NCBI RefSeq assembly: GCF_009796285.1
Contig: NZ_CP047020.1
Location: forward strand, 992,001 to 1,056,000
Length of the DNA: 64,000 bases
DNA from: Streptomyces broussonetiae
GTDB taxonomy: Bacteria > Actinomycetota > Actinomycetes > Streptomycetales > Streptomycetaceae
Direction: 5' to 3'
Below are positions 1-64,000 of the stretch, one piece after another. The position numbers were made by a program, and so were the translations under genes. How positions within the stretch are numbered: the stretch's first letter is position 1; every line of letters starts with the position of its first letter. Below the pieces are notes generated by a model, which was not told where the DNA came from, searched no databases, and worked only from the letters and a program-made list of their open reading frames with translations.

Positions 1-6
1 TCACAG

Positions 7-690
7 ATGCGCCATGGCAGGATGAGTGCCGTGAGCGAGCAGGTGACACGGGAGACCGAACCGGGGCGGCGGGACCGGAAGAAGGCCGCCACCCGCAGGA
101 CCCTGCTCCAGACGGCGACCCGGATGTTCGCCGAGCGCGGCTACCAGGAGACGACGGTCAAGGACATTGCGGCGGCCGCCGGTGTCACCGAGCGCACGTT
201 CTTCCGCTACTTCCCCTCGAAGGAAGACCTCGTCTTCGCCGAGATCCTCGACTTCGTACCGCTGGTGCGACAGGAGATCCCGCGCCGGCCACCCGGCGAG
301 CCGCCCCTGACCGCCGTACTCAACAGCCTGCTCGCGGCCGCGGCCGGGATCGACGGCGGTCTCGCCATCCTCTTCGTCGGCGCACCGCCCCGCGCTCTGA
401 CCGGCCAGACCCGGCGCACCCATGTCCTGACCGATTTCGAGGACGGCATCGCCGCGGCCCTCACCGAGCGCCTGGCCGCTTTCGCCCCCCAAGAGCCGCC
501 CTGCCGACGGGATCTGCGCGCCTCGGTGCTGGCCCGGGCCTCCGTGGCCGCCGTGCGCAGCGCCCTGCTGATCCACACACGGGACCACGCCCGGGGCGAC
601 GGGGAGGCCGGTTCACCCGCACTGGAGGACTTCCGCACGCTGCTGGAAGAGGCGTTCGCCGTCCTGCGTGCGCAGGACGGCGAAGCGTAA
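7..690 (+). CDS. TetR/AcrR-family transcriptional regulator
   Basis: A TetR-type repressor of about 222-227 residues, expected to act as a dimer. The N-terminal helix-turn-helix is clear: the motif VKDIAAAAGVTERTFFRYF followed by PSKEDL is the standard TetR recognition region. The C-terminal ligand-binding half is divergent, so the inducer cannot be guessed. The start is uncertain. ATG at 7, ATG at 22 and GTG at 31 are all in frame, the frame is open to the window edge, and none has a well-spaced ribosome site. The next gene is on the other strand about 200 bp away, so its target is not obvious from context; the gene may control something to the left of the window. Confidence 0.88.
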   Translation: MRHGRMSAVSEQVTRETEPGRRDRKKAATRRTLLQTATRMFAERGYQETTVKDIAAAAGVTERTFFRYFPSKEDLVFAEILDFVPLVRQEIPRRPPGEPPLTAVLNSLLAAAAGIDGGLAILFVGAPPRALTGQTRRTHVLTDFEDGIAAALTERLAAFAPQEPPCRRDLRASVLARASVAAVRSALLIHTRDHARGDGEAGSPALEDFRTLLEEAFAVLRAQDGEA

Positions 691-885
691 ACCGGCCAAT
701 TCCACTGCCGTGCACGCCACTTCCGGCGCTACACCCGTATGCGCACGGAGGGCTTGATTCCGGGGCACGGAGCAGACGCAGGAAACATGCACGTCACATC
801 CGCTGTCGTGTCGGTTTTCGGCCGAGCTGACAGTCACCTCTTCCCCTATGGCCACATGGGGCGAACGATGTCAGGAGGAACCACC

Positions 886-2244
886 TCACCGCGTGACGTC
901 GCTGAGCACGCCACTGACATTCAGGACCTCATGACACTGCGTCGCCTGCCTGCCGGTTGCCGGTGTCCCCGGCTTCGCGCAGGTCACGTTCATGGTGACG
1001 GTGGCGTCCTCGGGGATCTTGATGGGGGTGACCCAGTGGTAGTCCTGGTTGCGGAAGGTCTCCAGTGCGATCGTGGTGATCTTCCGGTCGCCGAACGTGA
1101 TGGTCAAGACCCCCTCGTCGCCCTGGAAGTTGGCGACGACGATGTCCGTGATGCCGAAGATCTTGCCCTTCGGGACCACATAGGTCCCCGTCTTGTCCCC
1201 CCCGCCGGACGTCTGTACGTCGATGGTGGTCGAACTCTGCTGCCCGGCCCCGGACCCCGTGCCGCCGGGGTTGTCACCGCCGGTGCCCCCTGCCGGGTTC
1301 GCGCCCTGGCCGCCCTGCGGGGATCCGGAGCCCTTGCCCGAACCGGTGCCGGGGGACTGCCCGTTCTGACTGCCGCCGGGTGTCGGGCGAGGCTGGACCA
1401 CCTCGTTGGCCGCCTGCTTGGCGGCGCTGCGCACCGCCGGGCGGACCAGCGCGAACCAGGCCAGGAGCAGGGCGATGAGCGCGGCAAGCAGCGCCAGCAG
1501 CCACTTGGGGAAGATCGGGATCTGGACGAACTCCGCCTCGAGCGGCGGACGTACGAGGGCTCCGGGCCGCTCGGCCTCCTCCTGCTCCACTGCGTCGGTG
1601 GCACGCACGGTGAATGGCCAGACCACCGGCTTGCCGAACCAGACCGGTTTGCCGGTGCGCACCCGCAGACTGGTCTCCGCCGATTCGCCGGGCTCAAGGG
1701 CCAGTTGACCGGGAGTGAAGCTGAACTTCAGCTCCTCCCCGGCCTGTTCCGGCGTGAAGGACACCTGGGCCGGAGTGTTGCCCTCGTTACGGACGGCCAG
1801 CCGGTAGCGGCCCCGCAGCCAGCCGCGTCGACGGCGCGGGAGCACCTCGGTGCGCAGCTCGTGGAACGCCTCGATGTGCACCGTGGTCTCGGGCACCGTG
1901 ACCGATTCGGGGTGCTCGGCCGGCAACACCCGGACACCCAGCGGCACATCGCCCGCACGGACCTCCGGGGAGCGCGGCGGGGCGAGGCGGATCGTCACCG
2001 TCTCGGAGGTGCCGGGGTAGAGCGAGACCCGCGCGGGTTCCACGGTGGTCCAGGCCGCACAGTCGCCCACGACCTCCAAGGTGTACGCCTCGACGATGTC
2101 GCTGTCGTTGCGGACGGTCAGACTGGTGGAGGCGGTACCGCCCGGCGTCACCGTCACGGCGGCGATGTCGAGACCGGGGGCTCCGGGACCGGAAGAGGCT
2201 GCAGATGGCGTCACGCGACGACCGTAGAGCCGGAGCCGGAGCAT
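886..2244 (-). CDS. CIS-associated single-pass membrane protein with Ig-like repeats
   Basis: About 452 residues. The N-terminal half has beta-sandwich repeats of the COG1470/alpha-galactosidase NEW3 sort, with phrases such as LDIAAVTVTPGG, TSLTVRNDSD and YRLAVRNEGNTPAQVSF. One transmembrane segment follows (FPKWLLALLAALIALLLAWF), then a Gly/Ser/Pro/Gln-rich linker, then a C-terminal beta-rich domain of about 110 residues with cysteines (VTCAKPG, TQCHEVL). I place the start at ATG 2244; GTG 2214 is equally possible and neither has a strong ribosome site. It is transcribed away from the LuxR-type regulator that heads the CIS locus. Proteins of this build recur beside Streptomyces CIS clusters as far as I recall; a surface or docking role is inference. 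Confidence 0.75.
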   Translation of the reverse strand: MLRLRLYGRRVTPSAASSGPGAPGLDIAAVTVTPGGTASTSLTVRNDSDIVEAYTLEVVGDCAAWTTVEPARVSLYPGTSETVTIRLAPPRSPEVRAGDVPLGVRVLPAEHPESVTVPETTVHIEAFHELRTEVLPRRRRGWLRGRYRLAVRNEGNTPAQVSFTPEQAGEELKFSFTPGQLALEPGESAETSLRVRTGKPVWFGKPVVWPFTVRATDAVEQEEAERPGALVRPPLEAEFVQIPIFPKWLLALLAALIALLLAWFALVRPAVRSAAKQAANEVVQPRPTPGGSQNGQSPGTGSGKGSGSPQGGQGANPAGGTGGDNPGGTGSGAGQQSSTTIDVQTSGGGDKTGTYVVPKGKIFGITDIVVANFQGDEGVLTITFGDRKITTIALETFRNQDYHWVTPIKIPEDATVTMNVTCAKPGTPATGRQATQCHEVLNVSGVLSDVTR

Positions 2245-2471
2245 CACGAGAGGTGCGAGGGCAACACCCGGGCAGTCGGCGTGCCCCCAGCGGTCAAAGT
2301 CAACTCTGCTGATCGGCACGCCTGTTGAACATATCCGCTACGGCGCGTGCTCCACCGTCCGAGCGGTATCACCCGTTCCGCGCGCCTCCTTGGCCTGTTA
2401 CGTCCCTCTCCGCTCTTCTCGTCGTGAAACAGGTACTCAGTATGTCCGGCTCCGTGAAGGAGAACCCGCTC

Positions 2472-3164
2472 ATGACCGCCCGAACACCACGCGCGACCGA
2501 TCCTGCCGCGACCAGACACCGAGCAGCGCCCGAGGGCCGCTCGCACCGGGTGTCCGTCGCCGTCTACGCCCAGGACCTGGTGCTGCGCATCGGTGTCGTC
2601 CAGCAACTGCGACAGCGCCCCGAGGTGGATCTGGTCGACGAGGCCGAGGCGGAGCGGGCACATACGTCGCTCGTGGTCGTCGACGCCGTCGACGACGAAG
2701 TCATAGCCCTGCTGCAACGGTTGCAGCGCAATCCCCGCACCCGGACCGGGCTCGTGGTCGGCACGTTCGAGTCGGCGGCGCTGCAGCGGGTCATAGAGTG
2801 CGGTGTCGCGGCGGTGCTGCGGCGCTCCGAGGCGGACCAGGACCGGCTGCTGCACCTGGTGCTCGCGATGGCGAAGGGCGAGGGCGTGCTTCCGGGCGAC
2901 CTGCTCGGCAAGCTGCTGACCCATGTGGGAGGCCTGCAGCGCTCGGCGCTCGACCCGCGCGGACTGACCCTGTCCACGCTGACCGCGCGCGAGGCGGACA
3001 TGCTGCGCCTGGTGGCGGAAGGTTTCGACACCGCCGAGATAGCGCAGAAGACCGCGTACTCCGAGCGGACCGTCAAGAACGTGCTGCATGAGATCACCAC
3101 CCGGCTGCAACTGCGCAACCGGGCCCACGCGGTCGGCTACGCGCTGCGCAACGGGCTGATCTGA
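2472..3164 (+). CDS. LuxR/NarL-type regulator with degenerate receiver
   Basis: 230 residues. The C-terminal LuxR helix-turn-helix is intact: LTAREADMLRLVAEGFDTAEIAQKTAYSERTVKNVLHEI in overlapping pieces, ending ALRNGLI. The N-terminal part has the receiver fold order (VSVAVYAQDLVLRIGVVQQL, then LVVVDAVDDE), so a possible phosphoacceptor Asp exists. However, the usual acidic pair after beta-1 is reduced to one Asp, and the conserved Lys near the end is replaced (AAVLRRSE). It may therefore work without phosphorylation. ATG 2472 is chosen because AAGGAG at 2457-2462 sits 9 nt upstream; an in-frame ATG at 2442 has none. Its position next to the CIS operon suggests that it controls injection-system expression, which is inference. 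Confidence 0.88.
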   Translation: MTARTPRATDPAATRHRAAPEGRSHRVSVAVYAQDLVLRIGVVQQLRQRPEVDLVDEAEAERAHTSLVVVDAVDDEVIALLQRLQRNPRTRTGLVVGTFESAALQRVIECGVAAVLRRSEADQDRLLHLVLAMAKGEGVLPGDLLGKLLTHVGGLQRSALDPRGLTLSTLTAREADMLRLVAEGFDTAEIAQKTAYSERTVKNVLHEITTRLQLRNRAHAVGYALRNGLI

Positions 3165-3179
3165 CGCTCCGCTCGGTTC

Positions 3180-3221
3180 CCGGGCGCGCTGCGGGAAACC
3201 CCCCGCCCGCAGCGCGCCCGG
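3180..3221 (+). terminator. Strong hairpin terminator after the LuxR-type gene
   Basis: A perfect 16-bp inverted repeat, 3180-3195 against 3206-3221 with a 10-nt loop, begins 15 nt after the regulator stop codon. There is no U-tract, as usual in Streptomyces. It separates the regulator transcript from the CIS operon that starts at 3351. Confidence 0.75.
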
Positions 3222-3350
3222 CACCCGTCGGCTGCCCGAAAGCGCAGTCCCCGCTTCCCCCGTACACGGCCCCGCCGCCCTGCCGCGCGACACGCGCGCG
3301 GGCGCACAGTGGCGGGGCAACCCTGGTGTTCCAAGACTGCGAGGTGGACC

Positions 3351-6300
3351 GTGAACGGCACCGCTGGCCCCGGCGGAGAGCGCCGGCTGGGGAGATTCGG
3401 CGCGTCGTTGCTCCTGCTGGTCCCGCTGCTCGTCGTGACGGCGGCCTCGGGACCGGACAGTGCCGAGGCCCGCCCCCAGACACCCACCGCCTCCGCCACC
3501 CGCATCGCCTACGCCGGCACCGGGCACCGCAGTCTCGGCAAGGTGGTCAAGCAGACCCAGAGCGATCCGCTGTTCGGCACGGGCCCGGCGCACTTCGACG
3601 TCCAGCCGTCGGCGATGGGCGACACGATGGTGTTCGCGAGCCGCCGCGACGAGAAGAACCCGCAGATCTACCTGCGTGCAGCCGACGGCTCCGTGCGCAA
3701 GCTGACCAGCGGACGGGACGCGGCGCACCCGCGGCTGACCCCCGACGGCACGGCAGTGGTGTTCGACTCGGCGGAGCCCGGCGGCCCGAACGGCAAGAAA
3801 CAGCGCGACCTGTGGCTGGTGCACACCGACGGCAGCGGGCTGACCCGGCTGACCGACACGCCGGCGAACGAGGAGAGCCCGACGGTGTCGCCGGACGGGC
3901 AGCGCCTGGCGTACTCCTCCGACAGCGACCCGGTCTTCGGGGACCAGATCTTCGTACGCCCGCTGCCCGGCGGCACCGCGACCCGGGTGACCGGCACCCT
4001 CGGCAGCAGGGCGACGGAGCCCGTGTGGAACCCGGTGAACGATCCGGCGCACCGGGACCTCATCGCGTACACCGCCACCCCCACCTCCTCCGACAACTCG
4101 GCGGGCCCGCGGCTGCGGGTGACCGGCGGCGCGGCCGGGGACCAACTGCTCCTGACCGGCACACCCACCGACTGGCGGACCCATGGGGCAGCCTGGTTGC
4201 CCGATGGGAACGGGGTGCTGTTCCTCAGCCCCGACCGCACCTGCGGCTGTGAGGGCGACTGGGACCACGTGTACCAGGCGGACAACTCCACGGCCGCCCC
4301 GAAGCTGATGCTCAGCGAGGACCGCGCGGTCGGCATGCCGACCTGGGTGGGCCCGCAGAACGGCGGCTACATCGTGGTGGACCGCACCTCGGCGAAGGGC
4401 GGCACCACGAACGCGGGGCCGCACGGCGAGCATGTGGTGACCCTGCAGGACGTCCGGATGGACGGCGCCGACCCGCGCGACCTCGGTCTGACCATCCTGA
4501 ACGAGGACCCGGCGGCCGACACCAACACCGATCCGACCAAGGATCCGCTGTTCAACCCGGCGGCCGGATACGACCCGTGGACCGAGCGGCAGAGCTACAC
4601 ACCGGACGGCCGCCGCATCGTGGTGACCGTCTTCGAGGGAGATGCGAACAACCGGATCGAGCGGATCTGGACGGTGGACGCCGACGGCTCCAACCCGCAG
4701 CCGATGCCACTCGCCGGACGCGGGCCCAAGGACTGGGACACCGACCCGACGTTCTCGCCGGACGGCAAGTACATCGCGTTCACGCGGACGTCGCCGGGCG
4801 GTGTCGGCTCGGCCTCGGGTCCGGGCCGGATCCTCATCGCCGACGCGACGACCGGGGCGATCGTGCACGAGATCGTGCCGCCGGCCGGACAGCAGACGGG
4901 CGGCGACGCCCAGCCCACCTGGTCCTCCGACGGCACCCGGCTCGCGTTCACCCGGAACATGATCATCGACGGGGGCGGTGGCAACAAGCACATCTGGACC
5001 GTGCCGATCAACGCCCTCGACCAGCAGCGCGACCTGAGCGCGCAGATCTGCCCCGGCAACTGCTCGGTCATCGACGACAGCCCCGCGTTCTCCCCGGACG
5101 GCACGCTCATCGCCTTCAACCGCAAGGACGGCGGCGGCCGGGTCAACGAGAACAACGGTCTGCTGCTCACCTCACTGTCCGGCGACAACTGCCGGGCGCT
5201 GCTGCCCGAGTCGGCCCGGTCCACGAACGACGCCTGTCACCAGGAGCTGCCCGACACCTCGGTCACCGGCCCGCACCAGCCGCGTGACGCGGCCTGGACG
5301 GCGGACGGCAACGGCATCGTCTACAGCTCCCGCACCGACGCGCCCGTCAACTGCCCGGAAAAACTCCATCTGTTGAACGTGACGACCGGAGCGCAGACCC
5401 CGCTCACCCTGGAGCTGCCGGGACGTCAGAAGGAGCCCGGCGTCCAGCAGTCGGTGAACCTGGCGGTGCGTGCGCCGAGCACCGTGCCCGCGGTCACCGT
5501 CGATCACTCCACGGACATCCGCGTCGACGTCGTCAACAACGGCCCGGCCGCCTCGCCCGGCACCCGGCTGACCATCGCGCCACCGGCCGGTGTCTCCGTC
5601 ACCGGCGTCCGCCGCCCGGGCGGCACCTGCGACGCCGCCTCCCTGCAGTGCGACATCGGGGTGGTGCCACCGGGGACGACGGTGCCGGTGACCGTGACGG
5701 TGACCGGCCGCGTCATCGGTGACCAGCCCATCGACTGGTCGGTCACCGGCAGCGTCATCGACCCGCAGCCCGGCGACAACACCGCCCGGACCGTGGTGCC
5801 GGTGCACCAGGCGCCCCCGCCGACCAGCCCGCCTCCGACCCCGCCGACGCCTCCGACTCCCCCGACACCGCCCGCGCCCAAGGCCGGTCCCGGGGTCCGG
5901 GTGACCGCCCAGCCCGACCCGGGCTATGTCGGCGGCCGGGTCGTGGTGACGTACACCGTGCGCAACGGCCGTAACGCACTGGCCACCGGGCTGCGGCTGC
6001 GGATCGGGCTGCCCGGCTCCATCCCCAACGGCGGGCCGCCCCCGGGCTGCGACAGCAGCTGGGTGTGTGCGCTCCCGGACCTGGCACCGGGCGAGAGCAC
6101 GGTCGTACGCGTGGTCCTCTCCCCCGACCACGCCACGACCGGCCGCGCCACCGGCGTCCTGACCACCACCGGCACGGACGCCAACCCGAACGACAACCGG
6201 ACGCACACCACGCTGCGGATCCTCCAGCCCAAGATCGTCGCCGTGCCGCCCATCGGCAAGCCCGGCTTCGTCACCTCGGTGCGCGGCAAGGACTTCCCGC

Positions 6301-6527
6301 CGGGCGTGCCGGTGCGGTTCACCTGGAAGCCGGGCATCACCGCCGCCGCGGCACCGACCGTGCCGGGGCCCGACGGCACCTTCATCGGCCAGCTGCTGAT
6401 CCTCTCCAAGGACCAGACCGGTCCGCGCACCATCACCGCGCGCGGCCCCGGGTTCTCCCCGGTGAAGACCGACTTCCTGGTGGTCAACGGCAGTGTGCAG
6501 CCGCCCGACGAGGTGACCCGCCGGTGA
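3351..6527 (+). CDS. Secreted TolB-like beta-propeller protein with CARDB/DUF11 repeats, CIS locus
   Basis: 1058 residues. A signal peptide or anchor (LGRFGASLLLLVPLLVVTAASG) is followed by two beta-propeller stretches made of PD40/TolB repeats: SPDGQRLAYSSDSD, TPDGRRIVVTVFEGD, SPDGKYIAFTRTSPGG, SSDGTRLAFTRN, SPDGTLIAFNRKDGG, TADGNGIVYSSRTD. After about residue 700 come two DUF11/CARDB-like beta-sandwiches split by a PPTPPTPP linker, then a C-terminal IPT-like domain (GFVTSVRGKDFPPGVPVRFTW). GTG 3351 is chosen for GAGGTGG just upstream. The stop overlaps the DUF4255 gene by 4 nt, so it is translationally coupled to the CIS genes. An extracytoplasmic protein in a CIS operon is unusual; its job is unknown and could be surface binding or sensing. 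Confidence 0.85.
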   Translation: MNGTAGPGGERRLGRFGASLLLLVPLLVVTAASGPDSAEARPQTPTASATRIAYAGTGHRSLGKVVKQTQSDPLFGTGPAHFDVQPSAMGDTMVFASRRDEKNPQIYLRAADGSVRKLTSGRDAAHPRLTPDGTAVVFDSAEPGGPNGKKQRDLWLVHTDGSGLTRLTDTPANEESPTVSPDGQRLAYSSDSDPVFGDQIFVRPLPGGTATRVTGTLGSRATEPVWNPVNDPAHRDLIAYTATPTSSDNSAGPRLRVTGGAAGDQLLLTGTPTDWRTHGAAWLPDGNGVLFLSPDRTCGCEGDWDHVYQADNSTAAPKLMLSEDRAVGMPTWVGPQNGGYIVVDRTSAKGGTTNAGPHGEHVVTLQDVRMDGADPRDLGLTILNEDPAADTNTDPTKDPLFNPAAGYDPWTERQSYTPDGRRIVVTVFEGDANNRIERIWTVDADGSNPQPMPLAGRGPKDWDTDPTFSPDGKYIAFTRTSPGGVGSASGPGRILIADATTGAIVHEIVPPAGQQTGGDAQPTWSSDGTRLAFTRNMIIDGGGGNKHIWTVPINALDQQRDLSAQICPGNCSVIDDSPAFSPDGTLIAFNRKDGGGRVNENNGLLLTSLSGDNCRALLPESARSTNDACHQELPDTSVTGPHQPRDAAWTADGNGIVYSSRTDAPVNCPEKLHLLNVTTGAQTPLTLELPGRQKEPGVQQSVNLAVRAPSTVPAVTVDHSTDIRVDVVNNGPAASPGTRLTIAPPAGVSVTGVRRPGGTCDAASLQCDIGVVPPGTTVPVTVTVTGRVIGDQPIDWSVTGSVIDPQPGDNTARTVVPVHQAPPPTSPPPTPPTPPTPPTPPAPKAGPGVRVTAQPDPGYVGGRVVVTYTVRNGRNALATGLRLRIGLPGSIPNGGPPPGCDSSWVCALPDLAPGESTVVRVVLSPDHATTGRATGVLTTTGTDANPNDNRTHTTLRILQPKIVAVPPIGKPGFVTSVRGKDFPPGVPVRFTWKPGITAAAAPTVPGPDGTFIGQLLILSKDQTGPRTITARGPGFSPVKTDFLVVNGSVQPPDEVTRR

Positions 6528-7228
6528 TCCACGAGGTCGATGAGGGGCTGCGCGGGCTGCTCGGCGAGTCCGGGCTCGAGGCGTCGGGGGTCGAGATCGT
6601 CTTCGACGCCCCGACCCGCGACTGGGCGGCCCGCCGCACCGCGCCCACCGTCTGTGTGTTCCTGTACGACATCCGTGAGGACACGTCCCGTCGCGGCAGC
6701 GGCGCCGGCGAGGTGTACGACGCCGACGGGTATGTGGTGGCACGGCGTACCCCGCCGCGCTGGTTCGAGCTGACGTACCTGATCACGGCGTGGGCGAGCC
6801 GCCCGCAGGACGAACACCGGCTGCTGTCGCAGGTGCTGGCCACGCTGGCGACCGCCGACGCGCTGCCGGAGCGGTACCTCACCGGCTCGCTCCACGAGCT
6901 GGGCCTGACCGTGTCCCTGGACGCCGCCGGAGCCACCCTGGACGCGCCCGCTGCCTCCGACGTCTGGTCGGCGCTCGGCGGCGAGCTGAAGGCGTCCCTC
7001 GGCGTGCGGGTGTGCGCGCCGCTCGCCGGGGCGAGCAGGGCCGCGGCGCCGCCGGTCACCGAAGGGCTGCTGGTGCGCTCCGCGCACCAGCAGGAGGACG
7101 GGGACCCGGCGCCGGGACGACGGCTGCGGTACGAGGGGGTGAGCGACCCGGGGCCGGAGGGGTTCGCCGCTCCGCGCGAGCGGCGGCCGGCTCCCGCGCG
7201 CCGCCGCCGGGGAGGACGCCAGCCGTGA
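6524..7228 (+). CDS. DUF4255 (Pvc16/Afp16-like) CIS tail-terminator protein
   Basis: 234 residues. The N-terminal two thirds match the DUF4255 pattern: VIHEVDEGLRGLL, then a PTVCVFLYDIRED strand, then WFELTYLITAW and DEHRLLSQVLATL. In related particles this family caps the sheath/tube at the end distal to the baseplate and sets length. The C-terminal tail, rich in Arg and Pro, looks unstructured. GTG 6524 overlaps the upstream stop (GTGA), and the gene's own stop overlaps the ATPase start in the same way, so three genes form one coupled block. The family assignment is firm from sequence pattern; the cap role is from known relatives. Confidence 0.87.
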   Translation: MIHEVDEGLRGLLGESGLEASGVEIVFDAPTRDWAARRTAPTVCVFLYDIREDTSRRGSGAGEVYDADGYVVARRTPPRWFELTYLITAWASRPQDEHRLLSQVLATLATADALPERYLTGSLHELGLTVSLDAAGATLDAPAASDVWSALGGELKASLGVRVCAPLAGASRAAAPPVTEGLLVRSAHQQEDGDPAPGRRLRYEGVSDPGPEGFAAPRERRPAPARRRRGGRQP

Positions 7229-9297
7229 CGTACCTCGAGGAGACGGTCACGGACATCGGCACGGATCCGCTGTGGGCGCGACTGCGTCTGGTCGAGGAGC
7301 GGGTGCGCTGCGCGGTGGCGGCCCGCCGGGCCGTCGACCCCGATCCCGACGACCCGTACCGGGGGCAGTACCTCACCCCGGAGGCGGCCCAGCGGCTGCT
7401 GGACGGGCCCGGCGGGCTCGACGTACCCGGCTACGCCCCTGAGCCCCCGCCGCCCGACTCGGTGCTCGGCACCCTCGTCGCGCGCTTCGGCCTGTCGCCG
7501 GTGGACCTCGATCTGCTGCTGATCGCGCTGGCCCCGGATCTGGACGCCCGCTTCGAGCGGCTCTACGGCTATCTCAACGACGACCTGACCCGCCGTCGGC
7601 CCACGGTCTCACTGGCCCTGGAGCTGTGCGGGCTCCCGCCCGCGTCGGCCGCCCGGTTCCGGCTCACCCCTGCGGCGCCCCTGGTCGCGGGTGGGCTGCT
7701 GGAGATCGCCGAGCCGGAACGCCCGCCGCTGTCGCGGGTGCTTGCGGTACCGGACCGGGTGACCGCGTATCTGCTGGGCGACACCGCACCCGACGCCCGG
7801 CTGGCCGGGCTCCTCGGCACGGCAGCCGAGGATCCGGCGGTCGAGCCGGACGAGGTGCGGCGGGCGGCCCGCGCCGCCCGGTCCGGACCGGGCCTGGTGC
7901 ATCTGCTGGACCGGGGCGGTGACACGCCGGGTCTCGCCGTCGCGGCCCTGCGCACGGCCGGTCTGGGCACGCTGGTCCTGGACGCGGCGGCACTGGCCCG
8001 GCGCACCGCCGACCTGCCCGCCCTCGCCCGGGTCGCGGCACTGGAGGCCCGGCTCACCGGGTCCGGTGTCGTCCTCGGCCCCCTGGAGGCGCTGCCCTCC
8101 GCGCCCACCGAACGGGCCCGCAGTGCACGCGAGTTGTGCGCGGCGCTGCACGGAACGCCCCTGTTCACCCACGGCGTGGACGGCTGGGACCCGGCCTGGG
8201 CGGCCGACACTCCCATCGTCCTGCCCGTGGCCCCGCCCTCCCCGCAGCGGCAGGCCGCGCGCTGGCGGCACGCCCTCACCCTGGCCGGCGCCTCCATCGG
8301 CGGCGACACCGACGACCTCGCCCGCGCGGTCGCCGCGCACCGCCTCGACGGCGGGCAGTTGCAGCGCGCCGCGAGCGCCGCCGTGCGTACGGCGGACCTC
8401 GCCGGGCGCCCGGTGGGCCCCGACGACCTGCGCGCTGCCGTACGGGCGCAGAACGGCGCCGGGCTCGCCCGGCTGGCCCGCCGGATCGAGCCGGGCGTCG
8501 GCTGGGACGACCTGGTGCTGCCCCCGCCGACCCGGCGCAGGCTGCGGGAGCTGGCCGTGCGCGCCCGCCACCGCGAGCAGGTGCTCGGGCAGTGGCGGAT
8601 GCGGCCGGGCGGTGGTCGTGGGCGCGGGGTCATCGCCCTGTTCGCGGGCGAGTCCGGCACCGGCAAGACCATGTCGGCCGAGGTGGTGGCCGCCGATCTA
8701 GGGATGGACCTGTACGTGGTCGATCTGTCCACGGTGGTCGACAAGTACGTGGGCGAGACCGAGAAGAACCTGGAACGGATCTTCACCGAGGCGTCCCAGG
8801 TCAACGCGGTGCTGCTGTTCGACGAGGCGGACGCGATCTTCGGCAAGCGCTCGGAGGTCAAGGACGCGCACGACCGGCACGCCAACATCGAGTCGGCGTA
8901 TCTGCTGCAGCGCATGGAGTCCTTCGACGGGATCGCCGTGCTGACCACCAATCTCCGGGCCAACCTGGACGAGGCGTTCACCCGCAGACTCGACGTGGTG
9001 GCCGAGTTCCCCATGCCGGACGCCGCTCAGCGTCTTGCCCTGTGGGAGCGGTGTCTGGGCGACCGGCTGCCGCGCGCCGCCGATCTGGATCTCGGCTTCT
9101 GCGCGGACCGCTTCGAACTCGCCGGCGGATCCATCCGGGCCTGTGCGGTGACCGCGGCCTATCTCGCGGCGGATTCCCAGGAGCCGCTCACCATGCGGCA
9201 GTTGGTGTCGGCGGTGGTACAGGAGTACCGCAAGCTCGGCCGGCTGGTGCTGGAGAGCGAGTTCGGGCCGTATCTGGCGGCCGCCCTCGAGGCCTGA
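7225..9297 (+). CDS. cis15: AAA+ ATPase of the CIS (Afp15/Pvc15-like)
   Basis: 690 residues. The C-terminal AAA+ module has Walker A GESGTGKT near residue 475 and Walker B LLFDEADAIFGKRSEV near residue 530, with sensor/arginine region TTNLRANLDEAFTRRLD. The N-terminal 400 residues are the divergent part found in CIS ATPases (LVARFGLSPVDLDLLLIALAPDLD). These ATPases are needed for particle assembly or stability in related systems and are not part of the mature tube. GTG 7225 overlaps the preceding stop by 4 nt. The gene is followed by 193 nt without coding sequence, where a second promoter for the structural genes could sit. Confidence 0.93.
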   Translation: MTYLEETVTDIGTDPLWARLRLVEERVRCAVAARRAVDPDPDDPYRGQYLTPEAAQRLLDGPGGLDVPGYAPEPPPPDSVLGTLVARFGLSPVDLDLLLIALAPDLDARFERLYGYLNDDLTRRRPTVSLALELCGLPPASAARFRLTPAAPLVAGGLLEIAEPERPPLSRVLAVPDRVTAYLLGDTAPDARLAGLLGTAAEDPAVEPDEVRRAARAARSGPGLVHLLDRGGDTPGLAVAALRTAGLGTLVLDAAALARRTADLPALARVAALEARLTGSGVVLGPLEALPSAPTERARSARELCAALHGTPLFTHGVDGWDPAWAADTPIVLPVAPPSPQRQAARWRHALTLAGASIGGDTDDLARAVAAHRLDGGQLQRAASAAVRTADLAGRPVGPDDLRAAVRAQNGAGLARLARRIEPGVGWDDLVLPPPTRRRLRELAVRARHREQVLGQWRMRPGGGRGRGVIALFAGESGTGKTMSAEVVAADLGMDLYVVDLSTVVDKYVGETEKNLERIFTEASQVNAVLLFDEADAIFGKRSEVKDAHDRHANIESAYLLQRMESFDGIAVLTTNLRANLDEAFTRRLDVVAEFPMPDAAQRLALWERCLGDRLPRAADLDLGFCADRFELAGGSIRACAVTAAYLAADSQEPLTMRQLVSAVVQEYRKLGRLVLESEFGPYLAAALEA

Positions 9298-9490
9298 GGA
9301 GTCCGCCGACCTGCTGTGGAACGAACTCGGCCGCCGCGGCCCGGAGTTTCTTCCCCTGTGGTCCGCGAGGGCGTCCGGAAAGGCAGCGTGCTTGCCCCCG
9401 GCAAGGTACCCGCGCCCCTGTCGCCGGGCCTCGCCCGCCTCGGAGACTCGGCATCGACGCAGGTGACCGATGGAACGTGAAGGAGCGAGC

Positions 9491-11041
<1,551 letters not shown>

Positions 11042-11076
11042 CCCGCGGGTCAGGCAAGGAAGGGTGACAGACAGTC

Positions 11077-11517
11077 ATGGCAGAGGGCGATGCTCTTTCC
11101 ACACACGTCTTCGGCGTGCAGCTCGGCGGCTACATGGTCGAGTCGATCCAGGAGATCAGCGGGTTCTCCGTCGAGGAGGAGGTCGTCGAGGTCAAGCAGG
11201 TCACGTCGACGGGCAAGCAGATCATCCGGAAGCAGCCCGGGGCGCGGCAGGCCGGCGAGATCACGATCACGCGGGGACTCGACAAGAGCAGTGAGTTCAC
11301 CAAGTGGATCAAGGAGACGCTCAACAACGGTGCCGTCGACACCGCCCGGCAGAACCTGACGATCGAGATCAAGGACACCAAGGGCGAGACGGTCCGCCGT
11401 ATCCAGCTGATGAACGGCTGGGCCTCCAAGTGGGAGGGGCCGTCCCTCAAGGCCGGCGAGTCCTCCGCGGCCACCGAGACCGTCACGATCGTGTTCGAGG
11501 AGATCGTCGTCGAATGA
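11077..11517 (+). CDS. cis1: CIS inner tube protein (gp19/Hcp-like)
   Basis: 146 residues, a T4 gp19-like tube subunit. Typical phrases are FGVQLGGYMVESIQEISGFS, VKQVTSTGKQIIRKQPGARQ, GEITITRGLDKSSEFTKWI and the C-terminal SKWEGPSLKAGESSAATETV, followed by TIVFEEIVVE. It stacks as hexameric rings to form the rigid tube inside the sheath. ATG 11077 follows AGGAAGGG. The stop overlaps the next ATG in ATGA, so the tube and the downstream chaperone-like gene are coupled. Confidence 0.95.
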   Translation: MAEGDALSTHVFGVQLGGYMVESIQEISGFSVEEEVVEVKQVTSTGKQIIRKQPGARQAGEITITRGLDKSSEFTKWIKETLNNGAVDTARQNLTIEIKDTKGETVRRIQLMNGWASKWEGPSLKAGESSAATETVTIVFEEIVVE

Positions 11518-12014
11518 GGCGTCGTACCGTCACGGCGGGCAACCTGGAGGAGTTCCTGGAGGCGACGGCGCCGGCCGCTCAGGCGGACGAGCAGCCCCAG
11601 CCCCAGGCTCCGGCCGCCCGCCCCGCTCCGCCCCAGGACCACGGGCTGCGCACGGAGTTCGAGTTCGAGCTGCCGCGCGGGTACGTGGACGAGGCGGGCA
11701 CGCTCCACCGGCACGGCGCGATGCGCCTGGCCACCGCCCGCGACGAACTGCGCCCGCAGATCGATCTGCGGGTCAAGGAGAACCCGGCCTATCTGAGCGT
11801 GGTGCTGCTGAGCCAGGTGATCACCCGGCTCGGCACCATCACCGATGTGCACGCGGGGATCGTGGAGCGGATGTACGCCACCGACGTCGCGTTCCTCCAG
11901 GACTTCTACCGCCGCGTCAACAGCGAGGGCCACACCCGCGCGGCGGTGACCTGCCCGCACTGCGAGGGCGCCTTCGAGGTCGACCTCTCGGGTGGGCGCC
12001 TGGGGGAATCGTGA
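11514..12014 (+). CDS. Putative CIS tail-assembly chaperone (first of an overlapping pair)
   Basis: 166 residues. An acidic Ala/Pro/Gln-rich N-terminus (about 45 residues) is followed by a compact domain: TEFEFELPRGYVDEAGTLHR, ARDELRPQIDLRVKENPAYLS, VVLLSQVITRLGTI, then VAFLQDFYRRVNS and a C-terminal CPHC half zinc ribbon. Gene order right after the tube gene, and the short gene behind it in the -1 frame, match the tail-assembly chaperone position of contractile phages (P2 E and E'). The start ATG overlaps the tube stop. The family resemblance is moderate and the chaperone role is inferred from position and from its partner. Confidence 0.75.
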   Translation: MRRRTVTAGNLEEFLEATAPAAQADEQPQPQAPAARPAPPQDHGLRTEFEFELPRGYVDEAGTLHRHGAMRLATARDELRPQIDLRVKENPAYLSVVLLSQVITRLGTITDVHAGIVERMYATDVAFLQDFYRRVNSEGHTRAAVTCPHCEGAFEVDLSGGRLGES

Positions 12015-12169
12015 CGTACGCACTCCCCCGGCTGCGGGAGGAGATCGCGTACATCGCCTACCACTTCCACTGGCAGCGCGAGGAGATCCTCGACCTCACC
12101 CACGCCGAGCGCCGGCAGTGGGTGACCGAGATCGCCCGTATCAACACCCGCGTGAACGAAGGTGGTTGA
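12011..12169 (+). CDS. P2 GpE'-like short tail-assembly protein (52 aa)
   Basis: 52 residues from GTG 12011, overlapping the previous stop as GTGA. It carries the FHW signature of the short P2 E' family in the context EEIAYIAYHFHWQREEILDL, then HAERRQWVTEIARIN. In P2-like phages this segment is made as a -1 frameshift extension of the upstream chaperone; here it is an overlapping gene in exactly the -1 frame. Such proteins are easily missed because of their size. It corresponds to the small DUF6760-type genes I recall from CIS loci. Confidence 0.8.
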   Translation: MTYALPRLREEIAYIAYHFHWQREEILDLTHAERRQWVTEIARINTRVNEGG

Positions 12170-12173
12170 GCAC

Positions 12174-15100
12174 ATGGCATGGCGGGACAGACTCCGCCGC
12201 CGGCCCGCAGCGCGGACTGCCGCGGCTGCGCCGGCTTCGGGTCCTGCCGGTCCGTCGTCCGTGCCGGGCGCCGGGGACACGTCCGTCTCCGGCGCCGGCG
12301 GCCCGTCCGTGCCGGATGACTGGGACGGCGGATGGCGCCGTACCACCGCGCCGACACTGACCGTGGCCCGCGCCCCGCTCGGCGTCAGCGACGGCCTCGC
12401 CTTCCGCTCGGGCCTCGCATCCTGGCAGAACCCGTCCTTCGACGCCGGCCTCGGGCACGCGCAGCTGCCCTCCGCCCCGGTCGGCCTGATCCACGGCGTC
12501 ACCGGCCCCGCCGCGCCGGGCAACTCGCGCGCCGACGGTGGACCGCTGCTGTTGCGCGTCCCGCGCACGGACGCCGAGGAGCCGGCCGAGGCCGCCCCCG
12601 CGAGCGACTCCGGGCAGCCCGGCGCGCCCCGTACTCCGCAGGTGTCCCGCAGGACCCGTGCGGCGACTCCCCGTGACGCCGGCAGGCGCAAGGACTCACG
12701 CTCCGCGCGCCGGGACGGCGGTGACCCCACCGACAGGTCACAGGCATCGCGGGACGTGAACTCCGGTCCTGCCTCCGGCTCCACGGGAGGCTCCCAGGCC
12801 GACGGCGCTGCTGTCACGAGGACTTCACCGGCCTCCGGCCCGTCCGGGCGTACGGTCCCGGCCGACGCCCCGCCACGGCGGAGCAGCCCTGCGCCTTCCG
12901 CCCCGTCCGTCCAGCGCCGGGCGGACAGGGCTGCGCCCGGCCGGGCGATCGTGGCCGCGGACCCCCTCGTACCGACTGCCGTGCCACAGCAGCCTGTTCA
13001 ACGCTCCGCGGGGGGCTTTGAATCCACCGGTGCGCTACGTCCGACCGAACCGGGGCATCCGGCACCGGGACCGGAGATTCCGGTGGTACGACGTATCGCC
13101 GTGGTCCCCAACTCCTCCGTCGACTCACCCGTGTCCGCGCCTCGGCCTTCGTCCGGTCGTCGTACGGCGCCGGAAAGCGCACGCGGGGCACGTACAGGGC
13201 AGGTCGCCTCCACCGAGGCTGCCCAACAGGCCGCTCCCGCCGGTGAACCGGAGCCCAGGGCGGCCCGGCGTACCCCGGTGCGTCCGCATGCTCTCGGCCC
13301 CTCGCTGACCGTCGCCCGGTGGACGACCGCGCCGGTACGGCGGATCACCGCGCTGCGGCCCGCGGTCCGCCCCGCCGGGCCGGCCGCTGCTCCCGCGGTG
13401 GACCAGGACGCCGCGCCCACGCCCGCCGTGCAGCGCGCCGCCTCCCCGGCACGACCCGGCTCACGCCCGCCGCTCGGCGAGCCCCTGGCCGAACTCCCGG
13501 CCACCGCCCGTCCCTTGCCCGCCGGAACGCCGGAGACGACAGGCCCGGCGACCGCACCGGAGCTGCCGATCCTGCAGCGCCGAACGGACACCGCCACCAC
13601 TGCCTCCACGCCGCAGCCGCAGGTACGTCCGTCGCCCGCAGGAACGCCCGACACGACAAGCCCGGCGACCGCACCGACACTGCCGATCCTGCAGCGCCAA
13701 ACAGACACTGCTGCCTCCACACCGCAGCCCCTGGAGCGTCCGTCGCCCGCCGGGACGCCGGGGACGACGGGCCCGGCAACCGGACCGACGCTGCCGATCG
13801 TGCAACGTCAAACGGACACCGCAGCCTCGACACCGGAGGCACGGCGCGGCGCCCCCGCAACGCCCCGGAGTGGCGGGACACCGACGGCCGAGCCCGTGGC
13901 CAAGCCCGATCCTGCGCGTCCGGCCACCGGGCCCCGCCCGTCCGGTGCCCGAGCCCGTGGCGGGCTGGGGGCACCGCTGCCCGCGATGCCGCAGACCGCG
14001 GACATGCCACGCCCGGCCGGCCCCGGCGGCCGTCCGGTCGCACCGGCCGGACCGAGCACTCCGGCGACCCCGCACGTCCAGCGCACCCCGCTGCACCCGG
14101 ACCGCCCCGCCGGGGGCGCGCCGGAGCGCCCTTCCGGTCCTCCCCGGCCCGAGGGCACCGCTCCCCTGCTGGGCGGGACGGACGTCGCACGGCGTGGTTC
14201 CACCCCCGACTCCCGTACGGATCAGAGTGTTTCACCCTCGGTGCCGGACTCCGCACCGGCACCCGCCACTGCCCTGGCAACTCCGGGCGCCGCCCCGGAT
14301 CCCGCCACGCCCCTGGTCACTCCGGGCGCCCCGCAGTCCGTGCCCTCCGCCGCACCCGAACCCGATGCGGTGCAGCGGTTGCTCGCGCCGCGGACCCGCG
14401 CGACCACCACGGACGGGCCGACGGTACCGGCCTCCACAGGTACGACGGCCACTTCGGCCTCCGGGAACAGGTCGGCGGCACCGGCCCGCTCAGCACCCGG
14501 TGGCGCGCCTCCGGTCGTCGTCGCCAGGGCCGTCACCGTCCCAGCCCCCGCCCCCGGGCGAAGTCCGGACACCAGCGGCAACCGGCCGCCCGGTGTCATC
14601 GACACACATCCCCTCACGGCTCAGCGCCGCCCGACGCACCGCAGCCTCTCCCTGCTCCCCGCCCGCCCGCTCACGGTCAGCACCCGCGTCCCGGAGGGTT
14701 TCACACCTCCTGCCGCTGCCCGTACCGGGGAGCGTCCGGTGGTCTCCGCGTCCTGGCGCCGCGAACCGAGCCCGGGCCGGGGACCGGTACCGGCCGCGCC
14801 GCACGTACAGCGAAACGTCTCCGCCCCGGCGCCTCCGGCGTCGGGCAACCCGCCCGCGCGCAGCACGAGTTCCGTGCAGCCCCGGCGCGCCGTCCCCGTC
14901 GTACGGCCGAATCCTCCTGTCCAGCGGGCCGCCCCCGTACACCCGCAGGCACTGCCGGTGACCGATCCACAGGCGTCTCCCCTGCAGGACCGCCCGGTGA
15001 GCCCGGCCCAGCACGCCGCCCCGCCCGTGCCCGTGGTCCGCGCCACCCGTACGACGGCACACGGGCCGCACAGCGCTTCCTCCCGCGCGGCATCGGTCCA

Positions 15101-15377
15101 GCGGCAGGCGACCGGCGCCGGCGCCCGTGCCGTACCGCCCGGTGTGCCGGTGACCGCCGTGCCTTCCCGGACGGTGCAGCGCACGCCCTCGGCGCCCGCG
15201 GTGGCCGGCAGGCCGCCGGGCCGGGACACCGCCGGGTCGGCGGGCGTGCCGCAGGACTCCGGGATCGATCTGGACGAGCTGGCGCGGCGCCTGCTGGAGC
15301 CGATGGCCCGGCTGCTGAGGGCAGATCTGCGGCGCGGCCGGGAACGCACGGGCCGCCCCTACGACGGACGCCGGTGA
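12174..15377 (+). CDS. 1067-aa disordered Pro/Ala/Thr-rich CIS protein with QR repeats
   Basis: 1067 residues, nearly all low-complexity (Pro, Ala, Thr, Arg, Gly), with no recognisable enzyme domain. A short motif, hydrophobic residue then QR (SVQRRA, PVQRSA, ILQRQT, IVQRQT, HVQRTP, TVQRTP and others), recurs about a dozen times along the chain. Residues around 450-560 hold three copies of a 37-39-residue repeat (LPILQRQTDTAASTPQ). The last 45 residues form a likely helix (GIDLDELARRLLEPMARLL, then RADLRRGRERTG). ATG 12174 has GAAGGTGG upstream. It lies between the assembly chaperones and the baseplate genes, where a tape measure would be expected; a ruler, scaffold or cargo-adaptor role is inference. 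Confidence 0.8.
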   Translation: MAWRDRLRRRPAARTAAAAPASGPAGPSSVPGAGDTSVSGAGGPSVPDDWDGGWRRTTAPTLTVARAPLGVSDGLAFRSGLASWQNPSFDAGLGHAQLPSAPVGLIHGVTGPAAPGNSRADGGPLLLRVPRTDAEEPAEAAPASDSGQPGAPRTPQVSRRTRAATPRDAGRRKDSRSARRDGGDPTDRSQASRDVNSGPASGSTGGSQADGAAVTRTSPASGPSGRTVPADAPPRRSSPAPSAPSVQRRADRAAPGRAIVAADPLVPTAVPQQPVQRSAGGFESTGALRPTEPGHPAPGPEIPVVRRIAVVPNSSVDSPVSAPRPSSGRRTAPESARGARTGQVASTEAAQQAAPAGEPEPRAARRTPVRPHALGPSLTVARWTTAPVRRITALRPAVRPAGPAAAPAVDQDAAPTPAVQRAASPARPGSRPPLGEPLAELPATARPLPAGTPETTGPATAPELPILQRRTDTATTASTPQPQVRPSPAGTPDTTSPATAPTLPILQRQTDTAASTPQPLERPSPAGTPGTTGPATGPTLPIVQRQTDTAASTPEARRGAPATPRSGGTPTAEPVAKPDPARPATGPRPSGARARGGLGAPLPAMPQTADMPRPAGPGGRPVAPAGPSTPATPHVQRTPLHPDRPAGGAPERPSGPPRPEGTAPLLGGTDVARRGSTPDSRTDQSVSPSVPDSAPAPATALATPGAAPDPATPLVTPGAPQSVPSAAPEPDAVQRLLAPRTRATTTDGPTVPASTGTTATSASGNRSAAPARSAPGGAPPVVVARAVTVPAPAPGRSPDTSGNRPPGVIDTHPLTAQRRPTHRSLSLLPARPLTVSTRVPEGFTPPAAARTGERPVVSASWRREPSPGRGPVPAAPHVQRNVSAPAPPASGNPPARSTSSVQPRRAVPVVRPNPPVQRAAPVHPQALPVTDPQASPLQDRPVSPAQHAAPPVPVVRATRTTAHGPHSASSRAASVQRQATGAGARAVPPGVPVTAVPSRTVQRTPSAPAVAGRPPGRDTAGSAGVPQDSGIDLDELARRLLEPMARLLRADLRRGRERTGRPYDGRR
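13497..13850 (+). repeat. Three tandem 111-117-bp coding repeats
   Basis: The sequence CTGCCGATC with its flanks recurs at 13563, 13680 and 13791, giving periods of 117 and 111 bp. The repeats stay in frame and encode the LPI(L/V)QR(R/Q)TDTA units of the disordered CIS protein. Copy-number change here would change protein length without breaking the frame. Confidence 0.75.
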
Positions 15378-15401
15378 GGACTGGGAACGGATGGACAACG
15401 G

Positions 15402-15827
15402 ATGACGGACAACATCTTCGCGACGAGCGTGTTCTTCCGGCTCGCGATCGGCGGCAACGACCTGGGGGCGTTCCACACCTGCTCCGGCATGGGGGCGCAG
15501 GTGGAGATGGAGAGCTACGCCGAGGGCGGAAACAACGGCTTCACCTGGCAGTTGCCGGGCCGGGTCACCTGGTCGAACATCACGCTCACCCGGCCGGTCA
15601 CCGCCGACACCACGAAGATCGCGCGCTGGCTCGACGAGACGCTTCGGCGCGTGGAGCCCAAGGACGGCGAGATCGTGGCACTCAAGCCGGATCTGTCCCG
15701 GATCATCAGCTGGCAGGTGCTCGGCATCGTGCCGGTGCGCTGGGAGGGGCCGTCGTTCGACCCGTCCTCCTCACAGGCGGCCGTGGAGACGCTGGAGATC
15801 GCCCACGAGGGACTGAGGCCTTCCTGA
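15402..15827 (+). CDS. cis5: CIS second tube-like protein (tube initiator, gp19-like)
   Basis: 141 residues of the same tube fold family as the major tube protein: NIFATSVFFRLAIGGNDLGA, FHTCSGMGAQVEMESYAEGG, WQLPGRVTWSNITLTRPV, IISWQVLGIVPVRWEGPSFD, then AAVETLEIAHEGL. The place before the LysM protein matches Afp5/Pvc5, the adaptor between spike and tube. ATG 15402 is the only sensible start; the upstream ATG at 15391 runs into a stop after four codons. The stop overlaps the next start by 1 nt (TGATG). Confidence 0.9.
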   Translation: MTDNIFATSVFFRLAIGGNDLGAFHTCSGMGAQVEMESYAEGGNNGFTWQLPGRVTWSNITLTRPVTADTTKIARWLDETLRRVEPKDGEIVALKPDLSRIISWQVLGIVPVRWEGPSFDPSSSQAAVETLEIAHEGLRPS

Positions 15828-16546
15828 TGGCTGCCGTCCGCACCAGCGTGGCCAGGGCCCAGCTGACCCTGAAGGAACCCCCGACGGCGGTGGGCGCCAA
15901 GCCCGGCGGGACGATCGCCCAGCTGAACCTGCAGTTCAACCCCAACTCCCTGCAGCTGCGCAAGACCACCGAGTGGCGGCGCACTCCGTCGCGTATGGCC
16001 GGCGAGTCGGCGCTGCCGGAGTTCGTGGGCAGTGGGCCGCGGGAGCTGAGCCTGGAGGTCTTCCTCGACGCGACCTCGACCCACGACAACTCGGTCGAGC
16101 AGGCGGTGGAGAAGCTGATGAAGGGGTGCGTTCCGACCCCGGCGAGCCTCGCACGGAAGAAGCCTGCCAGTGCGTGGGTCCGCTTCGAGTGGGGTACGGC
16201 CCGCACGACGTCGTTCGACGGGGTGCTCTCCAGCCTGTCGGTGACGTACACGCTGTTCGACGTGGACGGCAAACCGCTGCGGGCGACCTGCTCGCTGTCC
16301 ATCGAGGAGGCGAGCGTCGACCCGCCGGGGCAGAACCCGACCTCGGGTGCGCGCACCGCCCGCAGTACGCACACCGTGGTGGCCGGGGACAGCCTGGCGC
16401 TGCTGGCGTGGCGGGAGTACGGCGACGCGACGGCCTGGCGGGCGATCGCCGAGGCGAACGGGATCGACGACCCGATGGCTCTGGTGCCCGGTACCGAACT
16501 GGTGGTGCCGGCGCTCGGGGACGCGGGCGGTGAGGAGGAGCGGTGA
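15827..16546 (+). CDS. cis7: CIS baseplate hub protein with LysM domain (Afp7/gp53-like)
   Basis: 239 residues. The N-terminal region of about 165 residues has the CIS baseplate pattern (LNLQFNPNSLQLRKTTEWRR, GPRELSLEVFLDATSTHDNS, WVRFEWGTARTTSFDGVLSS, LSVTYTLFDVDGKPLRATCS). The C-terminal LysM module runs roughly from residue 180 (HTVVAGDSLALLAWREYGDA) to VPGTELVVPAL. In Afp/PVC this protein clamps the hub. The gene starts at ATG 15827 in a TGATG junction with the tube initiator and overlaps the spike gene by 4 nt. Confidence 0.92.
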   Translation: MAAVRTSVARAQLTLKEPPTAVGAKPGGTIAQLNLQFNPNSLQLRKTTEWRRTPSRMAGESALPEFVGSGPRELSLEVFLDATSTHDNSVEQAVEKLMKGCVPTPASLARKKPASAWVRFEWGTARTTSFDGVLSSLSVTYTLFDVDGKPLRATCSLSIEEASVDPPGQNPTSGARTARSTHTVVAGDSLALLAWREYGDATAWRAIAEANGIDDPMALVPGTELVVPALGDAGGEEER

Positions 16547-18366
16547 CCACACCCGAGGCGCGTGGCGGCCGGTCGTTCGCGGCGGACCCCGTCGTGGAGG
16601 CGCCCGGTGAGCTGCCGCAGATCTGGGCGGCGCAGCTGGTCGGCTGTGTGGTGGACGAGAACGTGGGCCTGCCGGACACCGCCGTGCTGACCTACCGCGA
16701 TCCCGACCACGAGTTCCTGAAGTCGACCGGCATCACGCTGGGCACCCCACTGCGGGTGTCCGTGGTGACGGTTGCCGGGCAGGCGCGCGTACGGCTGTTC
16801 AACGGCGAGGTCACGGCGGTGGAGATCGACCGGGACTCGACCGGCTCGTTCACCGTCGTACGCGCCTACTCCGTCGCGCACCGGCTGCAGCGCGGCCGGA
16901 AGGTGGCGGCGTTCCGGAACATGACGGCCTCGGCCATCGTTCGCAAGGTGGCAGCCGGGGCTGGGCTGCCGGTCGGGAAGGTGGAGGCCGCGCCGGTCAC
17001 CTACAAGCAGCTGTCTCAGGCCAATGTGTCCGACTGGGACTTCCTGCAGTACCTGGCGGGCGAGAGCGGTGCGCAGGTGCGGGTGGACGACCAGGGCGTG
17101 CTGCAGTTCACCAAGCCCGAGAAGGCCTCCGGTGCGCCCGCGCCGTCGACGCCGGCCACACAGAGCCCGATGGTGCTGGAGTACGGGCGCAACCTGCTGG
17201 CGCTGCGGGCCGCGCTCTCGGGCGCGGACGGGGCCTCCCAGGTCGAGGTGCGCGGCTGGGACGTCACCACCAAGACCCCGCTGGTGGCCCGGCAGCAGTC
17301 GGTCACCAGCGACACCGTACTGCCCGGTCTGGCCCCGGAGTTCGGCGCCCGGTTCGGCAAGTCGGCGAAGCTGACGGTGACGGACACGCCGTACCGGACA
17401 CAGGCCGAGACGACGGCGGTCGCGGACGCGCTCGCGGCTCAGGTCAGCTCCGGTTTCGGGGAGGTGGAGGCCCTGGTCGAGGGAAATCCGCGGCTGCGGG
17501 CGGGCGTGCCGGTCGCGCTCGGCAATGTCGGGCCCGCGTTCTCCGGAAAGTACACGGCCACCTCGGTGCAGCACACCCTGGAGCCGCACGGCGGCTACCG
17601 GACCACGGTGTGGGTGAGCGCCAGCCCGGACCGCTCCCTGGCGGGCCTGGTGACCGGCGCGAACGCGCCCGGACGCGGCGCGCGCATGCCGGGTCTGGCG
17701 ATCGGTGTGGTGACGGACGTGCGCGAGCCGGGCGGTGCGCAGAGCGGCGGGGTCCGGCTCAAGTTCCCCTGGCTGGACGACACGTACGTCACCGACTGGG
17801 TGCGGACGGTGCAGTGGGGCGGCAAGGGCGGCGGGGGTGTGGTGAGCCCCGAGGTCAACGACGAGGTACTGGTCGGCTTCGAACAGGGCCTGCTGGACAG
17901 CCCGTACGTCATCGGCGGTCTGTACAACGGCGTGGACAAGCCCTCGCCGCACGACGTTCCGCTCGTGGACGGCACCAGTGGCAAGGTCAACCGCCGTTCG
18001 GTGGTGTCGCGTTCGGGGCATCGGCTCGAACTGCTGGATCCGCCGACGGGGCCGTCCGGAGTGCGGCTGCGGACGGCTGACGAGCGGCTGGAAGTGCTGC
18101 TGGACGACCGGAACAACCGGCTGGAGCTGACCGTGTACGCGGCCGGCGGCCGGCGGGCGCTGACCTCGGTGGTGATGGACGGTCAGGGCATCACGCTCGA
18201 CGCCAAGACCGGCAAGGTCAGTGTGAAGGGCGGCAGCGTGGAGATCGAAGGCACCAACTCGGTCAAGGTCGGCGGCCGGTCGGTGAGCGTCGGTGGGCAG
18301 ACGGACCTGACGCTCGACGGCGGTCTGCTGGGGGTGCTGAAGGCGGATCTGGTGCGTATCAATTGA
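16543..18366 (+). CDS. cis8: CIS spike/hub protein (VgrG-like, gp27-gp5 fusion)
   Basis: 607 residues. The N-terminal 370 residues have the gp27-like hub fold (GCVVDENVGLPDTAVLTYRD, ASAIVRKVAAGAGLPVGKVE, SDWDFLQYLAGESGAQVRVD). An OB-fold gp5 region follows, beginning PGLAIGVVTDVREPGG and including VRLKFPWLDDTYVTDWVRTV and NDEVLVGFEQGLLDSPYVIG. The C-terminus has a beta-helix-like series (GKVSVKGGSVEIEGTNSVKV). No extra effector domain is visible. GTG 16543 overlaps the preceding stop. The spike sits under the tube and carries the PAAR tip encoded next. Confidence 0.94.
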   Translation: MTTPEARGGRSFAADPVVEAPGELPQIWAAQLVGCVVDENVGLPDTAVLTYRDPDHEFLKSTGITLGTPLRVSVVTVAGQARVRLFNGEVTAVEIDRDSTGSFTVVRAYSVAHRLQRGRKVAAFRNMTASAIVRKVAAGAGLPVGKVEAAPVTYKQLSQANVSDWDFLQYLAGESGAQVRVDDQGVLQFTKPEKASGAPAPSTPATQSPMVLEYGRNLLALRAALSGADGASQVEVRGWDVTTKTPLVARQQSVTSDTVLPGLAPEFGARFGKSAKLTVTDTPYRTQAETTAVADALAAQVSSGFGEVEALVEGNPRLRAGVPVALGNVGPAFSGKYTATSVQHTLEPHGGYRTTVWVSASPDRSLAGLVTGANAPGRGARMPGLAIGVVTDVREPGGAQSGGVRLKFPWLDDTYVTDWVRTVQWGGKGGGGVVSPEVNDEVLVGFEQGLLDSPYVIGGLYNGVDKPSPHDVPLVDGTSGKVNRRSVVSRSGHRLELLDPPTGPSGVRLRTADERLEVLLDDRNNRLELTVYAAGGRRALTSVVMDGQGITLDAKTGKVSVKGGSVEIEGTNSVKVGGRSVSVGGQTDLTLDGGLLGVLKADLVRIN

Positions 18367-18456
18367 CAGTCTTGCGAGAACCGATCGACAGTCGGTCACA
18401 TTCTTTGCCGTCCAGGGCCCTTGAGGGCCGTGATCCCGCTTCGAGGAGCCCGTTGC

Positions 18457-18774
18457 ATGCCCGGCGCAGCCCGTACCGGCGACCCCACCAGTCATGGGGG
18501 TGTGATCGCCACCCCGCCGCCCGCGGCCGCCATGACGGTGGCGCGTGTGCTGATCGGCGGCCGTCCCGCCGCCGTCGTGGGCAGCCTGCACACCTGTGTG
18601 GTGCCCCCGCACGCCGCCCTGGGCCCGGGCAACGTGATCATGCCCAACCCCACCGGGCTGATCTCGGGCGAGGTGCTCATCGGCGGGTTGCCGGCCGCGC
18701 GGGCGGGCGACACCACCACGTGCGGCGCCACGATCCAGATCGGCGCCCTGAACGTGCAGATCGGGGGTCTGTGA
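18457..18774 (+). CDS. cis10: PAAR-like spike tip protein
   Basis: 105 residues, a PAAR/DUF4280-like cone with internal repeats: GDPTSHGGVI, AARVLIGGRPAAVVGSLHTC-type strands, ISGEVLIGGLPAARAGDTTT and the final CGATIQIGALNVQIGGL. The His and Cys residues at TSHGG, LHTC and TTCG are placed to bind a metal at the tip. ATG 18457 is chosen over upstream in-frame starts because GAGGAG at 18443-18448 sits 8 nt away. It ends in a TGATG junction with the gp25-like gene. Confidence 0.92.
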   Translation: MPGAARTGDPTSHGGVIATPPPAAAMTVARVLIGGRPAAVVGSLHTCVVPPHAALGPGNVIMPNPTGLISGEVLIGGLPAARAGDTTTCGATIQIGALNVQIGGL

Positions 18775-19196
18775 TGAGCGAGCGGTTCATCGGGCGGGGC
18801 TGGGCGTTCCCGCTGCGGGTCGGGCCGACCGGCGGGATCGCCATGGTCGAGCGGGAACGGGAGATCGAGGAGGCGATCCGGCTGGTGCTGGGCACCGCGC
18901 CCGGAGAGCGGCCGATGCGCCCGGAGTTCGGCTGCGGCATCCACGAGTACGTCTTCGCGCCCGGCGACGGCGCCACCGCGGGGCGGATCGCCCAGCAGGT
19001 ACGCGAGGCGCTGGAGCGGTGGGAGCCGCGGATCACGGTGGACGACGTGGTGGTGGCCTTCGACGCGGTGGACGACGGAACCCTCTACATCGACGTGCGC
19101 TACACGGTGCGTTCCACCAACGACCGGCGCAACCTGGTGTTTCCCTTCTACACGATCCCCTCCGAGGAGGGGGCCGAGGAAGCGGTCGCGGACTGA
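18774..19196 (+). CDS. cis9: gp25-like baseplate wedge protein
   Basis: 140 residues with the gp25/GPW signature: RGWAFPLRVGPTGGIAMVER, EREIEEAIRLVLGTAPGERP, MRPEFGCGIHEYVFAPGDG, then a C-terminal strand region (LYIDVRYTVRSTNDRRNLVF). It joins the sheath to the baseplate wedges. It starts in the TGATG junction with the PAAR gene and ends in another TGATG with the gp6-like gene, so the wedge proteins are likely made in fixed ratios. Confidence 0.94.
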   Translation: MSERFIGRGWAFPLRVGPTGGIAMVEREREIEEAIRLVLGTAPGERPMRPEFGCGIHEYVFAPGDGATAGRIAQQVREALERWEPRITVDDVVVAFDAVDDGTLYIDVRYTVRSTNDRRNLVFPFYTIPSEEGAEEAVAD

Positions 19197-21154
19197 TGGC
19201 CCTGCCCTCCCCCAACCTGGACGACCGGCGGTTCCAGCAACTCGTCGACGAGGCGAAACGGTATGTGCAGCAGCGCGCACCGGAGTGGACCGACCACAAC
19301 GTCTCCGATCCGGGCGTCACCCTGATCGAGACGTTCGCCTACATCGTGGACCAGTTGCTGTACCGGCTGAACCGGGTGCCGGACAAGAACTACACCGCCT
19401 TCCTGGACCTGTTGGGGATCAGGCTGTTCCCGCCTGCGGCGGCGAGCGCCGAGGTCGACTTCTGGCTGTCGGCACCCCAGCCCGACACGGTGACCCTGCC
19501 CACCGGTACCGAGGTGACGACGGCGGACGGCGACGCGGAGGATCCCGTGGTGTTCGCCACCACGGACGAACTGCGCATCGTGCCCAGCGAGTTGACCCGG
19601 CTGGTGACCGCGCCCCGGACCGGCGACCAGGCCGACCGGACCCGCGAGCTGACCGAGGGACGCGACGTACGGTGCTTCCAGCCGGCGCCCGAGCCTGGGG
19701 ACGCGCTGCTGTTCGGGCTGCCCACGGCCGTGCCGCGGTGCATCGTCGCGGTACGGCTGGACAGCCGGGTGGAGGGCGTGGGTGTGGACCCGCGCCAGCC
19801 GCCGCTGGTGTGGGAGGCCTGGGACGGCGGGCGCTGGCAGGTGTGCGAGACCGGCTCGGACACCACCGGCGGTCTGAACCGGCCCGGCGAGGTGATCGTG
19901 TACGTCCCGGCCGGGCACACCGCGTCCGTGATCGGTGGCACCCGGGCGGGCTGGCTGCGCTGCCGGGTGACCGCGGCGGAGCCGGGCCAGCCGTTCTACT
20001 CGGAGTCGCCGACCGTGCGGGAGGCGACGGTGTTCACCATCGGCGGCACCAGTACCGTCGAGCACGCCGAGACGGTCACGGACGTGCCGCTCGGCGCGTC
20101 GGAGGGCGTACCGGGCCAGACGTTCCGGCTCGGCCGGCCGCCGGTGCTGCTGGACGGCGGGCCGCCGGTGGTGGAGGTCTCCTCGGCCGACGGCTGGCAG
20201 CGCTGGCAGGTCGTGGAGCACTTCGGCCGCTCCGGACCCGCCGACCGGCATGTCCAGGTCGATGCGACCTCCGGCGAGTTCACCTTCCCGCCCGCGCTGC
20301 GCGAACCGGACGGGACGTTGCGGCTGTGCGGCGCGGTACCGGAGAAGGGCGCCCAGATCCGGGTGTCCCGCTATCGCACCGGCGGCGGCCCGGCCGGCAA
20401 TGTGGCCCGGGGCGCGATCTCGGTGCTGCGCAGCTCCGTGCCGTACATCGCGCGGGTGACCAACCGGGAGGCGGCGCGTGGCGGTGTGGACGGGGAGAGC
20501 CTGGCCAACGCCAAGCTGCGGGCTCCGGAGGCGCTGCGGATGCAGGAGCGGGCGGTGACGGCCGAGGACTACGAGATCATCGCCCGGCAGGCGGCTCCCT
20601 CGGTGCGCCGGGTGCGCTGTCTGCCCGCGGCCGAGGGCGCCGGTGCGGTGCGGGTGCTGGTGGTGCCGGACGCGGTGGCCGACGAGGGCGACCGGCTCCG
20701 CTTCGAGCAGCTGATCCCGTCGGACCAGGTGCTCTCGGCGATCACCCAGAGCCTGGACGAACGGCGGCTGATCGGGACCCGGCTGGTGGTGGAGCCGCCG
20801 GCGTACCAGGGCATCACGGTCGTCGCCCGCCTCGCGGCGGCCCCCGAGGACACCGACCGGATCCGGGATGCGGCGCTCGCCGCGCTGTTCCGGTACCTCA
20901 ACCCGCTGCACGGCGGACCGGACGCCACCGGGTGGCCGTTCGGGCGGCCGGTGCAGTACGGGGAGGTGTTCGGTCTGCTGCAGGGCGCCACCGGCAACGC
21001 GCTGGTGGAGGAGATCCGGCTGTTCGCCGCCGACCCGATCACCGGCCGGCGGGGCGCTCCGGCGGACCGGATCGACGTGTCCCCGGGTGCGCTGGTGTTC
21101 TCGTACCAGCACCAGGTCGTCGTACAGCCACAGGAGAGGGAGGGCCGGGCGTGA
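19196..21154 (+). CDS. cis11: Baseplate J/gp6-like wedge protein
   Basis: 652 residues. The N-terminus has the CIS gp6/Afp11 opening (LPSPNLDDRRFQQLVDEAKR, APEWTDHNVSDPGVTLIETF, AYIVDQLLYRLNRVPDKNY). The C-terminal half contains the baseplate-J region (MQERAVTAEDYEIIARQAAP, SVRRVRCLPAAEGAGAVRVL). It forms the wedge ring of the baseplate with the gpI-like protein. Start ATG 19196 overlaps the gp25-like stop; the stop overlaps GTG 21151 by 4 nt. Confidence 0.94.
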   Translation: MALPSPNLDDRRFQQLVDEAKRYVQQRAPEWTDHNVSDPGVTLIETFAYIVDQLLYRLNRVPDKNYTAFLDLLGIRLFPPAAASAEVDFWLSAPQPDTVTLPTGTEVTTADGDAEDPVVFATTDELRIVPSELTRLVTAPRTGDQADRTRELTEGRDVRCFQPAPEPGDALLFGLPTAVPRCIVAVRLDSRVEGVGVDPRQPPLVWEAWDGGRWQVCETGSDTTGGLNRPGEVIVYVPAGHTASVIGGTRAGWLRCRVTAAEPGQPFYSESPTVREATVFTIGGTSTVEHAETVTDVPLGASEGVPGQTFRLGRPPVLLDGGPPVVEVSSADGWQRWQVVEHFGRSGPADRHVQVDATSGEFTFPPALREPDGTLRLCGAVPEKGAQIRVSRYRTGGGPAGNVARGAISVLRSSVPYIARVTNREAARGGVDGESLANAKLRAPEALRMQERAVTAEDYEIIARQAAPSVRRVRCLPAAEGAGAVRVLVVPDAVADEGDRLRFEQLIPSDQVLSAITQSLDERRLIGTRLVVEPPAYQGITVVARLAAAPEDTDRIRDAALAALFRYLNPLHGGPDATGWPFGRPVQYGEVFGLLQGATGNALVEEIRLFAADPITGRRGAPADRIDVSPGALVFSYQHQVVVQPQEREGRA

Positions 21155-21714
21155 GCCGTGCCGCCGTACCCGGCCTGCCGAGCCGGCATCCGATCGGCGG
21201 GCTGCTGCCCGCGCTCTACGCCGACGACGCCTTCGCCCAGCGTTTCACCGCCGGTCTGGACACGGTCCTCGCCCCGGTGTTCGCGACCCTCGACAGCCTG
21301 TCCGCCTATCTCGACCCCCGGGTCGCGCCGCTCGACTTCGTGGCCTGGCTGGCATCGTGGGTGGGCACGGCCGACGATCCCGAGTGGTCCGCGCAGCTGC
21401 GCCGCGAGGCGGTGGTGCGCGCGGTGGAGCTGCACCGCTGGCGCGGCACCCGGCGTGGCCTGGTGGAGCGACTGCGGCTCACCCTCGGGGTGAACGCCGA
21501 GGTCAGCGGCGACGGCGGGGCGGTGTGGTCGAGTACCGCGGGCGCCGAAGCGCTGCCCGAGCCGTCCGGAGAGGTGCTGGTCCGGGTGTGGCCGGGCCGC
21601 GACCCGGAAGTGGACGAGGGCCGGGTCCGTGAGGTCGTCCGGTCCCTGTGTCCGGTGCATGTCCCGTGCCGGGTGGAGCTTCTGTCCGGCCCGCCCGCCG
21701 ACGAAGGGAGGTGA
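21151..21714 (+). CDS. cis12: gpI/gp7-like baseplate protein
   Basis: 187 residues, matching the phage tail protein I pattern: SRHPIGGLLPALYADDAFAQ, RFTAGLDTVLAPVFATLDSL, LDPRVAPLDFVAWLASWVGT, LRREAVVRAVELHRWRGTRR, GLVERLRLTLG. In relatives this partner binds the gp6-like wedge. It is much shorter than Afp12, with no C-terminal extension for fibre attachment, which agrees with the absence of fibre genes here. GTG 21151 overlaps the previous stop. Confidence 0.92.
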   Translation: MSRAAVPGLPSRHPIGGLLPALYADDAFAQRFTAGLDTVLAPVFATLDSLSAYLDPRVAPLDFVAWLASWVGTADDPEWSAQLRREAVVRAVELHRWRGTRRGLVERLRLTLGVNAEVSGDGGAVWSSTAGAEALPEPSGEVLVRVWPGRDPEVDEGRVREVVRSLCPVHVPCRVELLSGPPADEGR

Positions 21715-21718
21715 CGCC

Positions 21719-23176
21719 ATGCGCGCCTGTCCCGTGTGCGGGGCGTCCAACGACCCCACTGACGACTTCTGCAGCAACTGCGGTTCGTACCTGGGCTGGT
21801 CGGAGGAAGAGGCGCGGGGCTCGTCCGCGCCGGCCCCGGCCGACCCGGCACCGGTTCCCGAGCCGGAGCGGACGACGCCGCCGGCGCCCTCGCCTGCCCC
21901 TGCCCCTGCCCCTGCCCCTGCCGACGAGTCTGCTCCTGCCGACGAGTCTGCCCCTTCCGGTGCCACGGAGCCCAGCACTTCGCCCACCTCACCGCCCCGT
22001 ACGTCGTCCCTGCGGACCCGGCTGACGAGCCGGTCCCGGCGGGGTGCGCAGAACGCAAGCCGTACGGGCCCCGGCACCGGAGCCGCCGCACCGGGACAGC
22101 CCGTGACTTCGGTGGACCCGCCCCCGGCGGCTCTGGCCGGGGGGCCGCTTCAGGAGGACAACGGCCGTTCCGCAGGCGGGAGTTCACCGGAAGAAGCAGG
22201 CAGTGACGGGACTTCGGCGGGCACGGCCGGCAATGGCGGCGAGGAGCACGATGCGCGGGGCGGCGACGATGCCACGTCCCGCACGCCCGGGCCCGGCACC
22301 GCCGCCGGGACGCCGCCCGTCGCCCCCGCCCCGGCCGCGCCCGTGCGCCCCGCCCCACGGGTTCCGGCTCCCCCGCCCGAGCCCGAGCCCGAGCCCGAGA
22401 CGATCGTGCCCGTGCAGCCCGCGAAGCCGGTCGCGCCGCGCCCCGTTGTACGGCAGGTCCCGGCGCAGGAGGAGGTGTCCGGGCTGCCGTGCCCGGCGTG
22501 CGGCACACCGAACCCGCCGGGCCGCCGGTTCTGCCGTCGCTGTGCCAGCCCGCTGGTCCCGGCGCAGGACCGGGCTCCGCTGCCCTGGTGGCGCACGGTC
22601 TGGCCGTTCCGGCGGCAGGTGCGGGCCGGCTCCGGGCGGGGAATCCGCTTCCTGGTGATCCTGGCCGTGATCGTGGCGCTGTGCGTGGCCGGTTTCTTCC
22701 TGCTGCCCGCAGGGCGTGCCCTGTTCGAGGACACCCGGGACAAGCTCAGCGGCACCAAGGCGGTCACCCCGGTGCGCGTGGACGCCAGTGCCGAGGTGCC
22801 CGGGCATCCGGCGAAGAACACCACGGACGGGCTCAACAACCGTTACTGGGGCACGCCCGGGGAGGGGGCCACGATCACGTACACCTTCGGCAAGCCATTC
22901 CGCCTGGTCGACCTCATCATCACGAACGGCGCGTCGACGGAGCCCGAGGAGTACCACAGTGAGGCCCGGGCGCTCGAGATGGACCTGGAGGTGACATCGG
23001 CGGACGGGACGGTGCACCGCAAGGAGATCGACCTCAGCGACAAGCCGGGTACGCAGACCGTCCAGACCGGGATCGACAAGGTGGTGAAGGTGCGGCTGGT
23101 GCTGCGGAAGGTCACGGGACTGACCGGGCACCGTCATGTCGCGGTCGCCGAGGTGGAGTTCTTCCAGCGGAGCTGA
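21719..23176 (+). CDS. CIS-associated zinc-ribbon, transmembrane, discoidin-like protein
   Basis: 485 residues. The N-terminal zinc ribbon (CPVCGASNDPTDDFCSNCG) is followed by about 230 residues of Pro/Ala/Thr/Glu-rich linker, a second zinc ribbon (CPACGTPNPPGRRFCRRC), one transmembrane segment (FLVILAVIVALCVAGFFLLP) and a C-terminal F5/8-type (discoidin-like, sugar-binding-like) beta-sandwich: VDASAEVPGHPAKNTTDGLN, NRYWGTPGEGATITYTFGKP, ending VAVAEVEFFQRS. ATG 21719 follows GGGAGG with ideal spacing, 4 nt after the baseplate gene. The build predicts cytoplasmic zinc ribbons and an outside-facing binding domain. It could dock the CIS to the membrane or be its effector, as reported for the membrane protein CisA of S. 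coelicolor; whether this is that protein I cannot prove. Confidence 0.82.
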   Translation: MRACPVCGASNDPTDDFCSNCGSYLGWSEEEARGSSAPAPADPAPVPEPERTTPPAPSPAPAPAPAPADESAPADESAPSGATEPSTSPTSPPRTSSLRTRLTSRSRRGAQNASRTGPGTGAAAPGQPVTSVDPPPAALAGGPLQEDNGRSAGGSSPEEAGSDGTSAGTAGNGGEEHDARGGDDATSRTPGPGTAAGTPPVAPAPAAPVRPAPRVPAPPPEPEPEPETIVPVQPAKPVAPRPVVRQVPAQEEVSGLPCPACGTPNPPGRRFCRRCASPLVPAQDRAPLPWWRTVWPFRRQVRAGSGRGIRFLVILAVIVALCVAGFFLLPAGRALFEDTRDKLSGTKAVTPVRVDASAEVPGHPAKNTTDGLNNRYWGTPGEGATITYTFGKPFRLVDLIITNGASTEPEEYHSEARALEMDLEVTSADGTVHRKEIDLSDKPGTQTVQTGIDKVVKVRLVLRKVTGLTGHRHVAVAEVEFFQRS

Positions 23177-23203
23177 CCGCGCGGCCACGGCGGGACGGGT
23201 TGA

Positions 23204-24055
23204 TCAGCGGGGCGCGTCCATGCTCTGGGTGCCGATGACGGACAGCAGCCGCAGCGCCTCCTCGGCGGGCGAACCGGGAACGGCGGTGTAGATCACGACC
23301 TGCTGGTCCCGGTCGGCGAGGTCGAGCGCATCGCAGTTGACGGTGACCGGTCCGACCAGCGGATGCTGGAACGTCTTGCGCAGGGTGGGCGTCACGTCCA
23401 CCTCGTGCAGGGCCCACAGTCGCGCGAACTCCTCACTGCCGTCGAGGAGTTCGCGGATCAGCGCGGCCACCTCGGGATCGTCCGGATAGCGGGCGGCGGC
23501 CGTGCGCAGGCGCCTGGCCGCGTGCCGGGCGAACGCGTCGGCGTCGGAGACGCCGTACAGCCGCCGTCCTTCGGTGTGCGGCCCGAGGAAGGCGCGGCGG
23601 GCCAGATTGCGCTCACGCCGTGGCAGGGCCGAGAAGTCCTCCATCAGGGCGGCCGCCAGGTCGTTCCAGGCGAGCACCTCCATCATGGCGGAGGTCACGA
23701 AGGCGGCGGACTGCGGCAGCCGGTGGACCAGGTCGAGGATGCTCTGCCGCACCTCGCGCGAGGGTCCGGGCGGCGGGCCGGGCGGGGCGCCGGCCAGGAG
23801 GTGCAGATGGTCCCGTTCGGCGTCCGTCAGGCGCAGGGCCCGGGCGAGCCCGGTCAGCACCTCGCGCGACGGGCGCGGGCCGCGGGCCTGCTCCAGCCGG
23901 GTGTAGTACTCGGTCGAGATGTACGCCAGCTGCGCCACCTCTTCGCGGCGCAGCCCCGGGGTGCGGCGGCGCGACCCGGCGGGCAGGCCCACGTCGGCGG
24001 GGCTGATCCGCTCCCGTCTGCTGCGCAGGAATGCTGCCAGTTCTGCTCTGTCCAC
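23204..24055 (-). CDS. XRE-family regulator with MmyB-like ligand-binding domain
   Basis: 283 residues. The N-terminal helix-turn-helix has the form of this large actinobacterial family (RRERISPADVGLPAGSRRRT, PGLRREEVAQLAYISTEYYT, RLEQARGPRPSREVLTGLAR). The C-terminal MmyB-like PAS-related domain follows (PQSAAFVTSAMMEVLAWNDL, TFQHPLVGPVTVNCDAL). GTG 24055 (VDRAELAAFL) is the likely start. It is divergent from the SDR gene, which such regulators commonly control. The ligand is unknown. Confidence 0.9.
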   Translation of the reverse strand: MDRAELAAFLRSRRERISPADVGLPAGSRRRTPGLRREEVAQLAYISTEYYTRLEQARGPRPSREVLTGLARALRLTDAERDHLHLLAGAPPGPPPGPSREVRQSILDLVHRLPQSAAFVTSAMMEVLAWNDLAAALMEDFSALPRRERNLARRAFLGPHTEGRRLYGVSDADAFARHAARRLRTAAARYPDDPEVAALIRELLDGSEEFARLWALHEVDVTPTLRKTFQHPLVGPVTVNCDALDLADRDQQVVIYTAVPGSPAEEALRLLSVIGTQSMDAPR

Positions 24056-24142
24056 ACCTTCAGTGTGCGCGGGTGGCGTGCGGCCGAGCCAGGTACTGCC
24101 GGTGCCTGGATGTGCCCGGCTCACCCGCACAGGCTCCCTCTC

Positions 24143-24940
24143 ATGGAGAACATGCACAGGGAGACACCTGCCTCGACCAGTCCCGGCCTGCTGGCCGGCA
24201 AGGTCGCCTTCGTCACCGGTGCCGGACGCGGGATCGGCGCCGCCGCGGCCCGGCTCTTCGCCCGGGAGGGTGCCCGGGTGCTGCTCGCGGCCCGTACGGA
24301 GGCACAGCTGAAGGCGGTCACCGAGGAGATCCGGGCGGCGGGCGGCACCGCGGAGTACGTGGTGTGCGACCTGGCCGACGCGACGAGCGTGCGGGCCGCG
24401 GTGGACCGTGCGGTGGACCGATACGGCCGTCTCGACATCGCCTTCAACAACGGTGGGACGATCCAGCCGCCCGGCCCCATGGACGCGCTGCCGGAGGCCG
24501 GCTTCGACCGTGTGTACACGGTGAACCTCAAGGGCGTCTGGCTGGCCATGGCCGCCGAGGTCGCCGCCATCCGGGCGAGCGCCGGGACGGGCGCCATCGT
24601 CAACAACTCGTCCGTCGGCAGCCTGCGGGGCAACCCCGAACTGCCCGCGTACGGTGCGATGAAGCGGGCGGTGAACAGCCTGACCGAGTCGGCCGCCGTG
24701 ACGTACGGTCCCGAGGGCATCCGGGTCAACGCCATCGCACCCGGCAACACGCTCACTCGGATGATCCGGGCCTGGGAGGGGGAGTCCCCCGGCCTCCAGG
24801 ACCGGCTCACCGCCCTCACCCCGCTGCGCCGCGCGGCCGACCCGGCGGAGATCGCCGAGGCCGCCGCGTGGCTGCTGAGCGACCGCGCCTCCTTCGTGAC
24901 CGGCGCGGTGCTCCCGGTCGACGGCGGCGCGCGGGCCTGA
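24143..24940 (+). CDS. SDR-family NAD(P)-dependent oxidoreductase
   Basis: 265 residues, classical short-chain dehydrogenase. Cofactor motif TGAGRGIG follows AGKVAFV; the structural motif is NNGG rather than NNAG; the catalytic Ser lies in NNSSVGS and the YxxxK pair in YGAMKRA. The C-terminal segment SDRASFVTGAVLPVDGG is typical of FabG-like enzymes. The substrate is unknown. ATG 24143 and ATG 24152 are both possible. Divergence from the XRE/MmyB regulator, with starts about 90 bp apart, suggests that the regulator controls it. The stop lies 17 nt from the convergent lipase stop. Confidence 0.93.
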   Translation: MENMHRETPASTSPGLLAGKVAFVTGAGRGIGAAAARLFAREGARVLLAARTEAQLKAVTEEIRAAGGTAEYVVCDLADATSVRAAVDRAVDRYGRLDIAFNNGGTIQPPGPMDALPEAGFDRVYTVNLKGVWLAMAAEVAAIRASAGTGAIVNNSSVGSLRGNPELPAYGAMKRAVNSLTESAAVTYGPEGIRVNAIAPGNTLTRMIRAWEGESPGLQDRLTALTPLRRAADPAEIAEAAAWLLSDRASFVTGAVLPVDGGARA

Positions 24941-24957
24941 AGCCAGGCGGGCTCGGG

Positions 24958-25830
24958 TCAGCCGAGGCCGAGAACGCTCAGGGTGTGCTCGGCCATGCGC
25001 TGCTCGCCGAGCGCGTTGGGGTGGACGGGCACGATGTTCGTCCCGAACAGGAGCGGCTCGATCCACCGGGTGCCGATGGCCTGGCACGCGTCATGTCCCG
25101 TTGAGGCCTGGGAGAAGTCCACGTAGGTGGCTCCGGTCTCCGCGGCGGCGCGCTGCACGACGGCGTTGAGGTGAGCCTGCAGGGCGTGCAGGTAGGGCAC
25201 GTCTCCCTCGGCGACCGGCAGTTGGGCGAAGCAGGACGGGTCGGCCGTCGCGGGTGTGATCCACGGGTAGCCGAGCACCGCCACCCGGGCATCGGGCGCC
25301 TTGGCCCGTACGGCGTTCAGCGCGCTCTTGAGCGCGGGGTAGGTGTTGGTGTCGATCGCGTCGTCGAAGGACGTGCCGTACCTGTCCTTGCACGGACTGC
25401 CCTTGCCCGCGCTGAGGATCCCCTCGGTGCCGCAGTCCAGTATGGCGTTGATGAAGGTGCCGTTGTCGTTGCCGCCGATGGTCATCGTCACGAGGTCGGT
25501 GTCGGAGGTGACGGCGTCCGCCTGCGGGGCGACCCCGGGGTACTGGGACGCGGTGAAGTCCTTGGTCTCGGCCGCACCGCAGGTGACGTCCGTCAGCCGG
25601 GCCCCGGTACGGGCGGCGACGACATGGGGGTAGTTGGCCGTGGAGCGCAGGCACAGCAGGTTGCTGACGTCGATGGGCAGGACACCCGAGGCGGCGCTGT
25701 AACTGTCGCCGAGGGCGGCGTAGTTCAGGGGCGTCGCCGCCTGGGCGGGTGTGGCGGTGAGGCCGAGGGCGAGGACCCCGGCGAGTGCGGAGGCCGCGGC
25801 CGTGACGCGGCGCAGGGCAGGCGTGGGCAT
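24958..25830 (-). CDS. Secreted SGNH/GDSL-type lipase or esterase
   Basis: 290 residues. A signal peptide (RRVTAAASALAGVLALGLTA, cleavage after TPAQA) precedes the SGNH hydrolase domain. Block I GDSYSAASG contains the nucleophile Ser, the Gly block is seen in the QYPGVAPQADAV region, block III is TIGGNDNG, and block V PVHPNALGEQRM supplies the catalytic His. Six cysteines in the mature part (LLCLR, VTCGA, LDCGT, SPCKD, PSCFA, HDACQ) fit the three disulfides of Streptomyces extracellular lipases of this type. It probably hydrolyses lipid or aryl esters outside the cell. Confidence 0.93.
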   Translation of the reverse strand: MPTPALRRVTAAASALAGVLALGLTATPAQAATPLNYAALGDSYSAASGVLPIDVSNLLCLRSTANYPHVVAARTGARLTDVTCGAAETKDFTASQYPGVAPQADAVTSDTDLVTMTIGGNDNGTFINAILDCGTEGILSAGKGSPCKDRYGTSFDDAIDTNTYPALKSALNAVRAKAPDARVAVLGYPWITPATADPSCFAQLPVAEGDVPYLHALQAHLNAVVQRAAAETGATYVDFSQASTGHDACQAIGTRWIEPLLFGTNIVPVHPNALGEQRMAEHTLSVLGLG

Positions 25831-26184
25831 GGGCGGGTGCTCTCTCTTCTCGGGGTGGGGACACGAAAGCAGGCGGGCAGGACGGGGCCCGCGCGTGTGC
25901 TGGTGCGCGAGAAAACGGCGGCTCAGAGCGGGGGGAGGTGCGGTGTCATGGGGGTTACCGCTAGGTACTACTGAAAAGTAATGTGAGGGTGGCCGACCCC
26001 TGAGTCAACGTTGTTGACAAAGATTCTTGAAACGCTCACCCATCCGGGATTGCCAACGCCCCTGCTCCCTCCGGAGGTTCGGCAAGGACTCCGTGCCGCA
26101 CCGCGCGGCGTCCGCCCCTTACGGAGTCGTGACGTGCTGGCCGCGTCACGGGGTCACGGGCCCGTGCGCGGCTAGCGTGAACGT
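25831..26184. promoter_or_regulatory. Divergent intergenic region with inverted repeat GTCAAC-GTT-GTTGAC
   Basis: A 354-bp gap between the lipase and the epimerase, transcribed away from each other. The stretch 25960-26030 is unusually AT-rich for this genome. It contains the 6-3-6 inverted repeat GTCAACGTTGTTGAC at 26004-26018, which includes a TTGACA-like hexamer at 26014-26019. It looks like a promoter/operator area, but a matching -10 box is not clear for either gene. Confidence 0.5.
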
Positions 26185-27186
26185 ATGCGTGTACTGGTCA
26201 CCGGCGGTGCCGGGTTCATCGGGTCCCATGTCGTCGAGGCGCTGCGCGCGAGCGGGCACGAGCCGGTCGTGTACGACGTCCGGGAGGATCCCGGCGCGGA
26301 CGTGCGCAACCCGGCGGCCGTCGCCCGGGCGCTGGCCGCAGTGGACGCCGTCTGCCACCAGGCGGCGATGGTGGGGCTCGGCAACGGCGTCGCGGACGCG
26401 GCGGAGTACGTCTCGCGCAACGACCTCGGCACGGCCGTGCTGGTCGCGGCCATGGCGGAGGCGGGTGTACGGCGTCTGGTGCTGGCGGGTTCGATGGTGG
26501 TGTACGGCGAGGGCCGTTACGCGTGCCCGCGGCACGGGGTCGTACGGCCCGGACCGCGGACCGTCGCCGACCTCGACGCGGGCCGGTTCGAGCCCACGTG
26601 CCCGCGCTGCGGGGCGGAGCTGAGCCCTGGCCTGGTCGGCGAGGACGCCCCGGCCGATCCCCGCAACGTGTACGCGGCCACCAAGCTGGCCCAGGAGCAC
26701 CTCGCCGCGGCCTGGGCCCGCAGCACGGGCGGGTCGGCGGTGTCCCTGCGCTACCACAACGTGTACGGGCCCCGGATGCCGCGCGACACCCCGTACGCCG
26801 GGGTCGCGTCCTTCTTCCGCTCGGCACTGGCGCGCGGCCAGGCCCCCCGGGTGTTCGAGGACGGGCGGCAGCGGCGGGACTTCGTCCACGTCCGGGACGT
26901 CGCGGAGGCGAACGTGGCCGCGCTGGAGGCGGACACGGCACCGGGCACCCTCGCGGCGTACAACACCGGCAGCGGTGAGCCCCGCACCGTCGGCGAGATG
27001 GCCCGGGCGCTGGCCGACGCGTACGGCGGGCCGGAGCCCGTGGTCACCGGGGAGTACCGGCTCGGGGACGTACGGCACATCACCGCGGACTCCTCCCGGC
27101 TGCGCGCCGAACTGGGGTGGAAGCCGCAGGTCGGATTCGCGGAGGGGATGCGGGAGTTCGCACGGGCCGCGCTGCGCGAGGTGTGA
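26185..27186 (+). CDS. NAD-dependent sugar epimerase/dehydratase with Cys/His insert
   Basis: 333 residues. The extended-SDR cofactor motif GGAGFIGSHV is at the N-terminus, the catalytic pair in YAATKLAQEH, and NVYGPRMP and RRDFVHVRDVAEA follow as in nucleotide-sugar epimerases. Between the Ser strand (VLAGSMVVYGEGRYA) and the Tyr lies an insert of about 45 residues holding CPRHG and CPRCG, which could form a zinc site and is not part of the standard GalE/RmlB fold. The substrate is unknown; nearby glycosyltransferase-type genes suggest glycan or sugar-nucleotide work. Confidence 0.9.
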   Translation: MRVLVTGGAGFIGSHVVEALRASGHEPVVYDVREDPGADVRNPAAVARALAAVDAVCHQAAMVGLGNGVADAAEYVSRNDLGTAVLVAAMAEAGVRRLVLAGSMVVYGEGRYACPRHGVVRPGPRTVADLDAGRFEPTCPRCGAELSPGLVGEDAPADPRNVYAATKLAQEHLAAAWARSTGGSAVSLRYHNVYGPRMPRDTPYAGVASFFRSALARGQAPRVFEDGRQRRDFVHVRDVAEANVAALEADTAPGTLAAYNTGSGEPRTVGEMARALADAYGGPEPVVTGEYRLGDVRHITADSSRLRAELGWKPQVGFAEGMREFARAALREV

Positions 27187-27429
27187 CCGGGCGCGCCCGC
27201 TCGGCAGGTCACGAAGTCGTCCCGCACCGGTGCGGACGGTGCGCCCGGCCAACCGCCGACGGTGCCACGAGGCCCGCGCCGGGCAACACCCCGCCCAGCA
27301 GCAGCCGGCCGTGCGTGCCGCCGTCCAGGCACAGCGACGCCAGTACCGGGGGTGCCACCCCGCCCGCCGGACCGCAGCCGCGACCAGCGGGGGAAGAGTC
27401 ACAGCGGGTTCGGGAACGGCGCCTGGGGC

Positions 27430-28542
27430 TCAGGACGTTGGAATGGGCAGCGTCACTTCGAAGCGGCAGCCGCCGGGAATGTTGCGGACACTGGCCCGGC
27501 CCTGATGGGCCTCCACGATGCCGCGGACGATGGCCAGGCCGAGCCCCGCGCCGGCCGGGGGCGTGCGGGCGTCGGTGCCGCGCCAGCCGGTGTCGAAGAC
27601 TCGGGGAAGGTCCTCCTCGGGAATGCCGCCGCAGCCGTCGGTGACGGACAGGACCACCGCGTCGGCGGTGCGCGCGGCGGCGATCGCCACCGTGCCGTCG
27701 GCCGGGGTGCGGCGGATGGCGTTGACCAGGAGATTGCCGAGAACCCGGGTCATCTCCTTGGCGTCCACCTCCACCGGCACGGGCTCGACTCCGTCGCCCA
27801 CCAGCCGCACCCCGTGTTCCCGGGCGAGCGGGTCGGCTCCCGCCAGCGCGTCGCCGACGAGGTCGTAGAGCGAGATCCGGGCGGGGCTCAGCGGGAGGGT
27901 TCCCGCGTGGATGCGGGAGAGTTCGAAGAGGTCGCCGACCATGTCGTTGAGGCGCTCGACCTCGGTGCGGATCTGTTTGAGGTAGCGGTCGGGGTCGGCG
28001 GCCACACCGTCCTCCAACGCCTCCGACATGGCGCGCAGTCCGGCCAGCGGGGTGCGCAGGTCGTGGGAGATCCAGGCGACCAGCTCGCGCCGTGACTTCT
28101 CCAGCGCCCGCTCCCGCTCCCTCGACTCGGCGAGCCGTGCACTGGTGGCGGCCAGCTCCCGGCTGAGCGCGTCGAGTTCGGCGGTGGCCGGGACGCTCGG
28201 GGCGGCGAAGGCGCCGGCGTCGCCGAACGAGCGGGCGGCGTCGGCGAGTTCACGGCTGCGGGCGACGACCCAGCGCCCCAGGAGCAACGCGGTCGCCAGG
28301 GAGACCACGGCCGCCATCGCGACGACGGTGGTGACCACCGTGAGGTCGTGCGAGGACAGGAACATCGCCCAGGCCACGGCGAGCGTGCCGGCGAGCATCG
28401 CGCCCACACCGACCGCAGCGACGACGGCGACGGAGGCGGTGAGCGAGCGCCGTCGGATCAGGCGCAGCACGCCCGCTCCCGCCACCCCCGCGGCAGCGGC
28501 CCCGGCGAAGGCGTACAGGGCGATGAGGACAGTGGCACGCAT
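27430..28542 (-). CDS. Two-component sensor histidine kinase
   Basis: 370 residues. Two transmembrane segments bracket a very short outer loop (LIALYAFAGAAAAGVAGAGV; then GVGAMLAGTLAVAWAMFL and VVAMAAVVSLATALLLGRWV). A HAMP-like linker is followed by the H-box SHDLRTPLAGLRAM, the N-box LGNLLVNAIRRTP, then DGCGGIPEEDLPRVFD and GAGLGLAIVRGIV. The near-absence of an extracellular loop suggests sensing of membrane state or a partner protein. It starts 2 nt after the response-regulator stop, so the two are co-expressed. Confidence 0.93.
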   Translation of the reverse strand: MRATVLIALYAFAGAAAAGVAGAGVLRLIRRRSLTASVAVVAAVGVGAMLAGTLAVAWAMFLSSHDLTVVTTVVAMAAVVSLATALLLGRWVVARSRELADAARSFGDAGAFAAPSVPATAELDALSRELAATSARLAESRERERALEKSRRELVAWISHDLRTPLAGLRAMSEALEDGVAADPDRYLKQIRTEVERLNDMVGDLFELSRIHAGTLPLSPARISLYDLVGDALAGADPLAREHGVRLVGDGVEPVPVEVDAKEMTRVLGNLLVNAIRRTPADGTVAIAAARTADAVVLSVTDGCGGIPEEDLPRVFDTGWRGTDARTPPAGAGLGLAIVRGIVEAHQGRASVRNIPGGCRFEVTLPIPTS

Positions 28543-28544
28543 GG

Positions 28545-29276
<732 letters not shown>

Positions 29277-29380
29277 GCCTCCAGCCTCGCACCACCGGGT
29301 CGGCGACGTCGGGGCACCCGGTCCGGCGTCCGCGTTTCGTAAGGTCCGGGAGTCTGATTTGCCCGGTTGGCGTTCGTAGG

Positions 29381-30082
29381 GTGAAAACCGTGACGACCAC
29401 TTCCACAGACGTCGACGTGGTGCTGCCCTGTCTGGACGAGGCCGAGGCCCTGCCCTGGGTGCTCGGCCGGATCCCGGCCGGCTGGCGCGCCCTCGTCGTC
29501 GACAACGGTTCCACCGATGGCTCTCCCGACATCGCCCGCGCGCTCGGTGCGACGGTGGTGCACGAGCCGCGGCGCGGCTTCGGCGCCGCCTGCCACGCCG
29601 GGCTGACCGCGGCCACCGGCGACATCGTGTGCTTCTGCGACTGCGACGCCTCCCTCGATCCCACGCTGCTCGCACCCTTCGTACAGGAGGTCCGGGACGG
29701 CGCGGCCGATCTGGTGCTCGGCCGGCGCCGGCCGCAGGGGCGGGGTGCCTGGCCCGCGCACGCCCGGGCGGGCAATCTCGCGCTGTCCCGGATGCTGCGC
29801 CGGCGCACCGGGCTGCGCCTGCACGACCTGGGCCCGCTGCGCGCCGCGCGCCGCGAGGCACTGCTCGAGCTGGACCTCACCGACCGGCGCAGCGGCTACC
29901 CGCTGCAGATGGTCGTCCGCGCGGCCGACGCAGGCTGGCGCATCACCGAGCACGACGTGCCCTACCGGCCGCGCACCGGCGCCTCCAAGGTGACCGGCAC
30001 CTGGCGTGGCACCTGGCAGGCCGTGCGGGACATGAGCCGTGTGCTGGCCGAGGCCCCGGCCGAGAGGGGGCTCGTACGGTGA
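29381..30082 (+). CDS. Family 2 glycosyltransferase
   Basis: About 230 residues with a GT-A fold: nucleotide-binding strand VVLPCLDEAEALPWVLGRIP, then VVDNGSTDGSPDIARALGA and a DxD-like CDCDASLDP. The C-terminal region (RTGLRLHDLGPLRAARREAL, YPLQMVVRAADAGWRITEHD, PYRPRTGASKVTGT) matches dolichyl/polyprenyl-phosphate-type transferases, but no transmembrane segment is present. GTG 29381 or GTG 29390 may be the start; AGGGTGA suits the second. It opens a three-gene block whose stops and starts overlap by 4 nt. Confidence 0.9.
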   Translation: MKTVTTTSTDVDVVLPCLDEAEALPWVLGRIPAGWRALVVDNGSTDGSPDIARALGATVVHEPRRGFGAACHAGLTAATGDIVCFCDCDASLDPTLLAPFVQEVRDGAADLVLGRRRPQGRGAWPAHARAGNLALSRMLRRRTGLRLHDLGPLRAARREALLELDLTDRRSGYPLQMVVRAADAGWRITEHDVPYRPRTGASKVTGTWRGTWQAVRDMSRVLAEAPAERGLVR

Positions 30083-30696
30083 CCACGTTGCTCGTCATCG
30101 CCAAGGAACCGCTGCCGGGGCGGGTCAAGACCCGGCTGACCCCGCCGTTCACCCCGCAGGAGGCGGCACGCCTGGCCGAGGCGGCCCTCGCCGACACCCT
30201 GCTCGCGGTGGCGGCCACGCCGGCGACCCGGCGCGTCCTCGTCCTGGACGGCACGCCGGGCGACTGGCTGCCGCCGGGCTTCGAGGTGCTCCCGCAGTGC
30301 GCGGGCGGGCTCGACGAGCGGCTGGCGGACGCCTTCGCGCACTGCGAGGGCCCGGCACTGCTCATCGGCATGGACACCCCTCAGGTCACACCGGAACTGC
30401 TCACCGTGGACTTCGCGGGCTGCGACGCATGGTTCGGCCCGGCGCAGGACGGCGGCTTCTGGGCTTTGGGGCTCGCCGCGCCCGATCCCGCGCTGCTGCG
30501 GGGCGTGCCCATGTCGACGCCGCTGACCGGGGCCGTGCAGCGGGACCGCCTGGTCTGCGCCGGGCTGCGGGTGCGCGACCTGCCGCGGCTGCGGGACGTC
30601 GACACCGCCGACGACGCCCGCGCCGTCGCCGCGCTGGCCCCGCACGGACGGTTCGCGGCGCGGCTGGCCCGCTGTGCGCCGGTCGGCCAGCGATGA
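30079..30696 (+). CDS. DUF2064 / TIGR04282-type glycosyltransferase-like protein
   Basis: 205 residues. The start LLVIAKEPLPGRVKTRLTPP is the hallmark of the DUF2064 family, a small GT-A-like nucleotidyl or glycosyl transferase fold. LLIGMDTPQVTPELL and FGPAQDGGFWALGL follow as expected. In other bacteria this family is paired with, or fused to, a family 2 glycosyltransferase, as it is here. Its biochemical role is unsettled; an arsenosugar label exists in databases but nothing here points to arsenic. GTG 30079 overlaps the upstream stop, and its stop overlaps the methyltransferase ATG. Confidence 0.9.
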   Translation: MTTLLVIAKEPLPGRVKTRLTPPFTPQEAARLAEAALADTLLAVAATPATRRVLVLDGTPGDWLPPGFEVLPQCAGGLDERLADAFAHCEGPALLIGMDTPQVTPELLTVDFAGCDAWFGPAQDGGFWALGLAAPDPALLRGVPMSTPLTGAVQRDRLVCAGLRVRDLPRLRDVDTADDARAVAALAPHGRFAARLARCAPVGQR

Positions 30697-31442
30697 GCGG
30701 CTCGGTCGCCTGGGCCACCGCCGACCCCTACGCGGACGCCCTGCGCGCCGGCCGGGGCCCGCTGTTCCTGCGCCGCACCGACGGCTGGCTCCTGCCGCTG
30801 GAGGTGGAGCGCTGGTGCGGCCGGGCCGATCCCGTCGACCTGGCGGTGCTGGACCGCTGCGAGGGCGCGGTCCTGGACGTCGGCTGCGGGCCGGGCCGGC
30901 TGGTCGCGGAACTCGCCGCCCAGGGCCGTACCGTCCTCGGCGTCGACGTCAGCGAGGCCGCCGTGGAGCACACGGGACAGCTCGGCGGTACGGCGCTGCG
31001 CCGCTCCGTCTTCGAGCCGCTGCCCGGCGAGGGCCGTTGGGACACCGTGCTGCTCATGGACGGCAACATCGGCATCGGCGGGGACCCGGCCGCCCTGCTC
31101 GAGCGGGTGACCCGGCTGCTGCGCCCGGGCGGTCTGCTGATCGCCGAGACCGTACCGGGACACGTCGACGAGCGTGCCCGGGTCGAGGTGGTGGCCGGGG
31201 CCGCGACCACCGTGCGCGGCGCGGCCTTTCCCTGGGCGCGCCTCGGCACGCCCGCCCTGCTGCGCTACGCGCGCCGGGCGGGCTGGCGGCCGGTGGCTCA
31301 GTGGGAGGCCGGCGGCCGCTGCTTCGCCGCCCTGCGCAGCCGCAGCACCAGCAACAGGGCCGAGCCGCCGAACAGGACGGCGGTGATCAGCAGCCAGCGG
31401 GTGAGGAAGCCGTCCGGGGAGAGTCCGGTGGCCAGCCGGTAG
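30693..31442 (+). CDS. Class I SAM-dependent methyltransferase
   Basis: 249 residues. Motif I is AVLDVGCGPGRLVAELA, followed by VLGVDVSEAAVEH, then LLMDGNIGIGGDPAALLERV and RLLRPGGLLIAETVPGHVDE. The usual fold ends at about GGRCFAALR (near 31337). The last 35 residues (RSRSTSNRAEPPNRTAVISS and on) look like read-through into the antisense of the neighbour, so the stop codon seems to have been lost. ATG 30693 overlaps the DUF2064 stop. The substrate is unknown; with the glycosyltransferases it may modify a sugar or lipid intermediate. Confidence 0.88.
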   Translation: MSGSVAWATADPYADALRAGRGPLFLRRTDGWLLPLEVERWCGRADPVDLAVLDRCEGAVLDVGCGPGRLVAELAAQGRTVLGVDVSEAAVEHTGQLGGTALRRSVFEPLPGEGRWDTVLLMDGNIGIGGDPAALLERVTRLLRPGGLLIAETVPGHVDERARVEVVAGAATTVRGAAFPWARLGTPALLRYARRAGWRPVAQWEAGGRCFAALRSRSTSNRAEPPNRTAVISSQRVRKPSGESPVASR

Positions 31443-31786
31443 CGCTCGGCCGTCATCCCGCTGATCAGCGGGAACCACACGAGCAGAAGGAGCAGGGACA
31501 GCGCGGCGGGGACCCGTACGTACGGCGTCCGGCCGCGCCGCCCGGCCGCCCCGAGACGGCCGAGGACGAGCCGGTCCGCCAGCCCGTACAGCGGCACCAG
31601 GACGAGGTCGTGCAGCAGGGCCGCGCCGACGATCCACAGCGCCACCCCGAACCAGTCTCCGGTGAACAGCCGGATTCCGGCGTAGACGGCGAGCGTGAAC
31701 GAGCAGGCGAGCAGCAGCAGTTGGACGGGGCTGCCGAGGGGGATGCGGCGCGGCAGCACGGGGCGCGGCAGTACGGGTCGCGGCAT
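31298..31786 (-). CDS. Small membrane protein coupled to molybdopterin oxidoreductase
   Basis: 162 residues with about four transmembrane segments (VQLLLLACSFTLAVYAGIRL, FGVALWIVGAALLHDLVLVP, AALSLLLLLVWFPLISG, LLITAVLFGGSALLLVLRLR). ATG 31786 overlaps the stop of the oxidoreductase gene as ATGA, so the two are translationally coupled. The 3' end overlaps the convergent methyltransferase by 145 bp, although the folded parts of the two products overlap only by about 40 bp. No catalytic motif is seen; a role as membrane partner of the oxidoreductase is inferred from context. Confidence 0.85.
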   Translation of the reverse strand: MPRPVLPRPVLPRRIPLGSPVQLLLLACSFTLAVYAGIRLFTGDWFGVALWIVGAALLHDLVLVPLYGLADRLVLGRLGAAGRRGRTPYVRVPAALSLLLLLVWFPLISGMTAERYRLATGLSPDGFLTRWLLITAVLFGGSALLLVLRLRRAAKQRPPASH

Positions 31787-33018
31787 CACAGGTCTCCGAA
31801 GGTCAGCCGGGCCACCCATTTGGTGTTGAGCACGCCGGGTGCCGCGGGCACGATGATCCGCGCCGGGTGGCCGTGGTCGGGGGACAGTTCCTCGCCGTTG
31901 ACGGACAGGGCGAGCAGGGAGCGCCCGTCGGCCACCTGGTTGGCGCGCAGGGCAGCGCGGCGGAAGGCGCCGTGACGTTGCAGCGACTCCACGAGCACGT
32001 CCGGCGGATCGCCGTCGTACCCGACGAGCGCCGCGAGGTCGCGCAGCCGTACCCCGCGCCACCACTGGTCGGCGGTCGACCATCCCTCCACGCATGCGAT
32101 GGGCAACGACGAGCTGTGCAAGGGAAGTTGGAGCAGTTGGGTGCGGCTGAGCCGGACGGTGCCGGTCCGGCCGGTGACGACGAGGCGCCAGTTGTCCTCG
32201 TGGGTGTCGGCCTCGGTGATCCCGGCGTAGGCGGCGGTCTTGTTGATCTGGAAGCCGTTCGGGCCGCCGCCGGGATCGGCCGTGCCGTGCGGCGCCAGCA
32301 GGGCAGTGCGCCGGAAGGGGCCGCCCAGGGTCTGCCCGACCGTGGTCAGGAACAGCAGCAGGGAGCCGCCGCCGACCAGCCCGAGCGCGCCGCGCCGGGA
32401 GACGGTGGGCGCGTCCGGGCTCGGGGACTCCAGGTAGCTCCCCTCGCGCAGCCGGTGCCGCACGGCACGCACCGCGGTCGGGGTCTTGAGCACGGCGTGG
32501 GCCACGAACGCGGCGAAGAAGACCCAGGCGCCGTAGAAGTGCAGCGGGTAGAAGGAGCCGGGGAAGACGTAGTCCAGCTGGACGTTGAGCACCCCGGTCG
32601 TGAACTCGAACAGCCCGCCGCCGACCAGGAGCAGCAGCGAGATCCGTTCCAGCCCGTGCGTGACGGAGCGGACCGGCGGCAGTTCGAACAGCTTCGGCAC
32701 CACCGACCACAGTTTGGCCAGCAGCACCGGGATCAGGGTGATGCCGAGCGTGACGTGCAGGCCCTGGGTGAAGCGGTACAGCCACACCGGGCTCGCGGGC
32801 CAGGCGAAGAGGTAGAAGCCGAGGGCACCCTTGTCCGGCGTCATGTCGTTCACCCGGGACAGGCCCGGGTTGTAGGCGGCGTACGACACCAGGCCGGTCA
32901 CGAACAGCACGGTGACGCCGACCAGCAGGACGAGGCCGAGCACGGCGGTGAACCAGGTGCCGCGCAGCGGGCTGCGCCAGAAGCCTGGGGAGGTGGGAAG
33001 CCGAGGATGGTCGCGCAT
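31786..33018 (-). CDS. Membrane-anchored molybdopterin-dependent oxidoreductase (SUOX-type)
   Basis: 410 residues. The N-terminal part has four or five transmembrane helices of cytochrome-b561-like character (TWFTAVLGLVLLVGVTVLFV, SFYPLHFYGAWVFFAAFVAH). A twin-arginine-like SRRGALGLVGGGSLLLFLTT stretch follows, then a sulfite-oxidase-fold Mo-cofactor domain with the likely Mo-ligating Cys in LPIACVEGWSTADQWWRGV and the end region LNTKWVARLTFGDL. It probably moves electrons between a substrate on the outer side and the membrane. ATG 33018 (MRDHPRLPTSPGFW) is preferred; upstream in-frame starts lack coding character. Confidence 0.9.
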   Translation of the reverse strand: MRDHPRLPTSPGFWRSPLRGTWFTAVLGLVLLVGVTVLFVTGLVSYAAYNPGLSRVNDMTPDKGALGFYLFAWPASPVWLYRFTQGLHVTLGITLIPVLLAKLWSVVPKLFELPPVRSVTHGLERISLLLLVGGGLFEFTTGVLNVQLDYVFPGSFYPLHFYGAWVFFAAFVAHAVLKTPTAVRAVRHRLREGSYLESPSPDAPTVSRRGALGLVGGGSLLLFLTTVGQTLGGPFRRTALLAPHGTADPGGGPNGFQINKTAAYAGITEADTHEDNWRLVVTGRTGTVRLSRTQLLQLPLHSSSLPIACVEGWSTADQWWRGVRLRDLAALVGYDGDPPDVLVESLQRHGAFRRAALRANQVADGRSLLALSVNGEELSPDHGHPARIIVPAAPGVLNTKWVARLTFGDL

Positions 33019-33131
33019 GTCCCGACCGTAGGCAGGAAAAGGCCCGGAAAAGGGGATGCGACCCATGACGAAACACTGACGTCCGGCCCGGACGGCGGCC
33101 ACACGCCTGTGCTGCGGCCTAGCGTTCCCGT

Positions 33132-34517
33132 GTGATCCGCTTCCTCCACCGTGACCTGCGCCGCGATCTGTACGCCGTCCTCGCCGCCACCCTGCTCGTG
33201 ACGACGGCCGTCCTGGTCGGCCGGCACATCCAGGACACCCGCCACACCCTGTTCGTGCACTGGCCGCCGGTCTTCGCCGACTGGGACCCGCACATCGGCC
33301 CCGGCACTCCGGCGGCCCTGGCGGTGGCGGCGGCCACCGTGGCGTACGGCCCCGCCCTCGCCGCCCGGCTGCCCTGGCGGGCGCTGCTCGCGGCGGCCTG
33401 GGCGACGGCCCTGGCCTGGATCTTCTCCCTCGCGTGGATCGACGGCTGGCAGCGCGGCATCGCGGGAAGGCTGACCACGACCAACGAGTACCTGACGGTC
33501 ATCGGGCGCTTCCACGACATCCCGGCCACGCTGCGCGACTTCACCCACCACATCGTCGACGGCACCCCCCGCCCCTGGCCCGCGCACATCGCCGGGCATC
33601 CGCCGGCCGCCACGCTCACCTTCGTCCTGCTGGACCGGATCGGCCTGCACGGGGGCGGCTGGGCGGGCCTGTTCGTCATCGTCGTCGCGGCGACGGGGTG
33701 CGTGGCCGTGCTGACCGGCCTGCGTGCGCTGACCGACGAGAAGCTCGCGCGCCGGGCCGCTCCGTTCCTGGTCCTGGCCCCGGCCGCCGTGTGGCAGGGC
33801 GTCTCCGCGGACGGCTACTTCGCCGCCGTCGCCGCCTGGTCCGTGGCCCTGCTCGCGCTGGCCGTCACGCGCCGCTCCCTGTGGTGCGCGGCGGCCTCGG
33901 GCCTGTTGTTCGGGCTCACCTGCTACCTCTCCTACGGCCTCACGCTCTTCGCCCTGATCGGCGCGGCGGTGCTCGTGCTCGGCCGCGCCGGACTCCGCGA
34001 GCGCCCCGCCCTGATCCTGCCCCTGCTCGCCGGACTCGCCGTGGTCCCGGTGGTGTTCGCACTCGCCGGGTTCAACTGGTGGCAGGCCTACCACCTGCTC
34101 ATCACGCGCTACTACCAGGGCGTGGGCGGCACTCGCCCCTACGGCTACTGGGTGTGGGCCAACCTGGCCTGTACCGCGATCATCACCGGACCGGCCACGG
34201 CGGCGGGCCTGCGCCGCACGGCCGGCGCACTGTTCCGCGGCCGTGCCCCCCGGACCGCCCGGCCCGCCCGGCCCGCCCGGCCCGCCCGGCCCGCCGCGGC
34301 TCATACCCGCCTCGCGTTCCTCGTGACGGCCGCCCTGCTCGCCCTGTTGATCGCCGATCTTTCCGGCATGAGCAAGGCGGAGACGGAACGCATCTGGCTG
34401 CCGTTCGCCCTGTGGCTGCTCCCGGCCTGCGCCCTGCTGCCCCGCCCCCGCGCCTGGCTGACCGCCCAGGCCGTGCTTGCCCTGCTGCTCAACCACCTTT
34501 TGTTCACGGGCTGGTGA
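33132..34517 (+). CDS. Polytopic membrane protein, GT-C glycosyltransferase-like
   Basis: 461 residues with roughly ten hydrophobic helices. The first extracytoplasmic loop contains acidic residues (FADWDPHIGPG), and a later loop (TTTNEYLTVIGRFHDIPATL, HIVDGTPRPWPAHIAGHPPA) resembles the periplasmic region of GT-C mannosyltransferases, where polyprenyl-phosphate sugars are used. I do not recognise the exact family. An Ala-Arg-Pro tandem stretch lies in a loop near residue 380. GTG 33132 begins VIRFLHRDLRRDLY. It is divergent from the oxidoreductase gene. The nearby family 2 transferase makes a cell-envelope glycan pathway plausible. Confidence 0.82.
   Translation: MIRFLHRDLRRDLYAVLAATLLVTTAVLVGRHIQDTRHTLFVHWPPVFADWDPHIGPGTPAALAVAAATVAYGPALAARLPWRALLAAAWATALAWIFSLAWIDGWQRGIAGRLTTTNEYLTVIGRFHDIPATLRDFTHHIVDGTPRPWPAHIAGHPPAATLTFVLLDRIGLHGGGWAGLFVIVVAATGCVAVLTGLRALTDEKLARRAAPFLVLAPAAVWQGVSADGYFAAVAAWSVALLALAVTRRSLWCAAASGLLFGLTCYLSYGLTLFALIGAAVLVLGRAGLRERPALILPLLAGLAVVPVVFALAGFNWWQAYHLLITRYYQGVGGTRPYGYWVWANLACTAIITGPATAAGLRRTAGALFRGRAPRTARPARPARPARPAAAHTRLAFLVTAALLALLIADLSGMSKAETERIWLPFALWLLPACALLPRPRAWLTAQAVLALLLNHLLFTGW
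34250..34296 (+). repeat. 9-bp tandem repeat encoding (Ala-Arg-Pro)n
   Basis: The unit CCGCCCGGC is repeated about four to five times in a row within the membrane protein gene and encodes Ala-Arg-Pro triplets. Slippage would stay in frame and only change a loop length. Confidence 0.7.
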
Positions 34518-34577
34518 CGGACGATCAGGTCCGTGGCGGCGTTCGTCCAGCTCCGCCCGTACCAGCGGGTTGTTCCC

Positions 34578-36065
34578 TCACCTCGCCGGCGCGGTGATCT
34601 CCCGCTTGAGGATCTTGCCGCTCGGGCCCATCGGCAGGGCGTCCGTCAGCCAGAGCCGCCGGGGGTACTTGTAGGCGGCCACCCGGTCCCGGACGAACTG
34701 CTGCAACTCCTCGGTGTCCGCCCGGGCTCCCGGACGCAGCACCACCGCGGCCGCCACCTCCTCGCCGAGCCGCTCGTCGGGCACGCCGAGAACCGCGGCG
34801 AGGGCCACGGCCGGGTGCTCGTGCAGGACCTCCTCGATCTCGCGCGGGTAGACGTTGTAGCCGCCGCGGATGATCAGGTCCTTCTTCCGGTCGACGATGT
34901 ACAGGTAGCCGTCCTCGTCCCGGCGGCCGAGATCGCCGGTGCGCAGCCAGCCGTCGGGGATGGCGGCGGCCGTGTCCTCGGGGCGGTTCCAGTACTCCTT
35001 CATCACGTTCGGCCCGCGCACGGCCAGTTCGCCGACCTCGCCCGGTGCGACGTCCCGGCCGGTCTCGTCGAGCAGCCGGACCTCGACGTCACGGACGGGG
35101 GTGCCGATGGAGCCCGGCTTGCGCGGGCGGTCGGGGTGGTTGAAGGAGACGACCGGGCTGGTCTCGGACATGCCGAAGCCCTCCAGCACCATGCAGCCGA
35201 AGCGCCGCTCGAACCCGTGCAGCACCTCCACCGGCAGGGAGGCGCCGCCCGAGACGCACATGCGCAGGCTGGACACGTCGACGGGGCCCGGGTGCTGCAG
35301 GAGTGCGGCGTACATGGTGGGCACGCCCTCGAAGACGGTGGCCCGGTCGCGTGCGACGGCGTCGAGCACCGCGCCCGGCTCGAAGCGCGGGACGAGGGTG
35401 AGCGAGGCTCCGCTGCGGACGGCCACGTTCATCGTGCAGGTCTGCCCGAAGATGTGGAACAGCGGCAGACAGCCGACGATCACGTCCTCGGAGGTCAGCC
35501 GCTGCACCTCGGTGACGTTGACCTCGGTGTTGTGGCGCAGCCCGGCGTGGGTGAGCGCGGCGCCCTTGGGATGTCCGGTGGTGCCCGAGGTGTAGAGCAG
35601 TACGGCGATGTCGTCACCGGCGACGGTGGTCACCTCGTACTGCGGCTCCAGGCGCGCCAGTTCGGCGGCGAAGGCGGCGGGTTCGACCGCGAGGCGCCGT
35701 ACCCCGGCGGCACTCGCGCCCGCCGCGCCCTCGCCGGGGGCCCGGTGCCACTCGAAGAGCAGGACGGCCCCGGAGTCCTTCAGGTGGTAGGCGGTCTCCC
35801 GCTCCTTCAGCAGCGGGTTCAGCGGCACCACGATGCCACCGGCACGCAGGACCGCGTAGTACAGGACGACGAACTCGGGCACGTTCGGGAGCATCAGCGC
35901 GACCCGGTCGCCGGTGCGCAGTCCCTCGGTGCGCAGCAGGGCGGCCGCCTGGGCGCTCAGCCGGTCCAGCTCGGCGTAGCTGGTCGTCGCCGCGCCGAGG
36001 CGCAGTGCCGGGTGGTCGGGCAGGCGTCGCGCCGTGTCCACCAGAAAGTCCGCCAGATTGGCCAT
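34578..36065 (-). CDS. Long-chain-fatty-acid-type CoA ligase
   Basis: 495 residues of the ANL adenylate-forming superfamily. The P-loop-like A3 motif VLLYTSGTTGHPKGAALTH, the A5 region VLEGFGMSETSPVVSFNHPD, the A7-A8 hinge GYLYIVDRKKDLIIRGGYNV and the catalytic Lys in GPSGKILKREI are all present, so the enzyme should be active. ATG 36065 is fixed by GAGGAGG in the 5' leader. Chain length of the substrate cannot be read from sequence. It is divergent from a PucR-type regulator with a palindrome between them, suggesting substrate-responsive control. Confidence 0.94.
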   Translation of the reverse strand: MANLADFLVDTARRLPDHPALRLGAATTSYAELDRLSAQAAALLRTEGLRTGDRVALMLPNVPEFVVLYYAVLRAGGIVVPLNPLLKERETAYHLKDSGAVLLFEWHRAPGEGAAGASAAGVRRLAVEPAAFAAELARLEPQYEVTTVAGDDIAVLLYTSGTTGHPKGAALTHAGLRHNTEVNVTEVQRLTSEDVIVGCLPLFHIFGQTCTMNVAVRSGASLTLVPRFEPGAVLDAVARDRATVFEGVPTMYAALLQHPGPVDVSSLRMCVSGGASLPVEVLHGFERRFGCMVLEGFGMSETSPVVSFNHPDRPRKPGSIGTPVRDVEVRLLDETGRDVAPGEVGELAVRGPNVMKEYWNRPEDTAAAIPDGWLRTGDLGRRDEDGYLYIVDRKKDLIIRGGYNVYPREIEEVLHEHPAVALAAVLGVPDERLGEEVAAAVVLRPGARADTEELQQFVRDRVAAYKYPRRLWLTDALPMGPSGKILKREITAPAR

Positions 36066-36184
36066 GATGCCTCCTCGCATCCCTGCTCCCGGCGCCCACG
36101 GGTCCCGCCGCCGACGCTCCCGGCATGGTCGCCCGCACGCTGAGGGCCGTCCATGGCCGCACCCACAGTCCGTACCCGTCTCAG

Positions 36185-36200
36185 TTGTTCCCGGGAACAA
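36185..36200. promoter_or_regulatory. 16-bp perfect palindrome, likely operator
   Basis: TTGTTCCCGGGAACAA, a perfect palindrome, lies between the divergent CoA ligase and PucR-type genes, 24 nt before the regulator ATG. Its position fits an operator for the regulator acting on itself and on the ligase; this is inference from symmetry and location. Confidence 0.6.
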
Positions 36201-36223
36201 TCAGGCCGTCGTACGCTGCGGAC

Positions 36224-37390
36224 ATGGGTTTGCCACAAGTCGGCGCGGCATTGCGTACACGTCTTCCGGAGCTGGGCGAGCGGATGACCGAGCGCATCCG
36301 CGCGGAGGTCGAGTCGTACGCGGACGACGCGCTGATCCCCTTCGCGTCCCTGAGGGACTCCTGCGAGGACAACGCCGACCTGCTCCTCGGCCGTTTCGCC
36401 TTCGGTGCCGAACCCGACGTGGGAGCCGCGCGGCAGACCGGACGCCTGCGCGCGGAGCAGGGGGTACCGCTGGCCGACACGCTGCACGCCTACCGCGTCG
36501 GGTTCGAACTGCTGTGGTCGGAGATGGTCGACGAGGCGCACCGGCACCCGGATGTCACGGACGCCGAGCTGGTGGCCGGTTCGTCGGAGATCTGGGCCCT
36601 GTTCGGCCGGTACGCGGAGGCGGTGGCGGCCGCGTACCGGGAGGCCAGCGCGGAGCTGGCGCTGCAACGTGAGGCACGCCGCTCGGCGTTGGCCGAGGCG
36701 CTGTTCACGGGCGCTCTCGCGGACCGTACGACGCCCTGGGAGGCGGCGCGGCAGCTCGGTCTGCCGGAGCGGGGCCCGTACGCGGTCGTGGCCGCCACCG
36801 TGCCGGATCCCGGGCAGGAGCCGCTGCCCGGGATCGAGTCGGCGCTGCGCCGGTCCGGGGTGGCGTCGGTCTGGCGACTGCTGCCCGACCAGCAGATCGG
36901 ACTGGTCTCGCTGGCGCACCGGGACGCGGAGCCGGTGAGCCTGCGGGCGCTGCGCCGACGGCGCGCCCGGGTGGGGATCAGCCCCCGCTTCGACTCGCTG
37001 CGGGAGACCCCGCAGGCGCTGCGCTTCGCCCGGCTCGCCCTGGCCGGGCTGCCCGGCGACGGACCGGGGATCACCCTCTTCGACGACAGCCCGCTGGCCA
37101 TGCTGGTGGCCGCGGCCCCGGCGGAGGCGAGCCGGCTGGTCGAGGTCGCCCTCGGGCCGGTCCTGCGGCTCCCGGAGGCGGAGCGGGCGCGGCTGCTGCG
37201 GACGCTGGCGTACTGGTTCACCGCGGGCGGTGTGGCGGCCGAGGCGGCGGACCGGCTCTTCGTCCACCCCAACACCGTGCGCTACCGGCTGCGCCGCATC
37301 GAGGAGTTGACCGGCCGCTCCCTCACCGACCCGACCGCGCTGGCCGACCTGGGTGGCGCGCTGTACGCCCTGCGCCTGCTGCCTTCCTGA
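36224..37390 (+). CDS. PucR/CdaR-family transcriptional regulator
   Basis: 388 residues. The C-terminal PucR-type helix-turn-helix is clear: ADRLFVHPNTVRYRLRRIEE followed by LTGRSLTDPTALADLGGALY. The N-terminal half carries the RsbR/GGDEF-like sensing part found in Streptomyces members (LPELGERMTERIRAEVESYA, ADTLHAYRVGFELLWSEMVD). It probably senses a small molecule or acyl compound handled by the neighbouring ligase. ATG 36224 starts MGLPQVGAALRTRL. Confidence 0.92.
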   Translation: MGLPQVGAALRTRLPELGERMTERIRAEVESYADDALIPFASLRDSCEDNADLLLGRFAFGAEPDVGAARQTGRLRAEQGVPLADTLHAYRVGFELLWSEMVDEAHRHPDVTDAELVAGSSEIWALFGRYAEAVAAAYREASAELALQREARRSALAEALFTGALADRTTPWEAARQLGLPERGPYAVVAATVPDPGQEPLPGIESALRRSGVASVWRLLPDQQIGLVSLAHRDAEPVSLRALRRRRARVGISPRFDSLRETPQALRFARLALAGLPGDGPGITLFDDSPLAMLVAAAPAEASRLVEVALGPVLRLPEAERARLLRTLAYWFTAGGVAAEAADRLFVHPNTVRYRLRRIEELTGRSLTDPTALADLGGALYALRLLPS

Positions 37391-37463
37391 CCTGCCTGCG
37401 CCGGCCGCACGACCGTCACCCGCACGGTGAACGCCGTCCGAGCCGCACCGCCGACCAGCGGGA

Positions 37464-38018
37464 TCACAGGGAGATGTCGATGTCCTCGACGTCGGTGAAC
37501 TCCACCAGCAGGCCGTGCGCGCGCCGGCCGGCGTCGCGGAAGTACATCTCCCCCAGCCCCTGGGCCGCGATCTCCTGCAACTGCGACTCGGTGGCACCCC
37601 GGTCCCGGGCGGCGAACAGCCGCTCGGCCCAGCGGGGCGGCAGGGCCTGGGTGATGTGACGCAGGCGGGCGTCGTCGGTGGTGCCCGGAGCCGCCGTGAA
37701 GCCGAACCGGGCGCGCGCCGAGACGACGATGCCCTCCGCCGCGGCGGCCCGGCCCTTGGCCCGCGCCCGCACCTGCGGCTGCCAGCGCAGCCTGACCTCG
37801 CGTTCCAGCCGCATGGCGAGGTCCTTGCGCGGGTGCTTGAGCGTCCCGACCACGTACCGCTCCACCGTGCGCTGCGAGACACCCAGCAGTTCGGCGGCCG
37901 GCCGTGTGCCCTTGAGCTGCTTGACCAGGTACTTCATCCGAGCCTGCGCGGACTTGGGGACAGGACGGGTGAACGCCCCTTCCAGCGCCCGGTCCAGGCT
38001 CTCCCCGACGGTGTCCAC
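37464..38018 (-). CDS. tpg: Telomere terminal protein (Tpg) homologue
   Basis: 184 residues, the length of the Streptomyces Tpg proteins that cap linear replicon ends. The family pattern is seen throughout: LDRALEGAFTRPVPKSAQAR, MKYLVKQLKGTRPAAELLGV, SQRTVERYVVGTLKHPRKDL, RLRWQPQVRARAKGRAAAAE, GTTDDARLRHITQALPP, GLGEMYFRDAGRRAHGLLVE. The helix-turn-helix around SQRTVERYVVG binds DNA in the family. GTG 38018 has AGGAG at 7 nt. No tap-like partner gene and no telomeric palindromes are in the window, so this is an orphan internal copy or part of a chromosomal paralogue set. Confidence 0.9.
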   Translation of the reverse strand: MDTVGESLDRALEGAFTRPVPKSAQARMKYLVKQLKGTRPAAELLGVSQRTVERYVVGTLKHPRKDLAMRLEREVRLRWQPQVRARAKGRAAAAEGIVVSARARFGFTAAPGTTDDARLRHITQALPPRWAERLFAARDRGATESQLQEIAAQGLGEMYFRDAGRRAHGLLVEFTDVEDIDISL

Positions 38019-38119
38019 GGGCTTCTCCTCTCCGCATCGAGGCGACCCGGCGTCGGCCCTCTCGCGGGTCAGCCTATGCGACGGAGCCGACACCCCGGGA
38101 CATGCGCACCGACCTCCCT

Positions 38120-38149
38120 TTTGAACCCGTTCAAATACAGGACTAGGCT
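38120..38149 (+). promoter_or_regulatory. Promoter with TTTGAAC-CC-GTTCAAA operator over the -35
   Basis: A -35 TTGAAC at 38121-38126 and -10 TAGGCT at 38144-38149 are separated by exactly 17 nt. The -35 lies inside the perfect 7-2-7 inverted repeat TTTGAACCCGTTCAAA (38120-38135). This is the arrangement of a repressible promoter for the epimerase gene at 38178, whose ribosome site is AAGGGGG. The repressor is not encoded next to it. Confidence 0.7.
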
Positions 38150-38177
38150 GGGCCCCACTCGCACAAGGGGGCTGTGA

Positions 38178-39161
38178 ATGAACGTGGTTCTGGCCGGGGG
38201 AACCGGACAGGTGGGCACGATTCTCGACCGCGCGCTGACGGCGGCGGGTCATGAGGTCACGGTGCTGACCAGGCATCCGCGACGAGAACGCCAGACCGGC
38301 TGGGACGGGGTCACGCTCGGCCCGTGGGCCGAGGCGGTCGACGGCTGCGACGTGGTGATCAACCTGGCCGGACGCAGTGTCTCCTGCCGCTACACCCCCG
38401 AGAACCTGCGGGCCATGATGGACTCCCGGGTCGACTCCGCACGCGTGGTCGGCGAGGCGATCGCCGCGGCCGCACGGCCACCGCGGGTCTGGCTGCAGAT
38501 GAGCACCGCGACGATCTACGCCCACCGCTTCGACGCGGCGCACGACGAGGCGACGGGCGTGATCGGCGGCTCGGAGACCGGGGTGCCGGACTACTGGGGC
38601 TTCAGCGTCGAGATCGCGCGGAACTGGGAGCGCGCGCAGCACGAGGCGCCGACGCCGGCGACCCGCAAGGTGGCGCTGCGCTCGGCGATGGTGATGAGCC
38701 CGGACCCGGGCGGCGTCTTCGACGCCCTGCTGGGGCTCGCCCGGGTGGGGCTCGGGGGACCCGTCGCCGGTGGCGCGCAGTACGTCTCCTGGATCCATGA
38801 CGAGGACTTCGTCCGCGCGGTGGAGTTCCTGATCGACCGCGCCGACATCGACGGACCGGTCAACCTCGCCACCCCCGGCCCGCTGCCCCAACGGGACTTC
38901 ATGCGCACGCTGCGCGCCGCCTGGGGCGTCCCGGTCGGGCTGCCCGCGACGCGCTGGATGGCGGAACTGGGCGCGTTCGCGCTGCGCTCGGACACCGAAC
39001 TGCTGCTCAAGAGCCGCCGGGTGATACCGGGTCGGCTCCGGGAGGCCGGGTTCTCCTTCACCCATCCCACCTGGGAGTCGGCCGCCGCGGACCTCGTCCA
39101 GCGAGCCCCCGGAGGGCTGCGCCGGCCTGGCCGCGCGACCGCTCACGGGGGTCGCCGATGA
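38178..39161 (+). CDS. TIGR01777-family epimerase (SDR39U1-like)
   Basis: 327 residues. The family N-terminus VVLAGGTGQVGTILDRALTA is followed by VVINLAGRSVSCRYTPENLR, WLQMSTATIYAHRF, SAMVMSPDPGGVFDALLGLA and YVSWIHDEDFVRAVEFLIDR. A classic YxxxK is not evident, as usual in this atypical SDR family whose reaction is unknown. The C-terminus (residues 310-327) is Arg/Gly-rich and may be disordered. Control by the operator-bearing promoter just upstream is likely. Confidence 0.92.
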   Translation: MNVVLAGGTGQVGTILDRALTAAGHEVTVLTRHPRRERQTGWDGVTLGPWAEAVDGCDVVINLAGRSVSCRYTPENLRAMMDSRVDSARVVGEAIAAAARPPRVWLQMSTATIYAHRFDAAHDEATGVIGGSETGVPDYWGFSVEIARNWERAQHEAPTPATRKVALRSAMVMSPDPGGVFDALLGLARVGLGGPVAGGAQYVSWIHDEDFVRAVEFLIDRADIDGPVNLATPGPLPQRDFMRTLRAAWGVPVGLPATRWMAELGAFALRSDTELLLKSRRVIPGRLREAGFSFTHPTWESAAADLVQRAPGGLRRPGRATAHGGRR

Positions 39162-39204
39162 GTTCGACGAGGTGACGGCCGCACCCGTGCTGTCCGGCTG
39201 CGAC

Positions 39205-39236
39205 GGCCGGTGCCGCTCCGGCGACCGGCACCGGCC
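39205..39236 (+). terminator. Hairpin terminator after the epimerase gene
   Basis: Perfect 11-bp stem (39205-39215 with 39226-39236) and a 10-nt loop, 44 nt after the epimerase stop. The surrounding 299-bp gap (39162-39460) otherwise holds only a doubtful 91-codon open frame. Confidence 0.65.
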
Positions 39237-39460
39237 GTTCCTCCCGCTCCCGCTCACGGACCACGTCGCGGCACTCCGTTGCGCCCTCGGCGCCGAAGAG
39301 CTGTCCGCTCCGGTCGACTTCACGACACCCCAGCCGGCGACGATCGGGAAGGTGATCCGGGCGCAGGGCCGGGTGCGGGAACGTCCGGCGCGCGGGACCA
39401 TGGTCGTCCAGCCGCAACGGTGCCGGGGCTCGGCAGAGGACCGGTGACAAGGAGGACGTC

Positions 39461-40330
39461 GTGTGCCGACTGTTCGGACTGATCAGCTCCCCCCACCGCA
39501 CCCACGCCACGTTCTGGCTGCTCGACGCACCCGACAGTCTCAGCGCGCAGAGTCACCGCGAGCCCGACGGCACCGGGCTCGGGTACTTCGACGCGGACGG
39601 TACACCGCAGGTGCACAAGGCCCCGATCGCCGCCTATGAGGACCGCGCCTTCGCCCAGGAAGCCCGGGAGGTCGAGTCGGCCACGTTCCTCGCCCACATC
39701 CGCTACGCCTCGACCGGAGGCCTGGACGTGCGCAACACCCATCCCTTCGTACAGGAAGGGCGGTTGTTCGCGCACAACGGTGTGATCGAGGGGCTCGACG
39801 CCCTCGACCGCCACCTGGGCGAGGACCTCTCGCTGGTGCACGGCGACACCGACTCCGAGCGCTTCTTCGCCCTGATCACGCGCGAGACCACGGCACATGG
39901 CGGTGACGTGTCCGCCGGCCTCGTGTCCGCCGCGCGCTGGGTCGCCGAGCACCTTCCCCTGTACGCCCTCAACGTCATCCTCATCACCGCCCACGAACTG
40001 TGGGCCCTGCGCTATCCCGCCACCCACGAGCTGTACGTCCTGCGGCGCCCGGCCGGCGGCCAGCACGGAACCCGGCATCTGGACCACGTCGGCCGCGACG
40101 GCCATCTGCGCGTACGGTCGGCGCGGCTCGGCGCGCTCGCCTCCGTCGTCGTGGCCAGCGAGCCCATGGACGAGAACCCGCTGTGGCGGCTCATGGATCC
40201 CGGCGAACTGCTCCACGTGGGCCCCGACCTGCACCCCACGTCCCACATCGCCCTGCCCGACCCGCCGGCTCGCCCCCTCGCGCTGGCCGACCTGGCGCCC
40301 ACCGCAGCCGCCTCCCAGCAGCCGGCGTAG
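39461..40330 (+). CDS. Class II glutamine amidotransferase (YafJ/EgtC-like)
   Basis: 289 residues. The catalytic N-terminal Cys follows the initiator directly (MCRLFGLISS), as in Ntn-type class II amidotransferases. FLAHIRYASTGGLDVRNTHP, LFAHNGVIEG and LSLVHGDTDSERFFALI form the glutaminase site. The rest of the chain is the domain that closes the fold. GTG 39461 has AAGGAGG in front. No synthetase partner is adjacent, so the ammonia acceptor is unknown. Confidence 0.92.
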   Translation: MCRLFGLISSPHRTHATFWLLDAPDSLSAQSHREPDGTGLGYFDADGTPQVHKAPIAAYEDRAFAQEAREVESATFLAHIRYASTGGLDVRNTHPFVQEGRLFAHNGVIEGLDALDRHLGEDLSLVHGDTDSERFFALITRETTAHGGDVSAGLVSAARWVAEHLPLYALNVILITAHELWALRYPATHELYVLRRPAGGQHGTRHLDHVGRDGHLRVRSARLGALASVVVASEPMDENPLWRLMDPGELLHVGPDLHPTSHIALPDPPARPLALADLAPTAAASQQPA

Positions 40331-40364
40331 CGGTGACACCGGCCTGGCGCTCCTCCTTCTTTCA

Positions 40365-40382
40365 CCGGGTCGCCCGACCCGG
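40365..40382. terminator. Bidirectional hairpin between convergent genes
   Basis: CCGGGTCG and CGACCCGG form a perfect 8-bp stem around a 2-nt centre between the amidotransferase stop (40330) and the convergent small membrane protein stop (40385). Position suggests shared termination. Confidence 0.5.
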
Positions 40383-40384
40383 CC

Positions 40385-40750
40385 TCAGGCCCGGTCGGTC
40401 AGGTCCTCCGCGTACACCTGTGACAGCGGCTGGGGGCCGACGTACTGCTGGCAGTTGCACTCGCCGGCCTCGTAGCGCAGCGGCTTCTTGTTCTCGTCCC
40501 ACGCCGTCGGGACCTCGACGCGCTCGTGACAACGGCCCTGCTTGTCGTGTTTGGCAAGGTGATGGGTGCACCCGCAGACCGGTTCCGGCGTCTGGTGCGC
40601 CGTTTCCACGGCAAGGCGGTCCTGCCGCGCCGCCTCCATCAGCTCGAGTTTCCGTTCGTGCCGGTTGCGCAACGCGGTGCGCAGGGTGTCGGCGAGCCAG
40701 GCGAACCCGCCCGTCCAGAAGAGAATCAGCACCCACCAGACCCAGTCCAT
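40385..40750 (-). CDS. Small membrane-anchored Cys/His-rich protein
   Basis: 121 residues. One N-terminal transmembrane segment (MDWVWWVLILFWTGGFAWLA) is followed by a basic coiled helix (RNRHERKLELMEAARQDRLA) and a C-terminal Cys/His-rich module: CGCTHHLAKHDKQGRCHERV and AGECNCQQY. Spacing of CxC, HH, C and CxC suggests a metal site facing the cytoplasm. I recognise it only as a conserved hypothetical of Streptomyces. ATG 40750 is preceded by GAGGGTG. Confidence 0.85.
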   Translation of the reverse strand: MDWVWWVLILFWTGGFAWLADTLRTALRNRHERKLELMEAARQDRLAVETAHQTPEPVCGCTHHLAKHDKQGRCHERVEVPTAWDENKKPLRYEAGECNCQQYVGPQPLSQVYAEDLTDRA

Positions 40751-40864
40751 CGGTCACCCTCTCCCCCTGTGCGGCCTCGTGGACGCGAGGCCGCTTCCGG
40801 CGCCGCCACCGGGCACATGACCAGCGACGCATCCCGCTCAGGATAGACGCGTTCAATCCGGGCA

Positions 40865-40900
40865 CCGGTGACAGGCGTCACCGGATCAAAACTTGCGCAA
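40865..40900 (+). promoter_or_regulatory. Inverted repeat CCGGTGAC-AGGC-GTCACCGG plus TTGCGCAA site
   Basis: Directly upstream of the 77-codon gene lie a perfect 8-4-8 inverted repeat (40865-40884) and the palindrome TTGCGCAA (40893-40900), the latter 17 nt before the GTG. The same TTGCGCAA octamer recurs at three other promoter-type positions in the next 7 kb. Confidence 0.55.
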
Positions 40901-40917
40901 CCCTTAAACTGTCCGCC

Positions 40918-41151
40918 GTGGAGACTACCGAAGTGACGGGTTGGGAGACGGCGCGGCTGGACGGCGGTCCGGCGGACGGACTGCGCATGAAGGTCTCCGG
41001 GCGACCGCGCGTGATCCAGGTGACGTACCCCTGCAAGGTGGAGGCAGCCGCGCCCGACGGCGTGCACGCGGAGGCGGTGTACGTCTACCGCCGCGACTAC
41101 GCCGTGTCCGACGAGCCCCTGCGGTACGGCTACGACATCGCCAGTCCCTGA
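40918..41151 (+). CDS. Conserved hypothetical protein, 77 aa
   Basis: 77 residues, soluble and acidic, with no motif I can name. It opens METTEVTGWETARLDGGPAD, then GLRMKVSGRPRVIQVTYPCK, and ends VYVYRRDYAVSDEPLRYGYD plus IASP. The strong third-position GC, the conserved-looking strands and the promoter-type elements in front argue for a real gene. GTG 40918 is the start. A strong hairpin lies between it and the convergent LCP gene. Confidence 0.8.
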   Translation: METTEVTGWETARLDGGPADGLRMKVSGRPRVIQVTYPCKVEAAAPDGVHAEAVYVYRRDYAVSDEPLRYGYDIASP

Positions 41152-41166
41152 CCGGCGCGCGCCGGA

Positions 41167-41190
41167 CACCTCCCGGCCGACCGGGAGGTG
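41167..41190. terminator. Bidirectional hairpin terminator
   Basis: CACCTCCCGG and CCGGGAGGTG form a perfect 10-bp stem with a 4-nt loop, midway between two convergent stop codons (41151 and 41220). Confidence 0.75.
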
Positions 41191-41219
41191 TCTCGTCCTG
41201 CGGGGCCCGGCTCCGCCTC

Positions 41220-42920
41220 TCAGGAGTCCGAGTCGGGTACGTTCTTCGCCGCCGCGTACGCCTGTGCCGGTGTCATCGGCACCCCGTTGAGGTTCACCGT
41301 CCGGTACTGGCTGACCTGGGCACAGCTCTTGGCCTCGTCGGCGGTGGAGGCGTGCGCGTTGGAGACCGCGGCGTGCGTGTCGGCGGGCGCCGGCGAGGAC
41401 GTGCCGCCGGGGAAGCTCGTGCCGCTCGGCCAGTCGGCGCCGATCACCAGGGTCAGGCCCGTACCGGTGCCCTGCTTCAGGTGCGAGGAGGACAGGCCGA
41501 GCGCCTTGGCGACCGTCTGCGCCTGCGCCTTCTGACCGGTGCCGTAGGTCAGTGTGGTCGCCGCGGAGGTGGGGGCGCCGTGCGTGACCGTGGCGGAACC
41601 GAAACCCTGGTCCGTCAGGGCGGCTGCGACGTCCGAGGCCCGGCCGGGGATCGTGGTGCCGTTCCCCACGGTCACGGCGAGCTGCGACGCGGGCACCGCC
41701 GAGGCGGTGGGCTTCGCGGTCGCCGAGGCCGCCGCCGACTTCCCGCCCGAACCGGTCGTCAACGACTGGTCGTTGGCGATGGTGGAGAACAGCGTCTTCG
41801 CACCCGGGCCGATGACCAGACGGTTGCTGTCGGTGGGGTCGGGGGCCGTCTGCATCGTCGTGAACGTCATCCGCTTCGTCGGCACCTTGTTCACGTCCGA
41901 GGCGAGCGAGATCAGCTTCTTCACCGTCCCCAGACCGTCGTCCACCGTCAGCGCCTTGGTGGCCGCGTCGGCCAGGCCGTAGACCGCCGTCGGGTCGGTC
42001 AGCGTGCCCGCGCTCTTGAACTTGCGGATCATCGCGCTGAGGAAGATGTGCTGGGTCGTGGTGCGGCCGAGGTCACTGCCGTCGCCGAAGCCGTGCCGGG
42101 AGCGGACGAACTCCAGCGCCGCATCGCCCTTGAGGGTGTGGCCGCCCTTGGACAGCTTCAGGTGCGAGTAGGTGTCGTAGACGTCGTTGCTGACGCAGAC
42201 GGAGACACCGCCTATCGCGTCGGACATCTTCACCACGCCGGAGAAGTCGAGCTTGACGAAGTGGTCGATGGGGATGCCGGTGAGCTGGTGGACGGTGGCC
42301 ACCTGGCAGGCGGGGCCGTACTGCAGCGCGCTGTTGATCTGGCCGTAGTAGCCGTTCGTGGACTGTTTGGTCTCGCTGTCGGTGCAGGCGGGCACCTTGG
42401 TCATGGTGTCGCGCGGGATGCTCATCACGGTGGCGTTGGAGCGGTCGGCGGATATGTGCAGCACCATCTCCACGTCGGCGTTGCTGCCGGTCTGCACACC
42501 GGTCTTGGAGCAGCCGCCGCCGAGCTTGCAGTCCTCCGCGCTGGTACGGCCGTCCGAGCCCATGACCAGGATGTTGATCGGGGTGCGGCCGAAGGCGTCG
42601 GCCTTCTCGGTGCCGCCCTTGCCGTCCAGCGAGAGGCTGTGGATGTTGCCGTTCAGGTGCTCGTAGAACCACCAGCCCGCACCGGCCGTGACCACGATGA
42701 CGACCGACATGCCTATGCCGAGGATCTTCAGCACCCGTTTGCCGCGCCCCGCCGGACGGGCCCGGCGTCCGCGCTTGGAGCCGCGCTTACGGGCGGCCTC
42801 CCGGGCCGCGGCCCTGCCGCCCTGACGTGTGCCGTCGGGCTCGGCCGCGCGCTGCCCGGGTACCCGTGCGCTGCGGCTCCGCGTGGCCTGGCCGGCGGGG
42901 CCGTCCCACGGGTCGCTCAT
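41220..42920 (-). CDS. LytR-CpsA-Psr (LCP) family cell-wall glycopolymer ligase
   Basis: 566 residues. A long basic cytoplasmic N-terminus (about 60 residues, Arg-rich) precedes one transmembrane segment (ILGIGMSVVIVVTAGAGWWF). The LCP catalytic domain follows: INILVMGSDGRTSAED, VMSIPRDTMTKVPACTDSET, INSALQYGPACQVATVHQLT, YDTYSHLKLSKGGHTLKGDA, ALEFVRSRHGFGDGSDLGR. A C-terminal LytR_C domain (VTVGNGTTIPGRASDVAAAL) and a Ser/Ala-rich tail complete it. The enzyme attaches polyprenyl-linked glycopolymers to peptidoglycan outside the membrane. ATG 42920 has GGGAG upstream; a TTGCGCAA site lies about 115 nt before the start. Confidence 0.94.
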   Translation of the reverse strand: MSDPWDGPAGQATRSRSARVPGQRAAEPDGTRQGGRAAAREAARKRGSKRGRRARPAGRGKRVLKILGIGMSVVIVVTAGAGWWFYEHLNGNIHSLSLDGKGGTEKADAFGRTPINILVMGSDGRTSAEDCKLGGGCSKTGVQTGSNADVEMVLHISADRSNATVMSIPRDTMTKVPACTDSETKQSTNGYYGQINSALQYGPACQVATVHQLTGIPIDHFVKLDFSGVVKMSDAIGGVSVCVSNDVYDTYSHLKLSKGGHTLKGDAALEFVRSRHGFGDGSDLGRTTTQHIFLSAMIRKFKSAGTLTDPTAVYGLADAATKALTVDDGLGTVKKLISLASDVNKVPTKRMTFTTMQTAPDPTDSNRLVIGPGAKTLFSTIANDQSLTTGSGGKSAAASATAKPTASAVPASQLAVTVGNGTTIPGRASDVAAALTDQGFGSATVTHGAPTSAATTLTYGTGQKAQAQTVAKALGLSSSHLKQGTGTGLTLVIGADWPSGTSFPGGTSSPAPADTHAAVSNAHASTADEAKSCAQVSQYRTVNLNGVPMTPAQAYAAAKNVPDSDS

Positions 42921-43034
42921 CTCCCACTCCCATGAACGGTCGGGCCCGTCAGTCCGGGCCGTGGGGTGTCCACGGCCAGGCCTGCGCGGCGGTGTACGGC
43001 AGGCGGAGCGCACTGCTCCACCTTGCTTGCATGG

Positions 43035-43048
43035 TTGCGCAATCTAAC
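43035..43048 (-). promoter_or_regulatory. TTGCGCAA site beside a TTAGAT -10-like box
   Basis: On the minus strand the -10-like hexamer TTAGAT (43048-43043) runs straight into TTGCGCAA (43042-43035). This overlaps the likely transcription start of the LCP gene, about 115 nt before its ATG. Spacing to the -10 is like that at the GlsB promoter. Confidence 0.5.
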
Positions 43049-43195
43049 AAACCTGTGGCCCGAGCAGCGCCGATACACACGCAATTCACAGGTCAGGCAC
43101 CTGATGCAACCGTGTGCGCACCTGGGACGGCACGGGAGGCGGAGTGTACGCCTCCTGGTTAAGAACAACGCAGGGTGTGTGTTCGCAGACTCCCG

Positions 43196-45895
43196 TCACC
43201 GGCGTCCCGACCGCACGGACACACCTCGACCGCGCGAATACCGCGCCCTGGCCACCAGCAGGCCCGCGGCGTACAGGGCCAGGACCGCGGTCAGCAGGGC
43301 GTAGTAGAGGACCGGCAGGGGCCTGAGGCCCAGTGCCGGTCCGAGCGGGGAGGGCGGCACCACCAGGCCGATGACGGCCAGGGCGATGGCAGCCCAGGCC
43401 ACCGGGCCGGGCCGGCGTCCCCGCGCACCATGACCGCCGGCGCGCAGCAGCACCATCACCAGGGCCTGGGTGAGCAGGTTCTCGGTGAACCAGCCGGAGT
43501 GGAACACCGCCTCGTCGCCACCCGGCCCCAGTCCGTGCAGGGCGAGCGCCAGGACGACGAAGGTGGCGAGGTCGGCGACGGCGTTGAGCACACCGAATCC
43601 AACGATGAACCGCAGCAGGTCACGCGGGCGCAGCACGGTCGGACGGCGCAGCACCGCGGCGGGCGGCCGGTCCTGGGCGAAGGCGAGCTGAGCGGCGTCG
43701 AAGCACAGGTTCTGGGTGAGGACCTGGGCCGGGAGCATCGGCAGGAACGGCAGCAGCAGGCCCGCGGAGAGCATCGCGATCACGTTGCCGAAGTTGGAGG
43801 AGAGCGTGACACGCAGATAGGTGGCGATGTTGCCGCTTGCGTGCCGGCCCGCACGGACGGCGTGGGCGACGCCGGTGAGGTCCTTGCGGGCGAGCACCAC
43901 ATCGGCGCTCTCACGGGCCACGTCGGCGGCGTCGCGCGGGGCGATGCCGACGTCGGCGGCGCGCAGGGCGGGCAGGTCGTTGACGCCGTCACCGAGGAAG
44001 CCGACGGTGTGCCCGGCGGAGCGCAGGGCCTGGATGATCCGGGCCTTGTGCTCGGGTGTACAGCGCGCGAAGACGGTCGTACGGGCGGCCAGGCCGGACA
44101 GTTCGCCGTCGGTGAGGGTGTCGGTGCCGCCGACGTCGAGCACGTCGGTCCCGGTGAGGGGGATGCCGAGGTCGCGGCAGGCGCGGGCGGCCGTGCCCGG
44201 GTGGTCGCCGGTGAGGACCTTGACGGCGACACCACGGTCGGTGAGCACCTGCAGGGCGTCGGCGGCGGTGGGCGCGAGCGCGTCCCGCAGCGTGATCAGG
44301 CCCCGGAAGGTCAGCCCGCGTTCGTCGGCCGGGGTGTAGCCGCGGGTACGGGCGGGGCGCTCCGCGGTGGCGACGGCCAGGACGCGCAGCCCGTCGTCGG
44401 CGTGCCGGCCGGCGTGTGCGTGCAGGCGCTCGCGCTGCTCGTCGGTGAGCGCACAGCGCTCCAGGACGGCCCGGACGTCACCCTTCACGACCAGGGTGTG
44501 GACGCCGAGGCGGCCGGGGGCGCGGACGACGGCGGTGGCGAGGCGGCGGACCGGGTCGAAGGGGACGGCCGCCACACCGTCGTACGCCAGGAGCGCGTCC
44601 TCGTCGGCCGTGTCCAGGACGGCCTCGTCGAGGGCGTCGGGTTCGGGCAGGTCGGCGAGTTGGAGGGTCCACCACGCGTTGACGGCGGCCCAGTGCAGTA
44701 CGGCGGGCTCCGCCTGCCCGTCGGGTCCCAGCGAGCGGTGCACGACCGGCCGGTCCCGGGTCAGCGTGCCGGTCTTGTCGAGGCAGAGCACGTCGACGGC
44801 GCCGACGTCGTGCAGCGCGGGCAGCCGTTTGACGATCACGCCGTGCGTGCGGGCGAGCAGCGTGGCCCCGCGGGCCAGACAGGTGGTGACGAGGACCGGC
44901 AGCATCTCCGGGGTGAGCCCGACGGCGACGGCGACGGCGAACGGCAGCGTCTCCAGACCACGGTCGCGCAGCGCCGCGTTGGCCATCAGCACCAGCGGCG
45001 GGGTCAGCAGCATGAAGCGGATCAGGATCCAGGACACGCCGTGGACGGAGCGGTCGAAGGCGCTCGGCTCCCGGTCCGTGGCGGTGGGACCGTGTGCGGT
45101 GGCGAACCGGGTTCGCGCGCCGGTGGCGGTGACGACCGCGGTGGCGCTGCCGGAGGCGACACTGCTGCCCTGGAAACACCACTGCGGCTGCTGGAACGCC
45201 CCCGGCACGACGGGAACGGGGACAGCACCGTCGGTGCCACGCGGTGTGTCGTCCGCGGACTTGGGGACGGGAGCGGACTCCCCGGTCAGCGCGGACTGGT
45301 GCACGGTCAGACCGCCGGCCCGCAGCAGGCGCACGTCCGCCGGGACCAGGTCACCCGGGGCGAGTCGGATCACGTCTCCCGGAACCAGCTCGTCCACCGG
45401 GAGTTCGCGGCTCGTGGGCGGCGCATCCTCCTCGGCGCGGCGCAGCACCGTGGCGGTGGTGGCGACGAGTTCGCGCAAGGCGGCCGTGGACCGGTCGGCG
45501 CGGTGCTCGCCGGTCGCCCGCAGCACGCAGCTCACCGCGACGAGCAGGAGGATCACGGAAGCGGTCCCCCAGGCGCAGACCACGGCCGAGACCAGTCCGA
45601 GGCAGAGCAGGACGGCGGTGAACGGGTCGCGCGCACTGCGGACGAACAGCCGTGGCCAGGAGGCCTCCTGGCGGGCCGGAAGCACGTTCCCGCCGTGCCG
45701 GGCGAGCCGTTGCTCGGCCTGTGCCTCGGTCAGCCCGCGCGGGCCGGTGTCCAGCTCGCGCAGCACCTCGAGCAGGGTTGGTCCGCCCGTCTCGACGGGG
45801 GACGGATCGGCCGCCGGGGCCGCGCCGATCGCCGTCGCGGCACCGGCAGCGGGCCCTTGGGCGTCCTGTCCCGCGGGCGCGGCGCTCTCAGCCAC
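43196..45895 (-). CDS. P-type ATPase, MgtA-like (type IIIB) Mg2+ transporter family
   Basis: 899 residues. The A-domain motif LTVHQSALTGESAPVPKS, the phosphorylation site LCLDKTGTLTRDRP, the nucleotide-binding region and the hinge VGFLGDGVNDLPALRAADVG are all intact. M4 reads VAVAVGLTPEMLPVLVTTCL, and the C-terminal half has about six helices, as in magnesium-translocating ATPases. The first 40 residues are an Ala-rich extension. ATG 45895 overlaps the ArsR-type gene by 8 nt, so the two are one operon. Mg2+ is the family assignment; an ArsR partner raises the possibility of another divalent metal. Confidence 0.92.
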   Translation of the reverse strand: MAESAAPAGQDAQGPAAGAATAIGAAPAADPSPVETGGPTLLEVLRELDTGPRGLTEAQAEQRLARHGGNVLPARQEASWPRLFVRSARDPFTAVLLCLGLVSAVVCAWGTASVILLLVAVSCVLRATGEHRADRSTAALRELVATTATVLRRAEEDAPPTSRELPVDELVPGDVIRLAPGDLVPADVRLLRAGGLTVHQSALTGESAPVPKSADDTPRGTDGAVPVPVVPGAFQQPQWCFQGSSVASGSATAVVTATGARTRFATAHGPTATDREPSAFDRSVHGVSWILIRFMLLTPPLVLMANAALRDRGLETLPFAVAVAVGLTPEMLPVLVTTCLARGATLLARTHGVIVKRLPALHDVGAVDVLCLDKTGTLTRDRPVVHRSLGPDGQAEPAVLHWAAVNAWWTLQLADLPEPDALDEAVLDTADEDALLAYDGVAAVPFDPVRRLATAVVRAPGRLGVHTLVVKGDVRAVLERCALTDEQRERLHAHAGRHADDGLRVLAVATAERPARTRGYTPADERGLTFRGLITLRDALAPTAADALQVLTDRGVAVKVLTGDHPGTAARACRDLGIPLTGTDVLDVGGTDTLTDGELSGLAARTTVFARCTPEHKARIIQALRSAGHTVGFLGDGVNDLPALRAADVGIAPRDAADVARESADVVLARKDLTGVAHAVRAGRHASGNIATYLRVTLSSNFGNVIAMLSAGLLLPFLPMLPAQVLTQNLCFDAAQLAFAQDRPPAAVLRRPTVLRPRDLLRFIVGFGVLNAVADLATFVVLALALHGLGPGGDEAVFHSGWFTENLLTQALVMVLLRAGGHGARGRRPGPVAWAAIALAVIGLVVPPSPLGPALGLRPLPVLYYALLTAVLALYAAGLLVARARYSRGRGVSVRSGRR

Positions 45896-46250
45896 CGATC
45901 CCGCGCAGGCGGTGGACGGGGGCGGAGGCGTGCTGCGAGCGCGCGGTCAGCTGGCTCACCATCACCCGGACCAGGGTGACCACGTCGGGGTCGTCGATGT
46001 AGTAGACCTGCCGTCGGCCCTCGCGGCGCGAGCGGACGAGTCCGGCGAGCTTGAGCTTCGCCAGATGCTGGCTGACCGCGGGCAGCGCGCCGCCCACCCG
46101 GTCGGCGAGATGCGTGACATCGCTCTCGCCCTGGGACAGGGCCCACATCAGGTGCAGCCGGGCGGAGGATGCGAGCAGCCCGAACGCCGCGGCGGCCTCT
46201 GCCAGCACCTCGGCGGGCGGGTCCTCGAAGCCACCGGCGATCTCCGTCAC
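45888..46250 (-). CDS. ArsR/SmtB-family regulator of the P-type ATPase operon
   Basis: 120 residues with the winged helix-turn-helix FGLLASSARLHLMWALSQGE, VTHLADRVGGALPAVSQHLA, KLKLAGLVRSRREGRRQVYY. The alpha-3 Cys pair used for As/Cd sensing is missing. The C-terminal helix (DDPDVVTLVRVMVSQLTARS, then QHASAPVHRL) offers Asp and His residues as in alpha-5 metal sensors. GTG 46250 has GGGAG upstream. Its 3' end overlaps the ATPase start, and a CACATATGTG palindrome sits in the leader. Confidence 0.92.
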   Translation of the reverse strand: MTEIAGGFEDPPAEVLAEAAAAFGLLASSARLHLMWALSQGESDVTHLADRVGGALPAVSQHLAKLKLAGLVRSRREGRRQVYYIDDPDVVTLVRVMVSQLTARSQHASAPVHRLRGIGG

Positions 46251-46284
46251 AGCCCTCTCCCGTCCCCGCCCTCGTCACAGCCGC

Positions 46285-46307
46285 CACATATGTGCCCACC
46301 CAGTGTA
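46285..46307 (-). promoter_or_regulatory. CACATATGTG operator-like palindrome below a TACACT -10
   Basis: On the minus strand TACACT (46307-46302) is followed 7 nt later by the perfect palindrome CACATATGTG (46294-46285), about 35 nt before the ArsR-type GTG. The ATA-TAT core resembles ArsR/SmtB operators. No good -35 box is visible. Confidence 0.5.
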
Positions 46308-46387
46308 GGCGTCCGGTCCGGGCCGCCGTGCGCCACCGGGGACGGGCCGGGGGCGCACGGGTACACGGGGACCCGGGGCGGGCCGGG

Positions 46388-47551
46388 TCAGTCCTCGTAG
46401 AAGTTGTTCACCTCGACGTCCGGTTCGTCGTCGTCGAACGCCTCGTTGAGCAGCGCGCCGCCGATGAGACCGGCCGCTCCGGCACCGATGAGCGCGCCGG
46501 TGCCGAAGCGCCGGCCACCGCCCTGCTGGTGATGGTCGTGGTGGTCGGCGTACGGCTCCGCGTAGCCCTGCTGAGGATATCCAGGCTGCGGGTAGCCCTG
46601 CTGCGGGTAGCCCTGCTGCGGGTAGCCCTGCTGCGCGGGCTGCGGGTAGCCCTGCTGGGGCGGCGTGTAGAACGGCGGAACCGTGGTCTGCACGCGCTGT
46701 GCGCAGCCGCCGCAGGTCTGGACGGGCCGGGGCACACCCCACTGCGGGGACCAGGTCACGGTCGTGATGCCCGGGCCGTGGTTGGGGTCGAAGAAGCAGG
46801 TCACGGTGGAACTCCCGGTGGGTTGCGGGGATACGGGGAACGCCGGGGCCGGCGAAGCGGCGACCAGTGGCTTGGGTGGGACGGACGGCGCGGGTGGCGC
46901 CACGCTCGTCCGCGGCGCGTCGGCCGGGCCGGCCTGGCTGGGTGCCGGGCCGGGTTCCGGGCTCGGCGCCGGGCCCGGTGACGTCTCCTGGAGCACGGTC
47001 ACGCCGTAGTCGGTGGCGATGCCGGCGAGGCCCGTGGCGTAGCCCTGGCCGATCGCGCGGAACTTCCATTCCGCGCCGTGCCGGTACAGCTCGCCGAGGA
47101 CCAGCGCGGTCTCGGTCGACAGACCGCCGGACGCGAGGTCGTAGCGGGCGAGTTCGATACCGCCGTCCTGGTCGAGGACACGGATGTGCGCGCGGTGCAC
47201 CTGGGCGAAGGTCTGGCCCCGGCTCGCGCCGTCGTACAGGGACACGAGGAAGACGATCTTCTCGACCTGGGCCGGGACCCGGGTCAGGTCGACCTGGATC
47301 CGCTGGTCGTCACCCCCGGCGGGGGCGCCCCCGCCACCGTGGCGGACCGAACCGTCGGGGCTGGTGAGGTTGTTGAAGAAGACGAAGTGCTCATCGGACA
47401 GCACCTGCCCGGACCGGTCGCAGAGCAACGCGGCCGCGTCCGGCTCGTATCCGGTGTTCGCCTGCCAGCCCAGCCCGACCGTCACCGCAGTCAGGCCGGG
47501 GGCCTGCTTGCTCAGCGACACATTGCCGCCCTTGGTCAGGGACACACTCAT
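46388..47551 (-). CDS. TerD-domain protein fused to metal-binding-like and QGYP-repeat region
   Basis: 387 residues. The N-terminal 180 residues form a TerD domain (MSVSLTKGGNVSLSKQAPGL, VTVGLGWQANTGYEPDAAAL, then FFNNLTSPDGSVRHGG and DDQRIQVDLTRVPAQVEKIV) with the Ca2+-binding acidic residues of the family. A Pro/Ala linker follows, then CFFDPNHGPG...CGGC, a possible zinc site, a run of about six QGYP repeats, and a glycine-zipper helix (GTGALIGAGAAGLIGGALLN) with acidic tail. This layout suggests calcium-linked membrane stress response. It is divergent from the GlsB gene. Confidence 0.92.
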   Translation of the reverse strand: MSVSLTKGGNVSLSKQAPGLTAVTVGLGWQANTGYEPDAAALLCDRSGQVLSDEHFVFFNNLTSPDGSVRHGGGGAPAGGDDQRIQVDLTRVPAQVEKIVFLVSLYDGASRGQTFAQVHRAHIRVLDQDGGIELARYDLASGGLSTETALVLGELYRHGAEWKFRAIGQGYATGLAGIATDYGVTVLQETSPGPAPSPEPGPAPSQAGPADAPRTSVAPPAPSVPPKPLVAASPAPAFPVSPQPTGSSTVTCFFDPNHGPGITTVTWSPQWGVPRPVQTCGGCAQRVQTTVPPFYTPPQQGYPQPAQQGYPQQGYPQQGYPQPGYPQQGYAEPYADHHDHHQQGGGRRFGTGALIGAGAAGLIGGALLNEAFDDDEPDVEVNNFYED

Positions 47552-47626
47552 CCACGTCCTCCGCAGCCGCTCACGTTTCCGGCATCCATCTCGATCAACG
47601 CCACCGGGGCCCTCCCGGTTCCCCAG

Positions 47627-47634
47627 TTGCGCAA
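47627..47634 (-). promoter_or_regulatory. TTGCGCAA site in front of the TerD gene
   Basis: TTGCGCAA lies about 75 nt before the TerD ATG. On the minus strand it follows a TTAAGA -10-like hexamer by 2-3 nt. Third of four promoter-associated copies in the window. Confidence 0.45.
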
Positions 47635-47713
47635 TGTCTTAATCATGTAGCAGAACCTCGACGGGTCATCACCAGGGGTCGGTACCGCTTGTACTGGACA
47701 TCCCAACCACCCC

Positions 47714-47726
47714 TAGGCTTGCGCAA
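47714..47726 (+). promoter_or_regulatory. GlsB promoter -10 with abutting TTGCGCAA
   Basis: A -10 box TAGGCT (47714-47719) runs into TTGCGCAA (47719-47726), sharing a base. A TTGTAC hexamer at 47689 could serve as the -35. The octamer would cover the transcription start about 35 nt before the GTG. Confidence 0.5.
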
Positions 47727-47754
47727 ACACGCAATCCGACTGGAGGACAACACC

Positions 47755-48021
47755 GTGGGCATCATCGGCTGGATCATCCTCGGCCTGGCCGCCGGAGCCA
47801 TAGCGAAGGTGCTGCTGCCGGGCCGTGACCCGGGCGGCCTCATCGGCACCACCGTCATCGGCATCGCGGGCGCCTTCATCGGCGGCTGGCTTTCGGCCCG
47901 CTTCCTCGACCGCCCGGTGGAGAAGCACTTCTTCGACCTCTACACCTGGGGTGCGGCGATCGGCGGCTCCCTGGTGCTGCTCATCGGTTACCGCATCCTC
48001 TTCGGCAACTCCCGCGACTGA
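47755..48021 (+). CDS. GlsB/YeaQ/YmgE-family membrane protein
   Basis: 88 residues with three hydrophobic helices rich in Gly: IIGWIILGLAAGAIAKVLLP, GRDPGGLIGTTVIGIAGAFI, and TWGAAIGGSLVLLIGYRILF. This is the transglycosylase-associated (GlsB) small-protein pattern; the name does not imply enzyme activity, and the family is linked to general stress. GTG 47755 is fixed by TGGAGGA. It is divergent from the TerD gene, and both promoters carry TTGCGCAA. Confidence 0.92.
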   Translation: MGIIGWIILGLAAGAIAKVLLPGRDPGGLIGTTVIGIAGAFIGGWLSARFLDRPVEKHFFDLYTWGAAIGGSLVLLIGYRILFGNSRD

Positions 48022-48134
48022 CCCCGCTCTTGGGGCCGGCCGCCCGGACAGGGGAACACCCACGGCTCTTCCCTCCACACCCGCGATCGGTTCGGCTCCG
48101 TCGTCCCCGACCCGCCTTCCGGACTCGCCTGAAA

Positions 48135-48150
48135 TCTACAGCACTGTAGA
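48135..48150. promoter_or_regulatory. BlaI/MecI-type operator TCTACAG-CA-CTGTAGA
   Basis: Perfect 7-2-7 inverted repeat in an AT-rich patch 95 nt before the BlaI-type GTG. The TACA-TGTA core agrees with the known BlaI/MecI operator half-sites, so autoregulation is likely. Confidence 0.7.
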
Positions 48151-48244
48151 AGAAAATGGGCCGTGCGGCACGGCCGTCACATGCGGATCTGTACGATGTG
48201 ACGTTCCTCCGGCACGAGTGGGCGGGGCAGAAGGGAGACAGCCG

Positions 48245-48628
48245 GTGACGGACCCCGATCCGCGCCGTCGGCGCAGGGCGCAGGGCGCACTGGAGACACA
48301 GGTGCTCGCGGCGCTGCACGAGGCCGGGGGCCCGGTGACCGCCGGCTGGGTGCAGGAACATCTGGCCGCCGGTCTCGCCTACACGACCGTGATGACGGTC
48401 CTCGCCCGACTGCTGGCGAAGAACGCCGTGACCCGTCGGCGCGAGGGCAGGTCGTTCGTGTGGCTGCCCGCCGCCGACGAGGCGGGGCTCGCCGCCCTCA
48501 AGATGCGCAAGGTGCTCGACGGCGAACAGGACCGCCGTGCGGTGCTGGCCCGGTTCATCACCGCCCTGCCGGAGGGCGACGAGCAGCTGCTGCGCGAACT
48601 GCTGGACCAGGCCGCGGACGAGAGCTGA
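48245..48628 (+). CDS. BlaI/MecI-family transcriptional repressor
   Basis: 127 residues. The winged helix begins RRAQGALETQVLAALHEAGG, followed by VTAGWVQEHLAAGLAYTTVM, TVLARLLAKNAVTRRREGRS and FVWLPAADEAGL, then a C-terminal dimer helix pair. GTG 48245 is preceded by AAGGGAGACAG. It stands 18 nt before the M56 peptidase gene, the usual repressor/protease pair. Its own operator lies upstream. Confidence 0.93.
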   Translation: MTDPDPRRRRRAQGALETQVLAALHEAGGPVTAGWVQEHLAAGLAYTTVMTVLARLLAKNAVTRRREGRSFVWLPAADEAGLAALKMRKVLDGEQDRRAVLARFITALPEGDEQLLRELLDQAADES

Positions 48629-48646
48629 GGACGAGACCGAGCGCAC

Positions 48647-49579
48647 ATGGGAATCTTCGTCCTCCTTCCTCTGGTCCTGCCGCTCACGGCGTGGCCGGTC
48701 GCCCGCCTGGCCGAGCAACGCCTGCACCCGCGCACCGCGACCGTCCTGCTGACCTGGGTGGCCACGGTCATGGCGCTGTGCAGCACGGTGTGTCTGGGGC
48801 TGCTGGTGGTGGTCGGCACGGCCCAACTGCCCGGCAATCCCCTGCCGGACGGCTGGTCGGACCCCGAGGTGCGCGAGAGCGTGCCCCGGCACGAGGTCGC
48901 GGGGAAGGCCGCGATCCCCGCGCTGCTCGCGGTCGTCGCCGCCTGCGGCCGGGCGCTGCTGCGTCACCGCCGGGTACGACGCCGGGCCCACGCGGCGCTG
49001 AGGGGACTGCCGTCCACCCAGGTCGCCGTGCTGCCCGACGACCGGCCGTACGCCTATGCGCTGCCCGGCGGACCGCGCGACCGGATCGTGGCGTCCACGG
49101 CCATGCTCGGCTGCCTCGCCTCCCGGGAACGGCGCGCGCTGTTCGCCCATGAGCGGGCCCACCTCGCCGCCCGCCACCACCGGCACCTGCTGCTGATCCA
49201 ACTCGCCGCGCGCGCCAACCCGTTCCTGTGGCCGCTGCGGACGGCGGTCGCCTACACCGCGGAGCGCTGGGCGGACGAGGAGGCCGCCCGGGCCGTCGGC
49301 AGCCGCAAGGCCGTCGCGCGCGCGATCGGCACCGCGGCGCTCGTCTCCCGCGCCACCCCGGCACCGACACTCGCCGCCCTGGCCGCCCCGGGCCCGCTGC
49401 CCCGCCGGGTCGCCGCCCTGCTGGCTCCGGCACCGAGCGCCCGCACCTGGCCGTCCGTCTTCACTGCCGTGGGCCTGGCCCTGTGGACCGCGGCCACCGG
49501 AGCCGCGCTCTCCGCGATGTTCTCGGCCACCTCTGCGCTGACGCTCCTGCTCCTGCTGCGCGCGGCGACGCCCCTCTGA
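48647..49579 (+). CDS. M56-family membrane metallopeptidase (BlaR1-like protease domain)
   Basis: 310 residues. Membrane segments at the N-terminus (GIFVLLPLVLPLTAWPVARL, VLLTWVATVMALCSTVCLGL) and at the C-terminus bracket a cytoplasmic zinc protease with HERAH (HExxH) in LFAHERAHLAARHHRHLLL and a downstream acidic ligand region (TAERWADEEAARAVG). No extracellular penicillin-binding sensor domain is fused. It likely cleaves the BlaI-type repressor in response to an unknown signal. ATG 48647 follows GGACGAGA. Confidence 0.9.
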   Translation: MGIFVLLPLVLPLTAWPVARLAEQRLHPRTATVLLTWVATVMALCSTVCLGLLVVVGTAQLPGNPLPDGWSDPEVRESVPRHEVAGKAAIPALLAVVAACGRALLRHRRVRRRAHAALRGLPSTQVAVLPDDRPYAYALPGGPRDRIVASTAMLGCLASRERRALFAHERAHLAARHHRHLLLIQLAARANPFLWPLRTAVAYTAERWADEEAARAVGSRKAVARAIGTAALVSRATPAPTLAALAAPGPLPRRVAALLAPAPSARTWPSVFTAVGLALWTAATGAALSAMFSATSALTLLLLLRAATPL

Positions 49580-49763
49580 GCAGGCGTCGCCGACTCGGCG
49601 CGTGCCGTCGCCTGCCCCTGCAGGCGGACCGGGTGACGGCGACGGGAGGCGCCGCGCGCCGCGTCCAGCTGCACGATCAGGCCGGTCCTGCCGGCGCCGC
49701 AGTGGGCCACGAGGGCCTACGGCGGCACCGCTCCCGGCGCCCGCGCCCCGGCAGCTGCCCCGG

Positions 49764-49928
49764 CACGGTGTGGACCCGCCACGGCGTGGACCCGCCACGG
49801 CGTGGGCCCGGCACGGCCGCCCGCGGCGGCGTGGGCCCGGCACGGCGTGAACCCGCCACGGCCGCCCGCGGCGGCGTGGACCCGGCACGGCGTGGACCCG
49901 GCACGGCCGCCCGCGGCGGCGCACGCCC
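49764..49928. repeat. Minisatellite-like array of 16- and 29-bp units
   Basis: CACGG-starting units occur at 49764, 49780, 49796, 49812, 49841, 49857, 49886 and 49902 (spacings 16, 16, 16, 29, 16, 29, 16). The 29-bp form contains the hairpin GCCGCC-CGC-GGCGGC and appears three times with a 45-bp period. The 390-bp gap 49580-49969 between convergent genes holds no other supported feature. Confidence 0.8.
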
Positions 49929-49969
49929 GGAGCGTCGCGGCTGCCGCTACGGCCCGGTGCTCGGCCCGG

Positions 49970-51244
49970 TCACTTCCCGGTGGTCCGGCGGCGTACCGCC
50001 CACAGTGCCAGACCGCCGATCGCTGTCGCTCCCACCGCGGCTCCGGCCAGCAGCGGCATGCCGTCGCTGCCGGTGGCGGCGAGGATGCCGTCGCTGCCGG
50101 CGGTCCCGGAGGTGTCCGACGCCGAACCCGCCGTGCCGGACGCCGAACCCGCCGTACCCGTGCCGCCCGACGTGCCGGTGCCGCCGGTCGTACCCGTGGT
50201 ACCCGTCGCGCCGGAGCCGCCGGTGGTCCGGCCGTGCGGGTCGTTGCCCCGGCCGCCGGTGCCGGAACCGCCGGCACCGGAACCGCCGCCGGTCGTGGTC
50301 CCACCGGAGGTGCCGGTGCCGGGCTCGCCGCCGCCGGTCACGTCCACGTTCAGGTACGCCGTGTCGTTCGCCGGGTTCTTGTCGAAGGCCGGGCGGACGC
50401 CGTGGACCGAACTGACCGTCACCTCGCCCCTGGTGTCCTTGGCGTTCTTCGCGATCCGGAGGACGAAGCCGTAGTCGAGGAACTGGTCGGCGTCGATGGT
50501 GTGGTCGGCGGGCGCGCACACATACGTGGAGTGGCCCGGCGCCGACGGTCCGGTCGGGCCGTCGGTCCCGAACGGCGCGCAGTCCGCGGGTACTTCGACG
50601 GCGACGGTGCCCGACGGGATCCGTACCTTCAGGGCCGGCTGGTCGTCGCCCTCCTGCTGCCGGATCCAGCCGGGGCCGTCGTTGCGCAGCGTCGCGGTGA
50701 CGGTCACCCGGCTGCCGGGCCCGCCCTCCGCCAGGTCGCCCTGCGCCAGGAGGTCGGCCGTGCTGTCCGCGGTCAGGGCCAGCCGCCGGTAGCTGTCGTC
50801 GAAGCCGCCTGTCGGGGTCTCGCCGGTGGGGCTCGTGCCGTACTCGACGGCCTCCATGAGCGCCTTGGGCAGCGCCTTGAACCGGACCGGGGCGGTCACC
50901 GAGGCGCCGGGGTCGATCACGGTGTCCACCTTGCACAGCGCCTGCCGGACCTGGTCGGCGATGGTCGAGTACACGCAGCCGTCGGCGTGCTGCGGGAAGT
51001 CGAGCCCGCGGGTCAGCCGGATCCGGAAGGTGAATCCGTGCGCGGGCGCGGTGCCCTTGTTGGTGACCGTGACGGACCGGTCGTACACCTCGCCCGGCTT
51101 GGGGGCGGCGCTCGGCAGGGCCGAGACCACCAGATCGGGGCTTGCCTCGTCCGCGTGCGCCACGGGTACGGCGAACACGGGTACGCCGATGCCGATCGCG
51201 GCGGCGGCCACGCATGCCGCCGTGGGACGGAGGGCTGAGCGCAC
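49970..51244 (-). CDS. Secreted DUF11-like protein with LAATG sortase E signal
   Basis: 424 residues. Signal peptide (RPTAACVAAAAIGIGVPVFA, cleavage near AHA-DEA), two beta-sandwich domains of conserved-repeat/DUF11 type (PDLVVSALPSAAPKPGEVYD, SRVTVTATLRNDGPGW), a long Gly/Thr/Ser-rich wall-spanning linker and a C-terminal sorting signal: LAATG, a hydrophobic stretch (MPLLAGAAVGATAIGGLALW) and RRR. LAxTG is the class E sortase motif of Streptomyces. The protein is therefore expected to be linked to peptidoglycan. GTG 51244 is preceded by GGAGGAG. Confidence 0.9.
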   Translation of the reverse strand: MRSALRPTAACVAAAAIGIGVPVFAVPVAHADEASPDLVVSALPSAAPKPGEVYDRSVTVTNKGTAPAHGFTFRIRLTRGLDFPQHADGCVYSTIADQVRQALCKVDTVIDPGASVTAPVRFKALPKALMEAVEYGTSPTGETPTGGFDDSYRRLALTADSTADLLAQGDLAEGGPGSRVTVTATLRNDGPGWIRQQEGDDQPALKVRIPSGTVAVEVPADCAPFGTDGPTGPSAPGHSTYVCAPADHTIDADQFLDYGFVLRIAKNAKDTRGEVTVSSVHGVRPAFDKNPANDTAYLNVDVTGGGEPGTGTSGGTTTGGGSGAGGSGTGGRGNDPHGRTTGGSGATGTTGTTGGTGTSGGTGTAGSASGTAGSASDTSGTAGSDGILAATGSDGMPLLAGAAVGATAIGGLALWAVRRRTTGK

Positions 51245-51340
51245 GGTGAATCTCCTCCACGCAGAGAACAGGTCATGACCGGCCTGTCGGTCGGCCGATC
51301 ATGTACTGGACACGCGGAGGCACCCGAGGGTTGTAGTGGT

Positions 51341-52072
51341 TCAGTGATCTTTGTGATCAAGATCTGATCGGCCGTGGCGACGTACGACGAGGCTGCTCAC
51401 CTCGTACGTCATCTCCGTCGTCCCCGGAGCGGGGGCCGGGTGGTAACGGCCCGCGGACACCGACAGGTTGACGATCAGGCAGGCATGCCAGCCCTGTCCC
51501 ACGCCCCGGCCGTCGGCGAAGGCCCGGACGCCGTTCACCGACCAGTCGACGGAGCGGGCCCCGAACTCGGTGCGCAGGTCGACCCAGGCCCCGGGGCCGA
51601 TGGCGGTGTCCCGGAAGTAGTGGCCGGTGCCGCGGACGTGGTTGCCGAACTCCAGGAGGTCCGGATGTTCGGGGTGGTACTCGAACACGTCGATCTCCTG
51701 GTCGCCGTCGCGCCAGGTCCAGATCGCCGGCCACGCCCCGACCTCACGGGGCAGCCGTACCCGAGCCTCGAGCACGTCTCCCGACCGGACGGTGAAGGCC
51801 TCCTCACTGCCCTCGGTCGTCAGCAGTCCCGTGTCCCAGTAGCCGTCGCGCCGCCGGGTGGCCCTGAAGACGCCGGAGCGGGAGTAGGAGGCGTCGGACA
51901 CCAGGTGATCGAGTTTGTCGTCACCCGGGTTGACCGGGCCGCCGCCCGGATACGCCCAGGAGCGGCCCGCCACCCACTGCCGGGCGGAGGTGAAGTCCGC
52001 CGCGAACACGACCGGGGGCGGGGAAGGGGAGCGGTGGGCCGGGAGCGGGTCACCCGGAGCCGGTTTTTCCAT
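51341..52072 (-). CDS. GH16-family glycoside hydrolase-like protein
   Basis: 243 residues. The catalytic signature ExDxxE is present in GDQEIDVFEYHPEH, after VLEARVRLPREVGAWPAIWT, and the fold continues through FGNHVRGTGHYFRDTAIGPG, VDLRTEFGARSVDWSVNGVR and VSSLVVRRHG. GH16 enzymes cleave beta-glucans or galactans. No signal peptide is seen from ATG 52072, which is odd for the family; either it acts inside or uses another export route. No strong ribosome site supports the start. Confidence 0.85.
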   Translation of the reverse strand: MEKPAPGDPLPAHRSPSPPPVVFAADFTSARQWVAGRSWAYPGGGPVNPGDDKLDHLVSDASYSRSGVFRATRRRDGYWDTGLLTTEGSEEAFTVRSGDVLEARVRLPREVGAWPAIWTWRDGDQEIDVFEYHPEHPDLLEFGNHVRGTGHYFRDTAIGPGAWVDLRTEFGARSVDWSVNGVRAFADGRGVGQGWHACLIVNLSVSAGRYHPAPAPGTTEMTYEVSSLVVRRHGRSDLDHKDH

Positions 52073-52486
52073 GCCCGATGTCTCACCGGCCCGGGTCCGG
52101 TCATGCGCCCGGGCCCCGGCCGGACACGAGGACAACCCTTTCGGGTGACAGCGCCCCGAATCCTTGCCCATGGGGCGGTGCTCGCACCTGCCCACGGGGC
52201 GGGACTGCCTCCTCGGTGCTCTGCCTCCTGGTGGACGGACGGTTTCCGTGGTGTGCTGGTAGTGGCGGGAAGGACCGAGACAGACGCGGAGAAGCGGCCC
52301 GCAGCCGTGCACCGCGCAATCCGGATCCGCGAGAAGCGGGTGGCCCTTCCCGCCCTGTCGTTGCCCGGCGCCGCTGGTTCCTCGCATGCCCCGGTGCTGG
52401 CCCGCGCCGGTCTCACGGTCTCACGCCGGCGTGTTCTCCCCGGCTGTCCCCCGGTGATCCGCCCTGTGGTCCGGTGCCGCGCCTGG
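52073..52486. other. 414-bp gap without a supported gene
   Basis: Between the GH16 start and the Rv1733c-type stop I see no reading frame with conserved-looking protein, and no strong hairpin. It should contain the promoter of the GH16 gene, but no convincing -10/-35 pair stands out. Confidence 0.5.
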
Positions 52487-53089
52487 TCAGCCTCGTCCGC
52501 CGCTGAGGTTGCCCCAGCGGGGGCCTATCTGCTTCCACTCCTCGTCCCACTCGGCCATGCGCCGCCGGATGAGCCGGGCGCGGACACCCCACCCGGCGAG
52601 CCAGACCGCCGCGCCGGCCGACGGGGCGACGAGGGCGCCGGTGAGAGCCGCCTGCAGGTCGGCCGCGGCCCCGGCGATGGGCGGTGACACGATGCGGCCC
52701 GCGCTGTTCGTCCAGGCCGCGACCCGGGAGCCCGCGGGCTCGCCCGGGACCACCTTCGCGCGGTCGGTGTGCACCTTTCCGCGCGGGTCCGTCCAGCGCA
52801 CGGTGGCCCAGACCCGTCCGTCGTCGTAGCCGGTCCCCGAGGCGGAGGTGCGCGCCGCGTCTTCGGTGAGCACGGCCGGGACCTCGTGCACCTGGGCCCG
52901 GCGGGCGGAGTACGACGATTCGGCGCTGTGTGCCGCCACGAGGCCGGCGCCGGCTCCGCAGAGGACCGCGGCTACCCAGGTCGCGAGGATGATCCAGGCC
53001 TCGACGACATCACTGTGCCGGCGCAGCGGGTTGCGCCGCCACCGCCACAGCCGCACCGGGGTGACCGTCGAGGGAGGTGTCCGGGCCAT
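52487..53089 (-). CDS. Rv1733c-family membrane protein
   Basis: 200 residues with two transmembrane segments (VVEAWIILATWVAAVLCGAG, ALTGALVAPSAGAAVWLAGW) flanking a soluble extracytoplasmic domain (VWATVRWTDPRGKVHTDRAK, VVPGEPAGSRVAAWTNSAGR), as in the mycobacterial Rv1733c group. The N-terminus RWRRNPLRRHSDVVEAW is typical. The function of the family is unknown. ATG 53089 is fixed by GAGGAGG. Confidence 0.9.
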   Translation of the reverse strand: MARTPPSTVTPVRLWRWRRNPLRRHSDVVEAWIILATWVAAVLCGAGAGLVAAHSAESSYSARRAQVHEVPAVLTEDAARTSASGTGYDDGRVWATVRWTDPRGKVHTDRAKVVPGEPAGSRVAAWTNSAGRIVSPPIAGAAADLQAALTGALVAPSAGAAVWLAGWGVRARLIRRRMAEWDEEWKQIGPRWGNLSGGRG

Positions 53090-53283
53090 CGTCACCGCCT
53101 CCTCTCCACCGTGCCGGACGGGCTGGAGTGCCACCACTCCATCGTGCACCTCAATCCGGATCGAGGCGGGGTGGGGGCGGAAGAGGCTCAGAACGCGCAT
53201 TTCACGCGCGAGGTCGACCGGCCCCCTGGACGAGACCGAACGGCACTGGAAAGGGTGGCACGGGATGCGCGACAGTGGAATCA

Positions 53284-53315
53284 GGAGCGGCACCGATCCC
53301 CCGCGGTGCCGCTCC
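53284..53315 (-). terminator. 12-bp-stem hairpin terminator
   Basis: GGAGCGGCACCG (53284-53295) pairs perfectly with CGGTGCCGCTCC (53304-53315) around an 8-nt loop, about 100 nt beyond the TIGR03943 stop. A second, looser repeat (GTGCAGGGCG at 53349 with CGCCCTGCAC at 53395) lies nearer the stop. The 329-bp gap 53090-53418 holds nothing else I can support. Confidence 0.65.
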
Positions 53316-53418
53316 GCCCACGTCCTGCCGACGCACGCGGGAGCCGGCGTGCAGGGCGTCCCGCGAGAGTCGGGGGCGGTACGGCGGACCCGGGCGCCCT
53401 GCACAGCGGGCCGTCGGA

Positions 53419-54276
53419 CTAGGACGGGGTGAGCGGCAGGTCGTCGGTGTAGGCGTTCACCGGCTGGGCGATGGGGCGGGTGTCCCTGGCGTCGAGCGCC
53501 GCCTGGGCGGTCTTCGTGCCCAGGGCGCCCCGGGGTTGCCAGGTGCCGGTCACCGCGAGCCAGGTGTTGGCGGGTGGTGCCTCGGTGCCGTACACGCGGA
53601 CCTTGACGGTCTGTGAGTCGGCGGCGCAGCAGGTGAAGATGATGCGGGTCAGGTACCAGCCGGTGCCGTCCTCGGCCGGAGTGACGAAGCCCGTGAGCTG
53701 GACGATGCGGTCCTTGATGGCCCGGCTGCGGTCCTGCTGGACGCGCCGGGTGAAGTCCGTGAGGGTCAGCGGGAGCGGTGAGGTCGCGGGCAGCGGAGCA
53801 AATCCTTTCTGCACGGCGACCGGCCTGGCGTTCGAGCGTGCCGCGGTGTATGCGCCGAGGGCGGGCGGGGCGTAGAAGAGCAGGCTGAGCGCCGGAAGGA
53901 ACAGCAGCCAGGCAATGCGCGGGGCACCGGAGTGGTCGTGGCCACCATGATCATGGCCGTGTTCGTTGTCGTGGCCGTGTGCCTTGTCGTGGCCGTGTTC
54001 GTTGTCGTGGCCGTGTTCGTTGTCGTGGCCGTGTTCGTTGTCGCGGCCGTGCGCCTTGTCGTGTTCGTCGCCGTGGTCGCCGCCCTGCTCCTCCTGCCGC
54101 CCGTCCCCGATGACCGCCGACGCCAGGCCGAGCAGCAGCAGGACCACGCCGGAGGCGATGAGCACGGGGTGCAGTCCGGCCTTGACGTAGCGCAGGTAGG
54201 TGTCGGTGAACAGGGCCGCGTGCAGCAGGCCGACGCCGGTCAGGGCCAGGAGCAGCGTCTGTACGGGGCGTCTCAC
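53419..54276 (-). CDS. TIGR03943-family membrane protein with His-rich linker
   Basis: 285 residues. Two N-terminal transmembrane helices (QTLLLALTGVGLLHAALFTD, PVLIASGVVLLLLGLASAVI) are followed by a 50-residue linker made of HGHDNE-type repeats with about 20 histidines, a third helix (IAWLLFLPALSLLFYAPPAL) and an extracytoplasmic OB-like domain (LPLTLTDFTRRVQQDRSRAI, LTGFVTPAEDGTGWYLTRII, CCAAD). The family is always paired with a COG0701 permease, as here. GTG 54276 overlaps the permease stop by 4 nt. The His run suggests binding of a transition metal. Confidence 0.92.
   Translation of the reverse strand: MRRPVQTLLLALTGVGLLHAALFTDTYLRYVKAGLHPVLIASGVVLLLLGLASAVIGDGRQEEQGGDHGDEHDKAHGRDNEHGHDNEHGHDNEHGHDKAHGHDNEHGHDHGGHDHSGAPRIAWLLFLPALSLLFYAPPALGAYTAARSNARPVAVQKGFAPLPATSPLPLTLTDFTRRVQQDRSRAIKDRIVQLTGFVTPAEDGTGWYLTRIIFTCCAADSQTVKVRVYGTEAPPANTWLAVTGTWQPRGALGTKTAQAALDARDTRPIAQPVNAYTDDLPLTPS
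53951..54063. repeat. 18-bp tandem coding repeats (His/Asp/Glu-rich)
   Basis: About six near-identical 18-bp units (plus-strand form GTGTTCGTTGTCGTGGCC) lie in a row and encode the HGHDNE segments of the TIGR03943 protein on the minus strand. Slippage would add or remove six-residue metal-binding units in frame. Confidence 0.85.
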
Positions 54277-55310
54277 AGCAGCGCGCCTCCGACCAGGGCG
54301 CTCGCGGCGACGGCGACGGCGGTGGTGGCCGTGGAGAACCGCCAGGCGAAGGCACGCCCGAAGGTACCCGCCTGGAGGGCGATCAGCTTGAGGTCGACCA
54401 TCGGGCCGACCACCATGAAGGCGAGCCGGGCGGTCGGTGAGAACCCGGCGAGCGAGGCGGCGACGAACGCGTCGGCCTCCGAGCAGACCGCCAGCAGCAC
54501 GGCGAGTCCGGCGAGGAAGAGCACCGACAGCCACGGCGAGCCGGAGAAGGTGTCGAGGACGGAGCGCGGCACCGCGACGTTGAAGGTGGCGGCGGCCATG
54601 GCGCCGAGGACGAGGAAGCCGCCGGCGTGCAGGAAGTCGTGCTGGAAACCTAGCCGGAACTCGTTCCGGCGACTGCGGCCGTGCCGGTGGCCGGTGTGCC
54701 GGTGCCGCAGGACGGGCCGCAGCCACTCCTCCTTGCCCAGCCAGAGCCACAGCCAGCCCATCACGGCCGCGGTGCCCAGGGAGGCGAGCAGCCGGGCGGC
54801 GACCATCGCGGGGCTGCCGGGGAAGGCGACGGCGGTGGCGGTCAGCACGACGGGGTTGATGGCCGGCGCGGAGAGCAGGAAGGCGAAGGCGGCGGCCGGG
54901 GTGACACCTCGCCGGATCAGGCTGTTGGCGACGGGCACGGAGGCACACTCGCAGCCCGGCAGCACCGCGCCCGCGACACCGGCGACCGGCACGGCGAGCG
55001 CCGCCCGCCTGGGCAGGACCTTGGTGAACAGCTCGGCCGGCACGAAGGCGTTGATGGCACCGGACAGGGCGGTGCCGAGGAGCAGGAAGGGGAGCGCCTG
55101 GACGGTGATGGCGAGGCAGACGGTGCGCCAGGCCTGAACGGCCGGCTGGTTCAGCCACGAGGAGCCGGCGAGCAGGAGCACGGCCGTGCCGCCGGCCGCG
55201 ATCGCGAGGGCAGCGCCGTGCGGCCACGGCCGGATGCGGCGCACGGTCGGGTCGACGGTCACCACCGTCACGCCCTCGGCCACGCCAACCAATTCATCCG
55301 TTCTTTCCAT
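54273..55310 (-). CDS. COG0701/UPF0718-family permease
   Basis: 345 residues with about eight helices. The signature ELFTKVLPRRAALAVPVAGV, LPGCECASVPVANSLIRRGV and LLSAPAINPVVLTATAVAF is that of the DUF318 permeases; the CEC motif in the membrane is conserved in the family. A cytoplasmic His/Arg-rich loop (RHRHTGHRHGRSRRN) splits the two halves. Substrate is unproven; the His-rich partner gene downstream points to a metal. ATG 55310 starts MERTDELVGVAEG. Confidence 0.9.
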   Translation of the reverse strand: MERTDELVGVAEGVTVVTVDPTVRRIRPWPHGAALAIAAGGTAVLLLAGSSWLNQPAVQAWRTVCLAITVQALPFLLLGTALSGAINAFVPAELFTKVLPRRAALAVPVAGVAGAVLPGCECASVPVANSLIRRGVTPAAAFAFLLSAPAINPVVLTATAVAFPGSPAMVAARLLASLGTAAVMGWLWLWLGKEEWLRPVLRHRHTGHRHGRSRRNEFRLGFQHDFLHAGGFLVLGAMAAATFNVAVPRSVLDTFSGSPWLSVLFLAGLAVLLAVCSEADAFVAASLAGFSPTARLAFMVVGPMVDLKLIALQAGTFGRAFAWRFSTATTAVAVAASALVGGALL

Positions 55311-55512
55311 AATCGCTCCGGATGTCGGTGTCTGGCCGACGATAGGCGAGAGGCGCGACCCGGCCGCGCGTACACGCCGCCGCCCACCGAACCCGTACGG
55401 CGCTTTCCGCCCCCTGGGGGTCCGGGTGACACTGCTCTCAATTCATCGACAACAGGGGCAAAGGTGAGCGCGACCACATCGCTGGGCGCCCGTTTTGTCT
55501 ATGTTCGGGGCC

Positions 55513-56325
55513 ATGTCGCTTCGCCCCTCCCCCGCAGCACGCGCGCGCACCGGACTGCTCCTCGCGTCCGTCGGGGCTCTCCTGGCCGCCGGCACGGCAC
55601 ATCCGGCGCCGGCCTCCGCGACCGTCCCCACCGGCGGCACATCGACGCATGCCACGGCAGCCGTGCTCGACCTGGACGGCACCGGCCGCACGGCCGAGGT
55701 GCACGGCGACGACAGCGCCTACGACACCGCCAGCATCGTCAAGGTCGACATCCTCGCCGCGGTGCTCCTGCAGGCGCAGGACGCGGGACGGCAGCTCACC
55801 GCCGACGAACGCGGTCACGCCGAGCCGATGATCAAGCGCAGTGACAACGCCTCGGCCGACGCGCTGTGGCAGCAGATCGGCCAGGCCTCCGGACTGGCGG
55901 CGGCGAACAAGCGGCTGGGCCTGACCTCGACGACCGGCGGCCCCGGCAGCAAGTGGGGGCTGACCCGGACGACCGCGAGCGACCAGATACGGCTGCTGCG
56001 CGCTGTGTTCGACGGCGGTACGGCGGCCGGGACCGGCGCCATCGCCCTGAACGCGGACTCCAGGGCCTACATCGGCACCCTCATGAGCCAGGTCGTACCC
56101 GAGCAGACCTGGGGCGTGCCGGTGGCCGGCGCCTCCGGTTCCCCCCGGGCGCTGAAGAACGGCTGGCTCCGGCGCACCACCTCCGGCCTGTGGGACGTCA
56201 ACAGCGTCGGCCAGGTCACCGTGAAGGGACACCGGTATCTCGTCGCGGTCCTGTCGAACGGCAGTTCCTCGATGAGCGACGGCGTCGCCCTGGTGGAGCG
56301 GACGGCACGCCAGGCGGTCGCGTAG
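55513..56325 (+). CDS. Secreted class A beta-lactamase-like serine hydrolase
   Basis: 270 residues. Signal peptide (RTGLLLASVGALLAAGTAHP, cleavage near ASA) and the serine beta-lactamase fold: SxxK in YDTASIVKVDILAAVLL, SDN in KRSDNASADALWQQI, and KNGW in place of the KTG triad strand. The Glu166 region is not evident, so it may be a D,D-peptidase-like or inactive relative rather than a resistance enzyme. ATG 55513 is preferred; ATG 55501 is possible. Streptomyces chromosomes carry several such genes. Confidence 0.88.
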   Translation: MSLRPSPAARARTGLLLASVGALLAAGTAHPAPASATVPTGGTSTHATAAVLDLDGTGRTAEVHGDDSAYDTASIVKVDILAAVLLQAQDAGRQLTADERGHAEPMIKRSDNASADALWQQIGQASGLAAANKRLGLTSTTGGPGSKWGLTRTTASDQIRLLRAVFDGGTAAGTGAIALNADSRAYIGTLMSQVVPEQTWGVPVAGASGSPRALKNGWLRRTTSGLWDVNSVGQVTVKGHRYLVAVLSNGSSSMSDGVALVERTARQAVA

Positions 56326-56575
56326 GCCGGTCGGCGGCACACCGGGGGCCGGGGTGATCCCGGCGATGCGCACGGTCGTACGGCGACGGTGCCACACCCG
56401 GGAGCAGCCGGACGTCCTGCACGCGCCGACCCGCGTGGCCATCGCCCTGGGCCTGTGGCGCGAAGGCCTGCGAGCCGGCGGCCCGGCGAACGGTGGCGGG
56501 CGGGCGGCGGCTCTTCCCTGCGCGCCTCGGCAGCCGCTTTCGCACCCTCCGACCGGCCCACCCGCCGACCGGGCC

Positions 56576-56602
56576 CACGCGCCGACCGGGTGGCGGCGCG
56601 TG
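56576..56602 (-). terminator. Hairpin terminator after the phosphoesterase
   Basis: CACGCGCCG (56576-56584) pairs with CGGCGCGTG (56594-56602) around a 9-nt loop, 22 nt beyond the minus-strand stop at 56625. It lies in the 299-bp convergent gap 56326-56624, in which I find no supported gene. Confidence 0.6.
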
Positions 56603-56624
56603 AGCCCGTTGCCCGTCGTGGGGG

Positions 56625-58430
56625 TCAGCCGACGGTCAGGGAGAACGGTCCCGCCAGGACCGAGTAGCCGTCGTTGGCGAGGTAGTACACGTCGTACGTC
56701 CCGGCGCCGCTCAGCTTCCCGGTCGAGAAGGTGAGGGCGCCGCTGGCGTTCGGGGCGTAGGACCAGGTGAGCGAGGACTGCCTGCCGGGGGTGACGCCGG
56801 CCGGGTAGATCCCGATCCAGTTCTTGGCGTTCGCCTGGGACACCGACGGCACCGAGTAGCGGAAGGTGACGTTGCCGCCGTTCGCCACCGCGTTCAGGTC
56901 ACCGGTGAGCGTCGGCATGGTCGCGGTGGACGGCGCGAACGCGGCGTTGAGCGGGGTCGCGTAGGTGTCGTTGGCCGTGAGACCGGGCAGGCCGAGGGCC
57001 GCTTCGATGGTGCGGCCGATGCCGTAGTGGTCGTAGTGCAGCGGGCTGCTGGTGCCGGCCGGGACGGTGCCCTGGGAGCCGACGACCGTGGTGGCGATGT
57101 GGTTGTACGCCTCGTTGTCGCTCTCGTCCCAGGTCAGGACGAGCAGCGAGCGCTGCTGGGTCCAGGCCGGGGAGGCGAGCACCGGGGCCAGCGTCTGCTG
57201 CAGCCAGCCGTCCTGGGTCTTGAGACTGGTGGCGCTGCCGTTGCCGGAGGCCTCGCCGTCGTAGTAGTCGTCGGCGGCGATCCAGGAGAAGTTCGGGGTG
57301 GTGGCCGCGGACTTGAGGTCGGTGGTCAGCTGCGTGGTGTCGAACAGGTGGGCCGCACAGCGGGAGGCGTTGCCGCTGATGTCGGTGTAGTTGATGAAGG
57401 GCGCGTCGTCGGGCTCGTAGTAACTGTCGTTGTTGTTCTTGGTGTTGCAGGGAGTGCCCATGCCCTGCTCATAGGCCTTCCAGCTCTTGCCGGCCGCCTC
57501 CAGGCTGTCGCCGAGGTTGCGCTCGGGCGAGTTGATGTTCGGGAAGTACGTGGCGCCCTTGGTGTAGGTGTCACCGCCCGCGACGGCGAGGTAGTTCTCG
57601 TCGCTCGGGTGGTAGACGCCGTGGAAGTCGGTGAGCGTGGCGCCCTGGTTCATCAGGCTGTGCATGTACGGCGTGTCCGCCGGGTCGTTCATGACCTGGG
57701 AGTAGTCGGTGTTCTCCATCATGACCACGAACACGTGGTCGTAGCCCGGGACCTTGGAGACCGGCGGGGCGAGCGGGGCGGGCGCATCGACCGGGGTGTC
57801 CAGGGTGAGCGAGAGGTTGTCGAGGTAGCCGGTCTCGTTGCTGGACGACAGGAACTGCACCTCGACCTGGATGGACCGGGTCCCGGCCGGGACCGCGCCG
57901 GTGGCGCTGCGCGAGAGGAACTTGGTGGCCAGACCACGGTCGCTCGCGGACACGGTCGGCAGCTTGGCGGTGGCACCGAGGGGGCGCCCGCCGCCGTCGT
58001 GGAAGTGCAGGCTGACAGCGGCGTAGCCGCCGTAGGTGGTCCAGCCGCCGAGCCAGCCCGCGAGGTTGTAGTGCACACCGCCCGCGTCGATGGCGGAGGC
58101 GGCCGAGGAGACGTCGACGGTCTGGGACATCGCCCCGTCACCGAAGTTGCCCGGACCGAAGAAGGCATTGCCGGGAGCCTGACCGTCGCCCGGCAGGCCG
58201 AAGGAGGCGACGCTGTGGCACATGACGTTCGGGCCGCCGGCCTCGGTGGTCCAGCCGGGCACGGTGGTGGCGGCCGACCAGTCGCCGGTGCAGTAACCGC
58301 CGCTCTCCGCATCTCCGTTGACGATGAGGTTGCCGCTGCTCCCGGCCGCCTGGGCGGACGCGGGAGCGGAGACGATGAGTGCGCCGAGGAGGGCGAGCAG
58401 CCCGCAGAGGGATCTCCAGCGCAGTCGCAT
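56625..58430 (-). CDS. Secreted phosphoesterase (acid phosphatase/phospholipase C type)
   Basis: 601 residues. Signal peptide (SLCGLLALLGALIVSAPASA) and three parts. Residues about 35-215 form a jelly-roll domain (NLIVNGDAESGGYCTG, SNETGYLDNLSLTLDTP). The PF04185 phosphoesterase core follows: GYDHVFVVMMENTDYSQVM, HPSDENYLAVAGGDTYTKGA, PNFSWIAADDYYD, LLVLTWDESDNEAYNHIATT, YDHYGIGRTIEAALGLPGL. A C-terminal beta-sandwich (NWIGIYPAGVTPGRQSSLTW) completes it. It likely releases phosphate from organic esters outside the cell. A perfect inverted repeat lies in its leader. Confidence 0.92.
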   Translation of the reverse strand: MRLRWRSLCGLLALLGALIVSAPASAQAAGSSGNLIVNGDAESGGYCTGDWSAATTVPGWTTEAGGPNVMCHSVASFGLPGDGQAPGNAFFGPGNFGDGAMSQTVDVSSAASAIDAGGVHYNLAGWLGGWTTYGGYAAVSLHFHDGGGRPLGATAKLPTVSASDRGLATKFLSRSATGAVPAGTRSIQVEVQFLSSSNETGYLDNLSLTLDTPVDAPAPLAPPVSKVPGYDHVFVVMMENTDYSQVMNDPADTPYMHSLMNQGATLTDFHGVYHPSDENYLAVAGGDTYTKGATYFPNINSPERNLGDSLEAAGKSWKAYEQGMGTPCNTKNNNDSYYEPDDAPFINYTDISGNASRCAAHLFDTTQLTTDLKSAATTPNFSWIAADDYYDGEASGNGSATSLKTQDGWLQQTLAPVLASPAWTQQRSLLVLTWDESDNEAYNHIATTVVGSQGTVPAGTSSPLHYDHYGIGRTIEAALGLPGLTANDTYATPLNAAFAPSTATMPTLTGDLNAVANGGNVTFRYSVPSVSQANAKNWIGIYPAGVTPGRQSSLTWSYAPNASGALTFSTGKLSGAGTYDVYYLANDGYSVLAGPFSLTVG

Positions 58431-58460
58431 ACGTAGTACCTCGTCCCGTTGCTGAGGATG

Positions 58461-58484
58461 CCGTGAGGAGTTGTCACCTCACGG
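58461..58484 (-). promoter_or_regulatory. Inverted repeat in the phosphoesterase leader
   Basis: CCGTGAGG (58461-58468) and CCTCACGG (58477-58484) form a perfect 8-bp stem with an 8-nt loop, 31 nt before the ATG. It could be an operator or an RNA hairpin that affects translation. Confidence 0.45.
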
Positions 58485-58589
58485 CCTGACTGTGCGCAAT
58501 GAACGGGACATGAGTAGTGGCCGCCGCTGTCGAGCGGAAGAACCGTGACCAAACTTGACCAGACAAGTCTGGGTCGAGAGGGCCTGTCT

Positions 58590-59325
58590 CCCCGTGCGCA
58601 GACACTTGAGCGGCGCGACGGCCGCGCAGCGGTCCTGGCGGGTGTAGGCCGCGCCGACCGTTGTGCAGTACGTCCGCAGGCCGGCGAGGATCCCCCCGGC
58701 CGCCCGGGGGCCGGAGTGGTGTTCGGCGAGGTCGCGGTGGGCCGCCAGGGCCGAGCGGTAGTCGGACTCGGCGGCGGTGACCGCCCGCCGGCCGCCCGCG
58801 GCCACCAGGCGGTCGGCCCGGTCCAGGCGGTCGAGCAGCGCCTGCTGCACGGCTTCGTCGTGGCGTCCCGGTACCAGCGGGTGCCGCCCGCCCGGACGGC
58901 GAGCAGCGCCAGGTCCCAGCAGCACGGGCCAGGGGCGCTCCGCCCGGCCGGGTGCGCCGTGCGACGAACCCGCCGTGCAGGGCGGCGAGCAGCAGGATCA
59001 CTGCGGAGCCGACGAGCGCGGCCCGGGGCACGCCGTCGGCGTGCGCGGGCAGCGCCACCAGCAGCAGCGCACCGGTCGCGACCAGCACACCGCCGCGAGC
59101 ACCCAGCGGCGCAGCAGCGCCCGCCCGAGGCCGGGGCCGAGGCCGAGGTCGCCGAGATTGAGCAGGGCGACCGCGGCGACCCGCCAGGCGTCCGGCGGCG
59201 CGGGCGGCGGACTCGAGGGCAGCGGCGGCAGCGGCGACGACCCGAACCCCTGACTCGGATCATCAGGGCGGCCCGGGCCGCGCTGATCGTACGGACCGAA
59301 TTGACCGTATGCCTACACAATCCTT
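58590..59325 (-). pseudogene. Decayed membrane protein gene with several frameshifts
   Basis: Conceptual reading of the minus strand shows a Streptomyces multi-pass membrane protein broken across three frames. From about 59325: YGQFGPYDQRGPGRPDDPSQ, then PPPAPPDAWRVAAVALLNLG in one frame; near 59090 a shift leads to VLVATGALLLVALPAHADGV and ALVGSAVILLLAALHGGFVA; then CCWDLALLAVRAGGTRWYRD in a third; then DEAVQQALLDRLDRADRLVA and YCTTVGAAYTRQDRCAAVAP back in the first. No start codon is left (a stop precedes AYGQFG) and the 3' part after CAAVAPLKCLRTG is missing. It explains the apparent 900-bp gap here. Confidence 0.75.
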
Positions 59326-59426
59326 ATTTGCTACATGCCTCATTTGTCCGATTATCCTGGGCGGCTCCGCCTGACCCGAAGAAGCCGGTGAGCCTTCACC
59401 GGACACGGAAAGGAGAGGGACCCGAC

Positions 59427-60521
59427 ATGCACGGCACACACATGGCCGCTCTCATGGCCCGCATCCGCCGGGCCGACTGGGCCGGGGCCGCACAGGCGAC
59501 GCTGGCGGCCGGGCTCACCTGGCAGACCTGCGTGCTGTCGCTGCACGTGACCACCCCCTATGCGGGGGCCATCGCGGCCCTGCTCGTCGTCGAAACGACG
59601 GTGGTCGCCACGGTCGGCGCCGCCGCGCGCTACGCCGCCGGATGTCTGCTCGGCGTCGTGATCGCCGTACCCGGCGCGCTGTACGCCGAGCCCGCCGCGG
59701 CGGCGCTGGTCCTCGTCGTCCTCGTCTCCGTACTGCTGGGCCGGCACCGGCTCCTCGGCCATCACGGCCTGCATGTGCCGACGACCGCCGTGATCACGTT
59801 CGCCCTGCTCCGCGACCGTCACACCGGCGAGCTGGGCGTCCACCTTGCCGAGATCGTGCTGGGCATCGCCTTCGGACTGGCGTGCAGCGCGCTGCTCTTC
59901 CCCGCCGTGCGCGTGCGGTCCGCCGAGCGGGCGCTGGAGGATCTGCGGCTGGTGGTCGCCCGGCACCTCGACGGTCTGGCGGACGCCGTCGTACGGCACC
60001 AACGGCCACGCAGCGTCCTCGGACCGGCCTGGGAGGGCGCCCTCGACACGGCGCTGGTCCGGGCTCACTCGGCCGTGGACGAGGCGCACGAGAGCGTGCG
60101 CTGGAACCTGCGGCCCGCCGCCCGTCGGCGCCGCCGGCACCTGGACCGCCGAGTGCTGGGCACGCTGACGGACGTGGCCGGGGAGGTGACCGCGACGGGC
60201 CGGCTCCTCGACACCGGCTCCGGCACTCCCGCGGACTCCGGCCCCGCCTTCTCCCAGCCGTACGCGCGCCTGCTGCGGACGACCGCCCTGTGTGCCTACT
60301 CCTGCCGTGGCGGCCGGCCCCACCCCGCTCTGCCCGCCGCCCGGCACGCCCTGGCGCGGCTCGGCGGCCCCGGCCGCGACGCCCCGTCCGGGGCCGCCAC
60401 GGACCAGCGCCTCCTGCGGCCCCTGGAGTCGGCCCTGACCTGCCTGTCCCAGCCGGCGTCCACCCCGCCCTCGCGATCCCGCCGGATCCTCGACCCGCTT
60501 CGGCCCACATCACGACGATGA
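59427..60521 (+). CDS. FUSC/aromatic-acid-exporter-like membrane protein
   Basis: 364 residues. The N-terminal half has about six helices (AAQATLAAGLTWQTCVLSLH, AGAIAALLVVETTVVATVGA, AAGCLLGVVIAVPGALYAEP, AALVLVVLVSVLLGRHRLLG, VHLAEIVLGIAFGLACSALL), the FUSC/ArAE pattern; the C-terminal half is a helical cytoplasmic domain. It may export small aromatic or toxic molecules. ATG 59427 has AAAGGAGAGGGA in front; a longer open frame to the left is an artefact over the pseudogene. The stop overlaps the next ATG by 4 nt, so it is coupled to a signalling phosphatase. Confidence 0.85.
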   Translation: MHGTHMAALMARIRRADWAGAAQATLAAGLTWQTCVLSLHVTTPYAGAIAALLVVETTVVATVGAAARYAAGCLLGVVIAVPGALYAEPAAAALVLVVLVSVLLGRHRLLGHHGLHVPTTAVITFALLRDRHTGELGVHLAEIVLGIAFGLACSALLFPAVRVRSAERALEDLRLVVARHLDGLADAVVRHQRPRSVLGPAWEGALDTALVRAHSAVDEAHESVRWNLRPAARRRRRHLDRRVLGTLTDVAGEVTATGRLLDTGSGTPADSGPAFSQPYARLLRTTALCAYSCRGGRPHPALPAARHALARLGGPGRDAPSGAATDQRLLRPLESALTCLSQPASTPPSRSRRILDPLRPTSRR

Positions 60522-61711
60522 CCTCCCACCCCACCGATCTTCAGGACACCGCCACGGGACCGGCCGGACAGCTCAGGCCCCGGGAACCCGCATCGCCGTG
60601 GCACCGCCGGATCCGGGTACGCGCGCTTCTCGTGTCCGCACCTGTGGTGCTCATGGCGGTGGTGACCGTCGCCGATCTGCTCACGCCGGACTGGCTGCAC
60701 GTCGCCCCCGTGCTGGCCGCCGTCCCGGTCCTGGCCGCCGTGCTGCTGCCGTACTGGGCCACGGCGGTGCTCGCGTTCGCCGTGCCCGTGACCGCGGGGC
60801 TGCTCCAGTGGGAGGGCCGGAGCTACGGGCATCCGGACGCGGTCGTCACCCTCGGCAGCCTGTCCGTTGTCGGCCTCACCTCGCTCATCGCGTGCTCGCT
60901 GCGGCAGCGCCGGGAACGGCAGCTCCGCCAGGTGCGCTCCGTCGCCGAGACCACGCAGCGCGCCCTCATGCATCCGCTGCCGCGCCGGATCGACTCCCTC
61001 GCCCTGTCCGGTGTGTATCTGCCGGCCGAGTCGGAGGCCAGGATCGGCGGCGACTTCTACGAGGCGCTGCGCACGCCGTACGGCACCCGGATCCTGATCG
61101 GCGACGTTCGGGGCAAGGGGCTGCCGGCCGTGGGCGCCACCGCGTCCCTGCTCAGTGCGTTTCGTGAACTCGCCTACGGGGAGCCGTCGTTGACAAGGGC
61201 GGCGGAGCAACTGGATGCCCATGCGCAACGGCACATCGACGCGCTGGACGGCGTGCCGGACCCCGGAACGTCCCAAGGCCGGGACGCGGGCGCCCTGTTC
61301 ACGGAGCGGTTCGCAACGGCGCTGCTGGTGGAGTTCCCGACCGACGCGTCCGTGGCCCGCATCGTGCACTGCGGCCACCCCGAGCCGTACGTCGTCCACG
61401 CGGGCGAGGTACGGCCCTGCGAGCCCGGCAGCCCCGGCGCGCCGCTCGGACTCGGCGACCTGCTGGAGGCGGAACTCGCCGCCCAGACCGTGCCGTTCGG
61501 ACCCGGTGACCGTCTTGTGCTGTACACCGACGGCTTCATCGAGGCCCGCGACCGCCGTGGCCGCTTCCACGATCTGGCCGACCAAGTACGCGCCCACGCG
61601 GGCCGTCCGCTGGAGGCGATGGTGGCCGCGCTGCGCCGTGACCTCCTGCGCCACGTCCGCGGCGACCTGGGCGACGACGCCGCGCTGCTGGCCCTGGAAC
61701 GGCTGCCGTGA
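60518..61711 (+). CDS. Membrane-bound PP2C-type SpoIIE/RsbU phosphatase
   Basis: 397 residues. Three helices near the N-terminus (ALLVSAPVVLMAVVTVADLL, APVLAAVPVLAAVLLPYWAT, VLAFAVPVTAGLLQW) anchor it. The SpoIIE domain has the metal-binding motifs EARIGGDFYEALRTPYGTRI, LIGDVRGKGLPAVGATASLL, IVHCGHPEPYVVHAG, LVLYTDGFIEARDRRGRF and GDDAALLALER. It should dephosphorylate an anti-sigma-factor antagonist. ATG 60518 overlaps the FUSC-like stop as ATGA. No sigma, anti-sigma or antagonist gene is adjacent. Confidence 0.93.
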   Translation: MTSHPTDLQDTATGPAGQLRPREPASPWHRRIRVRALLVSAPVVLMAVVTVADLLTPDWLHVAPVLAAVPVLAAVLLPYWATAVLAFAVPVTAGLLQWEGRSYGHPDAVVTLGSLSVVGLTSLIACSLRQRRERQLRQVRSVAETTQRALMHPLPRRIDSLALSGVYLPAESEARIGGDFYEALRTPYGTRILIGDVRGKGLPAVGATASLLSAFRELAYGEPSLTRAAEQLDAHAQRHIDALDGVPDPGTSQGRDAGALFTERFATALLVEFPTDASVARIVHCGHPEPYVVHAGEVRPCEPGSPGAPLGLGDLLEAELAAQTVPFGPGDRLVLYTDGFIEARDRRGRFHDLADQVRAHAGRPLEAMVAALRRDLLRHVRGDLGDDAALLALERLP

Positions 61712-61733
61712 CCGGCGGCGCGCGCGACGCCGG

Positions 61734-62084
61734 TCAGCGGGCCGCCGCGAGGACCAGTGCTCCCACGGCCAGGGCCAGGAACAGCCCCGGGAACGCGATG
61801 TTGTGCAGCACCCGAGCCCGTACGTGGACGGCCAGCGCCCCGACGTAGAAGAGCACAAGACCGGCGCCGGCCGCGACCCCCAGGGGGCGTACGCCGAGCA
61901 GTCCGAGGAGCAGTCCGGCCGCGCCGGCCGCCTTCAGGGCGGCCAGTGCGGGGATCCAGGAGCGCGCCACGCCGACCTCGGCCGAGTTGGCCAGCACGAA
62001 CGGCGCCTTCGCGAGGTCGGCCGCCGCGATGCCCGCGTTGGCGAGGACGGCAGCGCAGGTGAGGGTCACATAGGCGATGTCCAT
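61734..62084 (-). CDS. DoxX-family membrane protein
   Basis: 116 residues with four helices (AYVTLTCAAVLANAGIAAAD, IPALAALKAAGAAGLLLGLL, PLGVAAGAGLVLFYVGALAV, NIAFPGLFLALAVGALVLAA). The pattern LALKAAGAAGLL-GVRPLG-VHVRARV is that of small DoxX-like proteins of Streptomyces. It is divergent from the LysR-type gene by about 60 bp, which suggests control by that regulator. Function is unknown; redox or membrane homeostasis is suggested for the wider family. Confidence 0.9.
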   Translation of the reverse strand: MDIAYVTLTCAAVLANAGIAAADLAKAPFVLANSAEVGVARSWIPALAALKAAGAAGLLLGLLGVRPLGVAAGAGLVLFYVGALAVHVRARVLHNIAFPGLFLALAVGALVLAAAR

Positions 62085-62120
62085 GGGTCCACCCTCGCCA
62101 CAAGGTCCATGTGCCGTCCA

Positions 62121-62134
62121 ATACCAGCGTCTAT
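62121..62134. promoter_or_regulatory. Imperfect ATA-N8-TAT dyad between DoxX and LysR genes
   Basis: ATACCAGCGTCTAT at 62121-62134 is a short dyad in the AT-richest part of the divergent gap. It overlaps a TATAAC -10-like box for the regulator. LysR-type regulators bind such dyads, but the T-N11-A form is not exact. Confidence 0.35.
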
Positions 62135-62145
62135 AACCTGTGGGA

Positions 62146-63042
62146 ATGGATGTCGACACGCGTCTGCTGCGTTCGTTCCTGGCTGTCGCCGAGGAGGGCA
62201 GTCTCACCCGTGCCGCCGAGCGCGTGTTCGTGTCCCAGCCGGCCCTGACCAAGCAGATCCGGCAGTTGGAGACCCAGCTCGCCGTTCGGCTCTTCGACCG
62301 TTCGCGCGCCGGGATGGCACTGACCGACGCGGGGCGGGAACTGGCTCGCCGGGCCCCGGAGTTGCTTGCCCGCTGGGACGACGCCCAGCGGGCCACGAAG
62401 GCCGCCGGCCGACGGGCCGCACGCGTGTTGCGCGTGGGGTTCGTGGCGAGCGCGGCCAACGAGGCGACACAGGACATCGCCGCCGAGTTCGCCCGACGGC
62501 GGCCCGGCCGGCGCGCCGAACTCCGGCAGGCGTCCTGGTCGAACCCGAGCGCGGGCCTGGCCGACGGCGAGGTCGACGCGGCGCTGCTCCGGCTGCCGTT
62601 CCCGGGCCAGGGCGCACTGCGCGTGGAGGTGCTGTTCAGCGAGGCCCGCTGGGTGGCGCTGCCGAGCGGGCATCCGCTCGCGGGGCGCGACGCGATCGCC
62701 TTCCGTGAGCTGTGGGACGAGCCGTTCGTCGCCGCGCCGGAGCAGACCGGGGCCTGGCGGGAGCACTGGCTGGCCGCCGACGAGCGCGAGGGCCGCCCGG
62801 TCCGCGTCGGCGCCGTCACCGAGCAGCCCGACGACTGGCTGAACGCCATCGCCAGCGGCTACGGCATCGCCCTCGCACCCATGTCCGCCGCGCGGTTCTA
62901 CGCCCGCCCCGGCGTGGTCTACCGGCCGGTCACGGGGGTGAGTCCGACCCGGGTGGGCGTGGCCTGGGCGCCGGCCGACGACCACAATCCCGTCGTACGG
63001 GACTTCGTGCGCTGCTGCCTCGAGCTGGCACGGTCCGGGTGA
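62146..63042 (+). CDS. LysR-family transcriptional regulator
   Basis: 298 residues. N-terminal helix-turn-helix MDVDTRLLRSFLAVAEEGSL, TRAAERVFVSQPALTKQIRQ, LETQLAVRLFDRSRAGMALT, followed by the periplasmic-binding-like effector domain (VLRVGFVASAANEATQDIAA, WVALPSGHPLAGRDAIAFRE, GYGIALAPMSAARFYA). ATG 62146 is preferred to GTG 62140. The short leader behind a TATAAC box suggests near-leaderless transcription. The likely target is the divergent DoxX gene. Confidence 0.93.
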   Translation: MDVDTRLLRSFLAVAEEGSLTRAAERVFVSQPALTKQIRQLETQLAVRLFDRSRAGMALTDAGRELARRAPELLARWDDAQRATKAAGRRAARVLRVGFVASAANEATQDIAAEFARRRPGRRAELRQASWSNPSAGLADGEVDAALLRLPFPGQGALRVEVLFSEARWVALPSGHPLAGRDAIAFRELWDEPFVAAPEQTGAWREHWLAADEREGRPVRVGAVTEQPDDWLNAIASGYGIALAPMSAARFYARPGVVYRPVTGVSPTRVGVAWAPADDHNPVVRDFVRCCLELARSG

Positions 63043-63060
63043 CCGGGCCGGGGTCCGGCG

Positions 63061-63264
63061 TCAGCGCTTCCTGCCGTTCTCCCCCAGCTTCTCCACCAGG
63101 TCCTGCGCCTTGTCGACGGCCGTGTCGATCTTGTCGCTGTGCTTGCCCCCGGTCCGGTCGTCGACGAAGTCGCCGGCCTTCTCCAGGCCGTCGGCGATCG
63201 CGTCGCCGTGCGCCTCTGCGACGTCCTCGGCCTTGTCCTTGAGGTTCTTCAGAGCGTCGAACAT
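63061..63264 (-). CDS. MT0933/Rv0909-like antitoxin-type small protein
   Basis: 67 residues, charged and helical: MFDALKNLKDKAEDVAEAHG, DAIADGLEKAGDFVDDRTGG, KHSDKIDTAVDKAQDLVEKL. This matches the small actinobacterial family annotated as antitoxin after Rv0909. No toxin gene is next to it, and many Streptomyces members are solitary, so a toxin-antitoxin role here is doubtful. ATG 63264 has GAGAGGAA upstream. Confidence 0.88.
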   Translation of the reverse strand: MFDALKNLKDKAEDVAEAHGDAIADGLEKAGDFVDDRTGGKHSDKIDTAVDKAQDLVEKLGENGRKR

Positions 63265-63471
63265 GTACGGTTCCTCTCTCCTTCGGGTGCCGGGGCCCAC
63301 CGGGACCATGATTCCACCGGGGCGGGGGCGGGCAAGGCGGCCGTGGGTGGCTTTCGAAGCACCGGGGGCGGCGCGTGCGAAGCACCCGGGACGACGGGGA
63401 CGCGGGCGGGATCGCTGCTGGGGTGCCGGCGAACCGGCCCGGCGGACGTTACGTGCGCCGCGGTGCGGCCC

Positions 63472-64000
63472 TCATGACGTCACCGTGATGCTGGAGTTGC
63501 CGCTGCTCTGGTATCCCTCGGTCGCGAGGATCATGTAGTAGCTGAAGCTGCCGAGGGTCATCCCGGCGCGGGCCCAGGCGTCGAAGTGGTTGCCGGTGGT
63601 GATGGTGCCGCCCGTCCGCTTCGACTGCCGCACGCTCCAGTACTGGTTGAAGGTCCTGGTGCCCTCGACGGACGGTGCGTTGTACCGCGTCGTCTCGTAG
63701 ATGTCGTACGTACCGCCGTCGCTGGTGACGCTGCCCTTGTACGTGCCCGTGGGCCGGTAGGTGCCCCAGTTGTCGACGATGTAGTACTCGACGAGCGGGT
63801 TCGACGTCCAGCCGTACAGGGACAGGTAGCCGTTGCCGGACGGGGTGAAGCTGCCCGAATAGGTCACGTTCCTGCGGGCGCCGGTGCTCCATCCCTTGCC
63901 GGCGACGAAGTTACCGGTGTTGCTCCAGCTGGTGCTGTAGCTGCCGCCGGAGCCGAGCGTCATGGACACGGTGCCCTGCGCGTCGGTCCAGAACGAGTAG
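63472..64000 (-). CDS. GH11 endo-1,4-beta-xylanase, 5' part outside the window
   Basis: At least 175 residues of a GH11 xylanase; the start lies beyond the right edge. Both catalytic glutamates are present, the nucleophile in [18 protein letters not shown] and the acid/base in [18 protein letters not shown]. Family strands [31 protein letters not shown] and [20 protein letters not shown] are intact. The chain ends directly after the catalytic domain, so it lacks the linker and cellulose-binding module of two-domain Streptomyces xylanases. It should be secreted to degrade xylan; no transport genes are near it in the window. Confidence 0.94.

Follow-up and report, generated by a model that had tools for sequence, protein, structure and literature searches.

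The telomere-protecting terminal protein Tpg is described as acting with a second protein, Tap, which binds the folded 3' overhang and presumably recruits Tpg; Tap and Tpg alone perform primed synthesis of up to 13 nt, and the two genes are reported to form an operon within the terminal region (PMC3572947, PMC4513846). Threonine 114 of Tpg is reported as the deoxynucleotidylation site, and the S. lividans protein was reported inactive after substitution of A42, V52, R54 or Y55, as was Tpg lacking residues 2-5 (PMC3572947). Other arrangements have also been described. The lone tpg of the linear plasmid SLP2, tpgSLP2.19, functions with a tap supplied elsewhere in the genome, in a strain with a chromosomal tap-tpg operon; five lone tpg genes were tested in that work and three were non-functional (PMC3572947). 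In S. rochei 7434AN4 and S. clavuligerus, an intact plasmid tap-tpg pair serves the chromosome (PMC6662830, PMC8743545). The type II Tpg with Tap-alt has a long helix-turn-helix (HTH) ORF and a Tap remnant adjoining tpg, and the same report leaves open whether telomere and terminal complex need joint acquisition (PMC7205883). The positions of tap and tpg were mapped in 20 closed genomes, some strains differing between the two genes in copy number or replicon (PMC8743542), and this part of the idea developed here is therefore already known. None of the listed titles and abstract openings reports a sole tap and tpg pair that persists on the chromosome with its members at a distance from each other.

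Here we analysed a 64,000-nucleotide stretch of Streptomyces broussonetiae DNA (the window), which corresponds to bases 992001-1056000 of a single 9,735,779-base contig. The window Tpg resembles the archetypal S. lividans and S. coelicolor proteins in length, NF047541 family, HTH and Thr114, whereas its gene does not lie directly downstream of tap in an operon: it has its own upstream region, and tap is located 82 kb away. Like tpgSLP2.19, which needs a tap elsewhere (PMC3572947), it has no adjacent tap, but it is chromosomal, and no other intact tpg was found in its genome. In contrast to the plasmid pairs of S. rochei and S. clavuligerus, both genes are chromosomal and apart. It shares with the type II Tpg the absence of a normal adjoining Tap but, unlike type II, nothing Tap-like was found near it and an intact normal Tap is present elsewhere. 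We estimate a probability of roughly 75% that this gene encodes the working chromosomal terminal protein of its lineage, acting with the distant Tap in trans. The separation of tap and tpg is an unusual yet stable arrangement, common to the nearest relatives.

The tpg gene and its immediate neighbours

The features of the locus are as follows (window coordinates).

36284..37390, + strand: PucR-type regulator (ORF start possibly 36125), the neighbour of tpg in the window genome on the side away from the epimerase
37464..38018, - strand: tpg, telomere-protecting terminal protein (ORF, NF047541 match and key residues)
38025..38033, - strand: ribosome-binding-site-like GGAGAGGAG, ending 6 nt 5' of the GTG start
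38071..38076, - strand: TAGGCT, candidate -10 box of a tpg promoter, proposed from the alignment of five upstream regions
38121..38134, no strand: perfect palindrome TTGAACCCGTTCAA in the divergent intergenic region, found in 27 of 30 epimerase loci
38178..39161, + strand: NAD-dependent epimerase with DUF1731, adjoining tpg in the window genome and four sister genomes

The tpg ORF starts with GTG and encodes 184 residues, of which residues 4-184 align to positions 2-183 of the 183-position NF047541 (telomere_Tpg) profile. This top family scored 286.3 bits (E 1e-85) against a curated cut-off of 90, and no other NCBIfam or Pfam family exceeded its own cut-off. The residue numbering coincides with that of the S. 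lividans Tpg; more specifically, the HTH residues A42, V52, R54 and Y55 are all present and the N-terminus is untruncated. Threonine 114, which is expected from the sequence to serve as the residue for covalent DNA attachment and priming, is also present and, together with the adjoining residues, is kept in all five genomes aligned (S. broussonetiae and the four sisters, hereafter the clade). A Thr (or Ser) at position 114 was one of several traits expected of an archetypal Tpg.

The ribosome site of tpg contains GAGAGGAG, which is conserved across the five genomes aligned, and the stretch CGTCGCATAGGCTG that holds the candidate -10 box is identical in all five. These results agree with the original prediction of a full-length 184-residue Tpg-like protein with an intact HTH and an excellent ribosome site, among housekeeping-type genes; the genes around tpg are indeed those of the chromosomal backbone, and no family fitted the protein better than Tpg. 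Scans of the window for tRNA and Rfam families returned nothing.

The palindrome has the form TTGAAC-N2-GTTCAA, lies 5' of the DUF1731 epimerase gene and is likely an operator for some regulator. It was considered as an operator of tpg and rejected: of the 30 Streptomyces epimerase loci, 27 carry the palindrome and only 3 have an adjoining tpg. Because loci that lack tpg possess it too, the palindrome belongs to the epimerase gene. Elsewhere in the window (9491-21154), a contractile-injection-like cluster was observed, with a phage-type sheath, a tail tube, a baseplate V/GPD hub and baseplate J according to Pfam.

Copies of tap and tpg in S. broussonetiae and its relatives

A tblastn search with Tpg returned six places in the S. 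broussonetiae genome, of which only the window gene was intact. At 393 kb, the start codon of the copy is in another frame than the body, and the reading frame continues past the position of the normal stop, which is absent; the copy at 391.5-392.1 kb, which accounts for two of the six places, is frameshifted; the match at 9.31 Mb is a fragment of 34-36 residues; and the remaining place is weak, with four stops. The corresponding search with a Tap also gave six places and a single intact gene, to which two of the places belong. This gene (contig 1112233-1114707, - strand) encodes 824 residues and matches NF047542 with 1076 bits (cut-off 600). It lies outside the window, 82 kb from tpg and on the same strand; no tpg adjoins it, and a convergent gene of the fructosamine-kinase family ends 7 nt from its stop. 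The other Tap matches are a broken copy next to the 393-kb tpg (two places), a stop-containing fragment at 107 kb, and an HTH protein at 5.74 Mb which, when its frame was read, proved similar in the N-terminal HTH only. The stretch at 391.5-395.2 kb has the appearance of a decayed tap-tpg-tpg cluster, where tap carries an internal stop, one tpg has the out-of-frame start and lost stop, and the second is frameshifted.

The possibility that the window gene is a paralogue alongside a normal operon was therefore rejected, since the other copies found in the genome are broken or fragments. The paralogue reading of the original prediction is accordingly not supported for the window genome or for its four sisters, in each of which the corresponding gene is the only intact tpg found. 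Its statement that tpg has no tap partner holds for the adjoining DNA and misleads for the genome, which has an intact tap on the same strand at a distance of 82 kb.

The relatives were the 80 best kept from 84,980 species genomes. Among these, the closest Tpgs were those of Streptomyces sp. MMG1121 (94% identity), Streptomyces sp. CoH27 (92%) and S. monashensis (92%); a further sister genome, G287, has a Tpg of 93%. In all four, tpg adjoins the same epimerase gene without tap, and each genome has one intact tap. MMG1121 and CoH27 contain a single Tpg match each, the gene at the epimerase site; S. monashensis has the full gene and fragments, and G287 the full gene and out-of-frame pieces of three copies. 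The two genes lie on the same strand within syntenic backbone, at a distance of ~94 kb in MMG1121, 92 kb in CoH27 and 96 kb in G287; in S. monashensis they are on different contigs, so that linkage is seen in the other four genomes of the clade. Two records with the same coordinates (G345 and G102) were counted once as S. monashensis, and G287 may be of the same species as CoH27; the claim therefore extends to five genomes and at least four species.

A Tpg match was found in 45 of the 100 genomes surveyed, the window's own included, all of them of its genus; of the 80 relatives listed, those with names belong to Streptomyces apart from one Actinacidiphila. Among the best 80 Tpg-like loci, tap sequence ends within 60 nt of tpg in 61 (partial in L100 and L113). 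Of the 19 loci with no tap within that distance, three are the orthologues from sister genomes, and eight carry a piece resembling the Tap N-terminus 2-3 kb upstream. Those eight (L108, L109, L110, L111, L117, L120, L129 and L131) may represent the Tap-alt arrangement. Searches for tap-tpg that depend on adjacency would wrongly score genomes such as that of S. broussonetiae as lacking the system.

Selection on tpg and its proposed role

Selection was estimated for the 65 genes of the region that have at least two orthologues, with a custom Nei-Gojobori-type script applied to simple gene calls. The mean pairwise dN/dS of tpg across four genomes was 0.157, which ranks eighth among the 65 (median 0.23); three near neighbours, an acyl-CoA-synthetase-type gene (PF00501), pucR and the epimerase gene, gave 0.168, 0.176 and 0.247, respectively. 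Purifying selection constrains tpg no less strongly than these neighbours. The value for tap was 0.211 (rank 25 of 65) and refers only to the called 549-residue C-terminal part. The slot between the epimerase gene and pucR is otherwise variable. In the window genome it holds tpg alone, while the sister genomes have a GH127 glycosidase gene and a methyltransferase gene between tpg and pucR, with an additional FMN reductase gene in MMG1121. In relatives outside the clade, the slot contains an unclassified gene and a reductase gene (G369), one methyltransferase gene (G161, where pucR itself was not called) or other genes (G190). The constant insert in all five clade genomes is tpg.

This persistence in a variable slot, the low dN/dS, the full family match with intact key residues, and the finding of one intact tap and no second intact tpg in each of the five assemblies all argue for a working terminal protein. 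The conservation of both sites, with tap 82-96 kb away in the four genomes where they are linked, points in the same direction, and the lone tpg of SLP2, shown by experiment to work with a tap located elsewhere, offers a precedent (PMC3572947). We infer that tpg is expressed, that Tap and Tpg interact and that both are used at the telomeres of their own chromosome. Tap would be made from its gene 82 kb away and Tpg from its own transcription unit with a short upstream region, and the two would meet in trans at the chromosome ends. There, Tap would bind the folded 3' overhang and recruit Tpg, the hydroxyl of Thr114 would take the first dCMP, Tap would extend, and Tpg would remain covalently on the 5' end.

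Set against this are the separate contigs of tap and tpg in S. monashensis and the fact that three of the five lone tpg genes tested elsewhere did not function (PMC3572947). The latter result is also what favours the view that the window tpg is a non-functional remnant, which we consider very improbable given a frame intact in five genomes, intact key residues and the dN/dS of 0.157.

The window contains no telomere-like hairpin array, as originally predicted: over 1276 tiles, at most three perfect hairpins were counted per 200 nt, and at most two near tpg. The last 200 nt of the window's own contig hold one and zero perfect hairpins at the two ends, and all four ends of the G287 contigs C1 and C2 hold none. 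As a yardstick, the end of the linear plasmid NZ_CP108511.1 has four and that of NZ_CP108807.1 only one. Palindromic ends were found in G161, whose chromosome and 342,739-base second contig show 6, 3, 6 and 5 hairpins per 200 nt. As neither the window genome nor G287 has telomere arrays at its contig ends, the assembly probably stops short of the chromosome ends, and the distances from tpg to the nearer contig end (1.03 Mb, and ~0.84 Mb in G287) are lower bounds. An unassembled end or plasmid could therefore carry another tap-tpg pair, as plasmids of S. rochei, S. clavuligerus (PMC6662830, PMC8743545) and the near relative G161 do, and this counts against a terminal protein working at its own chromosome.

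The same contig ends lend some weight to the alternative that tpg is kept for another role, such as the ends of a linear plasmid or regulation through its HTH, while the chromosome ends use an unseen system; several Streptomyces are indeed reported to lack tap and tpg or to use other terminal proteins (PMC8743542, PMC7205883). We regard this as unlikely, because Thr114 and its neighbours are conserved in all five clade genomes and one intact tap co-occurs in each genome while other copies have decayed. The new DNA role that was suggested originally is likewise not supported, in view of purifying selection and of a single intact tap that lies 82 kb off on the tpg strand.

Origin of the separated pair

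Two accounts of the separation were weighed. In one, tpg moved from an original tap-tpg operon to the epimerase site on the same arm, and the two genes are original partners; in the other, an old chromosomal tap lost its own tpg, and a tpg of a plasmid-associated type arrived separately and took over. Trees were built from 36 of 66 Tap and Tpg pairs, the 66 leaving out entries with a Tap shorter than 500 residues (e.g., L113) as well as loci lacking a complete tap next to tpg. The plasmid-associated type, here called type A, comprises the Tpgs of operons L011, L012 and L057-L063 and their kin; 15 such operons are in the trees, three of them from linear-plasmid records.

The identities of the two proteins differ in pattern. 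The window Tpg is 74-81% identical to the Tpgs of L011, L012 and L057-L063, whereas the Taps of these operons are only 59-63% identical to the window Tap, and in all nine the Tpg identity exceeds that of 94-100% of operon pairs with like Tap identity. This mismatch favours separate arrival and tells against a simple split of one operon. The window Tap is closest (75%) to that of L101 (Streptomyces sp. TP-A0356), whose Tpg is itself low against the seven operons shown as control in the same comparison of Tpg with Tap identity, a point that weakens the case for separate arrival.

In the Tpg tree, the clade groups with type A (90/82), and its grouping with 13 core operons of the other type was rejected by the AU test (p 4e-5; those 13 alone, p 0.256). 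In the Tap tree, the clade joins L101 (100/98) and, with it, the 13 core operons (92/82), and a grouping with type A alone was rejected (p 0.005). These placements support a mosaic pair. Several shared topologies nevertheless survive: for Tpg, the clade with L101 (p 0.143) or with the full set of 16 other-type operons (p 0.175), and for Tap, the clade with L101 and type A (p 0.169). Furthermore, each of the best trees recovers type A alone as a clade, with support of 63/33 for Tpg and 100/100 for Tap. These tests thus allow a single shared history of Tap and Tpg, as original partnership would have it, and a mosaic origin is not advanced as a firm claim.

Gene order provided further evidence. 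In four relatives (G161, G369, G190 and G033), the flanking genes of the window's tap are adjacent to each other, without tap; tpg is also missing from the epimerase site in G161, G369 and G190, and in G033 none was found within 1.5 kb of that gene. Elsewhere in their genomes, G161, G190 and G369 do have tap-tpg pairs. The two marker genes that border the sites are separated by 92 kb in G161 and 102 kb in G369, on the same strand, and across the 19 kb read at each site the genes follow largely the same order. The marker spacing is kept in relatives that have neither gene there; hence the gap is old backbone and no insertion split the pair. An 82-kb insertion between tap and tpg was rejected on this ground, and the same spacing counts against the split of one operon. 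Genes found ~10 kb or less from the window's tap recur beside intact tap-tpg operons in L077 (S. endocoffeicus), L083 (S. samsunensis) and L101, the slot not being identical, which suggests that the window's tap region is an old chromosomal tap-tpg region. A search of these three for pucR, as a sign of the old gene order, gave matches of 39% and 48% in two and none in L083.

The shared flanking genes fit both accounts. In favour of separate arrival, one may add the only tap-tpg pair of G161, which is of type A and is carried on a linear second replicon with ends resembling those of the chromosome. For the transfer of tpg out of one operon, L101, the sister of the clade in the Tap tree, has tap and tpg side by side, and two of the genes flanking them recur around the window's tap; each clade genome has one intact gene of each kind, on the same strand and the same arm where linked.

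The plasmid records were also searched. Megablast of window positions 36000-39400 against 72,556 plasmid records gave matches in 27; in the 20 listed, nothing aligns beyond tpg and its immediate edge, the best at 80.5%. The integration of a linear plasmid at the site was rejected, since in the listed records the match is tpg and edge only, and the same observation speaks against a plasmid source for tpg. The suggestion of a linear-plasmid relic thus survives in one respect, in that this type of Tpg includes linear-plasmid copies, and fails in the other, as no further plasmid DNA appears among the matches listed.

On balance, original partners separated within one arm are a serious possibility at slightly less than even odds, and a mosaic pair is a plausible, more tentative reading. 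The fuller claim is doubtful as it stands: that the chromosome is capped by a naturally mismatched pair, with a Tap of chromosomal lineage and a plasmid-associated Tpg which arrived in the chromosome alone, displaced the original Tpg and has persisted for no less than the age of four species. If it were true, Tap and Tpg would be evolutionarily exchangeable parts and not a locked operon. G161, S. rochei and S. clavuligerus (PMC6662830, PMC8743545) show how a chromosome can change its source of terminal protein. A stable lineage whose only intact Tap and Tpg genes found are far apart, possibly from different sources, offers a natural test of their linkage.

Two observations were made near the distant tap. 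A cyclodipeptide synthase gene (PF16715) lies beside a cytochrome P450 gene (PF00067) at contig 1109.2-1111.2 kb (L020:5247-7162). An ORF without a Pfam match (L020:10698-11213) overlaps the listed start of tap on the same strand and is conserved in the sister genomes (77-89%).
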